Of a stretch of DNA of 64,000 nt, positions 1 through 64,000 are shown in pieces. The number at the start of each line of letters is the position of its first letter. The stretch's first letter is position 1. The stretch covers positions 4,372,001-4,436,000 of the forward strand of contig NZ_LT629791.1 of the NCBI RefSeq assembly GCF_900105925.1. Reading direction: 5' to 3'. A program made the translations under genes and the position numbers. The notes beneath the pieces were generated by a model. That model was given only the letters and a program-made list of their open reading frames with translations. It did no database searches and was not told where the DNA came from. Source of the DNA: Jiangella alkaliphila. Its GTDB lineage: Bacteria; Actinomycetota; Actinomycetes; Jiangellales; Jiangellaceae.

Positions 1-5
1 ACTGT

Positions 6-863
6 ATGACGATCGACGTAGGACGAGCAGGGGTGTGGGTCGGGGCGCGGAACTGGCCCGCTGACCAGGCCGAGGTGAAGGACGCGTTCGCCGAGCTGGA
101 GGCGCTGGGTTACGGCGCGGCCTGGCTGGGGGGCGCCGAGGGCGACCTCCTCCGTCCTGAGCAGGTCCTCACCGCCACGACGCGGCTGACCGCCGCCACC
201 GGCATCGTCAACGTGTGGACGGAGCCCGCCGACGAGGTGGCCGCGGCGTTCGACCGCGTCGACGGCGCCTACCCCGGCCGGCTGCTGCTGGGCGTCGGTG
301 CGGGCCACGCCGAGTTCGTCGAGCAGAGCGGCCAGACGTACCAGCGTCCGTACAGCAAGGTCGCCGACTATCTCGACCGGCTCGATGCGGCGGGGGTACC
401 GGCGGCGAAGCGGGCCGTCGCCGCGCTCGGGCCGCGGACACTGCGGCTGGCGGGCGAGCGCAGCCTCGGTGCGCACCCCTACCTCGTCACGCCCGAGCAC
501 ACTCGCCTCGCCCGCGAGGTCCTCGGCGACGGGCCGCTGCTGGCGCCGGAGCAGAAGGTCGTGCTGTCGACGGACGAGAACGAGGTGCTGCGCATCGCCG
601 GACCGGTTGTCGAGTTCTACCTCGGCCTGCCGAACTACGTGAACAACCTGCGCCGCCTCGGCTTCACCGACGACGACGTGTCGGGCTCGGGCAGCTGGCG
701 GCTGGTCGATGCACTGATCGCGTGGGGCGACCCCGACACCGTCGCGCGACGCGTCGCCGACCACCACACCGCCGGCGCCGACCACGTCTGCGTCCAGGTC
801 CTCACCGCCCGGCCCGGCCCGCCGCGGGCCGAGTGGCGGGCGCTCGCCCCGGCGCTGACCTAG
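6..863 (+). CDS. LLM-class F420-dependent oxidoreductase
   Basis: A 285-residue luciferase-like monooxygenase fold protein, probably an F420-dependent oxidoreductase acting in the cytosol; the substrate is unknown. The N-terminal strand (VGVWV-like), the LGVGAGHAE segment near residue 97 and the C-terminal part with a GDPDTVARRVADH motif (about 240-255) fit the TIGR03620-like branch, in which the C-terminal region binds substrate and cofactor. The ATG is only 5 bases from the window edge, so the start cannot be confirmed against upstream sequence. Its stop overlaps the stop of the convergent carbonic anhydrase gene by 4 nt. Confidence 0.85.
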   Translation: MTIDVGRAGVWVGARNWPADQAEVKDAFAELEALGYGAAWLGGAEGDLLRPEQVLTATTRLTAATGIVNVWTEPADEVAAAFDRVDGAYPGRLLLGVGAGHAEFVEQSGQTYQRPYSKVADYLDRLDAAGVPAAKRAVAALGPRTLRLAGERSLGAHPYLVTPEHTRLAREVLGDGPLLAPEQKVVLSTDENEVLRIAGPVVEFYLGLPNYVNNLRRLGFTDDDVSGSGSWRLVDALIAWGDPDTVARRVADHHTAGADHVCVQVLTARPGPPRAEWRALAPALT

Positions 864-1360
864 GCCAGCTGGGTGAGCCGGCCGGTGTCGACGTCGTAGC
901 GGAAGCCGCCGACGGGGACGGTAGGGGGCAGGTACGGCCACGAGCGGATCTTCTGGACGTCCTCGACGAGCGTGGCCTCCTGGTCGGCGATGAGCTGGAA
1001 GTCGAGGCTGCGGACGTCGATGCCGGTGGACTGCTCGATCGCGGCGACCACCTCGTCGGCGGTGGCGCTGGCCATCTTGCATCGGGTGTGCGCCACCACC
1101 ATGATGCGCGTGACGCCGAGCAGGTGCGTCGCCAGCGCCAGCGTGCGCAGCACGTCGGTGGTGACCCGGGCGCCGGCGTTGCGCATGATCTTCGCGTCGC
1201 CCGGCTTCAGGCCCAGCATGTCCAGCGGCTCGATGCGGGAGTCCATGCAGGTGACGACGGCCAGCCCGCGTGCCGCGACCGGCTCGAGGCCGGACAGCGC
1301 GAACTTGGCCGCGTAGTCGTCGTTGCCGGCCAGGACGTCGGCGAACTCGTCGGTCTGCAT
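860..1360 (-). CDS. beta-class carbonic anhydrase
   Basis: Catalyses reversible hydration of CO2 in the cytosol. The 166-residue protein has the beta-class zinc ligands: Cys-Met-Asp-Ser-Arg near residue 38 (Cys and the Asp/Arg dyad) and His-Thr-Arg-Cys near residue 92 (His and Cys). Its length fits the short type III/actinobacterial subgroup. The ATG start is preceded by a good ribosome site (GAGGAG, about 5 nt away). There is no signal peptide, unlike the second carbonic anhydrase at 37996. It converges with the oxidoreductase gene and is tail-overlapped by it. Confidence 0.93.
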   Translation of the reverse strand: MQTDEFADVLAGNDDYAAKFALSGLEPVAARGLAVVTCMDSRIEPLDMLGLKPGDAKIMRNAGARVTTDVLRTLALATHLLGVTRIMVVAHTRCKMASATADEVVAAIEQSTGIDVRSLDFQLIADQEATLVEDVQKIRSWPYLPPTVPVGGFRYDVDTGRLTQLA

Positions 1361-1404
1361 CGGGCTCCTCTACACGAAGGAACGGGGGCATCGCGACGGC
1401 GCTG

Positions 1405-3168
1405 TCACGCCTCCACGGTACGGGCCCGGTGCCGCAGCAGCAGCACGGCACCCACCGCGGCGGCCGCCGCGCAGACGGCCGCGCCGGTGAACGTCGCCTG
1501 CAACTGCTCGACGATCGCCTGCCGGACGGCGTCGTCGTACGGGTCGCAGTCGGTGGGGGAGTCGGGGCAGAGGACGGTCGGCGACTCGATGCCGGCCTGG
1601 ACGGAGTAGAGCCGCCGCAGCCCGATCGCGGTCAGCGCCGACAGTCCGGCCAGCATGCCGACCATCCGGGCGACGACGAGCAGCGCGCTGGCAACGCCGT
1701 GGGTCTCGCGCGGCGCCGCGGCGAGCAGCGCGGCGTTCACCGGCGCGATCGCCAGCCCGAACCCGAGCCCGGCCGCCACCAGCACCGCGTCGTCGCCGAT
1801 GCCGTCCAGTGAGCCGACGCCCCAGGTCGCCATCACCGCGAGCCCGGCCGTGCCCAGCGCCATGCCGGCGCCGGCCAGCAGCGCCGGGCCGTACCGGTGC
1901 AGCAGCCAGCCGCCGAGCAGCGCGCCCACAGGCAGCGCGACCAGGAAGCGCAGCAGCACCAGCGCGGCGTCCAACTGGTCGGCGCCGTCGAGGACGGTGC
2001 GGGCGAGGATCGGGACGTCGACGACGACCGCGACCAACGCCGCGCCGACGAACAGGCTGACGACCAGCGCGCCCCACGCGGGCCTGGCCCGGATCGCGGC
2101 GGGCGGGACGAGCGGCGCTGCGGCCCGGCGCTGCCGCCAGCCGAACGCCGCCAGCGCGACGGCGGATCCGGCCAGCAGCCAGGGTCCGGACGGCGCCATC
2201 AGCTCCTCGGCGGGGTCGGCGGTGGCGAACGTCAGCACGATGCCGCCGAGCGCGACGCCGAGCAGCAGGGCGCCCGGCAGGTCGGCCGCGCGCAGCACCG
2301 ATGGCGTTCGGCGCAGCGGCAGCAACGGATGGCGGGCGGTCAGCTCGCGGGCGACGAACGCCACGACCAGCACGAACGCGGCCAGCGCGAGCGGCGTCGT
2401 CCAGTCCCGGCCCTCGGAGCGGGGCACCAGCAGCTCGCCCCACTGGACGCTCTGCTCCAGCGACGACGGCCGGGTGACGGCGACGCCCCCGCAGGCCAGC
2501 GCGGCCAGCCCGAGGACGGCGCCGGCGACGTCGAACCGGCCGGCGGGCGGCGGCGCGCTGCCGTCCGCGTCCGCGTCGGCGTCGACCGCCGCGGCCCGAC
2601 GGCGGGTGGCGGCCGTCCCCGCGAACAGCAGGGCGCCGACCACGAAGTTCACCCAGAAGATCGCCCGCCAGTCGGCCACGGCCAGGATCGCCGCGCCGAA
2701 CAGCGGCCCGAGCACCGAGCCCAGCTCCTGCACGGCCCCGACCAGCCCGAGCGGCACACCCCGGCGCTCCGGCGGCCACAGGTCGGCGACCAGCGCCAGC
2801 GTCACCGGGACCAGCGCCCCGCCGCCGGCGCCCTGCAGGAACCGGCCCACGATCGCGCCCGCGACGCCGTCCGCCGACGCCGTCAGCAACGACCCGGCGG
2901 TGAACACCAGCAGCGAGGCGGTCAGCACCGGCAGCCGCCCGGTCACGTCCGACACCCGTCCGACCAGCGGCAGCACGACCACGTAGCCGAGCAGGAACAT
3001 TGAGACCAGGGGAGCGGCGCGCTGGAGTTCGTCGACGTCCAGCCCGACGCCCACCATCATGTCCGGTAGCGCCAGGACGATGACGTAGGTGTCGGCGGCG
3101 GCCAGCAGGACGCCGACGACCCCGAGGACGAGCGCGGCCTGGCCGGTGCGCTCAGCTCTCCGGAGCAC
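1405..3168 (-). CDS. P55-like MFS transporter (LprG partner)
   Basis: A 587-residue DHA2-type major facilitator with about 14 predicted membrane helices. Residues about 130-175 (GAVQELGSVLGPLFG, then DWRAIFWVNF) and about 490-515 (VVARMVGMLAGLSALTA) closely match my recall of mycobacterial Rv1410c (P55), which exports triacylglycerides and drugs together with the lipoprotein LprG. A glycine/alanine-rich insert lies around residues 190-215. The start overlaps the upstream lipoprotein gene by 17 nt, which implies coupled translation and supports the lprG-p55 assignment. Other DHA2 exporters remain possible if the recalled motif match is coincidental. Confidence 0.85.
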   Translation of the reverse strand: MLRRAERTGQAALVLGVVGVLLAAADTYVIVLALPDMMVGVGLDVDELQRAAPLVSMFLLGYVVVLPLVGRVSDVTGRLPVLTASLLVFTAGSLLTASADGVAGAIVGRFLQGAGGGALVPVTLALVADLWPPERRGVPLGLVGAVQELGSVLGPLFGAAILAVADWRAIFWVNFVVGALLFAGTAATRRRAAAVDADADADGSAPPPAGRFDVAGAVLGLAALACGGVAVTRPSSLEQSVQWGELLVPRSEGRDWTTPLALAAFVLVVAFVARELTARHPLLPLRRTPSVLRAADLPGALLLGVALGGIVLTFATADPAEELMAPSGPWLLAGSAVALAAFGWRQRRAAAPLVPPAAIRARPAWGALVVSLFVGAALVAVVVDVPILARTVLDGADQLDAALVLLRFLVALPVGALLGGWLLHRYGPALLAGAGMALGTAGLAVMATWGVGSLDGIGDDAVLVAAGLGFGLAIAPVNAALLAAAPRETHGVASALLVVARMVGMLAGLSALTAIGLRRLYSVQAGIESPTVLCPDSPTDCDPYDDAVRQAIVEQLQATFTGAAVCAAAAAVGAVLLLRHRARTVEA

Positions 3169-3874
3169 TGATCTCGGCGGGCTCGTCGTAGTCGTCGAGG
3201 CTGACGGTGTAGGTCTGCTCGTCGCCGCCGTCGTAGAACGGGCCGGTCAGCGTGGCCTGGCGCAGCTGGCCGGTCTCGGCGTCGAGCGCCCACACGGCCT
3301 GCACCTCGGCGGACGGGTCGGCGATGGTGAGCACCTCGCCGACCAGCTCGCCCGGCAGCACCGACTCGACCTGGTCGTAGACGTCGCCGTCGACGCGGAT
3401 CTGCTCGCCGGCGGTGATCTCGGTGCCGGACGTGAGCAGCTGGCTGACGCCGTGGTCGGGGTCGATCAGCAGGCCGGGGTCGCCGAACCCGAGCTCTTCG
3501 GCGTCGACCTCGTCGAACCCGCTGGTCAGCGGCAGCTGCGCCCACAGCGTCCCGTCGACGGAGACGACCTCGATGGTGGCCGGCAGCGCGCCCGCACGGA
3601 TGCGGATCTCGCCCTCGAACGACGACGGCGGCACCGCGACGCCTTCGCCGCCGACGACGACCGTGCCGTCGTCGGGGAGGTCCTCGCCCTCGAGCACGAA
3701 CGTGACGCTGGACGCCTCGTTGAGCAGGTCGGCGGCGGTCTCCAGCTGCGCCTGCGGGTCGCCGTCGGTCTCGCCCCCGCCGCTACCACCGTCGCCGTCG
3801 TCACTGCACGCGGTGAGCGTCAGCGCGGCGACGACGAGCGCTGCGGGCAGGATCCGGCGAGCGGCGTGGCGCAT
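3152..3874 (-). CDS. LppX/LprAFG-family lipoprotein (LprG-like)
   Basis: A 240-residue secreted lipoprotein. The start is taken at the internal ATG (3874), because from there the protein begins with MRHAARR, a hydrophobic stretch and the lipobox LTAC, followed by an acidic/Gly-rich linker. The longer frame to 3931 would put 19 non-signal residues in front. The mature part is a beta-rich domain of the LppX_LprAFG type (ASSVTFVLEGEDLP near residue 55; PGLLIDPDHGVSQLLTS near 125) that holds acyl lipids in a hydrophobic cavity. It overlaps the transporter gene, as in the mycobacterial lprG-Rv1410c operon, and probably hands lipid to or from that transporter at the outer face of the membrane. Confidence 0.87.
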   Translation of the reverse strand: MRHAARRILPAALVVAALTLTACSDDGDGGSGGGETDGDPQAQLETAADLLNEASSVTFVLEGEDLPDDGTVVVGGEGVAVPPSSFEGEIRIRAGALPATIEVVSVDGTLWAQLPLTSGFDEVDAEELGFGDPGLLIDPDHGVSQLLTSGTEITAGEQIRVDGDVYDQVESVLPGELVGEVLTIADPSAEVQAVWALDAETGQLRQATLTGPFYDGGDEQTYTVSLDDYDEPAEISAPES

Positions 3875-4008
3875 GACGGCAGTCTGCCAGCCTTTCCCTG
3901 CGTCGTGACCCACGACACCCGACCTGGACATCGACTGCTCTCCTCACGTTCGGTGCGCGGCCACGATGCGCGCTCGCGGCTGTGATTTCGCTGAGAGTCC
4001 GTGGATTC

Positions 4009-4031
4009 CGATACGAACCTGTTGCGTATCG
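4009..4031. promoter_or_regulatory. operator 1 of the MFS/TetR unit
   Basis: A perfect inverted repeat, CGATACG - 9 nt - CGTATCG, about 85 nt upstream of the GTG start of the MFS pump. The same 7-bp arms with the same 9-nt spacing recur at 4062-4084. Possible promoter elements, TTGCGT (4023-4028) and TACGGT (4045-4050) 16 nt apart, overlap and follow this site. A TetR gene lies just downstream of the pump and is the likely binder. Confidence 0.7.
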
Positions 4032-4061
4032 CTCACGACGGGTCTACGGTCGACCCGTTAC

Positions 4062-4084
4062 CGATACGGGACGGCTCCGTATCG
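4062..4084. promoter_or_regulatory. operator 2 of the MFS/TetR unit
   Basis: Second copy of the CGATACG - 9 nt - CGTATCG palindrome, here with arms extended to 8 bp (CGATACGG/CCGTATCG). Its centre is 53 bp from that of operator 1. It lies between the putative promoter and the ribosome site of the pump gene, where a bound repressor would block transcription. Confidence 0.7.
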
Positions 4085-4115
4085 AAAGCGATTCAGCACG
4101 GAAGGACTCGCCATC

Positions 4116-5678
4116 GTGGACCAAGCGACGATCCACCAACGGCGATGGAGCATTCTCGGCGTCCTCGTCGTGAGCCTGCTCGTCGTCGTGCTCGACAACA
4201 CGGTGCTCAACGTCGCGCTCCGTACCATCCAGGACGATCTCTCGGCCACCCAGAGCGAACTGGAGTGGGCGATCAACTCGTACACCCTCGTCTTCGCCGG
4301 ACTGCTGTTCACGTTCGGCCTGCTCGGCGACCGGTTCGGCCGCCGGCGCATGCTCATGTTCGGCCTGCTGCTGTTCGGCATCGCCTCGGCCGTGTCGGCG
4401 TACGCGTCGTCGCCGGAGCAACTGATCGCCGCCCGCGCGTTCATGGGCATCGGCGCTGCCGCGGTCATGCCGGCGACGCTCGCGATCATCACCCAGGTCT
4501 TCGAGCCGGAGGAGCGCGGCCGGGCCATCGGCATCTGGGTCGCGTCCGTCGGCATCTCGATCGTGCTCGGGCCGGTGCTCGGCGGCGCGCTGCTGGAGCG
4601 GTTCTGGTGGGGGTCGGTGTTCCTCATCAACGTGCCGGTCGTGGTCATCGGGCTGGCGCTGATCGCGTGGCTCGTCCCGGAGTCGCGCAACCCGTCGCCG
4701 GGCCGGCTGGACCCGGGCGGCGTGCTGCTGTCGATCGTCGGCCTGACGCTGCTCGTCTACGGCATCATCGAGGGCGGCGAGCGGGCCACCGTCACCGACC
4801 CGCTGGTCTGGGGCTCGGTCGCCGGCGGCCTGGCCGTGCTGGTGCTGTTCGTCTGGTACGAGCGCCGCTCGACGCACCCCGCCCTGGACATCGGGCTGTT
4901 CCGCAACCCGGTGTTCTCCGCGTCGGTGACGACGATCGGGCTGGTCTTCTTCGCCATGCTCGGGACGTTCTTCTTCATGACCTTCTACCTGCAGATCGTC
5001 CGCGGGTACTCGCCGCTGGAGGCCGGCCTGATGTTCCTGCCGTTCGCGATCGCGCAGACGGTGTTCTCGACGCTGTCGGAGACGATGGTGCGGCGGTTCG
5101 GCATCCGCGCGGTGACGGCGACCGGGTTGAGCCTGGTCGCGCTCAGCCTGGTGGCGATGGGGTTCATCGACGAGACCACGCCGCTGTGGTTCCTGCTCGC
5201 CGCGTTCTTCATCCAGGGCGCCGGCATCGCCAACGTCATGCCGCCCGCCACGACCGCCGTCATGGCCGCCGTCCCGCGCGAGAAGGCCGGCGTCGGCTCC
5301 GCCGTCAACAACACGATGCGGCAGGTCGGCGGCGCCCTCGGGGTCGCCGTCCTGGGCGCGGTGCTGTCCGCTCGCTACCGCACCGGAGTGGAGGACGCGG
5401 TCAGCGTGCTGCCCGAGGACATCCGGCACGCCGCCGGCGAGTCGATCGGCACCACCATGCAGGCGGCCGAGCGCGCCGGCGTCGTCGCGCAGGTCCGCGG
5501 CCCGGCGTTCGACGCCTTCATCGGCGGCGTGCACTGGGTAGCCTTCTTGGGAGCCGCGGTCGCGGCGCTGAGCGTGGTCGTCGTCGCGGTGTTCCTGCCC
5601 GGCCGGTCGGCCTCGCGGGCGCCGTCCGTCCCGGCCGGGGCACCGGAGACGCCGGAGCCGGAGACAGCGAGGACGTGA
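4116..5678 (+). CDS. DHA2-family MFS drug efflux transporter
   Basis: A 520-residue EmrB/QacA-type proton antiporter with about 14 membrane helices. Motif A-like GLLGDRFGRRR lies after helix 2 and motif C-like GPVLGGALLE in helix 5. The open frame runs upstream to 3966, but the GTG at 4116 is preferred. It has AAGGA 9 nt upstream, the protein then begins directly before helix 1 (VDQATIHQRRWSILGVLVV), and the region before it holds two operators. The TetR gene starts 6 nt after its stop, so pump and repressor form one unit. Substrates are unknown. Confidence 0.88.
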   Translation: MDQATIHQRRWSILGVLVVSLLVVVLDNTVLNVALRTIQDDLSATQSELEWAINSYTLVFAGLLFTFGLLGDRFGRRRMLMFGLLLFGIASAVSAYASSPEQLIAARAFMGIGAAAVMPATLAIITQVFEPEERGRAIGIWVASVGISIVLGPVLGGALLERFWWGSVFLINVPVVVIGLALIAWLVPESRNPSPGRLDPGGVLLSIVGLTLLVYGIIEGGERATVTDPLVWGSVAGGLAVLVLFVWYERRSTHPALDIGLFRNPVFSASVTTIGLVFFAMLGTFFFMTFYLQIVRGYSPLEAGLMFLPFAIAQTVFSTLSETMVRRFGIRAVTATGLSLVALSLVAMGFIDETTPLWFLLAAFFIQGAGIANVMPPATTAVMAAVPREKAGVGSAVNNTMRQVGGALGVAVLGAVLSARYRTGVEDAVSVLPEDIRHAAGESIGTTMQAAERAGVVAQVRGPAFDAFIGGVHWVAFLGAAVAALSVVVVAVFLPGRSASRAPSVPAGAPETPEPETART

Positions 5679-5684
5679 TCTGAC

Positions 5685-6284
5685 ATGACGCGGATCGCTC
5701 GGGTGGAGCGGCGCAGCGGCCGGCCGCGCAGCGAGGACGCCGACCGGGCGATCATCGAGGCGACGCTCGAACTGCTCGCGGAGTCCGGCATCGCCGGCAC
5801 CACCATCGAGGGCGTCGCCGCCCGGGCCGGCGTCGGCAAGACCACCATCTACCGACGGTGGAAGGGCCTCGAGGACCTCATCTGCGACGCCGTCGCGGAG
5901 CTCAAGGGCCCGCCGCCGACGCTGCCCGGCACCTCCATCCGCGACGATCTGCTCACCCTGGCCGAGGCCGCGGCGCGTGGCCGCGAGTCGGCGCGCAACC
6001 GCAAGGTGTACGCCTGCTTCATCGGCGAGATGGCCCGCTACCCGGCGCTCGACGCCCAGTACCGCGAGTCGGTCATCCGCCCCCGCCGCGCCGTGACCAT
6101 GGCCGCCCTCCAACGCGGCATCGACCGCGGCGAACTCCGCGACGATCTCGACCTCGACGTCCTGGCCGAGATCGTCACCGCGCCGACGCTGCACTGGATG
6201 CTGCACAACCCGGATCGCAGCCCTTCCCGGGAGCAGCTCGAGCAGTTCCTCGACGGCGTGTTGAACGGAGTCGCGCGGAGATAG
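5685..6284 (+). CDS. TetR/AcrR-family repressor
   Basis: A 199-residue regulator with a standard N-terminal TetR helix-turn-helix (TTIEGVAARAGVGKTTIYRRW, about residues 39-59) and a helical C-terminal ligand/dimer domain. The ATG lies 6 nt after the MFS stop, so the two are cotranscribed. The likely targets are the paired palindromes at 4009-4084, giving ligand-induced efflux and autoregulation; the site assignment is inference. No truncation or unusual codon use was seen. Confidence 0.9.
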   Translation: MTRIARVERRSGRPRSEDADRAIIEATLELLAESGIAGTTIEGVAARAGVGKTTIYRRWKGLEDLICDAVAELKGPPPTLPGTSIRDDLLTLAEAAARGRESARNRKVYACFIGEMARYPALDAQYRESVIRPRRAVTMAALQRGIDRGELRDDLDLDVLAEIVTAPTLHWMLHNPDRSPSREQLEQFLDGVLNGVARR

Positions 6285-6302
6285 AGGTTGGCCGGGTTCC
6301 TC

Positions 6303-6360
6303 GGCCCCCTGCTGTTCGATTGTCGAGGGCGCGGCCTCGTTCGAACAGCCATCAGGGGCC
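6303..6360. repeat. long imperfect hairpin after the TetR gene
   Basis: The sequence GGCCCC-CTG-CTGTTCGA near 6303-6320 is answered by TCGAACAG-CCAT-CAGGGGCC at 6340-6360, giving a long imperfect stem with a GC-rich loop. It lies between the TetR stop and the left end of the insertion sequence. It may be the terminator of the MFS-tetR unit or a dispersed palindrome; it has no U-tract. Confidence 0.5.
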
Positions 6361-6432
6361 TTCCGGAAAGTGGGCCGGGCTTTCGGGTCCGCTGGCTGTT
6401 CGCTGTCCGCTGGCCTCCTCTGGCCCTGTCCG

Positions 6433-8283
6433 CCCGTTCCATGATCATCAAAGTTTCGGGGCGTCGGGGAGCCTGTTGCTTTTTGTCTCGGCGTGGCGTC
6501 TGGCCTGGTTGATCATGGTTTGGAATGGTGCGGGTCATGGCGAAGGGATACCGGCCGGTCGATCGTGACCAGGCGTTTCTGTTGCCGCCGTCGATGACGG
6601 ACTGGCTGCCCGGTGATCATCTGGTGTGGTTCGTGATCGCGGCGGTGAAGCGGATGGACACGACCGCGTTCCACGCCCGGGCCAGGCTCGGCTCGGTGGG
6701 CCGGCGGGGCTTCGACCCGGACATGCTGCTCACCTTGTTCATCTACGCGATGGCGCACGGGGTGTCCTCGTCGCGGCAGATCGAACGGTTGTGCGGCACC
6801 GATGTGGCGTTCCGGATCATCTGCGCCTCCGATGTGCCCGACCACACGGTGCTGGCCCGGTTCCGCCGCGACCACGGGCAGGCGCTGGAAGACCTGCTGA
6901 CCGCGTCGCTGCTGCTGGCCACGGAACTGGGCATGGTCCGGCTCGGGACGGTGGCCTTCGACGGCACCAAGATCGCCGCGAACGCGTCGATGGGAGCGAA
7001 CCGGTCCGAGGCGCACCTGCGCAAACTCGCCCGGCAGTATCTGGGTCGGGCCGCGGCCACCGATGACGCCGAAGATGAGCTGTTCGGCGAGGACCAGCGC
7101 GGGGACGAGCTGCCCGAGGACCTGACCGACCGGTCCCGCCGCGGTGAGCGGATCAGCCAGGCGCTGGCCGAGATCGAACGACGCCGGGCCGCCGAGCAGG
7201 CCGGGACCGAGGCCGAGCGGGCCGCGGCGGCGGAATACGTCGCGAAGGCCGGTGACCCGGCCGGCCGGGCTCCGACGGGGCAGGCACCGAAGGCCGCGGA
7301 CCCGGTGGCGGTGGCTCGGGCCCGCTGGCAGCGTGAACACGACCGCGCCCAGGCCCGCTTCGACGCCTACCAGGTCAAGGCCGCCGCTGCGGCCGCACGA
7401 GGACACCGGCTGCCCGGCACCCCGACCGCGGCACCGGACGACCACCCCACGGTGATGCGGCTGCGCCAAGCCTACCAGGACGCCCTGGCCCGCCAGGCCG
7501 AACCGGCCACACCCGGCCCGGACACCACCACCAGCGCTCACCGGGCGAACCTGACCGACCCGGACTCCCGGCTGCTCAAGACCCGCAACGGCTGGATGCA
7601 GGGCTACAACTGCCAGACCGCGACCAGCGCCGACGGGTTCATCATCTCCGCCCGCGCGACCCAGGACGCCAACGACGTGCACCAGTTCGTCCCGACCATG
7701 AACGACGTCACCGCCACCGCCGGCATGCTGGCCGAGCACACCGGCCGTGACGACCTCGCCGTGGGCACCATGATCGGCGACGCCGGCTACGACAGCCACG
7801 CCAACCTGACCGCGCCCGGCCCGGACCGGCTCATCGCCAACGCCACCCGACGCGACCTGAACCAGGCCGCCGCCACCGACCCGGCCACCGGCCCACCACC
7901 ACCCGACGCCACCACCCGCGAACAGATGGACCACCGGCTGCGCACCGACGACGGGCACGCCCTCTACGCCCGCCGCGCCCCGATGGTCGAAGCCCCCAAC
8001 GGCTGGCTCAAAGACCGCCGCGGACTACGACGTGGCTTCGCCCGCCGCGGCATCGACGCCGTCCAAGCCGAACTCTCCCTCGCCGCCGCCGTCACCAACC
8101 TGCTCAAGATCGCCACCAACGGCATCACCACCACCCAGCTTGCCACCGCCTGACAGGCCACCAGCACCGACCCGACACGCCCACGAAGCCGCGCCCATCA
8201 GCCAGAACCACGCCCGCCACCCACAACCCGCAAAGAGCAACGGGCTCCGGGGCGCACCGTTTCTTTGATGATCATGGAACGGG
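6433..8283 (+). mobile_element. IS1182-type insertion sequence
   Basis: A complete element of about 1.85 kb bounded by terminal inverted repeats at 6433-6485 and 8231-8283. The outer 21 bp are identical (beginning CCCGTTCCATGATC). The next 32 positions match at about 23, giving about 44 of 53 overall. One intact transposase gene fills the inside. No convincing target duplication is visible at the borders, so the exact ends may be 1-2 bp off. It sits between tetR and parC and interrupts no recognisable gene. Confidence 0.87.
6537..8153 (+). CDS. IS1182-family transposase
   Basis: A 538-residue DDE transposase. The N-terminal part starts MAKGYRPVDRDQ and contains the DUF772-like segment (LLTLFIYAMAHGVSSSRQIERL and FRRDHGQ). 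The first catalytic Asp is in FDGTKIAANAS (about residue 143), the second in GDAGYDS (about 418), and the Glu is near VEAPNGWLKDRRGLRRG (about 485). A charged, Ala-rich insert lies between the first and second Asp. The start is placed at the ATG giving MAKGYRP; an in-frame ATG at 6525 would add four residues. The frame is intact, so the element may still be active. Confidence 0.88.
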   Translation: MAKGYRPVDRDQAFLLPPSMTDWLPGDHLVWFVIAAVKRMDTTAFHARARLGSVGRRGFDPDMLLTLFIYAMAHGVSSSRQIERLCGTDVAFRIICASDVPDHTVLARFRRDHGQALEDLLTASLLLATELGMVRLGTVAFDGTKIAANASMGANRSEAHLRKLARQYLGRAAATDDAEDELFGEDQRGDELPEDLTDRSRRGERISQALAEIERRRAAEQAGTEAERAAAAEYVAKAGDPAGRAPTGQAPKAADPVAVARARWQREHDRAQARFDAYQVKAAAAAARGHRLPGTPTAAPDDHPTVMRLRQAYQDALARQAEPATPGPDTTTSAHRANLTDPDSRLLKTRNGWMQGYNCQTATSADGFIISARATQDANDVHQFVPTMNDVTATAGMLAEHTGRDDLAVGTMIGDAGYDSHANLTAPGPDRLIANATRRDLNQAAATDPATGPPPPDATTREQMDHRLRTDDGHALYARRAPMVEAPNGWLKDRRGLRRGFARRGIDAVQAELSLAAAVTNLLKIATNGITTTQLATA

Positions 8284-8593
8284 GCGTGGGTGAGCGCTTT
8301 CCGGCGGGCTGGTGGGGCACCTCGCTCGCTTGGGGTGCACCTCACTCGCCTGGGGGCCGTATTGGGGTCGGTTCGGGGCCGGATGCGGCGCTCTGGCGGG
8401 TGAGGTGCACATGCGGCGGGTGATGATCTCCCGCAGGCGGCCAGCGGAGGGTGACCAACAGCGGAGTCGGTCGCCCCGCCACCCACGACGGTGAGAGGCC
8501 GGCGGAGGTCGCCTTCATGAAGGCTTGGGGCCGGGGCCATTCTTGGGGCGCGCCCCCGACAATGGAGAGCAGCAGGGGGCTGGCTAACGTCTG
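8284..8593. other. intergenic region with short direct repeats
   Basis: No gene was recognised in these 310 bases. It holds a 20-bp direct repeat (GCACCTC.CTCGC.TGGGG at 8317-8335 and 8337-8355), the same GGTGCAC core once more near 8404-8410, a 14-bp palindrome GCCTTCATGAAGGC (8511-8524) and a 12-bp palindrome GGGGCGCGCCCC (8545-8556). The last one lies just beyond the parC stop and could act in termination. Short open frames here lack ribosome sites and family features. Confidence 0.5.
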
Positions 8594-11104
8594 CTACTCC
8601 AACGCCAACTGTTCCCCATCGGTGGCCGTTTCGACCTGAGCCGGCTCGGAATCATCGCCGGCGGCGAGCGGTCCACCGACCGCGGCGATCGGCTGCGCCA
8701 CCACGATGCCCGACCCGTCCCGACGGCCCGTGGCGTCGGGCAGCTCGATCGGCACGCCGCTCGCGGCCGCCGCTCGGGCGGGCGCAGCGCCGGCCCAGGC
8801 CAGCAGCAAGGTGTCCTCGCCCTTGAGGAATCGGTGACACCGAACCCCGCCGGTGGCCCGCCCCTTGGCCGGGTACTCCGAGTACGGCGTGACCTTGACC
8901 GCACCCGGCTGTGTCCCCGGCAACGCCGTCGACGACCCGGAGATGGTGACGACGGCGCCCGAGTGGCCGGGGTCGACCGAGCCGAAGAAGGTGGCCTTCG
9001 CGCCGGACGACAGCTTGATGCCGGCGATCCCACCGCCCGCCCGGCCCTGCGGCCGGACCGACGACGCGGGGAAGCGCAGCAGCTGGGCGTCGGTGGTGAC
9101 GAACACGAGGTCCTCGTCGCCGGTGCGCAGCTCGACGGCGCCGACGACGCGGTCGCCGTCATCGAGGCGGATGACGTCGTAGGTGTCCTTGCCCGGGTGT
9201 TCAGGGACGACGCGCTTGACCACGCCGCGCTCCGTCCCCAGGGCCAGGCCGGGCGAGGACTCGGAGAACGTCGTCAGCGCGAGCGCCCGCTCACCGGGGT
9301 CGAGCTCGACGAACTCCTTGATCGCCGCGCCGCCGGCCAGCGTCAAGGCCGCCGTCGGCGGGAGCGCCGGCAGGTCGAGCACGGACAGCCGCACCACCCG
9401 GCCAGTCGACGTGACGACGCCGACCTGGCCGCGCGCCGTCGAAGCGGCCACCGACACGATGACGTCGTGCTTGGACCGCTTGTCGCCGTGGACGAGCGGC
9501 TCCTCGCCGGCCGTGCGGGCGAGCAGGCCGGACGACGACAGCAGCACCTGGCACGGGTCGTCGGCGATCTCCAGCGCGGCGGCGCCGGCCCGCGGCGTGA
9601 CCGCGCCGGACTCCTCCAGCAGGACGGTGCGCCGCGGCGTTGCGTGTGCGGCGGCGATCTCGGCCAGCTCGTCGGAGACCGCCTGCCGCAGCAGCCCCTC
9701 GTTCTCCAGCAGCGCCGTCAGCTCGGCGATCGTGCGACGCAGCTCCTCGCCCTCCTTCTCCAGCTCCAGCCGGTCGTACCGGGTGAGCCGGCGCAGCGGG
9801 GTGTCGAGGATGTACCGGGCCTGGATGTCGGACAGGTCGAAGACCGCCATCAACCGCTCGCGGGCGGCCGAAGCGTCGTCGGACGACCGGATGACGGCGA
9901 TGACCTCGTCGATGTCGAGCAGCGCGACCATCAGGCCGTCGACGAGGTGCAGCCGGTCGGCCGCCTTGGTGCGACGGAACTCGCTGCGCCGCCGCACGAC
10001 CTCGAGGCGGTGCGCGATGAAGACCTCGAGCAGCTCCTTGAGCCCCAGCGTCCGGGGCTGCCCGTCGACCAGCGCGACGTTGTTGATGGAGAAAGAGTCC
10101 TCGAGCGGGGTGAGGCGGTACAGCTCCTCCAGCACCGCCTCGGGCACGAACCCGCTCTTCAGCTCGATGACGAGGCGCAGCGCGGTGTTGCGGTCGGTGT
10201 AGTCGACGACGTCGGCCACGCCCTGCAGCTTCTTGTTGCGGACGAGCTCGACGATGCGCTCGCGGACCCGCTCCGGGCCGACCATGTACGGCAGCTCGGT
10301 GATGACGATGCCCTTGCGGCGCGCCGTGATGTTCTCGACGCGGGCGGTCGCGCGGGTCTTGAACGCGCCGCGGCCGGTCTCGTACGCCTCGCGGACGCCG
10401 TCGAGCCCGATGATCCGGCCGCCGCTGGGGAGGTCCGGCCCGGGGACGAACCGCATGAGGTCGTCCAGCGACGCGTCCGGGTGGGCCAGCAGGTGCCGGG
10501 TGGCGTCGACGACCTCGCCGAGGTTGTGCGGCGCCATGTTCGTCGCCATGCCGACAGCGATGCCGGTGGCGCCGTTGACCAGCAGGTTCGGGAACGCCGC
10601 CGGGAGCACCTCGGGCTGCTCGAACTGGCCGTCGTAGTTCGGCACCATGTTGACGACGTTCTCGTCGAGCGAGCGCACCAGCAGCATGGCCGGCTCGCTC
10701 ATGCGGCACTCGGTGTACCGGTAGGCGGCCGGGCCGGCATCGAGCGAGCCGAAGTTGCCGTGCCCGTCGACCAGCGGCACGCGCATGGCCCACGGCTGCG
10801 CCATGCGCACCAGCGTGTCGTAGATGGCGCCGTCGCCGTGCGGGTGCAGCTTGCCCATCACGTCGCCGACGACGCGGCCGCACTTCACGTGCGGGCGGTC
10901 GGGGCGCAGACCCATCTCGTTCATCTGGAACAGGATCCGGCGCTGTACCGGCTTCAGCCCGTCGCGGGCGTCCGGGATGGCGCGGGAGTAGATGACCGAA
11001 TATGCGTATTCGAGGAAGCTGCCCCGCATCTCCTCCGAGACGTCGACGTCGAGGATGACTTCCTCGAAGTCCTCAGGCGGGGGTGTCGTGGTCCGGCGTG
11101 CCAT
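8594..11104 (-). CDS. DNA topoisomerase IV-type subunit A (ParC-like)
   Basis: An 836-residue type IIA topoisomerase A subunit that cuts and rejoins duplex DNA for decatenation. Visible parts are the winged-helix/5Y-CAP region ([27 protein letters not shown]), the active-site Tyr in [10 protein letters not shown] (about residue 127), the coiled-coil tower and a C-terminal beta-pinwheel. The canonical GyrA box QRRGGKG is absent; a [10 protein letters not shown] segment near residue 715 is typical of actinobacterial second A subunits, which argues for ParC rather than GyrA. The start is at [10 protein letters not shown], five residues inside the longest frame. No parE is next to it in this window. 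Confidence 0.87.
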
Positions 11105-11170
11105 GCCGACCATTGTCACCCTGCCGGGGTCCTCCGCCGTGCAACGACCCGCAGGACGCCGTCGCCGGCC

Positions 11171-11890
11171 CTACTCAGCGTCCTGTGCCTCGATCAGGTC
11201 GAGGTCGCGGACGCAGAAGCGGTGGTGCTCGAAGGTCTCGTTGAGCACCGTCCGGAGGCACTGCAGTACCGAGCGGCCCCGGGCGTACGGTGGCCAGACG
11301 TCGTCGTCGGGCACCGGCGCTCGCGCCGCGAGCTGCGCAGCGGTGACGTCGTCGAGCCAGGCCTCGAGCTCGGCGGCCTGGGCGTCACGCACGCTCACGA
11401 TCTCGTCGAGGGCCGGATCGAGCGATGGGTCGAGCCCGTGCGCTGCACGGTAGGGCTCGACGGTCGTCCCGATGCCCATCGGCGTGAACAGCTCCGTCGA
11501 GCCTAGGCAGCAGCGGCGGAACCACGAGTCGTGGACGAAGACCAGGTGGCGCATCGTCTGCACCGCCGACCACTCGTCGTTCACGCTGCGGCGCTCGATG
11601 CCGGGCGTCCGGCGGATTCGCTCGATCGTGGCGGCCCAGGCGGCATGGAGTTGACGCGATGCCTCGCGCAGATCGGCAGGGTCCTCGGAGCGGATCAGCA
11701 CCCGCACCGGATGACGCCGGTCGAGCTCTGCCTCGACGTACTCGGTGACCTCGACACCGTTCACCACGAGGTTCGTGACGAGCCCGTCGATCACGGCGTC
11801 CTGCATGACGACGCCGATGAGGCGCGCCCCGGTCAGATCGCACTCGCGGAACTCCGCACCGTGCAGATCCTCGTCGACATAACGTGTCAT
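11171..11890 (-). CDS. DinB-like protein with pentapeptide-like N-terminus
   Basis: A 239-residue protein. The first about 45 residues carry short leucine/phenylalanine pentapeptide-like repeats (LHGAEFRECDLTGARLIGVVM). The rest resembles DinB/YfiT four-helix metal-binding proteins: a VNDEWSAVQTMRHLVFVHDSW helix near residue 105 and a closing NETFEHHRFCVRDL helix supply candidate His ligands. Function and substrate are unknown; some relatives are thiol-dependent transferases. The start is at MTRYVDED (11890), since the longer frame adds ten unlikely residues. It lies 67 nt upstream of parC but is probably unrelated to it. Confidence 0.75.
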   Translation of the reverse strand: MTRYVDEDLHGAEFRECDLTGARLIGVVMQDAVIDGLVTNLVVNGVEVTEYVEAELDRRHPVRVLIRSEDPADLREASRQLHAAWAATIERIRRTPGIERRSVNDEWSAVQTMRHLVFVHDSWFRRCCLGSTELFTPMGIGTTVEPYRAAHGLDPSLDPALDEIVSVRDAQAAELEAWLDDVTAAQLAARAPVPDDDVWPPYARGRSVLQCLRTVLNETFEHHRFCVRDLDLIEAQDAE

Positions 11891-11929
11891 GCTCCGCATG
11901 CTAGGTCCGAGCACCGACAAGGTCGCCCA

Positions 11930-12550
11930 TCAGGACGAGAACTCGCGCGAGATCAGGAAGATCGCCACCACCGTGGGGACGACGACGAGGGCGCCGGCGA
12001 GGACGGGGTAGCGCTCGAGGAGGGGGACGGCGTGCGGGTAGCGGCGGGCGAGGGCGCGCGGTGAGGCGAGCCGGCCGAGCTTGAACGTCTCGACGCCGAG
12101 GGTGGCGATGAGCCGGCGCATGTCGTCCTCGACCCAGCGGCCGCCCTTCAGGCGGGCCAGCCGCCGGCCGCCGCGGTCCAGGACGTAGAGGTGGGCGAGG
12201 CTGCGGCTGTTCTTGTGGGTGCGGGGGAGCGCCGCGGTGACGATCGACCCGACGGCGTCGCGCGGGACGCGGCGGGTGCGGATCAGGCCGGTCACGGCGA
12301 GCTCAGACGGTGTGACGGTGAGGGCGGCGCGCCGGAACCACGCCGGTCCGATGCTGGACGTCAGCGCGATGACGATCAGCGAGACGACGGCGCCGAACCC
12401 GCCGCCGCGCAGCAGCAGCGCCGCCAGGAGCACGACGATCGGCAGCAGCGACCACTTGACGGTGCTCAGGTAGCGGCGCAGCGACGGCCGCAGCACGAGT
12501 GCGGCTCCGGGCGGCGATCCTGGCGGAGGTCCGGGCACGGCCAGCATCAT
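11930..12550 (-). CDS. two-helix membrane protein, PH-like family (array member 1)
   Basis: A 206-residue protein of the family repeated four times up to 14398. It has a short N-terminal tail with an LRPSLRRYL motif, two closely spaced membrane helices (about residues 33-70), a beta-rich cytosolic domain resembling bacterial PH domains (ALTVTPSELAVTGL, LYVLDRGGRRLARLKG), an ALARRYPHAVPLLERYP segment and a third helix at the C-terminus. It is the most divergent copy: the DRPVTAAQLA stretch shared by the others is reduced. Function is unknown. Confidence 0.72.
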   Translation of the reverse strand: MMLAVPGPPPGSPPGAALVLRPSLRRYLSTVKWSLLPIVVLLAALLLRGGGFGAVVSLIVIALTSSIGPAWFRRAALTVTPSELAVTGLIRTRRVPRDAVGSIVTAALPRTHKNSRSLAHLYVLDRGGRRLARLKGGRWVEDDMRRLIATLGVETFKLGRLASPRALARRYPHAVPLLERYPVLAGALVVVPTVVAIFLISREFSS

Positions 12551-12608
12551 AGGCGTGAGACGACGGTAGCCGACCGCGAGGTTTGACGTCAGTCCCAGAT
12601 GAACCGGG

Positions 12609-13199
12609 TCAGCCCGACACCGCCGCGATCACCGTGCCGAGGACGAGCGCCAGGACGGCGAAGCCCAAGGCGCAGAGCAGGATGAAGGCCAGCATGTGCC
12701 GTTGGACCCAGCCGGCGGCCTCGGGCTCTTCACGGGCGAACTGGGCGGCGGTGACGGGGCGGTCCGACCCGGCGACCGGCAGGCCGAGGTGGTCGACCAG
12801 CCGGTCGAGGTCGGCGGCGGAGTAGAGGGCGGCGTTGATGCGCAGCAGGGCCCGCTGGCCCGGATCGAGGACGACGATGGTCTCGGCGGGCGCGGCGCCG
12901 GGATGGACCACCGTCATCCGGATGAGCGAAGCGGCGTTCGCGCGGTCGCGGCGGCGGTGGAACCACAGGCCGCGCGCCGAGATCTCGGTGGGGGTGACCA
13001 TGATGCGTGAGCGCCACAGGTAGACGGCCATGGCGGCGGCGAACACCAGCGCGAGGCCGATGCCGGTGATCAGGGCCGGTCGCCCCTCGGCCAGCACGCC
13101 GGCGATCACGAGGACGACGGGGATGACGGTGGTGATCCTGTAGACCAGGCGGCGCGGGCCCGGAGCCGGGCGCAGGACGAGGACGTCGGTTCCGGACAC
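12609..13199 (-). CDS. two-helix membrane protein, PH-like family (array member 2)
   Basis: A 196-residue paralogue. Order: LVLRPAPGPRRL tail, two membrane helices (about 22-60), a beta-rich domain beginning SRIMVTPTEISARGLWFHRR, TIVVLDPGQRALLRINAALY, a short DLDRLVDHLGLPVAGSDRPVT segment, an EEPEAAGWVQRHM turn and a C-terminal helix. A GTG start follows a clean gap from the gene before it. It shares the same segment order and length with members 3 and 4, so tandem duplication is likely. No catalytic residues are apparent. Confidence 0.75.
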   Translation of the reverse strand: MSGTDVLVLRPAPGPRRLVYRITTVIPVVLVIAGVLAEGRPALITGIGLALVFAAAMAVYLWRSRIMVTPTEISARGLWFHRRRDRANAASLIRMTVVHPGAAPAETIVVLDPGQRALLRINAALYSAADLDRLVDHLGLPVAGSDRPVTAAQFAREEPEAAGWVQRHMLAFILLCALGFAVLALVLGTVIAAVSG

Positions 13200-13232
13200 G
13201 GCACATACCCTAGGGCACGACGGCCGCCGGCC

Positions 13233-13820
13233 TCAGGCGGACAGCGCCACGATCACGGCGGCGATCAGGATCACCAGCACGACCATGCCAAAGCCGACCG
13301 CGAACGAGAACGCGATCGGCCGCCGCTCCACCCACGGCACGATGCCGGGGTGCTCGGCGGCCAGCTGGGCCGCGGTCATCGGCCGGTCGTGCTCGATCGC
13401 GGGCCGCCCGATACGCCGGACCAGCTGGTCGAGGTCGCCCGTCTCGTAGTAATCGGCCCGGATCCGCAGGACGACGCGGTCGCCGGCGCCGCGCAGGAAC
13501 AGGGTCGGCGCCACCGGGCCGCGGGCCGGCACGACGCTCGCCCGCACGACGGTCGTCACCTCGGACAGCGGCAGCCGCCGAGTGCGGAATCCGGTCACCG
13601 CGATGTCCGTCGCCGTGACGACGATCCGCGCCCGCCGCAGGTAGGCGTACCCGAGAAACAGTCCGGCGGCGCACAGCGCCAGCGACAGCAACAGTCCGGG
13701 CAGCCCGCCGGCGGCCGTCGCCACCAGCACCAACATGCCGAACACCAGCCCGGCGGTCACCATGACGGTGCGCACGCGCCGCGCCGACGGCCGCAACTCC
13801 AGGTCCACGGCCCCGTTCAC
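13233..13820 (-). CDS. two-helix membrane protein, PH-like family (array member 3)
   Basis: A 195-residue paralogue. The start is the GTG at 13820, which overlaps the stop of member 4 as GTGA, so it is translationally coupled. The longer frame to 13922 adds a His/Gly-rich stretch that is only the other frame of member 4. Segments: LELRPSARRVRTV, two membrane helices, ARIVVTATDIAVTGFRTRRL, TLFLRGAGDRVVLRIRADYY, DLDQLVRRIGRPAIEHDRPMT, PGIVPWVERRP and a C-terminal helix. Function is unknown. Confidence 0.77.
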   Translation of the reverse strand: MNGAVDLELRPSARRVRTVMVTAGLVFGMLVLVATAAGGLPGLLLSLALCAAGLFLGYAYLRRARIVVTATDIAVTGFRTRRLPLSEVTTVVRASVVPARGPVAPTLFLRGAGDRVVLRIRADYYETGDLDQLVRRIGRPAIEHDRPMTAAQLAAEHPGIVPWVERRPIAFSFAVGFGMVVLVILIAAVIVALSA

Positions 13821-14398
13821 CCGATGATGGTGAGGGTGATGGTGACGGCCACCGGGATGACCACCACGACGATGACCAGCGTCGCGGCCAGCGCGAACAT
13901 GACCGGGTGCCGCTGGATCCACGGCACGAGGCCCGGGTAGCGCTGCGCCAGCTCGGGCGCGGTCACCGGCCGGTCCGCCGTCGTCGCCGGCAACCCGAGG
14001 ACCTCGACCAGCCGGTCCAGGTCCGCGGTCGGGTAGTCGATCCCGTGGATGCGCAGCAGCAGCTTCTCGTCACGGTCCAGGACGAAGATGGTGTCGTTCT
14101 TCGGAGCGCGCGGCGCGACGATCACGGCTCGGACGATCGACGCGGCCTGGTCGCGGTCCGCCCGCTTGTGCGTGACCAGCCCGCGGACCGCGATCTGCGA
14201 CGGCGTGACGACGATCCGCGCGCGCCTCAGGTAGCCGGTGAGGGGCACGACGATGGCGACGGCGGCGACCGCGAGCCCCACCAGCACCCCGGGCCAGCCG
14301 AACCGGGCGCCGACGACGACGCACAGCGCGACGATGAGGATGGCGGGCAGGACCAGCGGACGGTGTCGAAGGGACGGACGGAGGACGAACTCCGGCAT
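13817..14398 (-). CDS. two-helix membrane protein, PH-like family (array member 4)
   Basis: A 193-residue paralogue and the first of the array in transcription order. The ATG at 14398 follows AAGG by 9 nt; a TTG at 14407 is the only longer option. Segments: FVLRPSLRHRPL, two membrane helices, ARIVVTPSQIAVRGLVTHKR, TIFVLDRDEKLLLRIHGIDY, DLDRLVEVLGLPATTADRPVT, PGLVPWIQRHP and a C-terminal helix. It starts 11 nt after the histidine kinase stop, so the array is probably cotranscribed with the two-component system. Confidence 0.77.
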   Translation of the reverse strand: MPEFVLRPSLRHRPLVLPAILIVALCVVVGARFGWPGVLVGLAVAAVAIVVPLTGYLRRARIVVTPSQIAVRGLVTHKRADRDQAASIVRAVIVAPRAPKNDTIFVLDRDEKLLLRIHGIDYPTADLDRLVEVLGLPATTADRPVTAPELAQRYPGLVPWIQRHPVMFALAATLVIVVVVIPVAVTITLTIIG

Positions 14399-14409
14399 GG
14401 CCGACAACC

Positions 14410-15798
14410 TTAGAACACGGCTTCCGGCGCGCCGATGGTGGCCTTGGCGGCCGGCAGCGTGACGACGAACCGGGCGCCCGGCTCGGCGTCCTCGACGACC
14501 ACCGCACCGCCGTGGGCGACGACGATCTCGCGGGCGATCGCCAGGCCCAGCCCGGACCCGCCGGCGTCGCGGTCGCGGGCGTCGTCGAGGCGGGTGAAGC
14601 GTTCGAAGATCCGCTCGCGGTCGGCGGCGCGCACGCCGGCGCCGTCGTCGGCCACGGCCACCCGCACCGAACCGCCGCCGGTGGACGCAGCCACCACGAC
14701 CTGCGACGACGCGTGCCGGACGGCGTTGTCGACCAGGTTGCGCAGCACCCGGGAGAGCGAGTCGCGGTGCCCGCGCGTGTACACGTCGTCGCCGGCGTCG
14801 ACCCGCACCGCCACCCGGTCGCCCCCGCCGGCGCCCTCGGCCACCTCAATGGCCAGCTCGCCGAGGTCGATCAGCTCGTCGCGCCGCACCGGCCGCGGGT
14901 TGTCGAGGTGCGCGAGCACCAGCAGGTCGTCGACCAGCCGGGCCATCCGCTCGACCTCGACCAGCGCCTCGCGGGCGGTGTCGTGCGGGTCGACGGCGTC
15001 AGGGTGGGCGAGCGCGACCTCCAGCTCGGTCCGCAGCGCGGCGATCGGGCTGCGCAGCTCGTGGGCGGCGTCGGCGACGAACGCGCGCTGCCGGGCCGAC
15101 GCCGCGTCCAGCCGCCCGAGCATGTCGTTGAGGGTCATGGCGAGCCGGCTGAGCTCGTCGTCGCCGGCCGGGACCGGCAGCCGGTGTCCGCCGCCGGCGC
15201 CGGTGATCTCCTCGGCGCCGCCGCGCAGCCGGTCGACCGGGCGCAGCGCGCGGACGATGACCAGCCAGCTCAGCACCCCCAGCGCAGTGACGACGGCGAG
15301 GCCGCCGGCGACCACGCCGATCATCGCGAACCGGACGCTGCGCTGCTGCTCCTCCAGCGAGACGGCGACGATGACCAGCCGCGACTCGCCGGCGGTCTCG
15401 GCCGGCACGCCGACGACGCGCAGCGGCTCGGGCTGGCCGAGCCGGGTGCCGTCGAGGTCGATCGCCTCGCCGGCGCGGACCGCGGCGAGGTCGTCGCCCG
15501 CGACCACGGGGGTGAGGCGGTCGCCGCCGGGGGTCGAGGCGACCACCCGGTTCTCGCAGTCGAGCACCTGCGCGACGACGGCGCCGAAGCCGGGTAGCGG
15601 GTCGGGCAGCCGGTCGGACTCGACCAGGGTCGCGATGTCCTGGCCCTGCCGCTGCGCGGTCTCGTCCAGCGCGCCGAGCAGCGCCCGGTCCAGCGCGATC
15701 AGCAGCAGCAGGCCGCCGATGCCCAGGCCGACCGCCGCCATCGCGGTGGCCGCCAGCGTGAGCCGGGCCCGCAGGCTCATCCGGCCGAACACGGCCAC
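14410..15798 (-). CDS. sensor histidine kinase
   Basis: A 462-residue membrane sensor kinase. Order: membrane helix 1 (about 14-36), an extracytoplasmic sensor domain with a Cys (DCENRV), membrane helix 2 (about 157-182), a HAMP linker, the H box (DAAHELRSPIAALR, about residue 243), the N box (NLVDNAVRHA, about 355) and G boxes (DDGAGV, GSGLGLAIAREIV). It autophosphorylates on the H-box His and passes phosphate to the adjacent regulator. It starts 1 nt after the regulator's stop. A GTG start is used; an in-frame ATG six codons in (MSLRARL) is the alternative. Confidence 0.9.
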   Translation of the reverse strand: MAVFGRMSLRARLTLAATAMAAVGLGIGGLLLLIALDRALLGALDETAQRQGQDIATLVESDRLPDPLPGFGAVVAQVLDCENRVVASTPGGDRLTPVVAGDDLAAVRAGEAIDLDGTRLGQPEPLRVVGVPAETAGESRLVIVAVSLEEQQRSVRFAMIGVVAGGLAVVTALGVLSWLVIVRALRPVDRLRGGAEEITGAGGGHRLPVPAGDDELSRLAMTLNDMLGRLDAASARQRAFVADAAHELRSPIAALRTELEVALAHPDAVDPHDTAREALVEVERMARLVDDLLVLAHLDNPRPVRRDELIDLGELAIEVAEGAGGGDRVAVRVDAGDDVYTRGHRDSLSRVLRNLVDNAVRHASSQVVVAASTGGGSVRVAVADDGAGVRAADRERIFERFTRLDDARDRDAGGSGLGLAIAREIVVAHGGAVVVEDAEPGARFVVTLPAAKATIGAPEAVF

Positions 15799-15799
15799 G

Positions 15800-16477
15800 T
15801 CAGCCGCCGTCGCCGCTCAGCCGGTAGCCGGCGCCGCGCACGGTCTGCAGCGCCGCCCGCCCGAACGGGGTGTCGATCTTGCGCCGCAGATAGCCGACGT
15901 AGACCTCGACGACGTTGGGGTCGCCGTCGTAGTGGGCGTCCCAGACGTGCTCGAGGATGTCGCGCTTGGAGACGACCTCGTCGGCGCGGCGCATGAGGAA
16001 CTCGAGCACGCCGAACTCGCGCGGCGTCAGCGTCAGGTCGGCGTCGCCGCGGCGCACCGTCTTCGCGCCCGGGTCGAGCCGGAGATCGCCGGCGCTGAGG
16101 ACGGCCGGCCGGGCCGGCGCGCCACGGCGCAGCAGCGCCCGCAGCCGCGCGACCAGCACGACGTATGAGAACGGCTTGGTGAGGTAGTCGTCGGCGCCGA
16201 CGTCGAGGCCGTCGGCCTGGTCGTACTCGCCGTCCTTCGCCGACAGCATGAGGATCGGCACCCAGTTGCCCTCGGCCCGCAGCGCCTGGCAGATGCGGTA
16301 GCCCGACAGCGACGGCAGCATGATGTCGAGCACGATGACGTCGTAGGTGTGCTCGCGGGCCAGGTGCAGGCCGTCGAGGCCGTCATGGGCGAGCTCGACG
16401 GAGAACCCCTCCGCCGTCAGCCCGCGGTGCAGCGCGCGGGCCAGCCCGCGTTCGTCCTCGACCACCAGCACCCGCAT
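15800..16477 (-). CDS. OmpR-family response regulator
   Basis: A 225-residue regulator. The receiver domain opens with MRVLVVEDERGLARAL, has the phospho-acceptor Asp in VIVLDIMLP (about residue 51) and Lys in LTKPFSYVVL (about 101). The C-terminal winged-helix DNA-binding domain contains LTLTPREFGVLEFLMRR and VEVYVGYLRRKID. The start is the ATG before RVLVVED, as is usual; the longer frame adds 19 residues. It pairs with the downstream kinase and is divergently placed from the LolA-like gene at 16613, a plausible target. Confidence 0.92.
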   Translation of the reverse strand: MRVLVVEDERGLARALHRGLTAEGFSVELAHDGLDGLHLAREHTYDVIVLDIMLPSLSGYRICQALRAEGNWVPILMLSAKDGEYDQADGLDVGADDYLTKPFSYVVLVARLRALLRRGAPARPAVLSAGDLRLDPGAKTVRRGDADLTLTPREFGVLEFLMRRADEVVSKRDILEHVWDAHYDGDPNVVEVYVGYLRRKIDTPFGRAALQTVRGAGYRLSGDGG

Positions 16478-16612
16478 GTCGTCAAGCATGCCCTGCCGCA
16501 CAGGGCCGCCGGCGGCGGCTCTCAGGGATCTCACAGCGACCGCGAGGCAACATTGCTGTCATCGGGGTGACACCCGACGCACCGAAACGCATCGAGCACG
16601 TCAGGAGACGTC

Positions 16613-17797
16613 ATGCCGAACTCCCTTCTCAGTACCCCGGCCAGGCGGTGGGCGACCGGGGCCACGGTCGCCACCGTGGTCGTCGGCGCGGCCGTGGCCG
16701 GTCCGCTGATCGCCGGCGCCGACTCCGATCTGCCCGACCGCACGGCCGCCGAGCTGCTCGTCGAGCTTGCGACCATCGACATCCAGCCGTTCGCCGGCAC
16801 CGTCGTGCAGACCGCCGACGTCGGCCTGCCCGAGCTCGCGAACAGCGACACCTCGTCGCTGCCGACCGCCGCGCTGTCGCTGCTCAACGGGTCCTCGACG
16901 GCCCGCATCTGGTACACCGACGGCGACACGTACCGGCTCGCGCTGCAGGACGACCAGGCCGAGTCCGACCTCATCCGCGAGGGCCAGGACCTCTGGTTCT
17001 GGAGCAGTGAGGGCGCGAGCGCCTCGCACACCGTCCTGACCGAAGACGCCGACAGCGGGGACGGCGCCGGCCCGTTCGGGGGCGGCGGCAACCCGTTCGG
17101 CGGCGAGGGCCTGCCCGAGGACCTGCCGGCCGACGTCCCGACGGCGGCCGCGTCGCTCGCTCTGGCGATGATCGAGCCGTCCACCCAGGTCGACGTCGAC
17201 GGCACGGCCACCGTGGCCGGCCGCAATGCGTACGAGCTGGTGCTGCGGCCCAAGGACGAGCAGTCGCTGATCGGCTCGATCCGGGTGGCCATCGACGGCG
17301 AGACGTCGATGCCGCTGCGGGTGCAGGTCGTCGCCCGTGACGCCACCGAGCCGTCGTTCGAGGTCGGCTTCACCTCGATCGCCTTCGACGAGCCCGACGA
17401 GTCGACGTACGAGTTCGCCCCGCCGGCCGGCACCACGGTCGAGGAGATCCAGCCCGGCGACCTCGACGACGCCAAGCCGCACGGCGACCCGCTGACCGAA
17501 GAGGACCTCGCCGGCGCGCCGTCCGACGTGTCCGTGGTCGGCTCCGGCTGGAGCAGCGTCGTCGTCCTCCGCGACGTCGACCTCGACCAGCTCACCGCCG
17601 GCCTCGAGGGCGACGCCGCCGCCATGGCCGACGCCTTCATCGCCGAACTCGAGGACGTCAGCGGCGCGTACGGCACCGGCCGCGCCATGACCAGCGACCT
17701 GTTCACCGTCCTCCTCCTCGACGACGGCCGCCTGCTGGCCGGCGCCGTGCCGCTGGAGGTCCTCGAGGAGGCCGCGCAGGACCCGGCCGCCTCGTAG
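16613..17797 (+). CDS. exported LolA/RseB-like protein
   Basis: A 394-residue protein with a signal peptide or signal anchor (RRWATGATVATVVVGAAVAGPLIAGA cut into its hydrophobic core at about residues 13-34) and a beta-rich domain resembling LolA/LppX/RseB folds (FAGTVVQTADVGLP, ARIWYTDGDTYRLAL, VAGRNAYELVLRP, LRVQVVARD). A Gly-rich acidic loop interrupts it near 145-170. Relatives in actinobacteria are annotated as sigma-E regulatory or outer-membrane-lipoprotein-carrier-like proteins. A good ribosome site (AGGAG) precedes the ATG. It is divergent from the two-component system and ends at a strong terminator. Confidence 0.75.
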   Translation: MPNSLLSTPARRWATGATVATVVVGAAVAGPLIAGADSDLPDRTAAELLVELATIDIQPFAGTVVQTADVGLPELANSDTSSLPTAALSLLNGSSTARIWYTDGDTYRLALQDDQAESDLIREGQDLWFWSSEGASASHTVLTEDADSGDGAGPFGGGGNPFGGEGLPEDLPADVPTAAASLALAMIEPSTQVDVDGTATVAGRNAYELVLRPKDEQSLIGSIRVAIDGETSMPLRVQVVARDATEPSFEVGFTSIAFDEPDESTYEFAPPAGTTVEEIQPGDLDDAKPHGDPLTEEDLAGAPSDVSVVGSGWSSVVVLRDVDLDQLTAGLEGDAAAMADAFIAELEDVSGAYGTGRAMTSDLFTVLLLDDGRLLAGAVPLEVLEEAAQDPAAS

Positions 17798-17823
17798 CCG
17801 GCAGACCACCACGGGCGGGAACG

Positions 17824-17860
17824 GAGGCCGCCGCGGGACTCGCGATCCCGCGGCGGCCTC
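17824..17860. terminator. strong hairpin between convergent genes
   Basis: A perfect 15-bp stem, GAGGCCGCCGCGGGA with its complement, around a 7-nt loop. It lies 27 nt after the LolA-like stop and 6 nt beyond the stop of the convergent nuclease-like gene. It is likely to terminate transcription from both sides. Confidence 0.85.
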
Positions 17861-17865
17861 GTCGT

Positions 17866-18933
17866 TTACGGGGTGAGATCGCTAGGTGGTGAGGCCTCCC
17901 GCCGTAGGCGCCTGGCCTCACGATGGAAGTTCACCGGGCTGTTGGCGAGGACCTTGTCGGTCATGATGCCGAGGAGCCTGCCCGGGCTCAGCTCAGGTGG
18001 CACCGCGTCGAACCGCAGCTCGACGCGCGGCAGGGTCTCGATGCCCTTGGTGACCATCGCATCGGAGATCAAGGCTGGTGCGGGGTCCAGCTGCTGCTCG
18101 GGGTCGATCGGCTCGAGGCCGGCTGCCACCAGCGGGTTGTCGTCGGGCTCTTCGTCGGACGGAGCGACGACCGCCTCATCGTCCCACTCCGGGACGATGA
18201 GGCCGACGGCGTCGTAGGCGTCGTCCTCGCGGCCGAGCTTGGCCAGTAGATCGATCAGCCACTCCGCCTTGTCTGGTTCCTGGGTCAGCGCCGTCGACCG
18301 GAGGGAGTAGAAAAATCCGAGGCCGGCCAGCGGGTGACGCAGACGGAGGTTCTTGGCGTCGCCGTAGGACTCCTCGACCCGGTTAGCGGCGTTCTTGCCG
18401 AACGAGCTGTCCATCCGCTTGGTCGAGATCATCAGCTCCGGACCGGTTTGCCAGGAGGACATGACGACGTCCACCTGCTTGACGTAGTTCTTGCCCAGGA
18501 GGTTGGCCGCCGCGAGCGTCACGCCCGTGATTTGCCCGCTGGTGACGCGCTTCCGGACCTCTGCCTGCAACGCACGAGGAAGTCCGTCCATCAGGGTCGT
18601 GACCTCTGCCGGCAATACGCGCGGGGCTTCGTCGCGCGGCCAGACCCGGTCGCGGTCGAACCCCGCGCGCCGCAGTTCGTACGCGATCCACACGTCCAGG
18701 GCCAGTGCTGGCACCCCGGACTGCGACGACGCGCCGGTGAGCAGCGGCACGGCCAGCAGCGCCTTGAGCGTGTCGTAGTCGGGGCGGAACTCCACCGGGC
18801 CGTTGCCGGCCGACCGCTGCCAGGGGTTGCCGGACCGCAGCGCGGCATCCCGCACGATCTGGTCGAACAGCTGCCATGCTGCGGTACGTGCTGTCTTGGT
18901 CAAGTCTCGGCCCTTCGCGCTCGATAGAGTCAT
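17866..18933 (-). CDS. restriction-island nuclease-like protein
   Basis: A 355-residue protein I cannot place in a named family. It is the third gene of the methyltransferase operon. A nuclease-like pattern is visible at Asp155 (QVDVVMSSW), Glu166 and Lys172 (GPELMISTKRM), followed by basic and aromatic stretches (NRVEESYGDAKNLRLRHP). This resembles PD-(D/E)XK folds, although the acidic residue two before the Lys is a Ser. The N-terminal half is mixed helical; the C-terminal 80 residues are acidic, then basic. It starts 41 nt after the interrupted nuclease gene. It may be a second restriction subunit or specificity component. Confidence 0.6.
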   Translation of the reverse strand: MTLSSAKGRDLTKTARTAAWQLFDQIVRDAALRSGNPWQRSAGNGPVEFRPDYDTLKALLAVPLLTGASSQSGVPALALDVWIAYELRRAGFDRDRVWPRDEAPRVLPAEVTTLMDGLPRALQAEVRKRVTSGQITGVTLAAANLLGKNYVKQVDVVMSSWQTGPELMISTKRMDSSFGKNAANRVEESYGDAKNLRLRHPLAGLGFFYSLRSTALTQEPDKAEWLIDLLAKLGREDDAYDAVGLIVPEWDDEAVVAPSDEEPDDNPLVAAGLEPIDPEQQLDPAPALISDAMVTKGIETLPRVELRFDAVPPELSPGRLLGIMTDKVLANSPVNFHREARRLRREASPPSDLTP

Positions 18934-18974
18934 GCGTCTGCTAGGCCGGAGCCGTCAGCTTACGGCGTGGGTGA

Positions 18975-19883
18975 TCAGTCGACCTGCTCGTCATCGGGAT
19001 CGAGGTCGGTCACGTCAACGGCTCGACGCGTGGGAATCTGTGGCTCCGGCGGGCGCCCGTGGGGACGTTCCAGACCGTTGATCTCACTCGCGATACCATG
19101 GACGACATCATCGAGCTCGACGATCCGATCCGGCCACGGAATCTGTACATGCTCGTAGCCGTCGTTGGTCGAGTTCGGCCGGTACGCGAGGATGCCTGCG
19201 CCGTCGAGATATGTCTCGGTCAAGGCTCGGACCTCGGTCAACATCGTGGCCAGATTGTCCTTACCCTCAGTGAGCCGTGCGCACCAGAGGAAGTACACCG
19301 ACGGCGCGGCCTTGCGGCGCCAGGTATCCCAATGCTCGATGCGCGTGTCCTACTGTCGCCGGTACAGCTTGAGGTCCGTCGCTTGGAACTTCAGCTCCTT
19401 CCGGCGGTTCGACCAGTCGGCGCGCGCCGGGCGTTCCTTGCCGCCGTCATAAGCCGGCCCACCCATCACCTTCGTCTCGACGCATACGAGTGGGTCGCGG
19501 ATCGGACGGGGGCGGCGCGCGGGCCATGCAATGTCGATCTGGTGGAGCTGGGAGAAGCCCTGCACGCTGGTGCGTGGCGCAAGGGCCGACTCGGTCTGGT
19601 TCTCCAGAATGAGGCTGACCAGTTCGGCGAACCAGCCGCCCTTCATGCGATACGCGCCTTCGAGGCGTTTCTTGCTGGTCTGGTTCGGGTTACCCATGCC
19701 TCGTGGTGGCACGCCGGCGACTCGATAGAGGTCGAGGCACCACAGGATGTCGAGGAAGTCGCGTCGGATCTCGGAGATGCGCTGAAGGTTCTCCTGCCGG
19801 ATCCGCACCTTGAGGCCTGCCCATCGATCGGCCGGATTGCCCACCTGCTGCTCAAGCCGCCGGACCTGCAGAACCTCGTCCAC
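18975..19883 (-). pseudogene. PD-(D/E)XK restriction nuclease, interrupted by in-frame TAG
   Basis: One reading frame of about 302 codons broken by a TAG at 19352-19350 (codon 178). Translation resumes in the same frame without a gap: ATDLKLYRRQ, stop, DTRIEHWDTWRRKAAPSVYFLW. The start is the GTG at 19883 with AGGAG 5 nt upstream; the longer frame to 20114 lies inside the methyltransferase. Nuclease residues Asp117 (HQIDIAW), Glu136 and Lys138 (VCVETK) form a clear PD-(D/E)XK core upstream of the stop. A single CAG-to-TAG change would explain it. Reinitiation at a GTG (19298), readthrough or a sequencing error are alternatives. It probably was the restriction enzyme. Confidence 0.78.
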
Positions 19884-19924
19884 GTATCTCCTCTCTCGGA
19901 TGTGTGTGAGCGTTCGCTCGGCGG

Positions 19925-21598
19925 TCAGGCACGTGCACCCATACGACGTGTCCGGAGTGTTTGAGCCGCCTGCTGCAAGCTGCTCACGTCGCCGGGCGAG
20001 AGCCCCAGCGTCTCGACGAGCAGCGCTTGATCGATTTTCGTGACGACGTTCGCCCAGTGGCCGTTCTGGAGGCTTCGCTCGATTGAACGCACCTTGCCGC
20101 CCAGCAGATCCCAAGCGGCCGAGAGTGCGCCCGCAGGCGGCACTGGGAGGGACGCGGCCTCACGAGGTTCCATCTTCAGGATGCCGCCGCCATAGGACCT
20201 GCCGAAGATCTCGGCGCCCAACATGGTGACGCTGTTGAAGGCGAGCAGGGGCAATGCATTCCTCGCAGCGTCGGGTACGTCGTCCTTCAATCGCAGTCCG
20301 TGCATGGAGTTGAGGAAGGTTGTGCCCGCACTGTTGGTGATGAGCCGGGGATAGCGGTGACTCATGTATGTGAAGAACAGATCGGGCGCCGGCACAGCAG
20401 GCGGCCGCCACCAGGGATGGCGGATCGTGCACTTGTATGCCTGGTTGACCCCGAGCTTGAAACCGCGGTGAATGTAGGCCGTGACGGAGGGCGAGACGTC
20501 GTTGGCGTCAGGACGGAACAGCCACACGCGTTCGCCTGAGTCGCGGAGCTTCGCCCATGCCGAGGTGCTGAATCGCAGACCCGTGAGATGTTTCGTCCCC
20601 GGCGGGCAGATCTTGATCACCTGGCCAGCAGCTTCACTGAGACCGAATTCGCGCCGGGTGGTTTCGGTCAGCGCGAAGAACGCGTTGCTGCCCGTCACCG
20701 TGCCGAGTTCAGGGGCGCCGTAGGTTTTCAGCGGTGTGAAAAGGTTGCTGCTCACCTGCCGGAACAGGTGTCGCTGCCGATTGGGCAGGAGCAGGTCGGT
20801 CCACTTACCGCTGTCCGATACTGGTGCGGCGTGATTGCTCATGGGACGTACGTGGGCGAGGTCCTCACCGTCGTTGAGGTAATAGAGGGAGAACGCGTCG
20901 CAGCCGCCGTCGCCCGCCGCGAGCACCAGTACAACCTTCTCTGTGGCGCCCTGGAACTGCAGCTTGTCGAACATAACGAGGTGGACCTGCTCGAACCGGT
21001 TCTTCAACCACTCCCGTACAGGTTCGGCGTAGCCGACGGTGAGCAACTCGGCGGGCAGCACCATGGCCAGACGTCCAGTCGGCTTGAGGAAGCCGCACGC
21101 GTGTATGAGCAGCGCAGCCCAGGAGGACGCGAGGTTGGAGAGGCGCACACCTTGGCGAAGCGCCGCTTGTTTGGAACGGTCGCGTGCCTCGCCGATGTGC
21201 CGTTGGTACCGGACGAACGGCGGATTGCCGATGATGGCGTCCATCTCCGGGACGGGCGAACCGAGTTGGTCGGGTGTCGGCACGGCGAAGAAGTCACCCT
21301 GCTGCAGATGTGCGTCGAGACCCTCGTCGTCGAGAAGCTTGTCGGCCCATTCCAGAGATGTGTCATGAAGGTCGAAGCCGAACAACTGCTCGTCGAGGTC
21401 GCTGACGTCGCGGCCCAGCGCCTTGAGCCTGCGACCGGCAGCGAGCAGGAAGACGGCCTCACCACAGGTCGGATCCATGACCTTGGCGTCCGCCTGATCG
21501 AGCACGGCCCAATCGGCGAGGAAGTCCGCGATGGCGGACGGGGTGAAGAATGCCCCGCGCTCCTTGCGTAGTCCTTCGTTGTCGCCATCCCTGATCAT
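19925..21598 (-). CDS. gamma-class N6-adenine DNA methyltransferase
   Basis: A 557-residue TaqI/Eco57I-type modification enzyme. SAM-binding motif I is DPTCGEAVF (residues 42-50), and motif IV, which positions the target adenine, is NPPF (125-128, followed by VRYQRH). The N-terminal GAFFTPSAIADFLADW segment is typical of these enzymes. The C-terminal half is probably the target recognition domain (VNQAYKCTIRHP, LRLKDDVP). It heads a three-gene operon with the interrupted nuclease and the nuclease-like gene. Base composition is visibly less GC-rich than its neighbours, consistent with horizontal arrival. Confidence 0.9.
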   Translation of the reverse strand: MIRDGDNEGLRKERGAFFTPSAIADFLADWAVLDQADAKVMDPTCGEAVFLLAAGRRLKALGRDVSDLDEQLFGFDLHDTSLEWADKLLDDEGLDAHLQQGDFFAVPTPDQLGSPVPEMDAIIGNPPFVRYQRHIGEARDRSKQAALRQGVRLSNLASSWAALLIHACGFLKPTGRLAMVLPAELLTVGYAEPVREWLKNRFEQVHLVMFDKLQFQGATEKVVLVLAAGDGGCDAFSLYYLNDGEDLAHVRPMSNHAAPVSDSGKWTDLLLPNRQRHLFRQVSSNLFTPLKTYGAPELGTVTGSNAFFALTETTRREFGLSEAAGQVIKICPPGTKHLTGLRFSTSAWAKLRDSGERVWLFRPDANDVSPSVTAYIHRGFKLGVNQAYKCTIRHPWWRPPAVPAPDLFFTYMSHRYPRLITNSAGTTFLNSMHGLRLKDDVPDAARNALPLLAFNSVTMLGAEIFGRSYGGGILKMEPREAASLPVPPAGALSAAWDLLGGKVRSIERSLQNGHWANVVTKIDQALLVETLGLSPGDVSSLQQAAQTLRTRRMGARA

Positions 21599-21853
21599 GA
21601 TCTGCCGATCCTAGGAGACCGGACTGACAGCGTGATCCGGCTCGGACCGCTGAGGGGCGTCTGGAGCGACCTGCCGCCCGCCCTTGTCCGGCTGGGCACG
21701 CTGGTCTGCTCGGACATGACCACATCCTCGCCTATCGCCAGAGGTGTTCCGAGCCGCCCCGCCGAGATAAGCGTGCCGAGCGCAGACGTTGCCGACGATG
21801 AGGTGATCTCCTCGGCACTTCGTGCCCATGCCGCGGAAACGTGGGGTGCCTAA
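21599..21853. other. intergenic region upstream of both operons
   Basis: Together with the operator block that follows, about 315 nt separate the divergent methyltransferase and permease genes. No gene was recognised and no convincing promoter can be named; short frames here lack ribosome sites. It probably carries the start sites of the restriction island. Confidence 0.4.
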
Positions 21854-21893
21854 GTTGCGTGCAACGTGTCCGCACGGGTGACCTGCGTCACCC
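21854..21893. promoter_or_regulatory. two palindromes upstream of the permease operon
   Basis: GTTGC-gt-GCAAC (21854-21865) has the TTGC/GCAA half-sites common in LacI-family operators. GGGTGAC-ctgc-GTCACCC (21876-21893) is a second perfect palindrome 10 nt further on, close to the ribosome site GAGGAGG of the GTG start. Either could control the purine/pyrimidine operon; the binding protein is not in view. Confidence 0.5.
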
Positions 21894-21913
21894 GACCTGC
21901 GTGAGGAGGCCCC

Positions 21914-23365
21914 GTGACCCTGCGGTGGAAGGTGGTCTACGACGGCAAGACGCCGCCGCCGGGGGCGGTGGTCAGGCCGGACGAACGGCTGTCGTGGGGG
22001 CGGACGGTGGGCCTCGGCGCGCAGCACGTCGTCGCTATGTTCGGCGCGACGTTCGTGTTCCCGCTGATCATGGGCTTGAACGCGCAGCTGGCCATCATGA
22101 TGAGCGGCGTCGCGACGATATGCTTCCTGCTCATCGTCAAGGGCGTGGTGCCGAGCTACCTGGGCACCAGCGCGTCGTTCGTCGGCGGCGTGGCGGCGAT
22201 CCGGGCGCAGGGCGGCGACTCCGCCGACGTCACCGGCGCGATCCTGGTCGCCGGCGTCGTGCTGGCGCTGTGCGGCGTGCTGATCCACTACTTCGGCTCC
22301 ACCGTCCTCCACAAGGTGCTGCCGCCGGTGGTGACGGGCGCCGTCGTCATGCTGATCGGCTTCAACCTGGCGCCGGTCGTGGCGAACACCTACTGGCCGC
22401 AGGACCAGTGGATCGCGCTGATCGTCATGCTCGCCGTCATCCTCATGGCGGTCGGGCTGCGCGGGTTCCTCGGCCGCATCGCGATCTTCGTCGGGCTGGT
22501 GTTCGGCTACGCGCTGTCGTGGGTGTTCGACCGCGTCTTCGGCCAGATCACCTCGTTCGACCCGGCGGCCGGCGAAGAGACCACCCGCGACCGGGTGAAC
22601 TTCGACGGCGTCCGCGACGCCGACTGGCTCGGCTTCCCCGAGGAGACATTCGTCAGCGGGCAGGGCGTGGAGATCCCGGGCTGGCACCTGCCCAGCTTCA
22701 GCATGACGTTCATCCTGCTGGTGCTGCCCGCCGTCATCGCGCTGATCGCGGAGAACACCGGCCACGTCAAGGCCGTTGCGGAGATGGTCGAGCGTGACCT
22801 CGACCCGGTCATGGGCAAGGCGATCGCCGCCGACGGTGTCGGCACGGTCATCGCGACGTCGGTCGGCGGCTCGCCGACCACGACGTACGCCGAGAACATC
22901 GGCGTCATGGCGGCGACCCGGGTGTACTCGACGGCGGCGTACTACGTGGCGGCGCTGGTGGCGATCCTGTTCGGGTTCTCGCCGAAGTTCGGCGCGCTGA
23001 TCGCGGCCACGCCGGGCGGGGTGCTCGGCGGCATCACCGTCGTGCTGTACGGCATGATCGGCCTGCTCGGCGCCCGCATCTGGATCGAGAACCGGGTCGA
23101 CTTCGCCAACCCGATCAACCTGGTGCCGGTGTCGGCGGGCATCATCATCGCGATCGGCAACACCTCGCTGGAGATCACCGACGACTTCGTGCTGTCCGGC
23201 ATCGCGCTGGGCACCATCGTGACGATCGGCGCGTACCACCTGGCCAGGGCCGTCGCCCCGCCGCACCTGCGCGAAGGCGGCGCCGTCCTCACCGTCGGGC
23301 CGCCGGGGGTGCACGAGGTCGAGGAGGATCCGCCGAGCGAAACGGCGCGGGACGAGAGAGGATGA
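21914..23365 (+). CDS. NCS2-family nucleobase permease (uracil/xanthine type)
   Basis: A 483-residue membrane transporter of the UraA/XanQ family with about 12-14 helices. Family features include GAQHVVAMFGATFVFPLIMG near the first helices and the SVGGSPTTTYAENIGVMAAT loop (about residue 315), whose Glu takes part in substrate/proton coupling. The GTG start has GAGGAGG 4 nt upstream. It heads the molybdoenzyme operon, so it probably imports the substrate (uracil, thymine, xanthine or a related ring). Its C-terminal tail is acidic, and its TGA is 4 nt before the next start. Confidence 0.92.
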   Translation: MTLRWKVVYDGKTPPPGAVVRPDERLSWGRTVGLGAQHVVAMFGATFVFPLIMGLNAQLAIMMSGVATICFLLIVKGVVPSYLGTSASFVGGVAAIRAQGGDSADVTGAILVAGVVLALCGVLIHYFGSTVLHKVLPPVVTGAVVMLIGFNLAPVVANTYWPQDQWIALIVMLAVILMAVGLRGFLGRIAIFVGLVFGYALSWVFDRVFGQITSFDPAAGEETTRDRVNFDGVRDADWLGFPEETFVSGQGVEIPGWHLPSFSMTFILLVLPAVIALIAENTGHVKAVAEMVERDLDPVMGKAIAADGVGTVIATSVGGSPTTTYAENIGVMAATRVYSTAAYYVAALVAILFGFSPKFGALIAATPGGVLGGITVVLYGMIGLLGARIWIENRVDFANPINLVPVSAGIIIAIGNTSLEITDDFVLSGIALGTIVTIGAYHLARAVAPPHLREGGAVLTVGPPGVHEVEEDPPSETARDERG

Positions 23366-23369
23366 TGCG

Positions 23370-24244
23370 GTGAAGCCAGCGGGGTTCACCTACCACCGGC
23401 CGGCCACCGTCGACGACGCCGTCGCGGTGCTCGCCGAGGTGAGTCCTGCCGGCAAGGTGCTGGCCGGTGGGCAGAGCCTCGTCCCGCTGCTGAACATGCG
23501 GCTGGCCGTGCCCGAGCACCTGGTCGACATCAACCGGCTGTCCGACCTCGCCTACGTCCGGGTCGGCGGCGACGGCGTCACCGTCGGCGCGCTGGCCCGG
23601 CATGCCGACGTCGAGCGCGACGACGCCGCGTACGCCGTCCTGCCGCTGCTGCGCGACACCTTGGGGTACGTCGCGCACCCGACGATCCGCAACCGCGGCA
23701 CGACGGTCGGCAGCATCGCGCACGCCGACCCGGCCGGTGAGCTGACCGCGGTGCTGGCGCTGCTGGAGGGGACCGTGACGCTGCGGTCGGCCCGCGGCGA
23801 GCGCACCGTCACAGCCGCCGACTTCTTCACCGGACCCTTGTCCACCTGCGCCGATGCCGGCGAGTTGGTCACCTCCGTGACGTTCCCGGTGCCGGAGGGC
23901 CGCACCGGGGCCGTCTGGACGGAAGTGGCGCGCCGGCACGGCGACTACGCCGTCTGCGGAACCGGAGTGGTGGTGACACTCGACGACGACCTACGGGTCG
24001 CCGGTGCCAGAGCGGCGTACGTCTCGGCCGGCCCGGAGCCGGTCGTGCTCGATCTCACCGAGGCGGTCGCCGGTCGCGCGTTCGACGACGCGGACTGGCC
24101 GGCGGCCGGGCGGCTGGCGGCGAGCCGGCTGGACCCCGACGACGACATCCACGCGGCGGCTGCCTACCGCACCCACCTGGCCGGGGTGCTGACCACCCGG
24201 GCGCTGCGTGAGGCGGCCGGCCGGGCGAGCGTGGCGGCGGCGGC

Positions 24245-24248
<4 letters not shown>
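23370..24248 (+). CDS. xanthine dehydrogenase-type FAD subunit
   Basis: A 292-residue FAD-binding subunit (CoxM type) of a three-subunit molybdenum hydroxylase that relays electrons from the Fe-S centres to an acceptor. FAD-contact motifs are AGGQSLVPLLNMRL (about 31-44) and TIRNRGTTVGSIAHADP (about 108-124); the C-terminal domain is the CO_deh_flav_C fold. A GTG start is used. Its TGA overlaps the ATG of the next gene. Confidence 0.92.
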
Positions 24249-24741
<493 letters not shown>

Positions 24742-24745
<4 letters not shown>

Positions 24746-27129
24746 CGACCAGGTCGTTCGGCGAGCCGATCGCGCGGCTGGAGGACCCGCGGCTGCTCAC
24801 CGGGCAGGGCCGGTTCCTCGACGACATCGGCCACCACGCGCTGGCCGCGGCGTTCGTCCGCAGCCCGCACGCGCACGCCCGCATCACCGGCATCGACGTC
24901 ACCGACGTGGTCGGCGTGGAGGGCCTGGTCGCGATCTTCACGCACGAGGACCTCGACGGCCGGGCCGGCGAGCCGCTGCCGCTGCTCATCCCGCACGAGA
25001 CGCTGACGCACGGCCGCACGGGCTACGCGCTGGCCAAGGACGAGGTGAACCACGTCGGCGAGCCGATCGTCATGGTCGTCGCCACCGACCGGTACGTCGC
25101 CGAGGACGTCTGCGCCCGCATCGTCGTGACGTACGACTTCCTGCCCCCGGTCGTCGGCATCGAGGCCGCCCGTGACGGCGAGCTGCTGGTGCACGACGAC
25201 GTCCCGGGCAACGTCTCGGCCCGCATGGTGCAGTCCCGCGGCGACGCCGCGGCCGCCATCGACGCCGCGCCGCACGTCCTCGAGCTGGACCTCGACATCG
25301 AGCGCAGCGCATCCACCCCGCTGGAGGGCAAGGGCGTGCACGCCCGGTGGGACGCCGACGACGCCAGCCTGCGCGTCTACACGTCCACCCAGGCGTCGAC
25401 GTCGGTGCGCGCGGCGCTGGCCGCGCGGCTGGAGCTGCCGCCTGACCGCGTCGAGGTCATCGCCCCCGACGTCGGCGGCGGGTTCGGCGTGAAGATCGTG
25501 CACCCGTGGCCGGAGGAGGTCATGGTGCCGTGGGCGGCGATCAGGCTCGGCCGCGAGGTCAAGTGGACCGAGGACCGCCGCGAGCACTTCGTCGGCGCCA
25601 CCCACGAGCGCGGGCAGCTGCAGCACGTCAGGGTCGGCTTCGACGACGACGGCATCCTGCTCGGCCTCGACGTCACCGTCTGGCACGACAACGGCGCCTA
25701 CACGCCGTACGGCATCATCGTCCCGATCATCACGACGACGCAGCTGCTCGGGCCGTACAAGCCGGGCGCCTACCGTGCGGAGTTCTTCAGCCTCTACACC
25801 AACACCGTCAGCGTGACGCCGTACCGCGGCGCCGGCCGGCCGCAGGGCTGCTTCGCGATGGAGCGGACGATGGACGCCATCGCCGCGTACCTCGGGCTGG
25901 ACCGGACGGTGGTGCGCGAGCGCAACTTCATCCGGCCCGACGAGATGCCCTACGACCACGGCCTGATCTTCCAGGACGGCCGGCCGCTGATCTACGACTC
26001 CGGCGACTACCCGGCGACGCTGGACAAGCTGAAGAAGCTGGTCGGCTGGGACGAGTTCGAGGCGTTCCGGGCCGACGCGCGGGCGGCCGGGCGGCGCGTC
26101 GGCATCGGCATGGCCTGCTACGTCGAGGGCACCGGCGTCGGCCCGTACGAGGGCGGCTGGGTGAAGGTCGAGACCGACGGGTCGATCGTCGCGGCCACCG
26201 GGCTGACCACCCAGGGCCAGGGCCACAAGACGGTGTTCGCGCAGGTCGTGGCCTCGGAGCTGGGGGTGCCGGTCGAACGGGTCTCCGTGACGACGGGGGA
26301 CACCCGGCGGTTCGGCTACGCCGTCGGCACGTTCGCGTCGCGGGCCGCCGTCATGAGCGGCAACGCGCTCGCGTCGGCCGCGCGGAAGGTGCGCGACAAG
26401 GCGCTGCGGATCGCCGGTGAGGCGCTGGAGGCCGACCCGCGCGACCTCGAGATCGTCGACGGCGTGGTGCGCGTGATCGGGTCGCCGGGCGGTGCGCCGG
26501 GTGCGTCGATCCCGCTCGCCACCGTCGCCGTCCTGGCCAACCCGCTGCGGTACGCGTTCGACCGCGAGGCCGAGCGGGCGACCCAGTTCGGCGGCCCGGT
26601 CGACTTCTCCAAACCGCCGGTCGCCGAGGGCGAGTCGCCCGGCCTGGAGGACACCGGGTTCTACTCGCCGCCGCGCTCGACGTTCGCCAACGGCATGCAC
26701 GCGGCCGTCGTCGAGACCGACCCGGAGACCGCCGAGATCACCATCCTGCGCTACTGCGTCGTCCACGACTGCGGCACGCTGATCAACCCGCGCCTCGTCG
26801 AGGGCCAGATCCACGGCGGCGTCGCCCAGGGCGTCGGGGGAGCGCTATACGAGCGGATGGTCTACGACGACGCCGGCCAGCTGCTGAACGCGTCGTTCAT
26901 GGACTTCCTCATGCCGTACTCGACCGAGGTGCCGGTCATCGAGACCGACCACCTGGAGACGCCGTCGCCGCTGAACCCGCTCGGCATCAAGGGGGCGGGC
27001 GAGGCCGGCGTGATCCCCGGCTCGGCCGTGCTGGCGTCGGCGATCTCCGACGCCGAGGGGTTCGCGATCACGCGGATGCCGATCTCGCCGTCGGACCTGT
27101 TCTCTCTCCGTCTGGCTCAGGAGTCGTGA
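24742..27129 (+). CDS. xanthine dehydrogenase-type molybdenum subunit
   Basis: A 795-residue catalytic subunit that binds molybdopterin cytosine dinucleotide and hydroxylates its substrate. Visible are GGGFGVKIV (about 245), the active-site loop PYRGAGRPQG (about 358), the QGQGHKTVFAQ cofactor loop (about 491) and the catalytic Glu in KGAGEAGVIPG (about 755). The loop lacks the AYRCSFR signature of form I CO dehydrogenase, so this is a purine/pyrimidine/aldehyde oxidase-like enzyme. The frame is open to 24208, but the ATG at 24742 overlapping the previous stop is the natural start. Confidence 0.93.
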
Positions 27130-27773
27130 TGAAGGTTTCGGGAACCGCCGTTCTGCACGCCGCGCGTGCCGACGTGTGGAAGGCGCTGAACGACCCCGCC
27201 GTCCTGGTACGGACGATCCCCGGCTGCTCGCGGCTGGAGGAGGCCGGCCCGGACCAGTACCGCATGACGGTGTCCGCCGGCGTCGGCTCGATCAAGGGCA
27301 GCTACGCCGGCGACGTGCGCCTGCACTCGCAGGAGGAGCCGGCCTCGTTCGTCATGACGGCGTCCGGTGCGGGCGCGCCGGGCACCGTGAGCGCCGACGT
27401 CCGGGTGACGCTGCACGACGCCGGCGACGGGTCGACCCGGCTGGACTACGACGCCGACGCCATCGTCGGCGGCATGATCGGCGGTGTCGGGCAGCGCATG
27501 CTCGCCGGGGTCGCGAAGAAGACGGCGGGCGAGTTCTTCGCCGCGGTGGACGACGTGCTGACGGGGGTCGCCGCAGCCCCGGTGGCGGTCCCTGCGTCCG
27601 TCGCGCCGGACGGGGCCGTCGCCGCCGGTGTACCAGGCGTGTACGAGCCCCCGCCGCGCCCCGCCGTCGCGCCGGCCGACTTCACCCGCGGCATCCTGGT
27701 CGGCGCCGCGGTCGCGTTGGCGGGCGTCGCCCTCGGCGGCTGGCTGTCCGGTCGACGAACTAAGCTAACTTAG
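27129..27773 (+). CDS. CoxG-like SRPBCC protein with membrane anchor
   Basis: About 214 residues: an N-terminal SRPBCC/CoxG domain (MKVSGTAVLHAARADVWKALND to about residue 145), a Pro/Ala linker and a C-terminal membrane helix (ILVGAAVALAGVALGGWLSGRR). CoxG anchors CO dehydrogenase to the membrane and relays electrons to quinones in carboxydotrophs, so here it probably tethers this molybdoenzyme. The ATG overlaps the previous stop (TGATG); a GTG 3 nt upstream would add one residue. Its own stop codon lies in the palindrome that begins the toxin-antitoxin region. Confidence 0.85.
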   Translation: MKVSGTAVLHAARADVWKALNDPAVLVRTIPGCSRLEEAGPDQYRMTVSAGVGSIKGSYAGDVRLHSQEEPASFVMTASGAGAPGTVSADVRVTLHDAGDGSTRLDYDADAIVGGMIGGVGQRMLAGVAKKTAGEFFAAVDDVLTGVAAAPVAVPASVAPDGAVAAGVPGVYEPPPRPAVAPADFTRGILVGAAVALAGVALGGWLSGRRTKLT

Positions 27774-27778
27774 CTAAG
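27760..27778. promoter_or_regulatory. AT-rich palindrome upstream of the toxin-antitoxin pair
   Basis: AGCTAA-c-TTAGCT (27763-27775) extends to a 19-nt palindrome with one mismatched pair. It overlaps the coxG stop and ends 10 nt before the antitoxin ATG. TTATAT at 27781-27786 is a -10-like run. The AT-rich composition stands out from its surroundings. It is probably the autoregulatory operator bound by the antitoxin complex. Confidence 0.6.
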
Positions 27779-27787
27779 CTTTATATC

Positions 27788-28045
27788 ATGGGTGAACCAG
27801 CAGCAGCGCAGTTCAACATCCACGAGGCGAAGACCCAGCTGTCGCGGATCATCGAGCGGGTCGAACGCGGCGAGCAGGTCGTCATCAGCCGGGCCGGCGT
27901 CCCCGTGGCCAAGGTCGTACCGTTCCCGGTCAAGGCACGGCGGCGGCAGCGGGGTTCGCTCGCCGGCAAGGTCACCCTGTCCGCCGACTGGGACTCCGGC
28001 GACGTCAATGGCACCATCGCCGACGACTTCGGGATGCGGCCATGA
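27788..28045 (+). CDS. Phd/YefM-type antitoxin
   Basis: An 85-residue antitoxin with the Phd fold: FNIHEAKTQLSRIIERVERGEQVVISRAGVPVAKVVP fills residues about 10-45, and the C-terminal tail that would wrap the toxin follows. It neutralises the PIN toxin encoded next and, with it, represses the operon. It overlaps the toxin gene as ATGA. No ribosome site is visible before the ATG; a leaderless transcript is possible. Confidence 0.9.
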   Translation: MGEPAAAQFNIHEAKTQLSRIIERVERGEQVVISRAGVPVAKVVPFPVKARRRQRGSLAGKVTLSADWDSGDVNGTIADDFGMRP

Positions 28046-28428
28046 CGACACGTGCGCGGCTCCTGCTCGACACTCACGTCGTCCTGTGGTGGCTGATGGA
28101 TGACGCCGAGCTGTCGGATGAGCTGAAGGAGACCATCGACGAGGAGTTGGAGGTCTTCGTCAGCTCTGCCACCGTCTGGGAGCTCGCGATCAAACAGGGC
28201 CTGGGCAAGCTGTCCGCGCAGGTCGACCTCGCCGAGGAAGTCCTGCGCAGCGACCTGCAGCAGTTGCCCATCACGTTCGAGCACGCGATCGATGCCGGAC
28301 GGCTGCCCCTGCACCATCGCGACCCCTTCGACCGCATGTTGGTCGCGCAGGCAAGGGTCGAACAGCTGACGCTGGTCACGCGTGATTCGGCGATGAACGA
28401 TTATGACGTCCGGGTCGCAAAGGCCTAG
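28042..28428 (+). CDS. PIN-domain toxin (VapC type)
   Basis: A 128-residue ribonuclease toxin. The four acidic PIN residues are visible: Asp in LLDTHVVLWWL (about 10), Glu in SATVWELAIK (about 47), and Asps in HRDPFDRMLVAQA (about 95-98) and TRDSAM (about 115). It would cleave tRNA, rRNA or mRNA when free of antitoxin. The module sits inside a catabolic gene region and is not itself metabolic. Confidence 0.92.
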   Translation: MTTRARLLLDTHVVLWWLMDDAELSDELKETIDEELEVFVSSATVWELAIKQGLGKLSAQVDLAEEVLRSDLQQLPITFEHAIDAGRLPLHHRDPFDRMLVAQARVEQLTLVTRDSAMNDYDVRVAKA

Positions 28429-28448
28429 GCGACCGAGGAGGTGCCGGT

Positions 28449-29348
28449 ATGCGGGCGTTCAACGCGGCCGCGGTCCAGGTGCGGCCGCTGGCCGAGCCGC
28501 TGACCACGCAGAGCATCAAGGCGAACGTCGAGCACGCGCTCGACTACGTCGAACGGTGCGCGGGCGACACCGGCGCGGAGCTGATCGTGCTGCCCGAGTC
28601 GGTGACCACCGGGTTCACCCCGGCGATGCCGGCCGAGGAGCTGTGGGACCTCGTCACCGACGTGCCGGGGGGCCTGGCCGAGCCGTTCCAGGAGACCGCC
28701 CGCCGGCTCGGCGTCCACCTGACGTGGGGGACGTACGAGCGCGGCGCCGAGCGCGGCGTCGTCCACAACTCGGCCGTGCTGGCCGGGCCGGACGGCGAGA
28801 TCGCCGGCGTCTACCGCAAGACGCACCCGTTCTGCACCGAGCTGGCGTCGCGCGGCGGCTGGGTCACGCCCGGCGACGACGTGTGTGTCGTCGACACCGC
28901 GCTCGGGAAGATCGGCATGATCATCTGCTTCGACGGCGACTATCCGGAGCTGTCGCGCATCACCGCCGTCCGCGGCGCGGAGGTGATCCTGCGCCCGTCC
29001 GCCCTGCTGCGCTCGGCCGACCTGTGGGAGCTGACGAACCGGGCCCGCGCCTACGACAACCACGTGTTCGTGGTCGGCGCCAACGCGACGGGGACCGACC
29101 CGGCCGGCGTGCTCTACTTCGGCAACTCGATGATCGTCACCCCGATCGCCGAGGTGGTCGCGCGGGCGGCCAGCCACGAGTGCTGGGTCTCCGCCCGGCT
29201 GGACCCGGCGACGGCGCTGGGCTCACTCACCCCTGGGTCGAGCATCGGGCAGGGCTTCGACCACCTGGCCGACCGCAACCTCGAGCTGATCCGCCGGCAC
29301 GTCGACGAGCTCACCCGCCCGGCTGCCAGCCCGTTCCCGCGCGACTGA
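28449..29348 (+). CDS. nitrilase-superfamily carbon-nitrogen hydrolase
   Basis: A 299-residue amidohydrolase with the Glu-Lys-Cys triad: LPESVTTG (about 50), YRKTHPF (about 123) and IICFDGDYPE (about 157). Family members hydrolyse amides, nitriles or N-carbamoyl groups. Given the permease/molybdoenzyme operon upstream and the barbiturase-like enzyme further on, an N-carbamoyl (ureido) acid or amide intermediate is a reasonable guess, but the sequence does not settle it. A GGAGGTG ribosome site lies 5 nt before the ATG. Confidence 0.87.
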   Translation: MRAFNAAAVQVRPLAEPLTTQSIKANVEHALDYVERCAGDTGAELIVLPESVTTGFTPAMPAEELWDLVTDVPGGLAEPFQETARRLGVHLTWGTYERGAERGVVHNSAVLAGPDGEIAGVYRKTHPFCTELASRGGWVTPGDDVCVVDTALGKIGMIICFDGDYPELSRITAVRGAEVILRPSALLRSADLWELTNRARAYDNHVFVVGANATGTDPAGVLYFGNSMIVTPIAEVVARAASHECWVSARLDPATALGSLTPGSSIGQGFDHLADRNLELIRRHVDELTRPAASPFPRD

Positions 29349-29352
29349 CCCG

Positions 29353-30228
29353 TCAACGCAGCTTAGGCACCACGTCCAGCGCGAGTCGCTCGAACCGCTC
29401 GGTGTCGGCGGGCAGCGGCCAGCCGATGACGAACTCGGTGAAGCCTGCGGCCGCGTACCGATCGACCAGCTCGTCCAGCGTCGCCGGGCCGGTCAGGGCG
29501 TCGGTGGTGGCCCAGAACAGCACCGACCGGCGGATCGCCGACGGGTCCCGGCCGGCCGCGGTGGCGAACTCGTCGACCCGGCGGCTCCAGCCCGCGGCGA
29601 GGGCGACGTTCTCGTCGAGGCTCGCGTCGGGGCGGCCGTTGGTGTTCCAGACGTCCGCCCGCTCGGCCGCCACTCGCAGCACCGTCGGAGCGTTGCCGCC
29701 CACGATGATCGGCGGACGCGGCCGCTGGACGGCGGGCGGGCCGGTGGGCAGGTCGCGGACGGTGTACCAGTCGCCCTCGAACGTGTACGGCCCGCCGTCG
29801 CGCCGCAGCACCTCGTCGAGCACCCGGACGTACTCGGGATAGCGGGCGACCCGTTCCTTGACCGTCCACGGCTCGGTGCCGGTGGCGTGGTGATCGGACT
29901 CCATGATGCCGGCGCCGATGCCCAGCTCGAGCCGTCCGCCGGACAGCTGGTCGACGGTGAGCGCCTCCTTCGCCAGCACCGCCGGCGGGCGGAGGATCGG
30001 GTTGCTCACCAGCGTCCCGATCCGGATGGCCGACGTCGTCAGGGCGGCCGCGGTGGTCATGGTCCAGCCGTCCAGCCAGGGCGGCTCGGTGGCGAAGATG
30101 TTGCCGATGTGGTCGGGGAGGAACAGCTGGTCGAAGCCGAGCTCCTCGACCCGGCGGAACCGCTGGAGCAGCGTGGGCGCGTCGGCGTCGGGCAGGATCA
30201 GGACGCCGAAACGGCGGGGGTGCGTCAT
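29353..30228 (-). CDS. LLM-class F420-dependent oxidoreductase
   Basis: A 291-residue luciferase-like oxidoreductase. Segments include FDQLFLPDHIGN (about 30-40), LELGIGAGIMESDH (about 97-110, cofactor loop) and a PPIIVGGNAPTVLRVAAERAD stretch (about 175-195). The start is placed at MTHPRRFGV; the longer frame adds 12 residues from the intergenic operator region. It is divergent from the HxlR regulator across a short region with palindromes and is a likely target. It is convergent with the hydrolase gene, only 4 nt apart. Confidence 0.85.
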   Translation of the reverse strand: MTHPRRFGVLILPDADAPTLLQRFRRVEELGFDQLFLPDHIGNIFATEPPWLDGWTMTTAAALTTSAIRIGTLVSNPILRPPAVLAKEALTVDQLSGGRLELGIGAGIMESDHHATGTEPWTVKERVARYPEYVRVLDEVLRRDGGPYTFEGDWYTVRDLPTGPPAVQRPRPPIIVGGNAPTVLRVAAERADVWNTNGRPDASLDENVALAAGWSRRVDEFATAAGRDPSAIRRSVLFWATTDALTGPATLDELVDRYAAAGFTEFVIGWPLPADTERFERLALDVVPKLR

Positions 30229-30267
30229 GCCTTCGATCGTCAGCCGACACTTGCGGAAGATCAAGTA

Positions 30268-30303
30268 CTGACTATATTGTCAGGTACCCACTGAAAAGTC
30301 AGT
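30268..30303. promoter_or_regulatory. paired palindromes in the divergent hxlR promoter
   Basis: CTGAC-tatatt-GTCAG (30268-30283) and ACTGA-aaag-TCAGT (30290-30303) share the CTGA/TCAG half-site. They lie between the oxidoreductase and the HxlR-family gene, and the second ends 13 nt before the HxlR GTG. The TATATT core could be a -10 element. This arrangement suggests repression of both genes by the HxlR protein. Confidence 0.6.
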
Positions 30304-30316
30304 AAGGGAGACCGCC

Positions 30317-30655
30317 GTGGCCCGGAACCGGCCCTACACCTGCGGACTCGACGCCGCCATCGACGTCGTCGGCGGCAAGTGGAAGGCGACCATGCTGTGG
30401 ACGCTCGAGGACCAGGGGCCGCTGCGCTTCGGTGAGCTGAAGCGGGCCATCCCGGCGGTCACCGAGAAGATGCTCATCCAGCAGCTGCGCGAGCTCGAGG
30501 CCGACGGCCTGGTGCACCGCGAGATCTACCACCAGGTGCCGCCGAAGGTGGAGTACTCGCTCACCGACTACGGGCGGACGCTCGAGGTGGCGCTGCGCCC
30601 GCTCGGCGACTGGGGGCACGCCAACATGGCCCACATCGAGGCCACCCACGCCTAG
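30317..30655 (+). CDS. HxlR-family winged-helix regulator
   Basis: A 112-residue regulator. It has the family Cys near the N-terminus (YTCGLDAAIDVVGGKWK), the winged helix (LRFGELKRAIPAVTEKMLIQQLRELEADGLVHR) and a C-terminal dimer helix. Such proteins often sense electrophiles or redox state through that Cys. The GTG start follows AAGGGAG by 6 nt. It is divergent from the F420-type oxidoreductase, which may detoxify or reduce the inducing compound. Confidence 0.92.
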   Translation: MARNRPYTCGLDAAIDVVGGKWKATMLWTLEDQGPLRFGELKRAIPAVTEKMLIQQLRELEADGLVHREIYHQVPPKVEYSLTDYGRTLEVALRPLGDWGHANMAHIEATHA

Positions 30656-30663
30656 AAGGATCC

Positions 30664-31857
30664 CTAGCCGCGGTCGCCGTCGCGGAAGGCGGCCAGCAGG
30701 ACCGGCAGGGCGACCAGCAGCGCGACCAGGCGGACGGCGCCGGCCAGCGGGTAGGGCGCCCGCAGACCGAACGCATGCGCCACGACGCCGCTGAGCAGCG
30801 CGCCCGCGGGGATCAGCCCCCAGCCGACCAGCCGGTGCACGCTCATCACCCGGCCCAGCAGGTCGGCCGGCACCAGCCGCTGCCGCAGCCCGATGCTGAC
30901 CAGGTTCCACAGCGTCACGCCGAGCCCGGTGGCCGCCAGCAACGCACCCAGCGCGACGGCGGACCCGGCCAGTCCGATCGCGCCCACTGCGACGGCGTTG
31001 ACGGCGAGGGCGGTGAGCAGCACGGCCCGGTCGCCGAACCGGCGCAGCAGCCGCGGCCCGACCAGGCCGCCGGCCAGGCTGCCCACCGCGGCGGTCGCCA
31101 GCAGCAGGCCGAAACCGCGCACCGACACCCCCAGCTCGGACGTCGCCAGCAGCACCAGCGTCGCGTTGCCGAGCTGGAAGCAGAACGTGTTCACCGCGGC
31201 CAGCAGCGTCAACGTCCGCAGCAGCCGGTGCGCGGCCAGCCAGCGCAGCCCGGCCCCGATCTCCGTCCGCAGCGACGACGGCCCCCGCGTCGCCCGGTCC
31301 CGGGGCGCGGCCCGCAGCGTCGACAGCAGCGCCGCCGCCACCGTGAGCACGACGGCGTCGGCCCCGAACGGGAGGCCGGCGGCGACGGCGAACAGCAGGC
31401 TGCCGACCGGCGGGCCGAGGAACTGCTGCCCGACGACGGCGATGGTCTGCTGGTAGCCGTTGGCCGACGGCAGCCGCTCCGGCCCGACCAGCGAGGGCAG
31501 CAGCGCCTGCGCCGCCGTCCCCGCCACCACCTGGCCGGCGCCGAGCCCGAAGGCCAGCGCCGCCAGCCCGGCGACGCCCAGCCGGCCGGACGCCGCCAGC
31601 GCCGCCACCACGGCGGCGAGCCCCGCCTGCACCGCCACCCCGCGCCACAGCAGCGCGGCCCGGTCGTGCCGGTCGACCAGCGCGCCGGCCGGCAGCGAGA
31701 ACAGCAGCCACGGCAGGTACGTCGCAGCGGCGACGGCGGAGACCAGCCGCGGGTCCCGGGTCAGCGTCGCGGCCAGCAGCGGCACGGCCGCCGCGAACAC
31801 GCCGTCACCGGCCGTGGTCAAAGCGGTGGCGGCGGCGAACCGGCGGTAGCGGGGCAT
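30664..31857 (-). CDS. MFS transporter (enterobactin-exporter-like)
   Basis: A 397-residue 12-helix major facilitator of the EntS/MFS_3 type: ALTTAGDGVFAAAVPLLAATLT (helix 1), LPAGALVDRHDR (motif A, about 55) and NGYQQTIAVVGQQFLGPPVGSLLF (helix 5 area, about 130). The frame stays open another kilobase through the antisense of the ArsR gene, so the start is set at MPRYRRFAAAT just before helix 1. It is divergent from the ArsR-like regulator, with one palindrome between them, and is probably controlled by it. The substrate is unknown. Confidence 0.85.
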   Translation of the reverse strand: MPRYRRFAAATALTTAGDGVFAAAVPLLAATLTRDPRLVSAVAAATYLPWLLFSLPAGALVDRHDRAALLWRGVAVQAGLAAVVAALAASGRLGVAGLAALAFGLGAGQVVAGTAAQALLPSLVGPERLPSANGYQQTIAVVGQQFLGPPVGSLLFAVAAGLPFGADAVVLTVAAALLSTLRAAPRDRATRGPSSLRTEIGAGLRWLAAHRLLRTLTLLAAVNTFCFQLGNATLVLLATSELGVSVRGFGLLLATAAVGSLAGGLVGPRLLRRFGDRAVLLTALAVNAVAVGAIGLAGSAVALGALLAATGLGVTLWNLVSIGLRQRLVPADLLGRVMSVHRLVGWGLIPAGALLSGVVAHAFGLRAPYPLAGAVRLVALLVALPVLLAAFRDGDRG

Positions 31858-31897
31858 GGCGGCGATGCTCGCCGCCGCGCGCGCCGCGACGGCACGA

Positions 31898-31914
31898 TGT
31901 AGCGCTCTGCTACA
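31898..31914. promoter_or_regulatory. operator between MFS and ArsR genes
   Basis: A perfect palindrome, TGTAGC-gctct-GCTACA, 41 nt from the MFS start and 10 nt from the ArsR-like start. Its placement between two divergent starts suits autoregulation by the ArsR-like protein together with control of the pump. Confidence 0.7.
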
Positions 31915-31923
31915 ACTAGGATC

Positions 31924-32985
31924 ATGGCGCTGACCGTCGAGCTGGGGGTGGACGAGCTGGCGGCCACCCGGTTCGCGGTGTCGCCGCTGTCCGAGACGGT
32001 GGCCGCGCTGCAGCAGCTGGCCGGGCAGGACCGGCAGCCGGTGCACGCGCGCTGGCTGACCTGGGCCCAGGACGAGCTGGCCCGTGCTCCGCTGGCGCTG
32101 CCGCTCACCTGGCCGCTGCTGTTCAGCGGCACCCCCGGCTGGCCGGAGTTCCTGGTCCCGGCGCCGGCCGGGCCGGGCGGCTCGATCGACGACGACCTCG
32201 CCGCCCTGCGCCGCACGCCGGCCGAGTCCGTCCGCGCCAACGTGCGCCGCCGATTCGGCGCCGACCCCGCGCCGGCCGCCGTCGCGGACCTCGCGGCCGA
32301 CCCCGCGGCCGGGCTGCGCGAGCTGGCCGCCGAGCTGCGCGCCGCGCACGACCGCCTGGTCGGGCCGCACTGGCCGCGCATCCGCGCCGTCCTCGAGGCC
32401 GACGTCGCGCACCGGGCCCGGCGGCTGGCGCGCGGGGGAGCGGCGGCCCTCTTCGCCGACCTGCACCCCGACCTGAGCTGGCGCGACGGCCGGCTGCGGC
32501 TCGGCGGCGACCGGTGGCGCGAGGACTCCGCCGTCGACCGCGGGCCGGGCGGGCTGGTGCTGATGCCGGTGCTGCTCGGGTCGGCGTACGTGCTGATCAA
32601 GCGGCGGACGTCGACCCAGACGACGGTGCGGTACCCGGCCCGTGGGGCCGGCGCGCTGTGGAGCGTACGGCTCGGGCGCCCGCCCGCCGGCGCCACCGTC
32701 CGCCTGCTCGGGCGGGCGCGGGCCGAGCTGCTGGACGCGCTGCGCTCGCCCGCGTCGACCACCGACCTCGCCCGCGCGCTCGGCGTCACGCCCAGCGCCG
32801 TCGGCCAGCACGTGCGGGTGCTGCGCGAGAACGGGCTGGTCACCGGCGAGCGGCACGGCCGGTCCGTCCTCTACCGCACGACGGCGCTAGGGGCGGCCCT
32901 GCACGACGTCGGTGCCCGACCGTTGGCACCAGTTGCCGACGCACCGACCACGCGACCGCCGGTTGAATCGTCCGCATGCCCCTGA
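31924..32985 (+). CDS. ArsR-type regulator with large N-terminal domain
   Basis: A 353-residue protein. The C-terminal winged helix (ELLDALRSPASTTDLARALGVTPSAVGQHVRVLRENGLVTGERHGRSVLYR in several motif pieces, about 268-320) is ArsR-like. The first about 250 residues form a DUF5937-type domain (VELGVDELAATRFAVSPLSETVAAL at the start), probably for ligand binding. It overlaps the hydantoinase A start by 10 nt, although it regulates the divergent MFS gene more obviously. Its tail is Pro/Ala-rich. Confidence 0.83.
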   Translation: MALTVELGVDELAATRFAVSPLSETVAALQQLAGQDRQPVHARWLTWAQDELARAPLALPLTWPLLFSGTPGWPEFLVPAPAGPGGSIDDDLAALRRTPAESVRANVRRRFGADPAPAAVADLAADPAAGLRELAAELRAAHDRLVGPHWPRIRAVLEADVAHRARRLARGGAAALFADLHPDLSWRDGRLRLGGDRWREDSAVDRGPGGLVLMPVLLGSAYVLIKRRTSTQTTVRYPARGAGALWSVRLGRPPAGATVRLLGRARAELLDALRSPASTTDLARALGVTPSAVGQHVRVLRENGLVTGERHGRSVLYRTTALGAALHDVGARPLAPVADAPTTRPPVESSACP

Positions 32986-35039
32986 TCCGTATCGGCATCG
33001 ACACCGGCGGCACGTTCACCGACGTCGTCGCCGTCGACGAGGAGACCGGCCGGCAGGCGAGCACGAAGACGCCGTCGACGCCGGCCGACCCCGCTGAGGG
33101 GTTCATGGCCGGCGTGCACAAGATCCTCGGCCTGCTCGGCGCGGACGGAGCCGACGTCGCCGCCGTCGTGCACGGCACCACCGTCGCGACGAACCGGCTG
33201 CTGGAGGGGAAGGTCGACCACCTCGGCTTCGTCACGACCGAGGGGTACGCGCACGTGCTGGAGATCGCCCGCCAGTCGGTGCCGGACGGCTACGGCAACA
33301 GCTACTTCTGGGTGAAGCCGCCGCGCATCGTCCCCGCCGACCTCGTCCGCACCGTCGGCGGCCGGCTGACCCACGACGGCGGCGAGCTGCGCCCGTTCAG
33401 CGAGGACGACGCCGTCGCGGCCGCCCGGTTCTTCCGCGACCGCGGCATCACCACCATCGGCGTCTGCTTCCTGCACTCCTACGCGAACCCGGAGCACGAG
33501 CTGCGGATGCGCGACGTCCTCGCGCGCGAGCACCCGGACGCCGTCGTGTCGATCTCGGCGGAGGTGCTGCGGGAGTACCGCGAGTACGAGCGCAGCGTGA
33601 CGACCTTGGTCGACGCGGCGGTGAAGCCGAGCATCGCCCGCTACGTGCGCACGATCGCCGACCGCCTGGCCGCGCTGCGCGAGCCCGCGCCGCCGTTCTA
33701 CGTCATGAAGTCCAACGGCGGCGTGCTGTCCGCCGACGAGGTGGTCCGGCAGCCGATCTCGACGGTCCTGTCCGGCCCGGCGGCGGGCGCGCTGGGCGCC
33801 GCGGTCGTCGCGCAGGCGGCCGGGTTCGGCAGCGTCCTGACGCTCGACGGCGGCGGCACGTCGACCGACGTCGCGGTGGTCGTCGACGGGCACCCGGCGC
33901 TGACGACCGAGGGCACCGTCGGCGCGTACCCGAGCAAGATCCCGATGATCGACGTCGTCACCGTCGGCGCCGGCGGCGGGTCGGTCGCCTGGCTCAGCCC
34001 GGAGGGGACGCTGAAGGTCGGGCCCCGATCGGCCGGCGCCGATCCGGGCCCGCTCTGCTACGGCACCGGCGGCACCGAGCCGACCGTCACCGACGCGCAC
34101 CTGCTGCTCGGGCGCATCCCACCGCACCTGCTCGGCGGTGAGATCCCGCTGGACATCGACGCCGCTCGATCCGGCATCGCCGCGCTGGCGGGGCGGCTCG
34201 GGCTGACCGCCGAGCGGTGCGCCGAGGGCATCCTGGAGATCTCCGCGTGGAACCAGGCGAACGCGTTGCGGCAGGTCACCGTCACGCGTGGGCTGGACGT
34301 GCGCGACTTCCACCTGGTCAGCTTCGGCGGGTCCGGCTCGCTGCTGGCCTGCCGGCTGGCCGACGTGCTCGGCCTGGCCGGCGTGCTGGTGCCGCCCGAC
34401 CCCGGCAACCTGTCGGCGTACGGGCTGCTCACCGTCGACGTGCGCAACGACTACGTGCGGACGTCGGTCGCGCGGCACGCGGTGCTCGACCCGGACGCCG
34501 TCGGCAAGACGTTCGCCGGCCTCACGGCGGAGGCGGACGCCGCGCTGGAGCGGGAGGGATTCGCGGCGGGGGAGCGGCGGTTCCTGCGCACGGCCGACCT
34601 GCGCTACTTCGGCCAGGCCTACGAGGTGCGGGTCGACGTCCCGGACGGGCCGGTCACGGCGGCGCTCGCGGACGACGTCGCCGCCGCCTTCCACGCGGCG
34701 CACCGGCGGCTGTACGGCTACGACTTCGCCGGCGACGCGCGGCAGGAGGTCGAGTGGGTGAACCTGCGGGTCACCGGCGTCGGCCCGATCGCGCGCCCGG
34801 CGGTGCGGGTGGCGCTGCGCGGCACGGGGGCGACGCCGCGCACGTCCCGCCCGGTCGACTTCGGCGACGGGTGGGCGGACACCCCGGTCTACGACCGCGC
34901 CGCGCTGGGCGCCGGCGACACCATCGCGGGGCCGGCCGTCGTCGAGGAGTTCGGCTCCACCGTCCCGGTCCACCCGGGCTTCCGCGCCGTCGTCGACGAC
35001 CACGCGAACCTGCTGATCACCCGGGAGGTCTCGCGATGA
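32976..35039 (+). CDS. hydantoinase/oxoprolinase subunit A
   Basis: A 687-residue ATP-binding subunit of the HyuA family (N-methylhydantoinase, 5-oxoprolinase, acetone-carboxylase relatives). The N-terminal ASKHA nucleotide-binding motif is GIDTGGTFTDVVA (residues about 7-19), the second is LDGGGTSTDVAVV (about 290-302), and the C-terminal beta-rich domain ends at 687. With subunit B it would couple ATP hydrolysis to opening a cyclic amide. Its stop overlaps the subunit B ATG. The substrate is not deducible from sequence. Confidence 0.92.
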   Translation: MPLIRIGIDTGGTFTDVVAVDEETGRQASTKTPSTPADPAEGFMAGVHKILGLLGADGADVAAVVHGTTVATNRLLEGKVDHLGFVTTEGYAHVLEIARQSVPDGYGNSYFWVKPPRIVPADLVRTVGGRLTHDGGELRPFSEDDAVAAARFFRDRGITTIGVCFLHSYANPEHELRMRDVLAREHPDAVVSISAEVLREYREYERSVTTLVDAAVKPSIARYVRTIADRLAALREPAPPFYVMKSNGGVLSADEVVRQPISTVLSGPAAGALGAAVVAQAAGFGSVLTLDGGGTSTDVAVVVDGHPALTTEGTVGAYPSKIPMIDVVTVGAGGGSVAWLSPEGTLKVGPRSAGADPGPLCYGTGGTEPTVTDAHLLLGRIPPHLLGGEIPLDIDAARSGIAALAGRLGLTAERCAEGILEISAWNQANALRQVTVTRGLDVRDFHLVSFGGSGSLLACRLADVLGLAGVLVPPDPGNLSAYGLLTVDVRNDYVRTSVARHAVLDPDAVGKTFAGLTAEADAALEREGFAAGERRFLRTADLRYFGQAYEVRVDVPDGPVTAALADDVAAAFHAAHRRLYGYDFAGDARQEVEWVNLRVTGVGPIARPAVRVALRGTGATPRTSRPVDFGDGWADTPVYDRAALGAGDTIAGPAVVEEFGSTVPVHPGFRAVVDDHANLLITREVSR

Positions 35040-36904
35040 GCGGGAGTGCGGACCCGATCCTGGCCGAGATCGTCGAGGGCTACCTGACGTCGGTCGAGAA
35101 GGAGGTCGAGACCGCCATCGGGCGCACGTCGCGCTCGCCGATGATCCGCGACGCGCACGACTACCGGGCTGGCATCCACGACCGGAAGCTGCGCAAGCTG
35201 ACCGGCCGCTCGTACTCGGCGCTGGTGCACCCGGTGGTGCGCGACTACCCGATCGAGACGATGAAGCCCGGCGACGTGTTCTTCCACAACGACGTGTACC
35301 TCTCCGAGGGCGGCATCGGGCACCTGCCGGACCTGTGCGTCACAGCACCCGTCTTCCACGATGGAGAGGTCGTCGCCTTCGTGCAGGCGTTCGGGCACCA
35401 CGACGACATCGGCGGCACCGTCCCAGGCTCGATGCCGTCGCACGCGACCAGCGTGTTCGAGGAGGGCCTGATGGTCCCGCCGATCAGGCTGTGGGACCAG
35501 GGCGTGCCGAACGAGGCGGCGCTGAAGATCATGACCCGCAACTCGCGGATGCCGGAGTCGCTGGCCGCCGACCTCGACGCCGAGTGCGCCGCCTGCCTCA
35601 TGGGTGCGCGCCGGCTGGCCGAGCTGTTCCAGCGCTACGGCCGGGCCGACGTGGAGGCGTGCTTCGACGCGATCCTGGACAAGACGACGCAGACGTTCCG
35701 CCGGGAGATCCTGGCGAAGATCCCGGCCGGCAGCTACGTCTGGGAGGACTACGCCGAGCACGACGGCGTCGACGAGCCGAAGCTGCACACGCAGCGGATC
35801 ACCCTGACGAAGGTGGACGACGACGGCGGCCGGTTGGTGATCGACTTCACCGGGACCGGGCCGCAGGCGAAGGGCCCGATCAACCACGCGGCCGACTACG
35901 CCGACGGCGCGTTCCTGACGAAGTGGCTGGCCCCGATCCTGCGCAACCTGGCCGACTCTCCGGAGCGGATGGCCGAGCTGGAGGTCAACGAGGGCGTCGT
36001 GCCGCTGATCGAGCTGCGCTTCCCGCCCCCCGGCACGCTGCTGACGCCGGTGTTCCCGGCGCCGACGAACGCCCGGACGTTCGTGATCCTGCGGCTGCTC
36101 GGCGTGCTGGCCGGCGTGCTGGCCAAGGCGGTGGACGGGCGGATGCCTGCGGACCAGGAGACGATCCGGTACACCGGCGTCTACGGCGACGACGTCGACG
36201 GGCGGCCGTACCTCATGCGCGAGGTGCTGGGCGGCGGGTCGGGCGGGCGCTATTACGCCGACGGCGAGGACACCATCCACGTCGTGCCCGACTCGCGGAA
36301 CCTGCCGACGGAGTTCAGCGAGTCGCGCTTCCCGTTCATCGTCGAGCGGCTGGGGCTGGCCGCCGACTCCGGCGGGCCGGGCCGGTACCGCGGCGGGCTC
36401 GGCTACGAGAAGCACCTGCGGATGCTCCGCGACGCGCACTTCATGTCGATCGCGGACCGGTCGATCCTGTCCTGCTGGGGGGTGCGGGGCGGGCGGGCGG
36501 GCCGGCCGTTCTCGGTGACGATCGACCCGGGCGGCGCGGCGGAGCGCGAGGTGGACGCGCTGGCCGACGCCGAGCCGGTGCTGGCCGGCGAGGTGATCCG
36601 CATCCGCACCACCGGCGGCGGTGGCTGGGGCGACCCGCTGGACCGGCCGGTGGACGAGGTGCTGCGCGACGTGCGCTGGCGGAAGGTGACCGTCGACGGT
36701 GCGCGTGACGGCTACGGCGTGGTCGTGCACGGGCCGGTCGACGAGCCGGTGGCGGACGAGGCGGCGACGTCCGCGCTGCGGGCCGAGCGACGGGCGGCGC
36801 GGACCGGTGACGAGCCGTTCTTCGACCGCGGACCCGGCTACGCGCGGCTGGCCGGCGGCGCCACGTCGGCCCCTGTCGACCACCTGGAGCCGAAGTCTTC
36901 CTGA
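35036..36904 (+). CDS. hydantoinase/oxoprolinase subunit B
   Basis: A 622-residue HyuB-family subunit that carries the ring-opening metal site in this two-part enzyme. Conserved parts include FFHNDVYLSEGGIGHLPDL (about 78-96), a GHHDDIGG loop (about 121), and TNARTFVILR with the later GGSGGRYY and GGPGRYRGGLGYE stretches. The ATG overlaps the subunit A stop (ATGA). The short acidic and charged C-terminal tail is unremarkable. The frame extends far upstream only as a shadow of subunit A. Confidence 0.92.
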   Translation: MSGSADPILAEIVEGYLTSVEKEVETAIGRTSRSPMIRDAHDYRAGIHDRKLRKLTGRSYSALVHPVVRDYPIETMKPGDVFFHNDVYLSEGGIGHLPDLCVTAPVFHDGEVVAFVQAFGHHDDIGGTVPGSMPSHATSVFEEGLMVPPIRLWDQGVPNEAALKIMTRNSRMPESLAADLDAECAACLMGARRLAELFQRYGRADVEACFDAILDKTTQTFRREILAKIPAGSYVWEDYAEHDGVDEPKLHTQRITLTKVDDDGGRLVIDFTGTGPQAKGPINHAADYADGAFLTKWLAPILRNLADSPERMAELEVNEGVVPLIELRFPPPGTLLTPVFPAPTNARTFVILRLLGVLAGVLAKAVDGRMPADQETIRYTGVYGDDVDGRPYLMREVLGGGSGGRYYADGEDTIHVVPDSRNLPTEFSESRFPFIVERLGLAADSGGPGRYRGGLGYEKHLRMLRDAHFMSIADRSILSCWGVRGGRAGRPFSVTIDPGGAAEREVDALADAEPVLAGEVIRIRTTGGGGWGDPLDRPVDEVLRDVRWRKVTVDGARDGYGVVVHGPVDEPVADEAATSALRAERRAARTGDEPFFDRGPGYARLAGGATSAPVDHLEPKSS

Positions 36905-36996
36905 AATCGGGCAATCTATTTCTATTCGGGTATTGACGACAGATGGTGAGATATCACATGCTCCGCATTGTGGCATCCGCGAGATCGCCACAAAGT

Positions 36997-37014
36997 TGAT
37001 CACTGAGGTGATCA
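36997..37014. promoter_or_regulatory. palindrome upstream of the MHYT gene
   Basis: A perfect inverted repeat TGATCAC-tgag-GTGATCA within a notably AT-rich stretch of about 160 nt between hyuB and the MHYT gene. TTGAT also recurs at 37022-37032. It may be an operator for the MHYT gene or a weak terminator for hyuAB; there is no U-tract. Confidence 0.5.
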
Positions 37015-37063
37015 TCAACGTTTGATATTGATCAGTTGGACACACGGGGGGCTTGTGTCTGCC

Positions 37064-38032
37064 ATGAACCATGTCGATCATTTCGCCCATGGTCTGACCA
37101 CGCCAGCGATCGGTTACGTCTTCATGGTGATGGCGGCCGTGATCGGGTTGATGTGCACCGTCCGGGCCAGAGAGTCGACCGGCGGTACCCGGCGTAACTG
37201 GCTGATCACCGGGGCCGCGTCGCTGGCCGCCGGGATCTGGACGCTGCACTTCATCGCAATGCTGGGATTCAGGGTTTCCGGCAGCCCGGTCCGGTACAAC
37301 GTATCGCTCACCTTGATCAGTTTGATCGTCGCGTTCGTCGTCGTCGGCGGCGGCGTGCTGGCGGTCGGCTACGGTAAAGATCGAAATCGCTCGCTGCTGT
37401 TCGGCGGACTGGGCACCGGAATCGGCGTCGCCGCCATGCACTACTCCGGAATGGCCTCGGTGCGCATCGACGGCTCGGTCGGCTACCGGACCGAACTGGT
37501 GGTGGCGTCGCTGGCGATCGCCGTCGCGGCCGCGACCGCGGCGCTCTGGCTGGCGTTCACCGTCCGCACGATCTGGGGAGCGGTCGCCGCCGCGCTGGTC
37601 ATGGGCATCGCCGTCAGCAGCATGCACTACACCGCGATGGCGGCGGTGTCGGCCGAGCTCAACGCGGACACCGCCCCGGTCACCGGCGCGACCGCGACGG
37701 AGTTCCTGGTGCCGTTCACGATCGGGCTCGGCGCGCTGCTGCTGGCCGGATTCACGATCATCGCCGTCTCGCCGGTCGAACTCGCCCCGCGCGAGGACGA
37801 CGATGACGACGAGCCGGCCGAGGAGGAGCGGGAGAACCTGTTCGCACCGCCGCGCCGCCCGGCCCAGCGCCTGCCGGCACCGCCGGAGTCGCCGTCGCTG
37901 CCGCCGATGCGGCGCCCGCCGGACTCCACCACCCGGCCGCTGCCGACCCGGCTGCGGCGGGACAGCGATCCGGAGAAGCCCGATCCGCCGGTCGTTCAGA
38001 GCTGGCTGACCAGGCCGGACTCGAGGTCGTAG
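37064..38032 (+). CDS. MHYT-domain integral membrane protein
   Basis: A 322-residue protein with seven predicted helices over the first about 235 residues and three MHYT-type repeats, a proposed sensor for oxygen, CO or NO through a bound metal. The second and third repeats are clear (AMHYSGM, SMHYTAM), while the first is degenerate (LHFIAM). A long acidic, then Pro/Arg-rich cytosolic tail follows; no GGDEF or EAL output domain is attached. The ATG start is preferred; GTG (37055) and TTG (37022) lie in frame upstream. It overlaps the convergent carbonic anhydrase gene by 37 nt. Confidence 0.85.
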   Translation: MNHVDHFAHGLTTPAIGYVFMVMAAVIGLMCTVRARESTGGTRRNWLITGAASLAAGIWTLHFIAMLGFRVSGSPVRYNVSLTLISLIVAFVVVGGGVLAVGYGKDRNRSLLFGGLGTGIGVAAMHYSGMASVRIDGSVGYRTELVVASLAIAVAAATAALWLAFTVRTIWGAVAAALVMGIAVSSMHYTAMAAVSAELNADTAPVTGATATEFLVPFTIGLGALLLAGFTIIAVSPVELAPREDDDDDEPAEEERENLFAPPRRPAQRLPAPPESPSLPPMRRPPDSTTRPLPTRLRRDSDPEKPDPPVVQSWLTRPDSRS

Positions 38033-38730
38033 ACCGCGGCGACGACGGTCGTGCGGCCGGCGGCGACCGCGTCGTGCACGATCGCCGACGCGCCCGCCAG
38101 GGCCGCCGCCGCGCTGCGGGCCTGCGCCTCGACACAGGCGGCGAGGTAGGCGGCGTCGTCGCTGCCGGCCGTCACGCCGCGGACGGCCGGCTCGATCGCC
38201 TGGACCAGCGCGGCGATGGAGCCGTCGGGCGCCGGGCCGCCGCGCACGACGTCGACGGTGGCCTGGACGGCGCCGCAGCCGGCGTGCCCGAGCACGACGA
38301 CCAGCGGCACGGCGACGTGCTCGACGGCGTACTCGACGCTGCCGACGACGGCTTCGTCGAGGACCTCGCCGGCCGAGCGGACGGTGAACAGGTCGCCGAG
38401 GCCCTGGTCGAACACCAGCTCCGGTGTGACGCGGGAGTCCGCGCAGCTGAGCACGCAGGCGATCGGGTGCTGCCCGGCGACCAGCGACTCGCGGTACGGC
38501 TCGTCCTCGTGCGGGTGCCGCGGCTCGCCGCCGGCGAACCGCTCGTTGCCGGCCGCGAGCGCCGCCCAGACGTCGTCGGCGCTGGTGGGCGCCGCCTCAG
38601 GGGTGGGCGACGCGGTCGCCTCGGCGTCGTCCCCGCCGGACGAGCAGCCGGCCAGCCCCGTCGCCGTCAGGCCGAGCAGACCGAGCACTCCGAGAGCGTC
38701 GCGCCGGGACAGCCGGCCGCCGTTGATCAT
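37996..38730 (-). CDS. exported lipoprotein beta-carbonic anhydrase
   Basis: A 244-residue beta-class carbonic anhydrase with an export signal: RRDALGVLGLLGL at residues 9-21 resembles a twin-arginine signal, followed by a lipobox LAGC (Cys about 29) and a Ser/Thr/Pro/Glu linker. The zinc ligands and active site are Cys-Ala-Asp-Ser-Arg (about 95) and His-Ala-Gly-Cys (about 149). It is likely folded in the cytosol, exported by Tat and anchored at the outer face of the membrane, handling CO2/bicarbonate there. This differs from the cytosolic enzyme at 860-1360. Confidence 0.9.
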   Translation of the reverse strand: MINGGRLSRRDALGVLGLLGLTATGLAGCSSGGDDAEATASPTPEAAPTSADDVWAALAAGNERFAGGEPRHPHEDEPYRESLVAGQHPIACVLSCADSRVTPELVFDQGLGDLFTVRSAGEVLDEAVVGSVEYAVEHVAVPLVVVLGHAGCGAVQATVDVVRGGPAPDGSIAALVQAIEPAVRGVTAGSDDAAYLAACVEAQARSAAAALAGASAIVHDAVAAGRTTVVAAVYDLESGLVSQL

Positions 38731-38753
38731 GGTCGTCAGCGTAATCTGTGACG

Positions 38754-39932
38754 ATGCCGGACACGCAGGAGTTCGCCGAAGCCGGACCGCTCGCCGGCGT
38801 CGTCGTCGTCGACCTCAGCCGGGCGCTGGCCGGGCCGCACGCGGGCATGATGCTCGGCGACCTCGGCGCGCGGGTCATCAAGGTCGAGGCGCCCGGCCAC
38901 GGCGACGAGTCGCGCACCTGGGGTCCACCGTTCCTCGGCCCCGACGACCAGCCGGTGTCGTCGTACTTCCTGTCCGCCAACCGCAACAAGGAGTCCGTCA
39001 CCGCCGACCTCAAGTCCGAGGCGGGCAAGGACCTGCTGACCCGCCTGGTCGAGCGGGCCGACGTCCTCGTCGAGAACTTTCGCACCGGCGTCCTCGACCG
39101 CCTCGGCTTCTCCGTCGAGCGGCTGCACGAGCTCAACCCGCGCCTCGTCGTGCTGTCCATCACCGGGTTCGGGCCGGACGGTCCCGAGGCGGGCCGGGCC
39201 GGCTACGACCAGATCGCCCAGGGCGAGGCCGGCATCATGAGCCTCACCGGCGAGCCGGGCCACCCGACGAAGGTCGGCGTCCCGATCGGCGACCTGCTGG
39301 CCGGTATGTACGGCGTGTCCGGCCTGCTCGCGGCGCTGCTCGAGCGCGAGCGCACCGGCCGTGGCCGGGTCGTGCGGGTCTCCCTGCTGTCGGCGCTGGT
39401 CGGGGTGCACGCGTTCCAGGGCACCCGGTGGACGGCGGCCGGTGAGGTGCCGCACGCCATCGGCAACCACCACCCGTCCATCGCGCCGTACGGGCTGTTC
39501 AACGCCTTGGACGGGGCCTTGCAGGTCGCCGTCGGCAACGACGCGTCCTGGCGTGCGTTCGCCGGGGTGGTCGGCCTCGATCCGGACGAGCCGCGGTTCG
39601 CCACCAACCGGCTGCGGGTGCAGCACCGCGACGAGCTGACCGCCGAGATCGAGAAGGCGTTCGCCGCCCACCCGCGCGACCACTGGCTGGCCCGGCTGGA
39701 CGCCGCGGGCATCGCGAGCGGCAAGGTGCGCAGCCTCGACGAGGTCTACGAGTGGGAGCAGACCCGCTCCCAGGGCCTCCTGGTCGACGTCGAGCACCCG
39801 CTCCTCGGCACCGTCGCCCTGCCCGGCCCCGCCGTCCGCTTCGACGACGCGCCGCCCAAGCACCACGCCCCGCCACCGCTGCTCGGCGAGCACGACGAGT
39901 CGGTGCGGGCCTGGCTGGCCGACGAGGGCTAG
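38754..39932 (+). CDS. CaiB/BaiF-family (class III) CoA-transferase
   Basis: A 392-residue CoA-transferase. Family parts: LAGVVVVDLSRALAGPHAGMMLGDLGARVIKVE (split here; about residues 14-46), NRNKESVTADLKS (about 80) and the catalytic Asp in GYDQIAQGEAG (about 156). It moves CoA between carboxylic acids; the substrate is unknown. The ATG two codons after a GTG (38748) is taken as the start; neither has a strong ribosome site. A dicarboxylate-like product of the nearby ring-degrading enzymes could be its substrate, but this is a guess. Confidence 0.87.
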   Translation: MPDTQEFAEAGPLAGVVVVDLSRALAGPHAGMMLGDLGARVIKVEAPGHGDESRTWGPPFLGPDDQPVSSYFLSANRNKESVTADLKSEAGKDLLTRLVERADVLVENFRTGVLDRLGFSVERLHELNPRLVVLSITGFGPDGPEAGRAGYDQIAQGEAGIMSLTGEPGHPTKVGVPIGDLLAGMYGVSGLLAALLERERTGRGRVVRVSLLSALVGVHAFQGTRWTAAGEVPHAIGNHHPSIAPYGLFNALDGALQVAVGNDASWRAFAGVVGLDPDEPRFATNRLRVQHRDELTAEIEKAFAAHPRDHWLARLDAAGIASGKVRSLDEVYEWEQTRSQGLLVDVEHPLLGTVALPGPAVRFDDAPPKHHAPPPLLGEHDESVRAWLADEG

Positions 39933-39946
39933 ACCCGCAGGGGTGG

Positions 39947-39992
39947 TGGTTGGCGGTTCACTGGCGCCAGGGCACCACCAAACCGCCAACCA
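39947..39992. terminator. long hairpin between convergent genes
   Basis: A perfect 12-bp stem, TGGTTGGCGGTT (39947-39958) with AACCGCCAACCA (39981-39992), and a 22-nt loop that itself contains TGGCGCCA. It lies 14 nt after the CoA-transferase stop and 25 nt beyond the stop of the convergent protease gene, so it probably terminates both. Confidence 0.75.
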
Positions 39993-40017
39993 TCCAGCAG
40001 TCCCGCTCGGCTCGGGC

Positions 40018-41121
40018 TCAGTGCTCGCGGCCGAGGTCGCGCGACAGCTGCGCCAGCGGCTCCAGCCGGGCGGCCAGCGGCGGGTGCGACGCCATCATCC
40101 GGTCGACCAGCCGCGAGAGCCGGTCGGTGCCGGTGTCCTCGCCGTCCTTCGGCAGCGCGACGATCGTCATCGACGACATCGTGCGCAGCCCGCGCAGGTC
40201 CTTCGACGGGATGACCGGGCCGTCGGCGTCCAGGGCGGTGAGGGCGGCGGCGAGGGCCGCCGGTTGCCCGGTCAGCTCGGCCGCGCCGCGGTCGGCGGCC
40301 AGTTCGCGGTAGCGGCCCAGCCGGGCGATGATCCCCGCGGCCGGGATCGCCAGGATCGCCATCGGCGGCAGCAGCACCACGCCCAGCCCGAGCAGCAGGA
40401 GGAACTCGACGGCCCGGACCAGCCCGAGCAGCGGCACGACGGTGAGCGTCAGCAGCGCCAGGCGCCCCGGCGAGTGCTTGCGCGGCGCCGGCATGGGGAA
40501 GTCGTCGTCCTCGGTGGCCGGGGTCCATGACCGCCCGCACCAGCGCGCCGCCCGGCACAGCGGGACCTCGACGGCCATCAGCGGCGCCAGGATCGCCATC
40601 GGGGCCAGCGCCAGCGACGTCGACAGCGCGAGCGCGACGGTCATGGCGGCGGTGTCGCGGTGGGCGATGTGAGCCAGCTCGTGCGCCAGGACGGCGGCGA
40701 GCCGCTCGTCGTCGCTCTGGTCGAGCAGCCCGCGGGTGACGGCGACGGTCGGCTTGCGCCCGGGCAGCCGCAGCGCCAGCGCGTTGGGCCACGTCACGTC
40801 GATGACCTTGAGCTTCGGCCGGTCCATCGCGGCCAGCGCGCACAGCCGGTCGACGGCCGCGACGAGGCGGTGGTCGGCGACGGGGTCGGCGGGGGCGATC
40901 GGCAGCTTGCGCGGCAGCACCGTCCCACCCTCGATGAGGTAGACGAGGGCGCCGCCGACCAGCGGGGCGAACAGCGCGAGCCACCACGGCCAGCCGAAGG
41001 CCCACTGCAGCAGCAGCCCGAGCAGCGTCGCGTACCCGAACGCCAGCAGCAGGACCAGCAGCCAGGTCTCGGCGATGCGGTACGTCAGCCTGGTGTCCGG
41101 CGGGAAGCCGGTGCCGGCCAT
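40018..41121 (-). CDS. M48-family membrane zinc metalloprotease
   Basis: A 367-residue integral membrane protease of the HtpX/Ste24 type. Two N-terminal helices (about 17-60) precede the zinc motif HELAH (about 163), with the third ligand in RYRELAADRGA (about 280) and further helices between. The start is the ATG at 41121, which has GGAGG 5 nt upstream; the frame continues 49 codons further without family features. It acts on membrane proteins in quality control or signalling; no substrate is evident. Confidence 0.9.
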   Translation of the reverse strand: MAGTGFPPDTRLTYRIAETWLLVLLLAFGYATLLGLLLQWAFGWPWWLALFAPLVGGALVYLIEGGTVLPRKLPIAPADPVADHRLVAAVDRLCALAAMDRPKLKVIDVTWPNALALRLPGRKPTVAVTRGLLDQSDDERLAAVLAHELAHIAHRDTAAMTVALALSTSLALAPMAILAPLMAVEVPLCRAARWCGRSWTPATEDDDFPMPAPRKHSPGRLALLTLTVVPLLGLVRAVEFLLLLGLGVVLLPPMAILAIPAAGIIARLGRYRELAADRGAAELTGQPAALAAALTALDADGPVIPSKDLRGLRTMSSMTIVALPKDGEDTGTDRLSRLVDRMMASHPPLAARLEPLAQLSRDLGREH

Positions 41122-41233
41122 GGGGACCTCCGGGGTCGAACGGGACTGTGACGGCACATCATGCCGAACCCGCTCGGGCGATTGGGCGAAGGTGACCATC
41201 GTTGCGCCCGGCGGCGACTCGTAGGCTCGGCGC

Positions 41234-42208
41234 GTGCGGGTGCTGATCGCATTGGGCGGCAACGCCATGACGTCGGATGACGGGCGGGCGCGGCCGGGCG
41301 ACCAGATCGCCGCGGTCGCCGCCGCGATGGAGCCGGTCGCCGACCTCGTGGCCGCGGGCTACGACGTCGTGCTGACCCACGGCAACGGGCCGCAGGTGGG
41401 GAACCTGCTGGTCAAGAACGAGCTGGCGGCGAGCGTCGTGCCGCCGGTGCCGCTGGACTGGTGCGGGGCGCAGACGCAGGGGACCATCGGGTTCATCGTC
41501 GTCAACGCGCTCGAGCGGGCGCTGGCCGCGCGCGGCGTGCGCCGCCGGGTGGCCGCCGTCGTCACGCGGACGCTGGTCGACGCCGCGGACCCGGGGTTCG
41601 CCCGGCCGACGAAGCCGATCGGCCGCTACCTGCCGCACGACGAGGCGACCGCGCTCATCGACCACGGCGAGACCTGGGAGGACCGCGGGCCGCGCGGCTG
41701 GCGGCGCGTCGTCGCCAGCCCGGAGCCGCTGGACGTGCTGGACGCGCCGGCGGCGGCAGCGCTGCTCGCCGCCGGGTTCGTCGTCGTCGCGAACGGGGGC
41801 GGCGGCATCCCCGTCGTGCGCGAGCCTGACGGCGCGATCCGCGGCGTCGAGGCGGTCATCGACAAGGACCTGGGCGCGGCGCTGCTCGGCCGGGCGCTCG
41901 GCGCGGAGGCGCTGGTCATCGCGACCGACGTCGACGGCGCCGTCCTCGGCTTCGGCACCCCCGAGGCCCGGCCGCTGGACACCGTCGACGTCGCCACCCT
42001 GCGCGGGTACGCCGCCGAGGGGCACTTCGCGTCCGGGAGCATGGGCCCGAAGGTCGAGGCGGCCTGCCGGTTCGTCGAGCAGGGCGGCCGGCGCGCCGTC
42101 ATCACCTCACTCGCCCGCATCGCCGACGCCGTCCGCGCGGACGCGGGCGGCGCCGGGACGACCGTACTGCCAGCAGACATCACACGAGAGGTGGCCGGGC
42201 ATGCCTGA
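41234..42208 (+). CDS. carbamate kinase
   Basis: A 324-residue amino-acid-kinase-fold enzyme that makes ATP from carbamoyl phosphate and ADP. It starts [10 protein letters not shown] (nucleotide loop), with [13 protein letters not shown] (about 48), a [12 protein letters not shown] loop (about 196), ATDVDG (about 236) and [10 protein letters not shown] (about 272). A GTG start is used. It overlaps the following ring-opening amidohydrolase gene by 8 nt, so the two are cotranslated; the kinase probably recovers energy or ammonia from carbamoyl groups released in that pathway. Confidence 0.93.
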
Positions 42209-43310
42209 GCCGATAGAGGTCCGCAAGGTGCCGATCACGCACGTCAGCGACGCCTCCGGGCTCGCCGAGCTGATCGACGCCGGGGTCATGGAGGCCGACC
42301 GCGTCATCGCCGTCGTCGGGAAGACCGAGGGCAACGGCGGGGTCAACGACTACACGCGGATCATCGCCGACCGTGCCTTCCGCGAGGTGCTGGTCGGCCG
42401 CGGCACCCGCACGCCCGAAGAGGTCAAGCAGATCCCGATCGTGTGGTCCGGCGGCACCGACGGCGTACTGAGCCCGCACGCGACGGTGTTCGCGACCGTC
42501 CCGGCGTCGTCGGTGGAGGCGACGGACGAGCCGCGACTGTCGGTCGGGTTCGCGATGAGCGAGCCGATCCTGCCGGAGGAGATCGGCCGCCGGGGCATGA
42601 TCGAGAAGGTCGCCGCCGCCGTCCGCGTCGGCATGGAGCGGGCCGGCATCGCCGACCCCGCCGACGTGCACTACGTCCAGACGAAGACGCCGCTGCTCAC
42701 CATCCACACGATCCGCGACGCCAAGGCGCGCGGCAAGGCGGTGTGGACGGAGAACACGCACGAGTCGATGGACCTCTCCAACGGCGCGACGGGGCTCGGC
42801 GTCGCCGTGGCGCTGGGCGAGATCGCCATGCCGGACGACGCCGCAGTCCTGCACGACCGGACGCTGTACTCCTCCGTCGCGTCCTGCTCGTCCGGCGTCG
42901 AGCTGGACCGGGCGCAGGTCGTGGTGGTCGGCAACGTGCGCGGGGTGGGCGGGCGGTACCGCATCGGGCACTCCGTCATGCGCGACGCCATCGACGCCGA
43001 CGGCATCTGGGCGGCTGTCCGCGACGCCGGTTTGAAGCTGCCGGAGCGCCCGCACCCGGACGACCTCGACGGCCGGCTGGTCAACGTGTTCCTCAAGTGC
43101 GAGGTCAGCCAGGACGGCGTCGTGCGCGGCCGCCGCAACGCGATGCTGGACGACTCCGACGTGCACTGGCACCGCCAGATCAAGGCCGCGGTCGGTGGCG
43201 TCACGGCGTCGGTGACGGGCGACCCGGCCGCGTTCGTCTCCGTGTCGGCCGCCCACCAGGGCCCGGACGGCGGCGGCCCGGTCGCCGCGATCGTCGACGT
43301 CGGCGAGTGA
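42201..43310 (+). CDS. barbiturase / cyanuric acid hydrolase-family enzyme
   Basis: A 369-residue member of the small AtzD/TrzD/barbiturase family, which hydrolytically opens cyanuric acid or barbituric acid. Three internal repeats each supply a Lys-Ser pair: Lys41 with Ser83 ([16 protein letters not shown]), Lys162 with Ser230/231 (QTKTPLL, ASCSSG), and Lys299 with Ser347/349 ([20 protein letters not shown]). The length is exact for the family. Which ring is the substrate cannot be read directly; the NCS2 permease and xanthine-dehydrogenase-type operon nearby favour barbiturate from uracil-type oxidation. Confidence 0.92.
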
Positions 43311-43336
43311 GATCCTGGGTGCCTGAGGAGGCGACG

Positions 43337-43474
43337 ATGTCCGAAGACCAGCCGAGTTCGATCACGGGCGGCGAACGTACGGTGTCCGCGGTCACCGTCG
43401 ACGACCTCCGCCACTTCGGGGCCGTGTTCGAGGATCTCGCCGATCCGGACGTGATGTCGCGCGCCTGGACGTGA
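43337..43474 (+). CDS. small hypothetical protein
   Basis: A 45-residue acidic frame beginning MSEDQPSSITGGERTVSAV. GAGGAG lies 6 nt before its ATG, which is a good ribosome site. It is 26 nt downstream of the barbiturase-like gene and could be the last gene of that operon. I recognise no family, and its C-terminal part (DLRHFGAVFEDLADPDVM) is amphipathic. Confidence 0.45.
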   Translation: MSEDQPSSITGGERTVSAVTVDDLRHFGAVFEDLADPDVMSRAWT

Positions 43475-43519
43475 TCCGAGGGCCGATCAGGTCGAGTGCG
43501 CTCGGCGCGCATCCGTCTT

Positions 43520-43591
43520 GTTGATCTTGGAGTAGTGGGGGAGTTGTGGTCGGGAGAGTCCGATAGATTCCGCCATTACTCCAAGATCAAC
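43520..43591. repeat. long hairpin with 19-bp stem
   Basis: GTTGATCTTGGAGTA (43520-43534) is perfectly complementary to 43577-43591. The stem continues through one G-U pair and TGG/CCA to 19 bp, around a 34-nt loop. It lies between the barbiturase operon and fmt. It could be a terminator or a dispersed REP/MITE-like element. Confidence 0.75.
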
Positions 43592-43668
43592 GGGGTGCGC
43601 GGGCGGCGGGGACACCGTGCGGCAGGGCCGGCTTCGGCGGGGCAGCGGGCCAGGTAGGCTCGGCGGTC

Positions 43669-44598
43669 ATGCGTGTGCTGTTCGCCGGAACCCCCGAGGT
43701 CGCCGTCCCGTCGCTGCGGGCGGTGCTCGGGTCGCGGCACGAGGTCATCGCCGTCCTGACGCGGCCCGACGCCCCCGCCGGGCGGGGCCGCAGGCTGACC
43801 CCGTCGCCGGTGGCGGAGATCGCCGCGGAGGCCGGCGTCGAGGTGCTGAAGCCGGTCAAGCCGCGCGACCCCGAGTTCCTGGCCCGGCTGGGCGAGCTGG
43901 CGCCCGACTGCGCGCCGATCGTCGCGTACGGCGGGCTGATCCCGAAGGCCGCGCTGGACGTCCCGAAGCACGGCTGGGTGAACCTGCACTTCTCGCTGCT
44001 GCCGGCCTGGCGGGGCGCGGCGCCGGTGCAGCACGCGGTGCTCGCCGGCGACGACATCACCGGCGCGTGCACGTTCCAGCTCGAGGAGGGCCTCGACACC
44101 GGCCCGGTGTACGGCCTGGTCACCGAGGAGATCCGGCCCACCGACACCAGCGGCGACCTGCTGCACCGGCTGTCGTTGTCCGGCGCGGAGCTGCTGGTGC
44201 GCACGCTCGACGGCATCGAGGACGGCTCGCTGCGCCCGGAGCCGCAGCCGGCCGACGGGGTGTCGCTGGCGCCGAAGCTGACCGTCGACGACGCGCAGGT
44301 CGACTGGACGGCCCCGGCCATGCGGGTCGACCGGGTGGTCCGCGGCTGCACGCCCGCACCCGGCGCCTGGACGACGTTCCGGGGCGAGCGGCTGAAGCTG
44401 CGCCCCGTCCAGCTCGAGCGCGGCCGCGACGGCCTCGCGCCCGGCGAGGTCGTGGTCGAGAAGTCCGGCGTCCGCGCGGGCACCGGCAGCCACGCCGTCG
44501 TGCTCGGCGAGGTGCAGCCGCAGGGCAAGAAGCCGATGCCGGCCGCCGACTGGGCGCGCGGTGTCCGGCCGGAGCCGGGGGAGCGGCTCGGCGCGTGA
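43669..44598 (+). CDS. fmt: methionyl-tRNA formyltransferase
   Basis: A 309-residue enzyme that formylates initiator Met-tRNA using 10-formyl-THF. The catalytic Asn-His pair is in [12 protein letters not shown] (about 106-117) and the Asp in EGLDTGPVY (about 144). The opening [16 protein letters not shown] and the C-terminal OB-like tRNA-binding domain complete the family layout. The next gene (rsmB) overlaps as GTGA, the classical fmt-rsmB pair. Confidence 0.97.
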
Positions 44599-45944
44599 AG
44601 GGCGACTCCCCTCGCGAGGCCGCGTTCGAGGTGTTGCGCGCGGTCTCCGCCGACGACGCCTACGCCAACCTCGCCATGCCCGCCGCGCTGCGCCGGCACG
44701 AGCTGCGCGGCCGCGACGCCGCCCTGGCGACGGAGCTGGCCTACGGCACGCTGCGCGGCCAGGGCACCTACGACTCGGTCGTCGCGGGCTGCGTGACGCG
44801 GCCGCTCGAGGACCTCGACCCGCCGTTGCTCGACGCGCTCCGGCTCGGCGCCCACCAGCTGCTCGCGACCCGCGTCCCGGCGCACGCCGCGGTGTCGACC
44901 AGCGTCGACCTCGTCCGGCGGCACGTCAACGAGGGCGCGGCGCGCATGGCCAACGCGGTGCTGCGGCGCATCGGCGAGCGCGACCTCGACGGCTGGGCGG
45001 CCGAGCTGGCGCCGTCGCGCGACGCGAACCTCACCGGCTACCTGTCCTTCCGGCACGCCCACCCGGCGTGGATCGTCCGCGCCCTGAACGACGCCCTGGG
45101 CGGCGACGAGGCGGAGCTGGAGGCGGCGCTGCGGGCCGACAACGAGCCGGCCGGCGTGACGCTCGCGGCCCGGCCCGGGCGGGCCACCGTCGAGGAGCTG
45201 GCCGGGGCCGGCGCCCGGCCCACCCGCTGGTCGCCGTACGGCGCCGAGCTGGAGTCCGGGTCGCCCGCGCGGCTGGCCGCCGTCCGCGAGGGCCGCGCCG
45301 GCGTGCAGGACGAGGGCAGCCAGCTGGTCGCGCTCGCCCTGGCCACGGCGCCGGTCCAGCCGCCGGACGAGCGCTGGCTCGACCTCTGCGCGGGCCCGGG
45401 CGGCAAGGCGGCGCTGCTGGCCGGCCTGCTCACCCAGCGCGGCGGCCGGCTGCTCGCCGTCGAGCAGCACGAGCACCGCGCCCGGCTGATCGCGCAGGCA
45501 CTGGCCGGCGATCCGGGCGAGCACGAGGTGCTGGTCGGCGACGCCACCCAGCCGAGCTGGCCCGAGGCCGACTTCGACCGCGTGCTGCTGGACGCGCCGT
45601 GCACCGGGCTGGGCGCGCTGCGGCGGCGGCCTGAGTCGCGCTGGCGGCGCCGCCCGGCCGACGTCGCGGGGCTGCGGCGGCTGCAGTCCGACCTGCTCCG
45701 CTCGGCGCTGTGGTCGGTCCGGCCCGGCGGGCTGGTCGCGTACGTCACCTGCTCGCCGCACCTGGCCGAGACCGTCACCGTCGTCGACGACGTCCTGCGC
45801 GGGCGCGACGACGTGGAGCGGGTCGACGCGCGGCCGTACCTGCCCGGCGTCCCCGACCTCGGCGACGGGCCGGACGTCCAGCTGTGGCCGCACCGGCACG
45901 GCACCGACGCCATGTATCTCGCGCTGCTGCGCCGGACGGAGTGA
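44595..45944 (+). CDS. rsmB: 16S rRNA m5C967 methyltransferase
   Basis: A 449-residue RNA methyltransferase. The N-terminal NusB-like domain ([19 protein letters not shown] to about 150) precedes the Rossmann domain with the SAM site [14 protein letters not shown] (about 265) and the two catalytic Cys in [14 protein letters not shown] (about 335) and [10 protein letters not shown] (about 386). The GTG overlaps the fmt stop; longer frames upstream are only shadows of fmt. Confidence 0.95.
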
Positions 45945-45945
45945 G

Positions 45946-46479
45946 ATGACCTACAGCTACGACCTGGCCGCCGACGACGACGCCGCGGCCGTCGCGGACC
46001 TGCAGGCGCAGAGCTGGCGCGCCACCTACCGCGGCATCCTGCCCGACGACTTCCTCGACGGTGACCTGGTGGCCGAGCGCCGGGCGAAGTGGACCCGCCG
46101 GTTCGCCGACCGCGCCGGCATGCTGACCGTCCTCGCGCGGGACGCGGACGGAGCGGTGGCCGGCTTCGCGCACTCCGTCCTCGATGACGACGCCGAGTGG
46201 GGCACCCTGCTGGACAACCTGCACGTCCGGCCCGGCCTCAAACGGCAGGGCATCGGGCGCCGGTTGCTCGCCGAGACCGCGGCCCGGCTGCGCGTGATCG
46301 TCCCCGGGAGCCGCATGTACCTGTGGGTGATCGAAGCCAACGAGGCGGCCCGCCGCTTCTACGCCGCCGTCGGTGGCGAGGAGGCCGGCCGCGACGTGTG
46401 GGACGAGCACGGTCCGGAGGTGCCGATCGTGCGGATGGGCTGGCGCTCGCTCGACTCGTTGGCGGAGCCAGTCCGATGA
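45946..46479 (+). CDS. GNAT-family N-acetyltransferase
   Basis: A 177-residue acetyltransferase. The acetyl-CoA loop is RPGLKRQGIGRRLL (about 90-103) and the core strand/helix is LWVIEANEAARRFYAAVG (about 126-143). The substrate is unknown. It starts 1 nt after the rsmB stop and overlaps the Nudix gene as ATGA, so it is part of that operon. Confidence 0.9.
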   Translation: MTYSYDLAADDDAAAVADLQAQSWRATYRGILPDDFLDGDLVAERRAKWTRRFADRAGMLTVLARDADGAVAGFAHSVLDDDAEWGTLLDNLHVRPGLKRQGIGRRLLAETAARLRVIVPGSRMYLWVIEANEAARRFYAAVGGEEAGRDVWDEHGPEVPIVRMGWRSLDSLAEPVR

Positions 46480-47138
46480 GCGCGCCTCGGGACGAGCCGC
46501 TGAACTGGCCGGTCACCGCGTCCGCCGAGCGTTTCGACGGGCGGGTCATCGCCGTGCGCAGCGACACCGTCCGGTCGCCGGTCGACGGCTCAGAGTTCGT
46601 CCGCGACGTCGTCGTGCACCCCGGCGCGGTCGCCGTCGTCGCCGTCGACGACCAGGACCGCGTGCTGGTCGTCCGGCAGTACCGGCACCCGGTCGGGCTG
46701 CGGCCGGTCGAGCTGCCGGCCGGGCTGCGCGACGTCGACGGCGAGCCGCCGCACGAGGCCGCCGCCCGCGAGCTGTACGAGGAGGGGCACGTCCGCGCCG
46801 CCGACTGGCGGGTGCTGATCGACCTGCTCACCTCGCCGGGCATGACCGACGAGGCGATCCGGGTGTTCCTGGCCCGCGGCGTCGAGGCGCTGCCCGACGA
46901 CGAGCGGTTCGACGGCGTCGCCGAGGAGGCCGACCTCGGCGTCGAGTGGGTGCCCGTCGACGACCTCGTGGCCGCCGCGCTGGCCGGCGACGTGCAGAAC
47001 GCGACGCTGTGCGCCGGCGTGCTGGCCGCCAAGGCCGCCCGCGACGGCGTCGGCTACGACGCGCTGCGCCCGGTCGACGCGCCGTGGCCGTCCGGGGACA
47101 AGCCGGGTGACAAGGCGGCCGACAGGTCTGGGGGATAG
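46476..47138 (+). CDS. Nudix hydrolase, ADP-ribose pyrophosphatase type
   Basis: A 220-residue Nudix enzyme resembling mycobacterial ADP-ribose pyrophosphatase: VVVRQYRHPVGLRPVELPAGLRDV is the family hallmark (about 66-89), followed by the Nudix box GEPPHEAAARELYEEGHV. In that box the usual XG pair after EE is GH, so the conserved Gly appears to be His; the Glu residues that bind metal are intact. It would split ADP-ribose to AMP and ribose-5-phosphate. Its last 85 nt overlap the convergent membrane-protein gene. Confidence 0.88.
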   Translation: MSAPRDEPLNWPVTASAERFDGRVIAVRSDTVRSPVDGSEFVRDVVVHPGAVAVVAVDDQDRVLVVRQYRHPVGLRPVELPAGLRDVDGEPPHEAAARELYEEGHVRAADWRVLIDLLTSPGMTDEAIRVFLARGVEALPDDERFDGVAEEADLGVEWVPVDDLVAAALAGDVQNATLCAGVLAAKAARDGVGYDALRPVDAPWPSGDKPGDKAADRSGG

Positions 47139-47722
47139 TTCAGCCCCAGCCGGTCCAGCTCCGACCGCGCCAGCGACCGGACGGCGGCCGCGTCACCTGC
47201 CCGCCACCCGGCCACCAGGCCGCCGCCGATCCGCGGCAGCCGCACCATCGCCAGCGCCCGCGCCGACAGCAGGTCGTCGCGGTCGGGGAAGGCCAGGACG
47301 GCGCGCGCGTCGGACGCCTGCCGGTACCAGAGCACCCGCGGCCGCACCCAGAGGTAGGCCGCCGCGGCCAGCGCCAGCACGATGACGACCAGCCCGATCA
47401 CATCGCCGGCCCGTTCGATCGACGCCGCTGTGTTGGCGCCGGACGCGCTCATCCCGCCGGCGGCGTCGGCGGCGCGTTGCAGTGACTCGGCCAGCGCGTC
47501 GCCCACCAGCGGGACACGGGTGATCGACTCGGCGGTGTCGGCCAAGGCGTCGGCCAGTGCACCGGCGGTGGACTCGACGAACGTGGCCGGGCTGGTGCGG
47601 GACCGGATCGAGTCCCTGATGGCCAGCCCGGCGGCGATCATCCCGATGCACCACACCGGGCCGAGGACGTCGGCGAGGATCTGTTGTCTGCGCCGCTGCG
47701 GGCGGTCGGCGTACATGCGCAT
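47054..47722 (-). CDS. hypothetical membrane protein
   Basis: A 222-residue protein of no family I recognise. It has a helix at about 22-40 (VLGPVWCIGMIAAGLAI), a Ser/Ala-rich loop with TAESITRVPLVGDALAESLQ, a second helix at about 108-128 and a C-terminal cytosolic part (RALAMVRLPRIGGGLVAGWRAGDAAAVR). Similar two-helix proteins occur widely in actinobacteria. It is divergent from ald and overlaps the Nudix gene at its 3' end. Confidence 0.75.
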   Translation of the reverse strand: MRMYADRPQRRRQQILADVLGPVWCIGMIAAGLAIRDSIRSRTSPATFVESTAGALADALADTAESITRVPLVGDALAESLQRAADAAGGMSASGANTAASIERAGDVIGLVVIVLALAAAAYLWVRPRVLWYRQASDARAVLAFPDRDDLLSARALAMVRLPRIGGGLVAGWRAGDAAAVRSLARSELDRLGLNYPPDLSAALSPGLSPDGHGASTGRSAS

Positions 47723-47756
47723 GGGAGAGGTCTACAGCAGTGGTGCTTCTCACTCC

Positions 47757-47778
47757 TCATGACACGCACTTGTCATGA
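47757..47778. promoter_or_regulatory. palindrome upstream of ald
   Basis: A perfect inverted repeat, TCATGACA - cgcact - TGTCATGA, about 107 nt upstream of the alanine dehydrogenase start and 35 nt from the divergent membrane-protein start. A second small repeat, GAGTC-gactta-GACTC, lies at 47801-47816, where TTAGACT could be a -10 element. An AldR (Lrp/AsnC type) site is possible but unproved. Confidence 0.55.
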
Positions 47779-47884
47779 CAGGACCGAGACGGCATGACGC
47801 GAGTCGACTTAGACTCGGCCCGCCCGTCCATACGGGGCGGCGGCCCGACAGCGTCGTCGGGAGTACCGAGAGGGTGGGAGCCCA

Positions 47885-49000
47885 GTGCTGGTCGGCATAC
47901 CAACCGAGGTCAAGAACAACGAGTACCGCGTCGCCATCACACCGGCCGGGGTGCACGAGTTCGTCCGCAACGGGCACGACGTGCTGGTGCAGGCCGGCGC
48001 CGGGCTCGGCTCATCGGTGCGCGACGACGAGTACGTCCGGGCCGGAGCCCGCATCGCGCCTGACGCCGACGCGGTCTGGGCGGCCGCGGACCTGGTGCTG
48101 AAGGTCAAGGAGCCGGTCGCGGAGGAGTACCACCGCATGCGCCGCGACCAGGTGCTCTTCACCTACCTGCACCTCGCGGCGTCGCTGGAGTGCACGCAGG
48201 CGCTGCTCGACTCCGGCACCACCGCCATCGCCTACGAGACGGTCGAGACCGCCGGCGGCCACCTGCCGCTGCTCGCGCCGATGAGCGAGGTCGCCGGGCG
48301 CATGGCCACCCAGGTCGGCGCGCACGTGCTGGAGCGGGCGCAGGGCGGCCGCGGCATCCTGCTCGGCGGCGTGCCGGGGGTGAAGTCGGCGAAGGTGGTC
48401 GTCATCGGCGCCGGGATGGCCGGCATGAACGCCGCCGTCATCGCCATGGGCATGCAGGCCGACGTGTGGGTGCTGGACAAGAATGTCGCCCGGCTGCGCG
48501 ACGTCGAGGAGCTGTACGGCGGCAAGGCGCAGACCATCGCGTCGAACCTGTTCGAGATCCAGAACGCGGTCGTCGACGCCGACCTGGTGATCGGCGCGGT
48601 GCTGGTGCCGGGCGCGAAGGCGCCGAAGCTGGTCTCCGACGAGCTGGTGGCGCGCATGCGCCCCGGCAGCGTGCTGGTCGACATCGCCATCGACCAGGGC
48701 GGCTGCTTCGAGAGCTCGCGGCCGACGACGCACGACGACCCGACCTTCATGGTGCACGAGTCGATCTTCTACTGTGTCGCCAACATGCCCGGCGCCGTGC
48801 CGCACACGTCGACGTACGCGCTGACGAACGTCACGCTCCCGTACGCCGTCGAGCTGGCCAACCGGGGCTGGCGCGACGCGGCGCGAGCCGACGCGGCACT
48901 GGCGAAGGGCGTGAACGTGCACGACGGCGCTATCGTCTACGAGCCGGTCGCCGAGGCGCACGGCCTGCCGTCCGTCCCGCTGGAGAAGGCCCTGCACTAA
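47885..49000 (+). CDS. ald: alanine dehydrogenase
   Basis: A 371-residue NAD-dependent enzyme converting L-alanine to pyruvate and ammonia (or the reverse) in the cytosol. The N-terminal substrate domain starts VLVGIPTEVKNNEYRVA; the catalytic Lys is in LVLKVKEPVAEEY (about 75) and the His in YLHLAAS (about 96); the Rossmann motif is VVIGAGMAGMNAA (about 170). The length is exact for the family. A GTG start has GGGAG 4 nt upstream. It lies before xerD but is probably a separate unit. Confidence 0.96.
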   Translation: MLVGIPTEVKNNEYRVAITPAGVHEFVRNGHDVLVQAGAGLGSSVRDDEYVRAGARIAPDADAVWAAADLVLKVKEPVAEEYHRMRRDQVLFTYLHLAASLECTQALLDSGTTAIAYETVETAGGHLPLLAPMSEVAGRMATQVGAHVLERAQGGRGILLGGVPGVKSAKVVVIGAGMAGMNAAVIAMGMQADVWVLDKNVARLRDVEELYGGKAQTIASNLFEIQNAVVDADLVIGAVLVPGAKAPKLVSDELVARMRPGSVLVDIAIDQGGCFESSRPTTHDDPTFMVHESIFYCVANMPGAVPHTSTYALTNVTLPYAVELANRGWRDAARADAALAKGVNVHDGAIVYEPVAEAHGLPSVPLEKALH

Positions 49001-49042
49001 ACCGCAGGCCGGCCCCAGCACCATCCATGGGAGCCGCCACCG

Positions 49043-50023
49043 ATGGACACCACCGAGTCCGCGCTGGGACGGGCCGTCCGCGGCTACCTCGACCACCTCG
49101 CGGTGGAGCGCGGGCTGGCCGCCAACACGCTCGCCTCCTACCGCCGCGACCTGCGGCGCTACACCGAGTTCCTGCGCGACCGCGGCCGCGACGCGCCGGA
49201 GAAGGTCGAGGAGGAGGACGTCACGGCGTTCCTGCGCAGCCTGCGCGAGGGCGACGAAGGCAGGGTCGCGCTGGGCGCCAGCTCGGCCGCCCGCACCGTC
49301 GTCGCCGTCCGCGGGCTGCACCGGTTCCTGCACCGCGAAGGGCTGTCCGACGGCGACCCGGCGGGCGCCGTCCGCCCGCCGACCCCGCCGCGGCGGCTGC
49401 CGAAGGCGATCCCGCTGTCCCAGGTCGAGCGGTTGCTGGAGGCGGCGTCCATCGGCGAGGGGCCGCGGGTGCTGCGCGACCGCGCGCTGCTGGAGGTGCT
49501 CTACGGCTGTGGCGCGCGCATCTCCGAGGCGGTCGGGCTGGACCGCGACGACCTCGACGCCGAGTCCGGCACCGTCCTGCTGCGCGGCAAGGGCGGCAAG
49601 GACCGCGTCGTCCCGCTGGGCAGCTACGCGTGGGAGGCCGTCGACGCCTACCTGGTCCGGGCCAGGCCGGCACTGGTCGGGACCGGCAAGGGGAGCCCGG
49701 CGCTGTTCCTCAACGCCCGTGGTGGCCGGCTGTCGCGGCAGAGCGCGTGGACGGTGCTGCGGACGGCGGCCGCTCGGGCCGGGCTGTCCACGACGGTCAC
49801 CCCGCACACGCTGCGGCACTCGTTCGCCACCCACCTGCTGGAGGGCGGCGCGGACGTCCGGGTGGTGCAGGAGCTCCTCGGCCACGCCTCGGTGACGACC
49901 ACCCAGGTGTACACCCTGGTGACGGTCGACCAGCTCCGCGAGGTCTATGTGGCCGCACACCCGCGCGCCCGCAGCTTCGCGGCGCCCGCGCGAGGTAGGC
50001 TCCCGTCCCAGGACGAAGCGTAG
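49043..50023 (+). CDS. xerD: tyrosine recombinase XerD
   Basis: A 326-residue recombinase that resolves chromosome dimers at dif. The N-terminal core-binding domain ([20 protein letters not shown], about 25-45) precedes the catalytic domain with Arg in [12 protein letters not shown] (about 155), Lys in [11 protein letters not shown] (about 180), [11 protein letters not shown] (about 254-264), and His and Tyr in [15 protein letters not shown] (about 280-292). It is intact. It begins the xerD-parA-scpAB block. Confidence 0.95.
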
Positions 50024-50060
50024 AAGGCACACAAACGACCACCGAGGAGCTCTGAACGAC

Positions 50061-50966
50061 GTGGCACCCTCGAACCCGGACGCCGCGGGCGTGCTGCCGT
50101 TCGACACCGAGCCTGAGCTCGATCTCGGACCGACTCGCCGTCCCCCGGTCGAGTTCCCGAAGCCGAAGCGCCTGGACCACCACGGCCCGGCGCGCATCGT
50201 CGCCATGTGCAACCAGAAGGGTGGCGTCGGGAAGACGACCACCACGATCAACCTGGGCGCCGCGCTGGCCGACTACGGCCGCCGGGTGCTGCTGGTCGAC
50301 TTCGACCCCCAGGGCGCGCTGTCGGTGGGCCTCGGCCTCGACGCGCATGACCTCGAGCTGTCGATCTACAACGTCCTCATGGACACGTCGCTGCGGGCCG
50401 CCGACATCCTGCAGAAGACGCCGATCGAGAACATGGACCTGCTGCCGGCCAACATCGACCTCTCCGCGGCCGAGATCCAGCTGGTCACCGAGGTGGGCCG
50501 CGAGCAGGCGCTGGGCCGCATCCTCAAGCCGCTGGTCGCCGACTACGACGTCATGCTGATCGACTGCCAGCCCTCGCTGGGCCTGCTGACGGTCAACGCG
50601 CTGACCGCCGCCGACGGCGTCATCGTGCCGATGGAGTGCGAGTACTTCGCGTTGCGCGGGGTCGCGCTGCTGCAGGAGACCATCGGGAAGGTCCGCGACC
50701 GCCTCAACCCCGAGCTCGAGATCGAGGGCCTGCTGGCCACCAGGTACGACTCCCGGACGGTGCACGGCCGCGAGGTGCTGTCGCGGCTGGTCGAGGCGTT
50801 CGGCGACAAGGTGTTCCACACCGTCATCGGCCGCACGGTCCGGTTCCCCGAGACCACCGTCGCCGGCCTGCCGATCACCAGCTTCGCGCCGTCCTCGCGC
50901 GGCGCGTCGGCGTACCGTCAGCTGGCCCGCGAGGTCCTGACACGCTGGGAGCCGGCCCGCCCGTGA
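50061..50966 (+). CDS. ParA/Soj-family ATPase
   Basis: A 301-residue ParA ATPase. The deviant Walker A is KGGVGKTT (about 54-61), Walker B is VLLVDFDPQG (about 80) and a later LIDCQPSLGLL (about 160) follows. It is the ParA that accompanies scpAB in many Gram-positives rather than the origin-linked parAB. The GTG start has GAGGAG 11 nt upstream; the longer frame lies inside xerD. Its TGA overlaps the scpA GTG. It may help organise chromosome segregation with the SMC complex. Confidence 0.92.
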   Translation: MAPSNPDAAGVLPFDTEPELDLGPTRRPPVEFPKPKRLDHHGPARIVAMCNQKGGVGKTTTTINLGAALADYGRRVLLVDFDPQGALSVGLGLDAHDLELSIYNVLMDTSLRAADILQKTPIENMDLLPANIDLSAAEIQLVTEVGREQALGRILKPLVADYDVMLIDCQPSLGLLTVNALTAADGVIVPMECEYFALRGVALLQETIGKVRDRLNPELEIEGLLATRYDSRTVHGREVLSRLVEAFGDKVFHTVIGRTVRFPETTVAGLPITSFAPSSRGASAYRQLAREVLTRWEPARP

Positions 50967-51805
50967 CGGACGCCCCCACCCTGCTGATCGAGCCGGAGCA
51001 GGACGAGAGCTCGAAGTTCGAGGTGCACCTCGAGAACTTCGAGGGCCCCTTCGACCTGCTGCTCACGCTGATCGCCAAGCACAAGCTCGACGTCACCGAG
51101 GTGGCGTTGTCGCAGGTCACCGACGAGTTCATCACCTATATCAAGGTGGCCGACTGGGACCTCGACGAGACCAGCGAGTTCCTCGTCGTCGCCGCCACGC
51201 TGCTGGACCTCAAGGCGGCCCGGCTGCTGCCCAGCGGCGAGGTCGAGGACGAGGACGATCTCGCGCTGCTCGAGGCGCGCGACCTGCTGTTCGCCCGGCT
51301 GTTGCAGTACAAGGCGTACAAGGAGGTCGCCTCGCTGCTGGCGGCCCGGTTCGGCGCCGAGGCGCTGCGCTTCCCGCGCGCCGTCGGGCTGGAGGATCGG
51401 TACGCCTCGCTGCTGCCCGAGGTGGTCGTCGGGCTGGGGCCGGAGGAACTGGCCATGCTGGCGGCCAAGGTGCTCACCCCGAAGCCGCCGCCGCTGGTCG
51501 GCCTGGCCCACCTGCACCAGCCGCGGGTCAGCGTCCGCGAGGAGGCACTGGTCGTGGTCGACCGGCTGCGCCGCTCGCGGGTCCTGACGTTCCGCACGCT
51601 GGCCGCCGACTGCCCGACGACCCTGCACGTCGTCGCCCGCTTCCTGTCGCTGCTGGAGTTGTACCGTGAGAAGGCGGTCGCGTTCGAGCAGGTCGTCGCG
51701 TTGGGCGAGCTGACGGTGCGGTGGACGGGCGACGACGACGAGGACGTCGCGGTGGGCGCCGAGTTCGATGAGGAGAGCACTGGTGAACCAGCCGAGGCTG
51801 ACTGA
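50963..51805 (+). CDS. scpA: segregation and condensation protein A
   Basis: A 280-residue kleisin that bridges the heads of the SMC dimer. The N-terminal SMC-contact helix region is FEVHLENFEGPFDLLLTLI (about 18-36), with a middle linker containing LLDLKAARLLP, and the C-terminal winged-helix domain at about 195-260. The GTG start overlaps the ParA stop (GTGA). The acidic tail overlaps scpB by 23 nt. Confidence 0.95.
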   Translation: MTDAPTLLIEPEQDESSKFEVHLENFEGPFDLLLTLIAKHKLDVTEVALSQVTDEFITYIKVADWDLDETSEFLVVAATLLDLKAARLLPSGEVEDEDDLALLEARDLLFARLLQYKAYKEVASLLAARFGAEALRFPRAVGLEDRYASLLPEVVVGLGPEELAMLAAKVLTPKPPPLVGLAHLHQPRVSVREEALVVVDRLRRSRVLTFRTLAADCPTTLHVVARFLSLLELYREKAVAFEQVVALGELTVRWTGDDDEDVAVGAEFDEESTGEPAEAD

Positions 51806-52352
51806 CGACGAGCCCGGCCTGCGGGCGGCGGTCGAGGCGATCCTGCTGGTGGTCGACGAGCCGATCGACGTCGTCTCGATCGCCCAGGTGCTGGAGCGGC
51901 CGCGCGGCGAGGTCAGCGACGTGCTGGAGATCCTGCGCGACGAGTACGCCCGGCCCGGCCGCGGCTTCGAGCTGCGCGAGATCGGCGGCGGCTGGCGGTT
52001 CTACACGCACGCCTCCTGCGCGCCCGTCGTCGAGCGGTTCGTCCTCGACGGCCAGCAGGCGAAGCTGACCCAGGCGGCGCTCGAGACGCTGGCCGTCGTC
52101 GCCTACCGGCAGCCGGTCAGCCGGGCCAGGGTGTCGGCCGTCCGCGGCGTCAACTGCGACGGCGTCATGCGCACGCTCACCGCCCGTGGGCTGGTCGAGG
52201 ACGCCGGCGCCGACCCCGAGTCCGGCGCGATCCTGTACCGCACCACGTCATACTTCCTGGAGCGCCTCGGCATGGCCTCGATCGACGAGCTGCCGCCGCT
52301 GGCGCCCTACCTGCCCGACGCCGACTCCATCGAGGAACGTGAGAATGTCTGA
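51783..52352 (+). CDS. scpB: segregation and condensation protein B
   Basis: A 189-residue protein with two winged-helix domains (LRAAVEAILLVVDEPIDV at the start; KLTQAALETLAVVAYRQPVSRARV in the second) that binds the kleisin ScpA. The GTG at 51783 is chosen because GAGGAGA lies 6-7 nt upstream; an in-frame ATG at 51768 lacks this. It overlaps scpA by 23 nt and rluB by 8 nt, so the cluster is tightly coupled. Confidence 0.94.
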   Translation: MNQPRLTDDEPGLRAAVEAILLVVDEPIDVVSIAQVLERPRGEVSDVLEILRDEYARPGRGFELREIGGGWRFYTHASCAPVVERFVLDGQQAKLTQAALETLAVVAYRQPVSRARVSAVRGVNCDGVMRTLTARGLVEDAGADPESGAILYRTTSYFLERLGMASIDELPPLAPYLPDADSIEERENV

Positions 52353-53100
52353 GTCCGCCGACGGCGCCGACGAGCAGGGCGTCCGCCTGCAGAAGGTGCT
52401 CGCGTCGGCCGGGGTGGCCAGCCGCCGGGCCAGCGAGGCGCTGATCGCGGCCGGCCGGGTCGAGGTCGACGGCGAGATCGTGAAGACTCTCGGCACCCGG
52501 GTCGACCCCGCGACCGCCGTCATCAAGGTCGACGGCTCGCGCATCACGACCTCCGAGGCCGGCCAGGTGTACCTCGCGCTGAACAAGCCGACCGGCGTCG
52601 TCAGCACGATGAACGACCCCGAGGGCCGGCCCGACCTCACCGGCTACGTCCGCGGCCGGCGTGAGCGGCTGTTCCACGTCGGCCGGCTCGACGCCGAGAC
52701 CGAGGGCCTGATCCTGCTCACCAACGACGGCGAGCTGGCGCACCGGCTGGCGCATCCGTCGTACGAGGTGCTGAAGACCTACGTCGCCGAGGTGCCCGGC
52801 CCGGTCGCGCCCAGCCTCGGCCGTGAGCTGCGGGCCGGCATCGAGCTGGAGGACGGCCCGGTGCGGGTCGACTCCTTCCGGGTGGTCGGCCGGTCCGGCA
52901 CCCGCGTCATGGTCGAGGTCGTGCTGCACGAGGGCCGCAAGCACATCGTCCGCCGGCTGCTCGAGTCCGTCGGGCACCCGGTGAAACGGCTGGTCCGCAC
53001 GCACGTCGGGCCGGTCGCGATGGGCGACCTGCGGCCCGGCAACACCCGTGCGCTGACGAAGGCCGAGGTCGCGGCGCTCTACCACGAGGTCGGTCTGTGA
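52345..53100 (+). CDS. rluB: 23S rRNA pseudouridine synthase (RluB type)
   Basis: A 251-residue enzyme. The N-terminal S4 RNA-binding domain (VRLQKVLASAGVASRRASEALI, about 13-34) is followed by the RsuA-type catalytic domain with the nucleophilic Asp in VGRLDAETEGLILL (about 117) and the KHIVRRLLESVGHPV motif near the end. It isomerises a uridine in helix 89-90 of 23S rRNA. It overlaps scpB by 8 nt and the chorismate mutase gene by 4 nt. Confidence 0.93.
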   Translation: MSESADGADEQGVRLQKVLASAGVASRRASEALIAAGRVEVDGEIVKTLGTRVDPATAVIKVDGSRITTSEAGQVYLALNKPTGVVSTMNDPEGRPDLTGYVRGRRERLFHVGRLDAETEGLILLTNDGELAHRLAHPSYEVLKTYVAEVPGPVAPSLGRELRAGIELEDGPVRVDSFRVVGRSGTRVMVEVVLHEGRKHIVRRLLESVGHPVKRLVRTHVGPVAMGDLRPGNTRALTKAEVAALYHEVGL

Positions 53101-53462
53101 CTGTACGCGCACTACGGGGAGCCACCCAGCTCGACACCGACGACGCCGAGCACCTGCTGGAGCGGACCGCCGAGCTGATGACCACGGTGCTGGACCGCAA
53201 CGAGCTGACGCCCGACGACGTCATCAGCATCTTCCTCACCGCCACGCCCGACCTGCGCTCGGCGTTCCCGGCCGTCGCCGTGCGCCGGCTGGGCATCACC
53301 GACGTGCCGATGATGTGCGCCCAGGAGATCGCCGTCTCCGGCGCGCTGCCCCGGGTGGTGCGGCTGATGGCGCACGTCGAGACCACGAAGCCGCGGTCGG
53401 CGATGCGGCACGTCTACCTGCACGGCACGACGGTGCTGCGCGACGACCTCGCGGACCGGTGA
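53097..53462 (+). CDS. aroH: chorismate mutase, AroH type
   Basis: A 121-residue trimeric chorismate mutase that makes prephenate. The family signature is visible: VRALRGATQLDTDD at the start (active-site Arg), LTPDDVISIFLTATPDL (about 42-58), FPAVAVRR and MRHVYLHGTTVLR at the end. A GTG start overlaps the rluB stop. It is followed 7 nt later by prephenate dehydrogenase, so the two consecutive steps of tyrosine biosynthesis sit together. Confidence 0.95.
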   Translation: MTVRALRGATQLDTDDAEHLLERTAELMTTVLDRNELTPDDVISIFLTATPDLRSAFPAVAVRRLGITDVPMMCAQEIAVSGALPRVVRLMAHVETTKPRSAMRHVYLHGTTVLRDDLADR

Positions 53463-53469
53463 TGGACCC

Positions 53470-54555
53470 GTGACAGACCCGTTTGGCGGCGGCCGCGGCG
53501 TCCTCGTCGTCGGCACCGGGCTGGTCGGGACGTCCGTCGGCCTGGCGCTGACCAGGGCGGGCGTCGACGTCCGGCTGCACGACGCGAAGCCGGAGGTGCT
53601 GGCCGAGGCGGTCGCACTGGGTGCGGGCGCGCCTGCCGCCGAGGCGGACCGGCCTGCGGCGCTCGCCGTCGTCGCCGTCCCCCCGGAGGCCGTCGCCGCC
53701 GTCGTCGGCGAGGTGCTGGAGAGCGGCCGGGCCGAGTACGCGACCGACGTCGCCAGTGTAAAGGTGCTGCCGACGACGCAGGTGCGCGAGCGGGTCGCCG
53801 ACCCGGGCCGGTACGTCGGCAGCCACCCGATGGCCGGCCGCGAGATCAGCGGCCCGAGCGCCGCGCTGGCCGACCTGTTCGAGGGCCGGCCGTGGGTGAT
53901 CTGTGCCGACGACGGCACCCACCAACAGGCGGTGACCCGAGCGCTGGCGGTCGCCCGGCTGGTCGGCGCCGTCCCGATGACCATGACGGCGGCCGAGCAC
54001 GATGCCGCCGTCGCACTGGTGTCGCACACGCCGCACGTGCTCGCGGCGCTGATGGCCGGGCGGCTCGCCGGCGCGCCGGGCCACGAGGTGCGCCTGGCCG
54101 GGCCGGGCGTCACCGACGTCACCCGCATCGCGAGCGGCGACCCGGAGCTGTGGACGGAGATCCTGACGGCGAACGCGGCGGCCGTCCGCCCGGTGCTGGA
54201 GGGCCTGCGCGGCGACCTCGACCGGCTCATGGCGGCGCTGGACGCCCCCGTGGCCGGCCAGCCGGTCCTGCGCGAGCTGCTCCGCGGCGGCGTCGACGGC
54301 CGGTCCCGGCTGCCCGGCAAGCACGGCGCCGCGCACACCGAGTTCGCCACCGTCATCGTGGCCGTCGAAGACCGGCCCGGCCAGCTGGCCCGGCTGTTCG
54401 CCGACGCGGGCGCGGCCGGCGTCAACGTCGAGGACGTGCGCATCGAGCATGCGCCCGGCCAGCCGCTCGGCCTGGTCGAGCTGGACGTCCGCCCCGGCGC
54501 GGACGGGGAGCTGGCCGCGTCGTTGCGGGCACGCGGCTGGACCATACGTGGGTGA
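53470..54555 (+). CDS. tyrA: prephenate dehydrogenase with ACT domain
   Basis: A 361-residue enzyme that oxidises prephenate to 4-hydroxyphenylpyruvate. The NAD site is VLVVGTGLVGTSVGLAL (about 11-27), the catalytic His region is GSHPMAGRE (about 117-125), and SHTPHVLAALMAG is at about 180. The C-terminal ACT-like domain (FATVIVAVEDRPGQLARLF, about 293-311) suggests feedback control by tyrosine. A GTG start follows aroH closely. Confidence 0.93.
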   Translation: MTDPFGGGRGVLVVGTGLVGTSVGLALTRAGVDVRLHDAKPEVLAEAVALGAGAPAAEADRPAALAVVAVPPEAVAAVVGEVLESGRAEYATDVASVKVLPTTQVRERVADPGRYVGSHPMAGREISGPSAALADLFEGRPWVICADDGTHQQAVTRALAVARLVGAVPMTMTAAEHDAAVALVSHTPHVLAALMAGRLAGAPGHEVRLAGPGVTDVTRIASGDPELWTEILTANAAAVRPVLEGLRGDLDRLMAALDAPVAGQPVLRELLRGGVDGRSRLPGKHGAAHTEFATVIVAVEDRPGQLARLFADAGAAGVNVEDVRIEHAPGQPLGLVELDVRPGADGELAASLRARGWTIRG

Positions 54556-54599
54556 GGGACCGGCCACGGGTGCGGCCGTCGGCCGGTAATCTTCTGGGC

Positions 54600-55304
54600 G
54601 TGCCCGATTCCCCCGCTGACGTCAGCCCTCGTGACCTCGTCGTCGCCATCGACGGCCCGTCCGGCTCCGGGAAGTCGACGGTCGCGCGCCGCGTCGCCGC
54701 GGCGCTCGGCCTGCGCTATCTCGACACCGGCGCCATGTACCGGGCGGTCACCTGGTGGGCGCTGGAGCGCGACGTCGACCTCGCCGACACCGAGCGGGTG
54801 GCGCAGCTGGCCCGCGAGCTGCCGCTGGAGCAGGGGCTCGACCCGGCCGCGCCGACGCTGGCCGTCGCGGGCACCGACATCGCCGCGGCCATCCGCACCA
54901 GCCGCATCTCCGCCGCCGTCAGTGCCGTCGCCACCAACCTGGGCGTCCGCGCGGAGCTGGTGTCGCGGCAGCAGGCTGTGGCCCGCGTCGGCGGCGTCGT
55001 CATCGAGGGCCGCGACATCACCACCGTCGTCGCGCCCGATGCGCCGGTGCGGGTGCTGCTGACCGCCGACGAGCAGGTCCGGCTGTCGCGCCGGGCGCTC
55101 GAGGTGCACGGCAGCGCCGACGCCGCCGCCGTCGACGCCACCCGCGACCAGGTGGTCCGCCGCGACGCCGACGACTCCACCGTCGCCAGCTTCCACGAGG
55201 CCGCCGACGGCGTCGACGTCGTCGACTCCTCGATGCTGTCGCTCGACGAGACCGTCGACGCCATCCTCAAGCTGGTGGAGGCCCGCTCGGGGGTGCGGGC
55301 GTGA
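54600..55304 (+). CDS. cmk: cytidylate kinase
   Basis: A 234-residue kinase phosphorylating CMP and dCMP. The P-loop is [12 protein letters not shown] (about 18-29), followed by [13 protein letters not shown] and the substrate-contact GRDITTVV (about 137). The start is set at the GTG giving [10 protein letters not shown]; the frame is open far upstream only as a shadow of tyrA. Its stop overlaps plsC as GTGA. Confidence 0.95.
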
Positions 55305-55954
55305 CCGAGTCCGGCCTGCCCTCCCGCCGCGGCGCCGTCTTCGGCAAGCTCGCCGCCGCCACGCTGGCCCGGCTGCTCTACCGGGTGAAGATCACCGGCG
55401 CCGAGAACGTGCCGCGCACCGGCCCGGTCATCCTGGCGCCCAACCACACCGGGTTCCTCGACGCGCCGCTGCTCATGGGCACCTGCCCGCGGCCGGTCCA
55501 CACACTGGCGAAGAAGGAGCTGTTCAAGGGCCCGCTCGGCTGGCTGCTGCACGCCGTCGGGCAGATCCCGCTGGACCGCGACGACCCGAGCCGCAGCATG
55601 ATCAAGTCCGGCATCGGGGTCCTCGACGACGGCCGGATCCTCGTCGTGTTCCCCGAGGGAACCCGCGGTTCCGGCGACTTCTCCGAGCTGCGGACCGGGC
55701 TGGCCTGGTTCGCGCTGCGCTCCGGCGCGCCTGTCATTCCGGTCGTCTTTACCGGAACGGCGTCCCGGGGACGTACATTTGGTGCGATGCCCGGCTTCCG
55801 ATCCCGGGTCGAGGCCGTCTTCGGCCGCCCGGTCACGCTGCCGGCGGGCGGCGGGCGCACCCGCTCGGCCCTCGACGCGGCGACCGAACAGCTGCGCGAA
55901 GCCCTGGTGGCTCATCGCGAAGCCGTGGCGTCCCGAACCGAGGAGCACACGTGA
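55301..55954 (+). CDS. plsC: 1-acyl-glycerol-3-phosphate acyltransferase
   Basis: A 217-residue membrane-associated acyltransferase of phospholipid synthesis. The catalytic NHTGFLD (His-X4-Asp, about 48-54) and FPEGTRGSG (about 117) motifs are present. A GTG start overlaps cmk, and its own stop overlaps der. The cmk-plsC-der order is common in actinobacteria. Confidence 0.93.
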
Positions 55955-57330
55955 GTGAGCAGTTCCCGGCGGAGGCCCTCGAGGCCGACGCCGAGGCGCC
56001 GGCCGACGTCTACACGCCGACCGTCGCCGTGGTCGGCCGGCCCAACGTCGGCAAGTCCACCCTGGTCAACCGCATTCTCGGCCGCCGCGAGGCGGTCGTC
56101 GAGGACGTGCCGGGGGTCACCCGCGACCGCGTCGCCTACGACGCCGCGTGGGCCGGGCGGTCGTTCACGCTGCTCGACACCGGCGGCTGGGATCCCGAGG
56201 CGAAGGGCATGGCGGCGCGCATCACGGCGCAGGCCGAGGTCGGCATGGTCGCGGCCGACGTCGTCATGTTCGTCGTCGACTCCACCGTCGGCGCCACCGA
56301 CACCGACGAGGCGGTCGCGAAGCTGCTGCGCCGGTCCGGCAAGCCGGTGCTGCTGGTGGCCAACAAGGTCGACGGTGCCAGCGGCGAGGCCGACGCCACG
56401 GCGCTGTGGAACCTCGCGCTGGGCGAGCCGTACCCGGTGTCGGCGCTGCACGGCCGGGGGAGCGGCGACCTGCTCGACGCCGTCGTCGCCGCGCTGCCCG
56501 AGGCGCCGCCCGAGTCGTTCGACGGCGCCGAGGGCGGGCCGCGGCGGGTCGCGCTGGTCGGCAAGCCGAACGTCGGCAAGTCCAGCCTGCTGAACAAGCT
56601 GGCCGGCGAGGACCGCGTCGTCGTCGACTCCGTCGCCGGCACCACCGTCGACCCGATCGACGAGCTGATCGAGCTGGGCGAGCGCGAGTGGCGATTCATC
56701 GACACGGCCGGCATCCGCCGCCGGGTGAACGAGGCGACCGGCGCCGAGTACTTCGCGTCGCTGCGCACGGCGGCGGCGCTGGAGCGGGCCGAGGTCGCCG
56801 TCGTGCTGGTCGACGCCAGTGAGCCGATGGCCGAGCAGGACCTGCGGATCATCTCGATGGTCGTCGACGCCGGCAGGGCGCTGGTGCTGGCGTTCAACAA
56901 GTGGGACCTGCTCGACGAGGAGCGCCGCGAGGTGCTGGACCGCGAGATCGACCGGCAGCTGAGCCGGGTCACCTGGGCGCCGCGGATCAACGTCTCCGCC
57001 CGCACCGGCTGGCACGTCGACCGCCTGGTCAAGGCGCTGGACACCTCGCTCGCGGGCTGGGAGCAGCGCATCTCGACCGGCCGGCTCAACGCGTTCCTCG
57101 GCCAGCTGGTCGCGGCGCACCCGCACCCGGTGCGCGGCGGCAAGCAGCCGCGGATCATGTTCGCCACCCAGGCCGACACCCGGCCGCCGCGGTTCGTGCT
57201 GTTCACCACGGGGTTCCTGGAGCCGTCGTACCGGCGGTTCGTCGAGCGGCGGCTGCGCGAGGAGTTCGGCTTCGAGGGCACGCCGATGGAGATCGCGATG
57301 AAGATCCGAGAGAAGCGCTCCCGGTCATGA
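55951..57330 (+). CDS. der: ribosome-assembly GTPase Der (EngA)
   Basis: A 459-residue GTPase with two G domains and a C-terminal KH-like domain. The P-loops are GRPNVGKST (about 26) and GKPNVGKSS (about 204); NKVD (about 144) and NKWD (about 317) bind guanine. It acts in 50S subunit assembly. A GTG start overlaps plsC by 4 nt, and its stop overlaps the ligase ATG (ATGA). Confidence 0.97.
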
Positions 57331-58310
57331 TGCCGCGGCCGGACACCATCACCCCGATGATGGCGACCCTGTCGCCGGAGCTCCCGGCCGACGACGGCGG
57401 CTGGGGCTTCGAGGTGAAGTGGGACGGTGTCCGGACCATCGCGTACATCCAAGACGGTGCGATCAGGCTGTCCAGCCGCACGCTGCGCGACGTCACGCGC
57501 GTCTACCCGGACGTGCACGGCGTCGCCGGCGCGATCGGCGGGCGCGACGCCGTGCTCGACGGCGAGGTCGTGGCGTTCGACGACACCGGGCGGCCCAGCT
57601 TCGAGAAGCTGCAGTCGCGGATGAACGTCGAGGTGTCGGGGCTGTCGGACCCGCTCGTGGCCGGCGCGCCCGCGGTGTACGTCCTGTTCGACCTGCTCTA
57701 CGTCGACGACCGGTCGCTCCTGAACGCGTCGTACGAGGAGCGGCGGGCCGAGCTGGACGCGCTGCTGCCGGCCGGCGGCCCGGGCTGGACGGTGCCGGCG
57801 TACGTTCCCGGCGACGGCGCGGCGATGCTGGCGGCGACCAAGGCGCAGCGGCTGGAGGGCGTCATCGCCAAGCGGCTGGCCAGCCGGTACCTGCCCGGCA
57901 AGCGCGGGCGCGACTGGCTGAAGGTGAAGAACGTCAGCCGCCAGGAGGTCGTGATCGGCGGCTGGCTGCCCGGCGAGGGCGGGCTGAGCGGCTCGCTCGG
58001 CGCCCTGGCGATCGGCGTGTATGACGACGACGGCGAGTTCCGCTACGCGGGCCGGGTCGGCACCGGGCTGACGCTGGCCGAACGGCACCGGCTGGCCACG
58101 CTGCTGGCGCCGCTGGTGACGGACGTGAGCCCGTTCATCGGCGCGCAGCCCGACAAGCCCGGCTGCGTGTTCGTCCGCCCGGAGCTGGTCTGCGAGGTCG
58201 CGTTCGCCGAGTGGACCGCGATCGGAACGCTGCGCCACCCCGCCTACAAGGGGCTGCGGCACGACAAGCCGGCCCGCGACGTCGTCCGCGAAATCGCCGG
58301 GCTGTCATGA
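57327..58310 (+). CDS. ATP-dependent DNA ligase (LigD ligase-domain type)
   Basis: A 327-residue stand-alone ligase. The adenylated Lys31 is in FEVKWDGVR, motif III is LDGEVVAFD (about 70), motif [14 protein letters not shown] (about 177) and motif V WLKVKN (about 196). A C-terminal OB domain follows. There are no primase or phosphoesterase domains, so it is not a full LigD; such free ligases serve end-joining or base-excision repair. It is fused translationally to der by overlap, an odd partner. Confidence 0.93.
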
Positions 58311-58340
58311 CCATGGAGCTGGCATGATCAGGCAGCTGGC

Positions 58341-59591
58341 ATGACCGAGGAGCTGTCGCTCGCGCAGGCCCGCCGGGTCGCGCTGCGTGCGCAGCTCCTG
58401 GACCGGCCTCCGTCTGGGCCCGCGACGGCCGGAGCCGTGACGGCAGCTCGCGTGCGGTCGGTGCTGCGGGCGCTCGGCGCGGTGCAGCTGGACGCCGTCA
58501 ACGTGCTGGTCCGCTCGCACTACCTGACGCTGTACTCGCGGCTGGGGCCGTACGACCCGGCGCTGCTGGACGACGTCGTGTACCGGCGGCGGCAGGGGTT
58601 CGAGTACTGGGGGCACGCGGCCTCCCTGCTGCCGGTCGAGCTGCAGCCGGCGCTGCGCTGGCGGATGACGCGGCGGGCGGAGCATGCGTCCTGGCAGCGG
58701 TTCCGCGACCGGGTCGAGCGGGAGCGGCCCGGGTATCTGGCCGCGCTGGAGGCGGAGGTCGCGGCGCGCGGGCCACTGGCCTACACCGACCTCGCCGACA
58801 AGGCGCAGCGCGACCGGTCCGCCCTCGGCGACAAGTACACCGACTCGACGCTGCTCTGGTACCGCTGGTCCGACGGCAAGTCCGCGCTCGAAGGACTGTT
58901 CGACGCCGGCGAGCTGGCCGCGGCCGGGCGGCGCGGGTTCGAGCGGCTCTACGACCTGCCCGCACGGGTGCTGCCCACGCCGGTGCTGTCGGCGCCGACG
59001 CCGTCGCTGGAGGACGGGCAGCGCGAGCTGGTGCGCCGGGCGATGGCCGGGCTGGGCGTGGCGACCGCCCGCGATGTCGCCGACTACTTCCGCACCCCCG
59101 GCGTCGAGACCCGGGCCCGGCTGCGCGAGCTGGTCGCGTCCGGTGAGTTGACCCCGGTGCGGGTCGAGGGGTGGACCGACCCCGCCTGGCTGGCGCCGGT
59201 CCCGATCCCGCGGTCCGTCGACGCGCGGGCGCTGCTGTCGCCGTTCGACTCGCTGCTGTGGGAGCGCTCCCGGGTACAGCGGCTGTTCGGGTTCCGGCAC
59301 AGCTTCGAGCTGTACGTCAAGCCCGAGAAGCGCGAGTTCGGGTACTTCGTGCTGCCGTTCCTGCTGGGTGAGGCGCTGGTGGCGCGGGTGGACGTCAAGG
59401 CGGATCGGTCGGCCGGCCGGTTGCTGGTGCCCGGCGCGTTCGCCGAGTCCGGCGCCGATCCTGGCCTGGCTGTGCCGGCGCTGGCGGACGAGCTGCGTCG
59501 GCTGGCCGGCTGGCTCGGGCTGGACGCGGTCGAGGTGGGGTTGCGCGGCTCGCTGGCGGAGCCGCTGCGGCGGGCGCTGCGCTCGTCGTGA
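58341..59591 (+). CDS. YcaQ/AlkX-type DNA glycosylase
   Basis: A 416-residue HTH_42 (winged-helix) protein closely resembling E. coli YcaQ, a glycosylase that unhooks interstrand crosslinks and removes bulky alkylpurines. The catalytic QxD motif is in GAVQLDAVNVLVRSHYLTLY (Gln-Leu-Asp, about 52-54). EYWGHAASLLP (about 94) and LSPFDSLLWERSRVQRLFGF plus REFGYFVLP near the C-terminus also match the family. The ATG 21 nt after a short spacer is used. It follows the ligase closely and may share its transcript. Confidence 0.88.
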   Translation: MTEELSLAQARRVALRAQLLDRPPSGPATAGAVTAARVRSVLRALGAVQLDAVNVLVRSHYLTLYSRLGPYDPALLDDVVYRRRQGFEYWGHAASLLPVELQPALRWRMTRRAEHASWQRFRDRVERERPGYLAALEAEVAARGPLAYTDLADKAQRDRSALGDKYTDSTLLWYRWSDGKSALEGLFDAGELAAAGRRGFERLYDLPARVLPTPVLSAPTPSLEDGQRELVRRAMAGLGVATARDVADYFRTPGVETRARLRELVASGELTPVRVEGWTDPAWLAPVPIPRSVDARALLSPFDSLLWERSRVQRLFGFRHSFELYVKPEKREFGYFVLPFLLGEALVARVDVKADRSAGRLLVPGAFAESGADPGLAVPALADELRRLAGWLGLDAVEVGLRGSLAEPLRRALRSS

Positions 59592-59615
59592 TGCTGCGTT
59601 CGTCGTGATGCTGCG

Positions 59616-60713
59616 CTAGACCCGTCCGGCCGGCACGCGCAGGTGGACGTCGCGCCGCTCGGCGTCGGGCGCGGCGAACGCCAGCAGCCGGGCCGCCTCG
59701 CCCTCCAGCTCGGCCTCCTGGTCGCCGGTGAGCGGGCGGAGCAGCTCGGCCGTCAGGGTGGCGCCGTCGTCGTCGTGCGCCATGGTCCAGAAGCCGGCGA
59801 CCTCGCCGTCGACCAGGACGGCCGGCTCCCAGCCGATGCGCGCGGCGGCGTCCGGCCGGACGAGGCGGGTGCGGTCGGCGTAGGCGAGGACGACGTTGTC
59901 GGCCAGGGCGAGCAGCCGGACCGGCGCGGGCGTGTCAGGATCGGGCCGGGGCGCGTCGGGGAGGTCGAACAGCTCCTCGCCCTGCTCGCCGGTGAACGTG
60001 ACCAGGTCCGGGCGCATCGTCTCGACGACCTCGCGCAGCCGGGTCAGCCCGCTCCACGCCTGGACGTCCTTGACGGTGGCCGGTCCGAAGGCGGCGAGGT
60101 AGCGGCGGATCAGCGTGCTCGGCGGGACGCCGGGGGAGAGCGGGCGGCCGAGCCAGTTGCTGGCCAGCGCGATGTGTGCCGGGCCGTGCCGGTGCCACAG
60201 CCCGTCCGGCGGCGGGTGCACGACCGGCAGCAGCCCCTGCACGGAGCGGGCCAGCGCCGTCGGGTTGTGCTCCGGCCAGCGGGCGGCGAGGGCCCGGCTG
60301 AGCCGCGGGCGCGTGAGCCGGCCGTCGTCGAGGAGGTCCTCCGCAGCCTTGGCCAGCTCCTCCACATCGACGCCGTCGAGGGCCTTGCCCCAGGCGCCGC
60401 GCTGCCAGCGCTCGAGCATCGGTTGCAGCAGTGGGCGCAGCCACAGGTAGTCGTCGGTGGCGACGAGGTGCAGCGTGCCGCGGAACAGCGTCGCGCGGAC
60501 GACGCTGCGGTCCAGCTGCAGCGCCGTCAGCCGCGCGACCGTGAAGCCGTCGATGCGGTTCCACAGCATGACGTACGGCGGGTCCGGGTCCTGGCCCTGC
60601 AGCCCCACCAGATCGCGGACCACGTCCAGCGCCGGCCGGTCGACGCGGCCGAGCAGGTGCTGCCGTGCGAGCGTCGCGCGGTTCAGCCGCCGCCCGTCGA
60701 GTCGCTGGTGCAT
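59616..60713 (-). CDS. AlkZ-like HTH_42 DNA glycosylase candidate
   Basis: A 365-residue winged-helix DNA-binding protein. The segment LVGLQGQDPDPPYVML (about 36-52) has a Gln-Gly-Gln like the QxQ motif of AlkZ, the glycosylase giving self-resistance in azinomycin producers; many actinobacteria carry relatives of unknown substrate. FRGTLHLVATDDYLWLRP (about 76-93) also fits. The start is at MHQRLDGRRL; the longer frame adds 29 residues. It converges on the AlkX-type gene, 24 nt away. Confidence 0.8.
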   Translation of the reverse strand: MHQRLDGRRLNRATLARQHLLGRVDRPALDVVRDLVGLQGQDPDPPYVMLWNRIDGFTVARLTALQLDRSVVRATLFRGTLHLVATDDYLWLRPLLQPMLERWQRGAWGKALDGVDVEELAKAAEDLLDDGRLTRPRLSRALAARWPEHNPTALARSVQGLLPVVHPPPDGLWHRHGPAHIALASNWLGRPLSPGVPPSTLIRRYLAAFGPATVKDVQAWSGLTRLREVVETMRPDLVTFTGEQGEELFDLPDAPRPDPDTPAPVRLLALADNVVLAYADRTRLVRPDAAARIGWEPAVLVDGEVAGFWTMAHDDDGATLTAELLRPLTGDQEAELEGEAARLLAFAAPDAERRDVHLRVPAGRV

Positions 60714-60738
60714 GTCAGCACCGTAGGCCCGAATACGG

Positions 60739-62760
60739 TCATCCGGTGTCCTCGACACTGTCCCACCTCGAACCGTGACACGGGTCGGGCTCGCGGACAT
60801 ATCGGTGCCCGGTCGGACTGCGCCATCGGGTCGTCCCGTCGGGCTCGCGTTCGACGTCCCAACGGCCGTGGTGTTTGAGGCGATGATGGAGTGCGCACAG
60901 GGTGTGGCAGTTCGCCCGATCGGTCCGCCCGCCGGCGGCGAACGGCACGACGTGGTCGACGTCGCAGGACCGGGCCGGCAAGTGACAGCCGGGCGCGCGG
61001 CAGGACCGGTCGCGCGCGGTGACGAAGTCGGCTAGCGCCTTCGTCGGCCGGTAGCGCTTGCGCCCGTGATCGAGCAGCCGCCCGGTGGCGGGATCGGTGC
61101 GCAGCCACGTCCAGACGCCCTCGGCCGCCAGCTTCCGGGCGACGTGCGCGGGGATCGGCCCGTACCCCTCCAGCTCGCCCGGCTCGTCGGTCAGCCCGGC
61201 CAGCGACGTGAACGGGATGGTCACGTGCACGCTCACCGGCCGCCGCCGCGGGCCGCTGCCGGCAGTAGCTCCCCGCGACCCGGAGCCGCCGGAGTCGGGG
61301 CCGCCGGAGTCGGGGCCGCCGGAGCCGGAGTCGCCGGAGTCGGAGTCGCCGGTCCGGCCGTCGGGTCGCGCGGGTGGGCGCTCGCCGGCTGAGCCGCTGC
61401 GACCGGGCGGCCCGTCCGCTGGGTTGTCGGCCGGCCGGGCGTGCGGAGGAGCGCCTGAGGTGGCGCTGCTCGGGTCGCCGGGTGCGCCGGCGGCGGGATG
61501 CGGCGTGGTTCCGCTGACGCGGGGGACAGCTACGCCCTTCGCGCCCACCTCCCGTGGCGCCGTGGGCGCGCCGGCGTGCGCGGCGTCGCTGGTCGCACTG
61601 GCGTCGGCGTACGCGGTGGCGGCGTTGCCGGGGGCGGTCGTGCCGGGGCCGGCGTGCCTGGGTGGGTCGGCGTGCGCGGCATCCCTGATCGGGCCGGCGC
61701 CGGCGTGCGTGGTGGCGGCGTGGCCGGCGGCGGCGGTCGTGCCGGGGCCGGGGTACCTGGACGCGCCCGTCGTGGCCTTGGCGGGGGCGTTTGTCCCCGG
61801 GCTCGCGTGCGCGGCCGCACCCGTGTGTCGCCCACCCTGATCGGCGACCGCCGTGCTGCCGTCGGCGCAGGCGGCGAGTGCGGTCCAGCCGAGGTCGGCG
61901 AGGGTGTCGGCGCGGCGGTGGTCTTTGGTACGGGCGGGCAGTCCGGCGGCGGCGTCGGCGCGCTTGGCGTCGGCGGCGGCGACGTTCAGGGCGGTGTTGA
62001 GCGCGGTGAGGTCTTCGGCGGGCATCAGTGCTTCGAGGAAGGCCATGCCGTCCGATGCCGGGGTGATGGCGACGTAGCGGTTGTCGCGGGCGCGCTGGTT
62101 GCGTTCTGCGGCCTCGACGGGTGCCAGTTCCTGCAGCAGCCGTTTGATCAGCTTGCGCAGCGCGACGGCGTCCATCGTGGGTGCCTTGGGCAGCACGGCC
62201 GCCTCGACCCGCGCCCGGACGGCCGGTTCCTGGCCGCCGAGTTCGTCGGTGATGACCCGGGCGCGGCGTAGGTCGATCAGTCCCGCCGCCAGTGCGGCGT
62301 GGGTGTCGGGGAAGTCCTCGACCAGCTGGAGCGAGTGCCCGACCTGGTGCTCGGCCTGCCGGGCGGTCACCTGGCACCGTCCGGCGACATCCAGGGCGGT
62401 GTTGGTGACGGGGTTGGCCGACGGGTGCCCGGTCTCGTCGGGCTGCAACTCCGGCCGCGCGGTCAGCCGCGCGAGCACGAGGGCCTTGTTCGCCGCCACC
62501 CAGGCCTCGAGCCGGCCCCAGGCCGCGGCCGCCTCGATGAGGTCCCAGCCGTCAGCGGTGTCGGGCTGGAACCTGTCCAGCATGGCGGCCAGCGCGGACC
62601 CCGGCGGCACGCGCTCCAGGGCGGGCGGGAGGGCCCCGGCCGGACGGTCGGACGCCTCCAGCGGGACCCACTCGTTCCAGTCCGGATGCCACACCACATG
62701 ATCCGCCGTCGCCGGGTCGGACCCGAGCGACAACGCAGTGTGAGTGGCTTCTTCGAACAT
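60739..62760 (-). CDS. DUF222-HNH endonuclease (13E12 repeat family)
   Basis: A 673-residue protein: a DUF222 domain (about 40-300), a long low-complexity linker (about 310-490) and a C-terminal HNH nuclease domain (CRAPGCHLPARSCDVDHVVPFAAGG, split at about 585, then LCALHHRLKHHGRWDV). The linker has two related copies of a 30-residue unit (GPGTTA...AATTHAGAGPIRDAAHA) and Gly/Ser/Asp runs. The start is the ATG giving MFEEATHTAL. These genes are abundant in actinobacteria and probably mobile; the target is unknown. Confidence 0.85.
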   Translation of the reverse strand: MFEEATHTALSLGSDPATADHVVWHPDWNEWVPLEASDRPAGALPPALERVPPGSALAAMLDRFQPDTADGWDLIEAAAAWGRLEAWVAANKALVLARLTARPELQPDETGHPSANPVTNTALDVAGRCQVTARQAEHQVGHSLQLVEDFPDTHAALAAGLIDLRRARVITDELGGQEPAVRARVEAAVLPKAPTMDAVALRKLIKRLLQELAPVEAAERNQRARDNRYVAITPASDGMAFLEALMPAEDLTALNTALNVAAADAKRADAAAGLPARTKDHRRADTLADLGWTALAACADGSTAVADQGGRHTGAAAHASPGTNAPAKATTGASRYPGPGTTAAAGHAATTHAGAGPIRDAAHADPPRHAGPGTTAPGNAATAYADASATSDAAHAGAPTAPREVGAKGVAVPRVSGTTPHPAAGAPGDPSSATSGAPPHARPADNPADGPPGRSGSAGERPPARPDGRTGDSDSGDSGSGGPDSGGPDSGGSGSRGATAGSGPRRRPVSVHVTIPFTSLAGLTDEPGELEGYGPIPAHVARKLAAEGVWTWLRTDPATGRLLDHGRKRYRPTKALADFVTARDRSCRAPGCHLPARSCDVDHVVPFAAGGRTDRANCHTLCALHHRLKHHGRWDVEREPDGTTRWRSPTGHRYVREPDPCHGSRWDSVEDTG

Positions 62761-62872
62761 AGAACTGATGCTAGCCGGACCCACCGACAAGATCAACTCG
62801 GCGAAAATCGGTTGCCCTCCGCGGCCGGATCTGCTCGACTGAACCCACCTTCCAGCGAGAGAGGAGAGCGCC

Positions 62873-62983
62873 ATGCGCCGAGCTTTCGGGTCCACCCCAG
62901 CGACTCCATTCGTCCGAGCAGAGGACTCGAAGCTCATTGCGTACGCTCAACTTGGGAATCCTCGCGCATGTCGACGCCGGTAA
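62873..62983 (+). CDS. 36-codon leader ORF overlapping the ribosomal-protection gene
   Basis: ATG at 62873 with a strong ribosome site (GAGAGGAGAG, about 4-10 nt upstream) opens a frame MRRAFGSTPATPFVRAEDSK... ending in CRRR and TAA at 62981. It overlaps the first 47 nt of the next gene in another frame. It is basic and has no known family. The good ribosome site here, compared with the weaker TTG start of the large gene, suggests translational coupling or attenuation. Confidence 0.5.
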   Translation: MRRAFGSTPATPFVRAEDSKLIAYAQLGNPRACRRR

Positions 62984-64000
62984 GACGAGTCTGACCGAGC
63001 GGCTGCTGTACGCGGCCGGGGTCATCGACGAGATAGGCAGCGTCGACGCCGGGAGCACACAGACCGACTCGCTCGCGCTCGAACGTCAGCGCGGCATCAC
63101 CATCAAGTCCGCCGTCGTCGCCTTCACTGTCGGCGACACGGCCGTCAACCTCATCGACACCCCCGGCCACCCCGACTTCATCGCCGAGGTCGAGCGGGTG
63201 CTCAGCGTGCTCGACGGCGCCGTGCTGGTGGTGTCGGCGGTCGAGGGCGTGCAGGCGCAGACGCGGGTGCTGATGCGCACGCTGCGGCGCCTTCGCATCC
63301 CGACGCTGATCTTCGTCAACAAGCTGGACCGCGCCGGCGCCGACCTGGACGCCGTCGTCGGGCAGCTCCGGGTGCGGCTGACCCCGCGGATCGTCCCGCT
63401 GGGCGCGGCCGTGCGGCCGGGCGGCAAGGACGCCGCGTTCCGCCCGTTCACCGCCGCCGACGACGGGTTCGGCGCCCGGCTGGTGGACGTCCTGGCCGAC
63501 GGCGACGACGCGCTGCTCGCCGACTACGTGGACGACCCGGCGGGCGTGTCGCACCGGCGGTTGCTGCGGTCGCTGGCCCGGCAGTCGCGGCGGGCCGACG
63601 TGCACCCGGTCTTCGCGGGCTCGGCCATCACCGGCGCGGGTGTGGAGGAGCTGACGGCGGGCATCGTGTCGCTGCTGCCCTCGACAAGCGACGACGGCGA
63701 CGGCGGCGCGGAGGGGCCGCCGTCGGGCACCGTCTTCAAGGTCGAGCGCGGCCCGGCGGGGGAGAAGATCGCCTACGTCCGCATGGTTGCCGGCACGCTG
63801 CGGACGCGCGACCGGCTGGTGGCTGGGAAGGTCACCGCGCTCAGCGTCTTCGACGGCGGCGGCGCGCGGCCCGGGCCGGAGGTGACGGCTGGGCGGATCG
63901 CCAAGGTCTGGGGGCTGGGCGCGGTCCGCATCGGCGACACCATCGGAGCGACGGCCGGCACGAACGGCGACGCCGCGGCGCACCACTTCGCCCCGCCCAC
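62937..64000 (+). CDS. OtrA/TetM-type ribosomal protection protein, partial (runs off the window)
   Basis: The first about 354 codons of an EF-G-like GTPase that releases tetracycline from ribosomes. The start is a TTG giving [start]-RTLNLGILAHVDAGKTSL, which aligns with the OtrA opening as I recall it. Switch regions and GTP motifs: AHVDAGKT, TDSLALERQRGITI (about 45), DTPGHPDFI (about 75) and NKLDRAG (about 129). GAGGA lies 11 nt before the TTG. It may confer resistance or act as a housekeeping paralogue. The downstream end is beyond 64000. Confidence 0.87.
   Translation, partial: MRTLNLGILAHVDAGKTSLTERLLYAAGVIDEIGSVDAGSTQTDSLALERQRGITIKSAVVAFTVGDTAVNLIDTPGHPDFIAEVERVLSVLDGAVLVVSAVEGVQAQTRVLMRTLRRLRIPTLIFVNKLDRAGADLDAVVGQLRVRLTPRIVPLGAAVRPGGKDAAFRPFTAADDGFGARLVDVLADGDDALLADYVDDPAGVSHRRLLRSLARQSRRADVHPVFAGSAITGAGVEELTAGIVSLLPSTSDDGDGGAEGPPSGTVFKVERGPAGEKIAYVRMVAGTLRTRDRLVAGKVTALSVFDGGGARPGPEVTAGRIAKVWGLGAVRIGDTIGATAGTNGDAAAHHFAPP

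Follow-up and report, generated by a model that had tools for sequence, protein, structure and literature searches.

Gene content and origin of the locus

We analyzed a 64,000-nucleotide stretch of Jiangella alkaliphila DNA (contig NZ_LT629791.1, positions 4,372,001 to 4,436,000; hereafter the window) that contains a DNA methyltransferase gene, an interrupted type II restriction endonuclease frame (R1), and an intact second nuclease candidate (P2) (Table 1). All three genes lie within about 3.9 kb, between positions 17860 and 21772. The methyltransferase gene is upstream and ends 41 bases before the start of R1. P2, which was absent from the preliminary description of this DNA, is on the same strand as R1 and lies 41 bases behind it.

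Judging from its domain matches, the methyltransferase is an intact adenine methyltransferase of the Eco57I class. The Pfam domains N6_Mtase (1.6e-15) and M_Eco57I_C (1.8e-10) were above cut-off, the PADLOC profile MTase_II matched at 1.9e-127, and the best relative of solved structure was the modification methylase BseCI (7qw5; 2.7e-7). It is the sole strong match of its kind in the genome.

The restriction-modification genes are on an insertion that was most likely acquired horizontally, as judged from comparison with congeners and from base composition. The two flanks are 0 to about 84 bases apart in nine of 11 congeners, and the other two showed the left flank only. None of the 11 had a match to R1, or a match to the methyltransferase at 1e-80. 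The GC content of the insertion (17866-21771) is 0.651, compared to 0.729 for the window, and third-position GC is 0.77-0.86 in the genes of the insertion, compared to 0.90-0.97 in the four flanking genes measured. We saw no further convincing gene inside the insertion in the list of open reading frames or in the GC content by codon position. A minus-strand open reading frame at 21611-23389 was considered as a member of the operon and rejected. Its codon-position pattern looks like a shadow of a plus-strand open reading frame (21914-23365), and the flank that contains it is present in congeners without the insertion, which is further evidence against its membership.

Table 1. Features of the locus and of related loci. 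Coordinates are positions in the window, except for the P3 genes, which are given by locus.
Feature	Coordinates	Strand	Basis or remark
Restriction-modification insertion, about 3.9 kb	17861..21774		boundaries +/- about 10 bases; flanks 0 to about 84 bases apart in 9 of 11 congeners
N6-adenine DNA methyltransferase, 557 aa	19925..21598	-	Pfam N6_Mtase, M_Eco57I_C; PADLOC MTase_II
R1, interrupted type II restriction endonuclease frame	18975..19883	-	GTG start, TGA end; translation, PADLOC REase_II, VIA-align
Codons 117-138 of R1, candidate PD-(D/E)XK site	19470..19535	-	D117, E136, K138 invariant in 20 aligned sequences including the window
In-frame TAG, codon 178 of R1	19350..19352	-	translation; sense in 19/19 aligned relatives
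GTG proposed for reinitiation	19296..19298	-	weak ribosome-binding match AAGG, 11 nt away
R1 part 3' of the stop, 124 codons, still conserved	18978..19349	-	includes model strands 195-203, 228-236
P2, intact second nuclease candidate, 355 aa	17866..18933	-	methyltransferase-adjacent homologues, conserved positions, PADLOC in family
P3 genes	L105 5149-5895; L106 5140-5874; L108 5119-5850; L092 about 750-1487 (-)

The R1 frame is interrupted by a single TAG

In the minus-strand translation, R1 has a GTG start at 19883, 177 codons, the TAG (19352-19350), 124 further codons, and a terminal TGA (18977-18975). A good ribosome-binding match (AGGAG) lies 4 nt before the GTG, and the TAG at codon 178 is the sole internal stop. 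The openness of the frame past the stop is weak evidence by itself. The 123 post-stop codons tested stayed open in 126 of 5000 simple shuffles, and one other frame of the six is also open across this stretch. We take the frame to be more than chance because the post-stop part is homologous to intact relatives and has a coding-type GC content by codon position (0.69/0.44/0.77). Translation and conservation thus bear out the preliminary description of a TAG at codon 178 with a protein-like frame on both sides. In the window, seven in-frame stops, including that of R1, are flanked on each side by 100 or more codons of coding-like composition; judged from the list of open reading frames, the other six look like gene ends with the next gene in the same frame. 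The copy of R1 in the genome is identical to that in the window, a match within one assembly that does not independently confirm the base.

The stop was found in no relative. There was no stop inside the matched region at any of 28 related loci (27 from genome contigs and one from viral contigs), a comparison with orthologues that the preliminary description had called for. In an alignment of 20 sequences, the codon aligned with the TAG is a sense codon in all 19 relatives, encoding Q, H, M, A, N, or G, and distant relatives carry an insertion at this point. Because the indel adjoins codon 178, its exact placement is surer in the seven close relatives than in the 12 distant ones. The varied residues and the indel indicate that this place tolerates variation, and the stop itself was seen in the window only.

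The close relatives have the same arrangement as the window, with the order methyltransferase-R1 in all eight. Identity across the stop is 46-54% in seven close relatives and 45% in the least alike two. Apart from the window's own genome, the 22 genomes of the family include one with an R1 relative, a Jiangellales metagenome assembly (L034, JAUJNY010000003.1) in which the frame is open and 49-55% identical. The R1 relative in a Chloroflexi metagenome assembly (L037, 5001-5799) is split by a frameshift elsewhere in the frame, which is either an independent break or an assembly error; it lies beside a methyltransferase gene, with no P2 in the stretch covered.

Conservation of R1 continues past the stop. 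Of the positions conserved among close relatives, R1 of the window keeps 62 of 70 before the stop and 22 of 26 after it. The corresponding values for seven relatives are 62-67 of 67-73 before the site of the stop and 19-24 of 24-31 after it. With no extra decay behind it, the stop could be recent, a base-call error, or read through. On these counts of conserved positions, the break looks recent.

R1 resembles PD-(D/E)XK restriction endonucleases

The PADLOC profile for type II restriction enzymes matched the pre-stop part of R1 alone at 7.7e-6 and the read-through protein at 3.3e-7, and REase_II matched all seven members of the R1 family set A1. Neither Pfam nor NCBIfam yielded a usable match to R1. 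A structure model of the read-through protein had a mean pLDDT of 90.2 and a pTM of 0.87, and the top four rows of its VIA-align comparison were all restriction enzymes: PspGI (Z 12.4; rmsd 5.1, 200 aligned), Ecl18kI (Z 10.3), BbvCI (Z 9.8), and BsoBI (Z 8.3). All four align to about residue 271-275 of R1, well past the stop. Foldseek against the PDB gave no matches at E ≤ 0.001, and restriction enzymes were ranked first by VIA-align only. A sequence search of solved structures found no significant or credible relative of R1.

The motif D...(D/E)xK is the catalytic motif of PD-(D/E)XK nucleases. The invariant residues D117, E136, and K138 of R1 are borne by model strands 113-120 and 133-140, which are followed by a helix at 153-176. 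These candidate catalytic residues precede the TAG, as had been noted at the outset. On the model, R1 is a broken member of the PD-(D/E)XK type II restriction endonuclease genes. The stop falls between helix 153-176 and strand 195-203, and removes strands 195-203 and 228-236 together with helices 211-224 and 257-271. Because it separates the catalytic residues from the later strands, the 177-residue product should be inactive.

P2 is a second nuclease candidate

Homologues of P2 adjoin related methyltransferases at 20 loci. Relatives of P2 were found beside methyltransferases of the same family in seven of the 18 other genomes from the phylum search and 13 of the 19 from the class search, with two genomes in both. 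These relatives were found mostly by way of the methyltransferase, and P2 genes distant from one would be missed. In the plasmid collection, 22 records had a match to P2; among the 20 listed, at least 14 had a methyltransferase match directly adjacent (20 of the 43 plasmid methyltransferase records were listed). There was no match to R1 in this collection. Three genomes of the window's family (G017, G018, and G016; loci L090, L096, and L097) carry methyltransferase-P2 pairs, indicating that P2-type systems circulate in the family.

There are 59 positions at which 19 or more of 21 sequences agree, and P2 keeps 57 of them, including D155, S170, T171, and K172. PADLOC REase_II matched 11 of 16 members of the P2 family (best 2.4e-5), though not the P2 of the window (P0002). 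Pfam XhoI matched three of the 16 members (best 0.083) and L020 (0.018), all below cut-off. The P2 of the window had no Pfam or NCBIfam match at 0.1, and a sequence search of solved structures found no credible relative of P2. A structure model made from three sequences was poor (pLDDT 43.8). From its conservation and its neighbors, we hold with moderate confidence that P2 is a candidate intact second endonuclease. A profile comparison of R1 and P2 gave a probability of 0.4%, with ETK of R1 aligned with STK of P2, which is too weak to use, and we therefore treat the two as unrelated by sequence.

The start of P2 is less clear than that of R1. The ATG has no ribosome-binding match, and a TTG at residue 11, near the point from which homologues align, offers another possible start. 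Given the ATG, the stop in R1 might lower translation of P2 as well; given the TTG, we draw no conclusion.

The preliminary description had suggested that the TAG could disable restriction while the methyltransferase stays intact. The first part of this suggestion holds, in that a nuclease gene is broken by an in-frame TAG beside an intact methyltransferase gene. That restriction is switched off is not supported, because an intact P2 follows R1 directly and its relatives are partners of the same methyltransferase family.

The nuclease partner differs among related loci

Using several queries, we typed the nuclease partner of the methyltransferase at 42 loci. R1 alone was found at 14 loci, P2 alone at 21, and a third type, P3, alone at three. 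At two loci, a single gene matched both the P2 and P3 queries, and at two (L130, where the contig ends at the methyltransferase gene, and L131) there was none. R1 and P2 were together at none of the 42 typed loci; we saw the two side by side in the window alone. In the flanks covered, none of the three types was found in 10 of the 18 other genomes from the phylum search for the methyltransferase and two of the 19 from the class search. The flanks were 1.5 kb only for L091, L092, and L095, and L031 reached only 519 bases past R1.

P3 is a small nuclease-like family (about 244-259 aa) that fills the nuclease place beside the same methyltransferase family. It is distantly similar (about 5e-5) to the P2 of L104, which is the Pseudonocardia plasmid pBCI1-2. 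On that plasmid, a gene for an AIPR family protein (1765-3471) directly precedes the methyltransferase-P2 pair. On a Bradyrhizobium plasmid (L106, 5893-7729), the methyltransferase-P3 pair is followed by genes with DUF262 and HEPN domains, possibly more defense.

We made a tree of 43 chosen methyltransferase sequences: 26 from the phylum and class searches, 10 from genome contigs, one from viral contigs, five from plasmids, and that of the window. The viral contigs had yielded no relative when searched with the methyltransferase or P2 as single sequences, and L058, L109, and L110 when searched with alignments. The tree excludes L025-L030 (distant or cut), L098 (cut), L039 (partial match), the distant methyltransferase matches L041, L042, and L044-L057, and second copies from included genomes.

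The methyltransferase of the window is in a clade of 12 rows (support 100/100) that includes nine R1 rows, one P2 row, and L014, whose contig ends at the gene. The P2 row is the Pseudonocardia plasmid, which thus has a methyltransferase of the R1 clade with a P2-type partner. Over the whole tree, R1 requires five changes, and at least two when judged by well-supported branches; P2 requires seven, and at least four by such branches. These changes indicate that the position beside the methyltransferase has received a new nuclease on more than one occasion. The P2 of the window is 55-57% identical to those of L019, L099, and L100, and 36% identical to that of the plasmid. We infer that P2 came second, since the methyltransferase of the window belongs to the R1 clade, yet its P2 resembles those of other methyltransferases.

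Replacement of the nuclease and alternative explanations

The reading that we favor, with a probability of roughly 0.65, is that a type II restriction-modification locus was acquired horizontally with R1 as its original endonuclease, and that R1 was recently inactivated by a nonsense mutation and was replaced or made dispensable by P2. P2 would have joined the methyltransferase-R1 pair, second in order. One nonsense codon would end R1 after residue 177, before the later strands of the fold, leaving no working nuclease. P2 would cut DNA at sites that are the same as, or compatible with, those of R1, probably relying on the same methyltransferase for self-protection, and would either have replaced R1 or have made it dispensable. 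Two sets of results count against this reading. The lack of other decay in R1 is also what would be expected of a base-call error or of leaky readthrough, and the P2 of the window has no Pfam or NCBIfam match at 0.1, no PADLOC match, a model with a pLDDT of only 43.8, and an ATG with no ribosome-binding match.

We regard as possible, at somewhat less than even odds, a broader version in which the locus is one that swaps nucleases. The methyltransferase family would have been served by R1, P2, and P3, and the window would be a case in which P2 has joined and R1 has just been lost through a nonsense codon. With P2 joined and R1 lost, methylation specificity would stay while the cutter changes.

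The strongest alternative, although an unlikely one, is that R1 is dead and P2 is no substitute, cutting nothing or another site. The methyltransferase would then be in effect an orphan, as first thought from the sequence. The TAG in R1 fits this explanation, as does the status of P2 as a candidate only, with its poor model and an ATG that has no ribosome-binding match. However, P2 is full length and keeps nearly all (57 of 59) of the well conserved positions, and its relatives adjoin methyltransferases of the family in 20 of the 43 rows of the tree.

We think it less likely still, perhaps a one-in-ten matter, that the TAG reflects a miscalled base and that R1 is intact, in which case the locus would have a single methyltransferase and two functional nucleases. 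The assembly consists of a single 7.7-Mb contig, and few substitution errors are to be expected in finished sequence. The R1 frame shows no further defect of the kind that poor data leave. An error would nonetheless fit the sense codon in all 19 aligned relatives and the undecayed post-stop part, and there is a precedent in Brucella, in which 109 of 138 genes with a frameshift or premature stop proved to be intact when resequenced (study cited in PMC3488263).

Programmed or leaky readthrough, by which a small amount of full-length R1 would be made and one of two nucleases throttled, is improbable. Both halves of R1 are conserved, and the TAG is at a site where the family varies and accommodates indels, so that many residues would be tolerated there. 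In contrast, no relative examined has the stop, and RNA folding around the TAG is ordinary (z 0.23 and 0.67). TAG is a common terminator. It ends 13 of the 48 window open reading frames that a composition rule classes as coding-like, and also three of the close relatives of R1 (L035, L036, and L058). The profile for pyrrolysyl-tRNA synthetase (TIGR02367) had no match in the window's genome at 0.001; in controls, 13 of 14 genomes gave some match, one of them over cut-off. Reinitiation at 19298, also raised in the preliminary description, would begin from a weak ribosome-binding match and place the start inside model strand 195-203. We found no support for either programmed readthrough or reinitiation in R1.

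Finally, R1 and P2 are adjacent on the same strand, as might be genes that encode the two subunits of a type IIT-like heteromer, but we give this idea almost no weight, since the two co-occur at none of the 42 typed loci and the plasmid collection, with 22 records of P2, yielded no match to R1.

Relation to known systems

A nonsense-broken endonuclease beside an intact methyltransferase is, alone, ordinary decay of a restriction-modification system. What this locus adds is that its methyltransferase gene is followed by two nuclease genes that share no sequence relationship, of which the one typical of the clade appears freshly broken. If our reading is true, the locus is a modest but informative snapshot of nuclease replacement, and defense may still work by way of P2 despite the broken R1. 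It also offers a direct test of how restriction-modification systems change their cutter without killing the host: whether P2 cuts the site protected by the methyltransferase. A limited literature search, of titles and the openings of abstracts, turned up no case of one methyltransferase with several or exchanging nucleases, and we make no claim of absence.

Several known systems resemble parts of the locus. The read-through model of R1 is closest in fold to PspGI and Ecl18kI (Z 12.4 and 10.3), and D...ExK is invariant in the R1 family; R1 has no significant sequence match to a solved chain, and we do not claim membership in their subfamily. The methyltransferase shares the domains N6_Mtase and M_Eco57I_C with the M.Eco57I class, in which M.BseCI has been solved, and within the family of the window's enzyme the partner nuclease switches between at least two types unrelated by sequence. 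Type IIT systems such as BbvCI and Bpu10I (as defined in PMC4081073) likewise have two nuclease genes beside one methyltransferase, but R1 and P2 are not conserved as a pair. A mirror case, with an intact endonuclease and a broken methyltransferase, is described in PMC3488263. There is also a likeness to type II systems with an inactivated endonuclease gene, which share with the window an intact methyltransferase, an endonuclease with a premature stop, and full-length relatives elsewhere. The window differs from them in having, next in the cluster, another nuclease candidate that is unrelated to the first and apparently intact.
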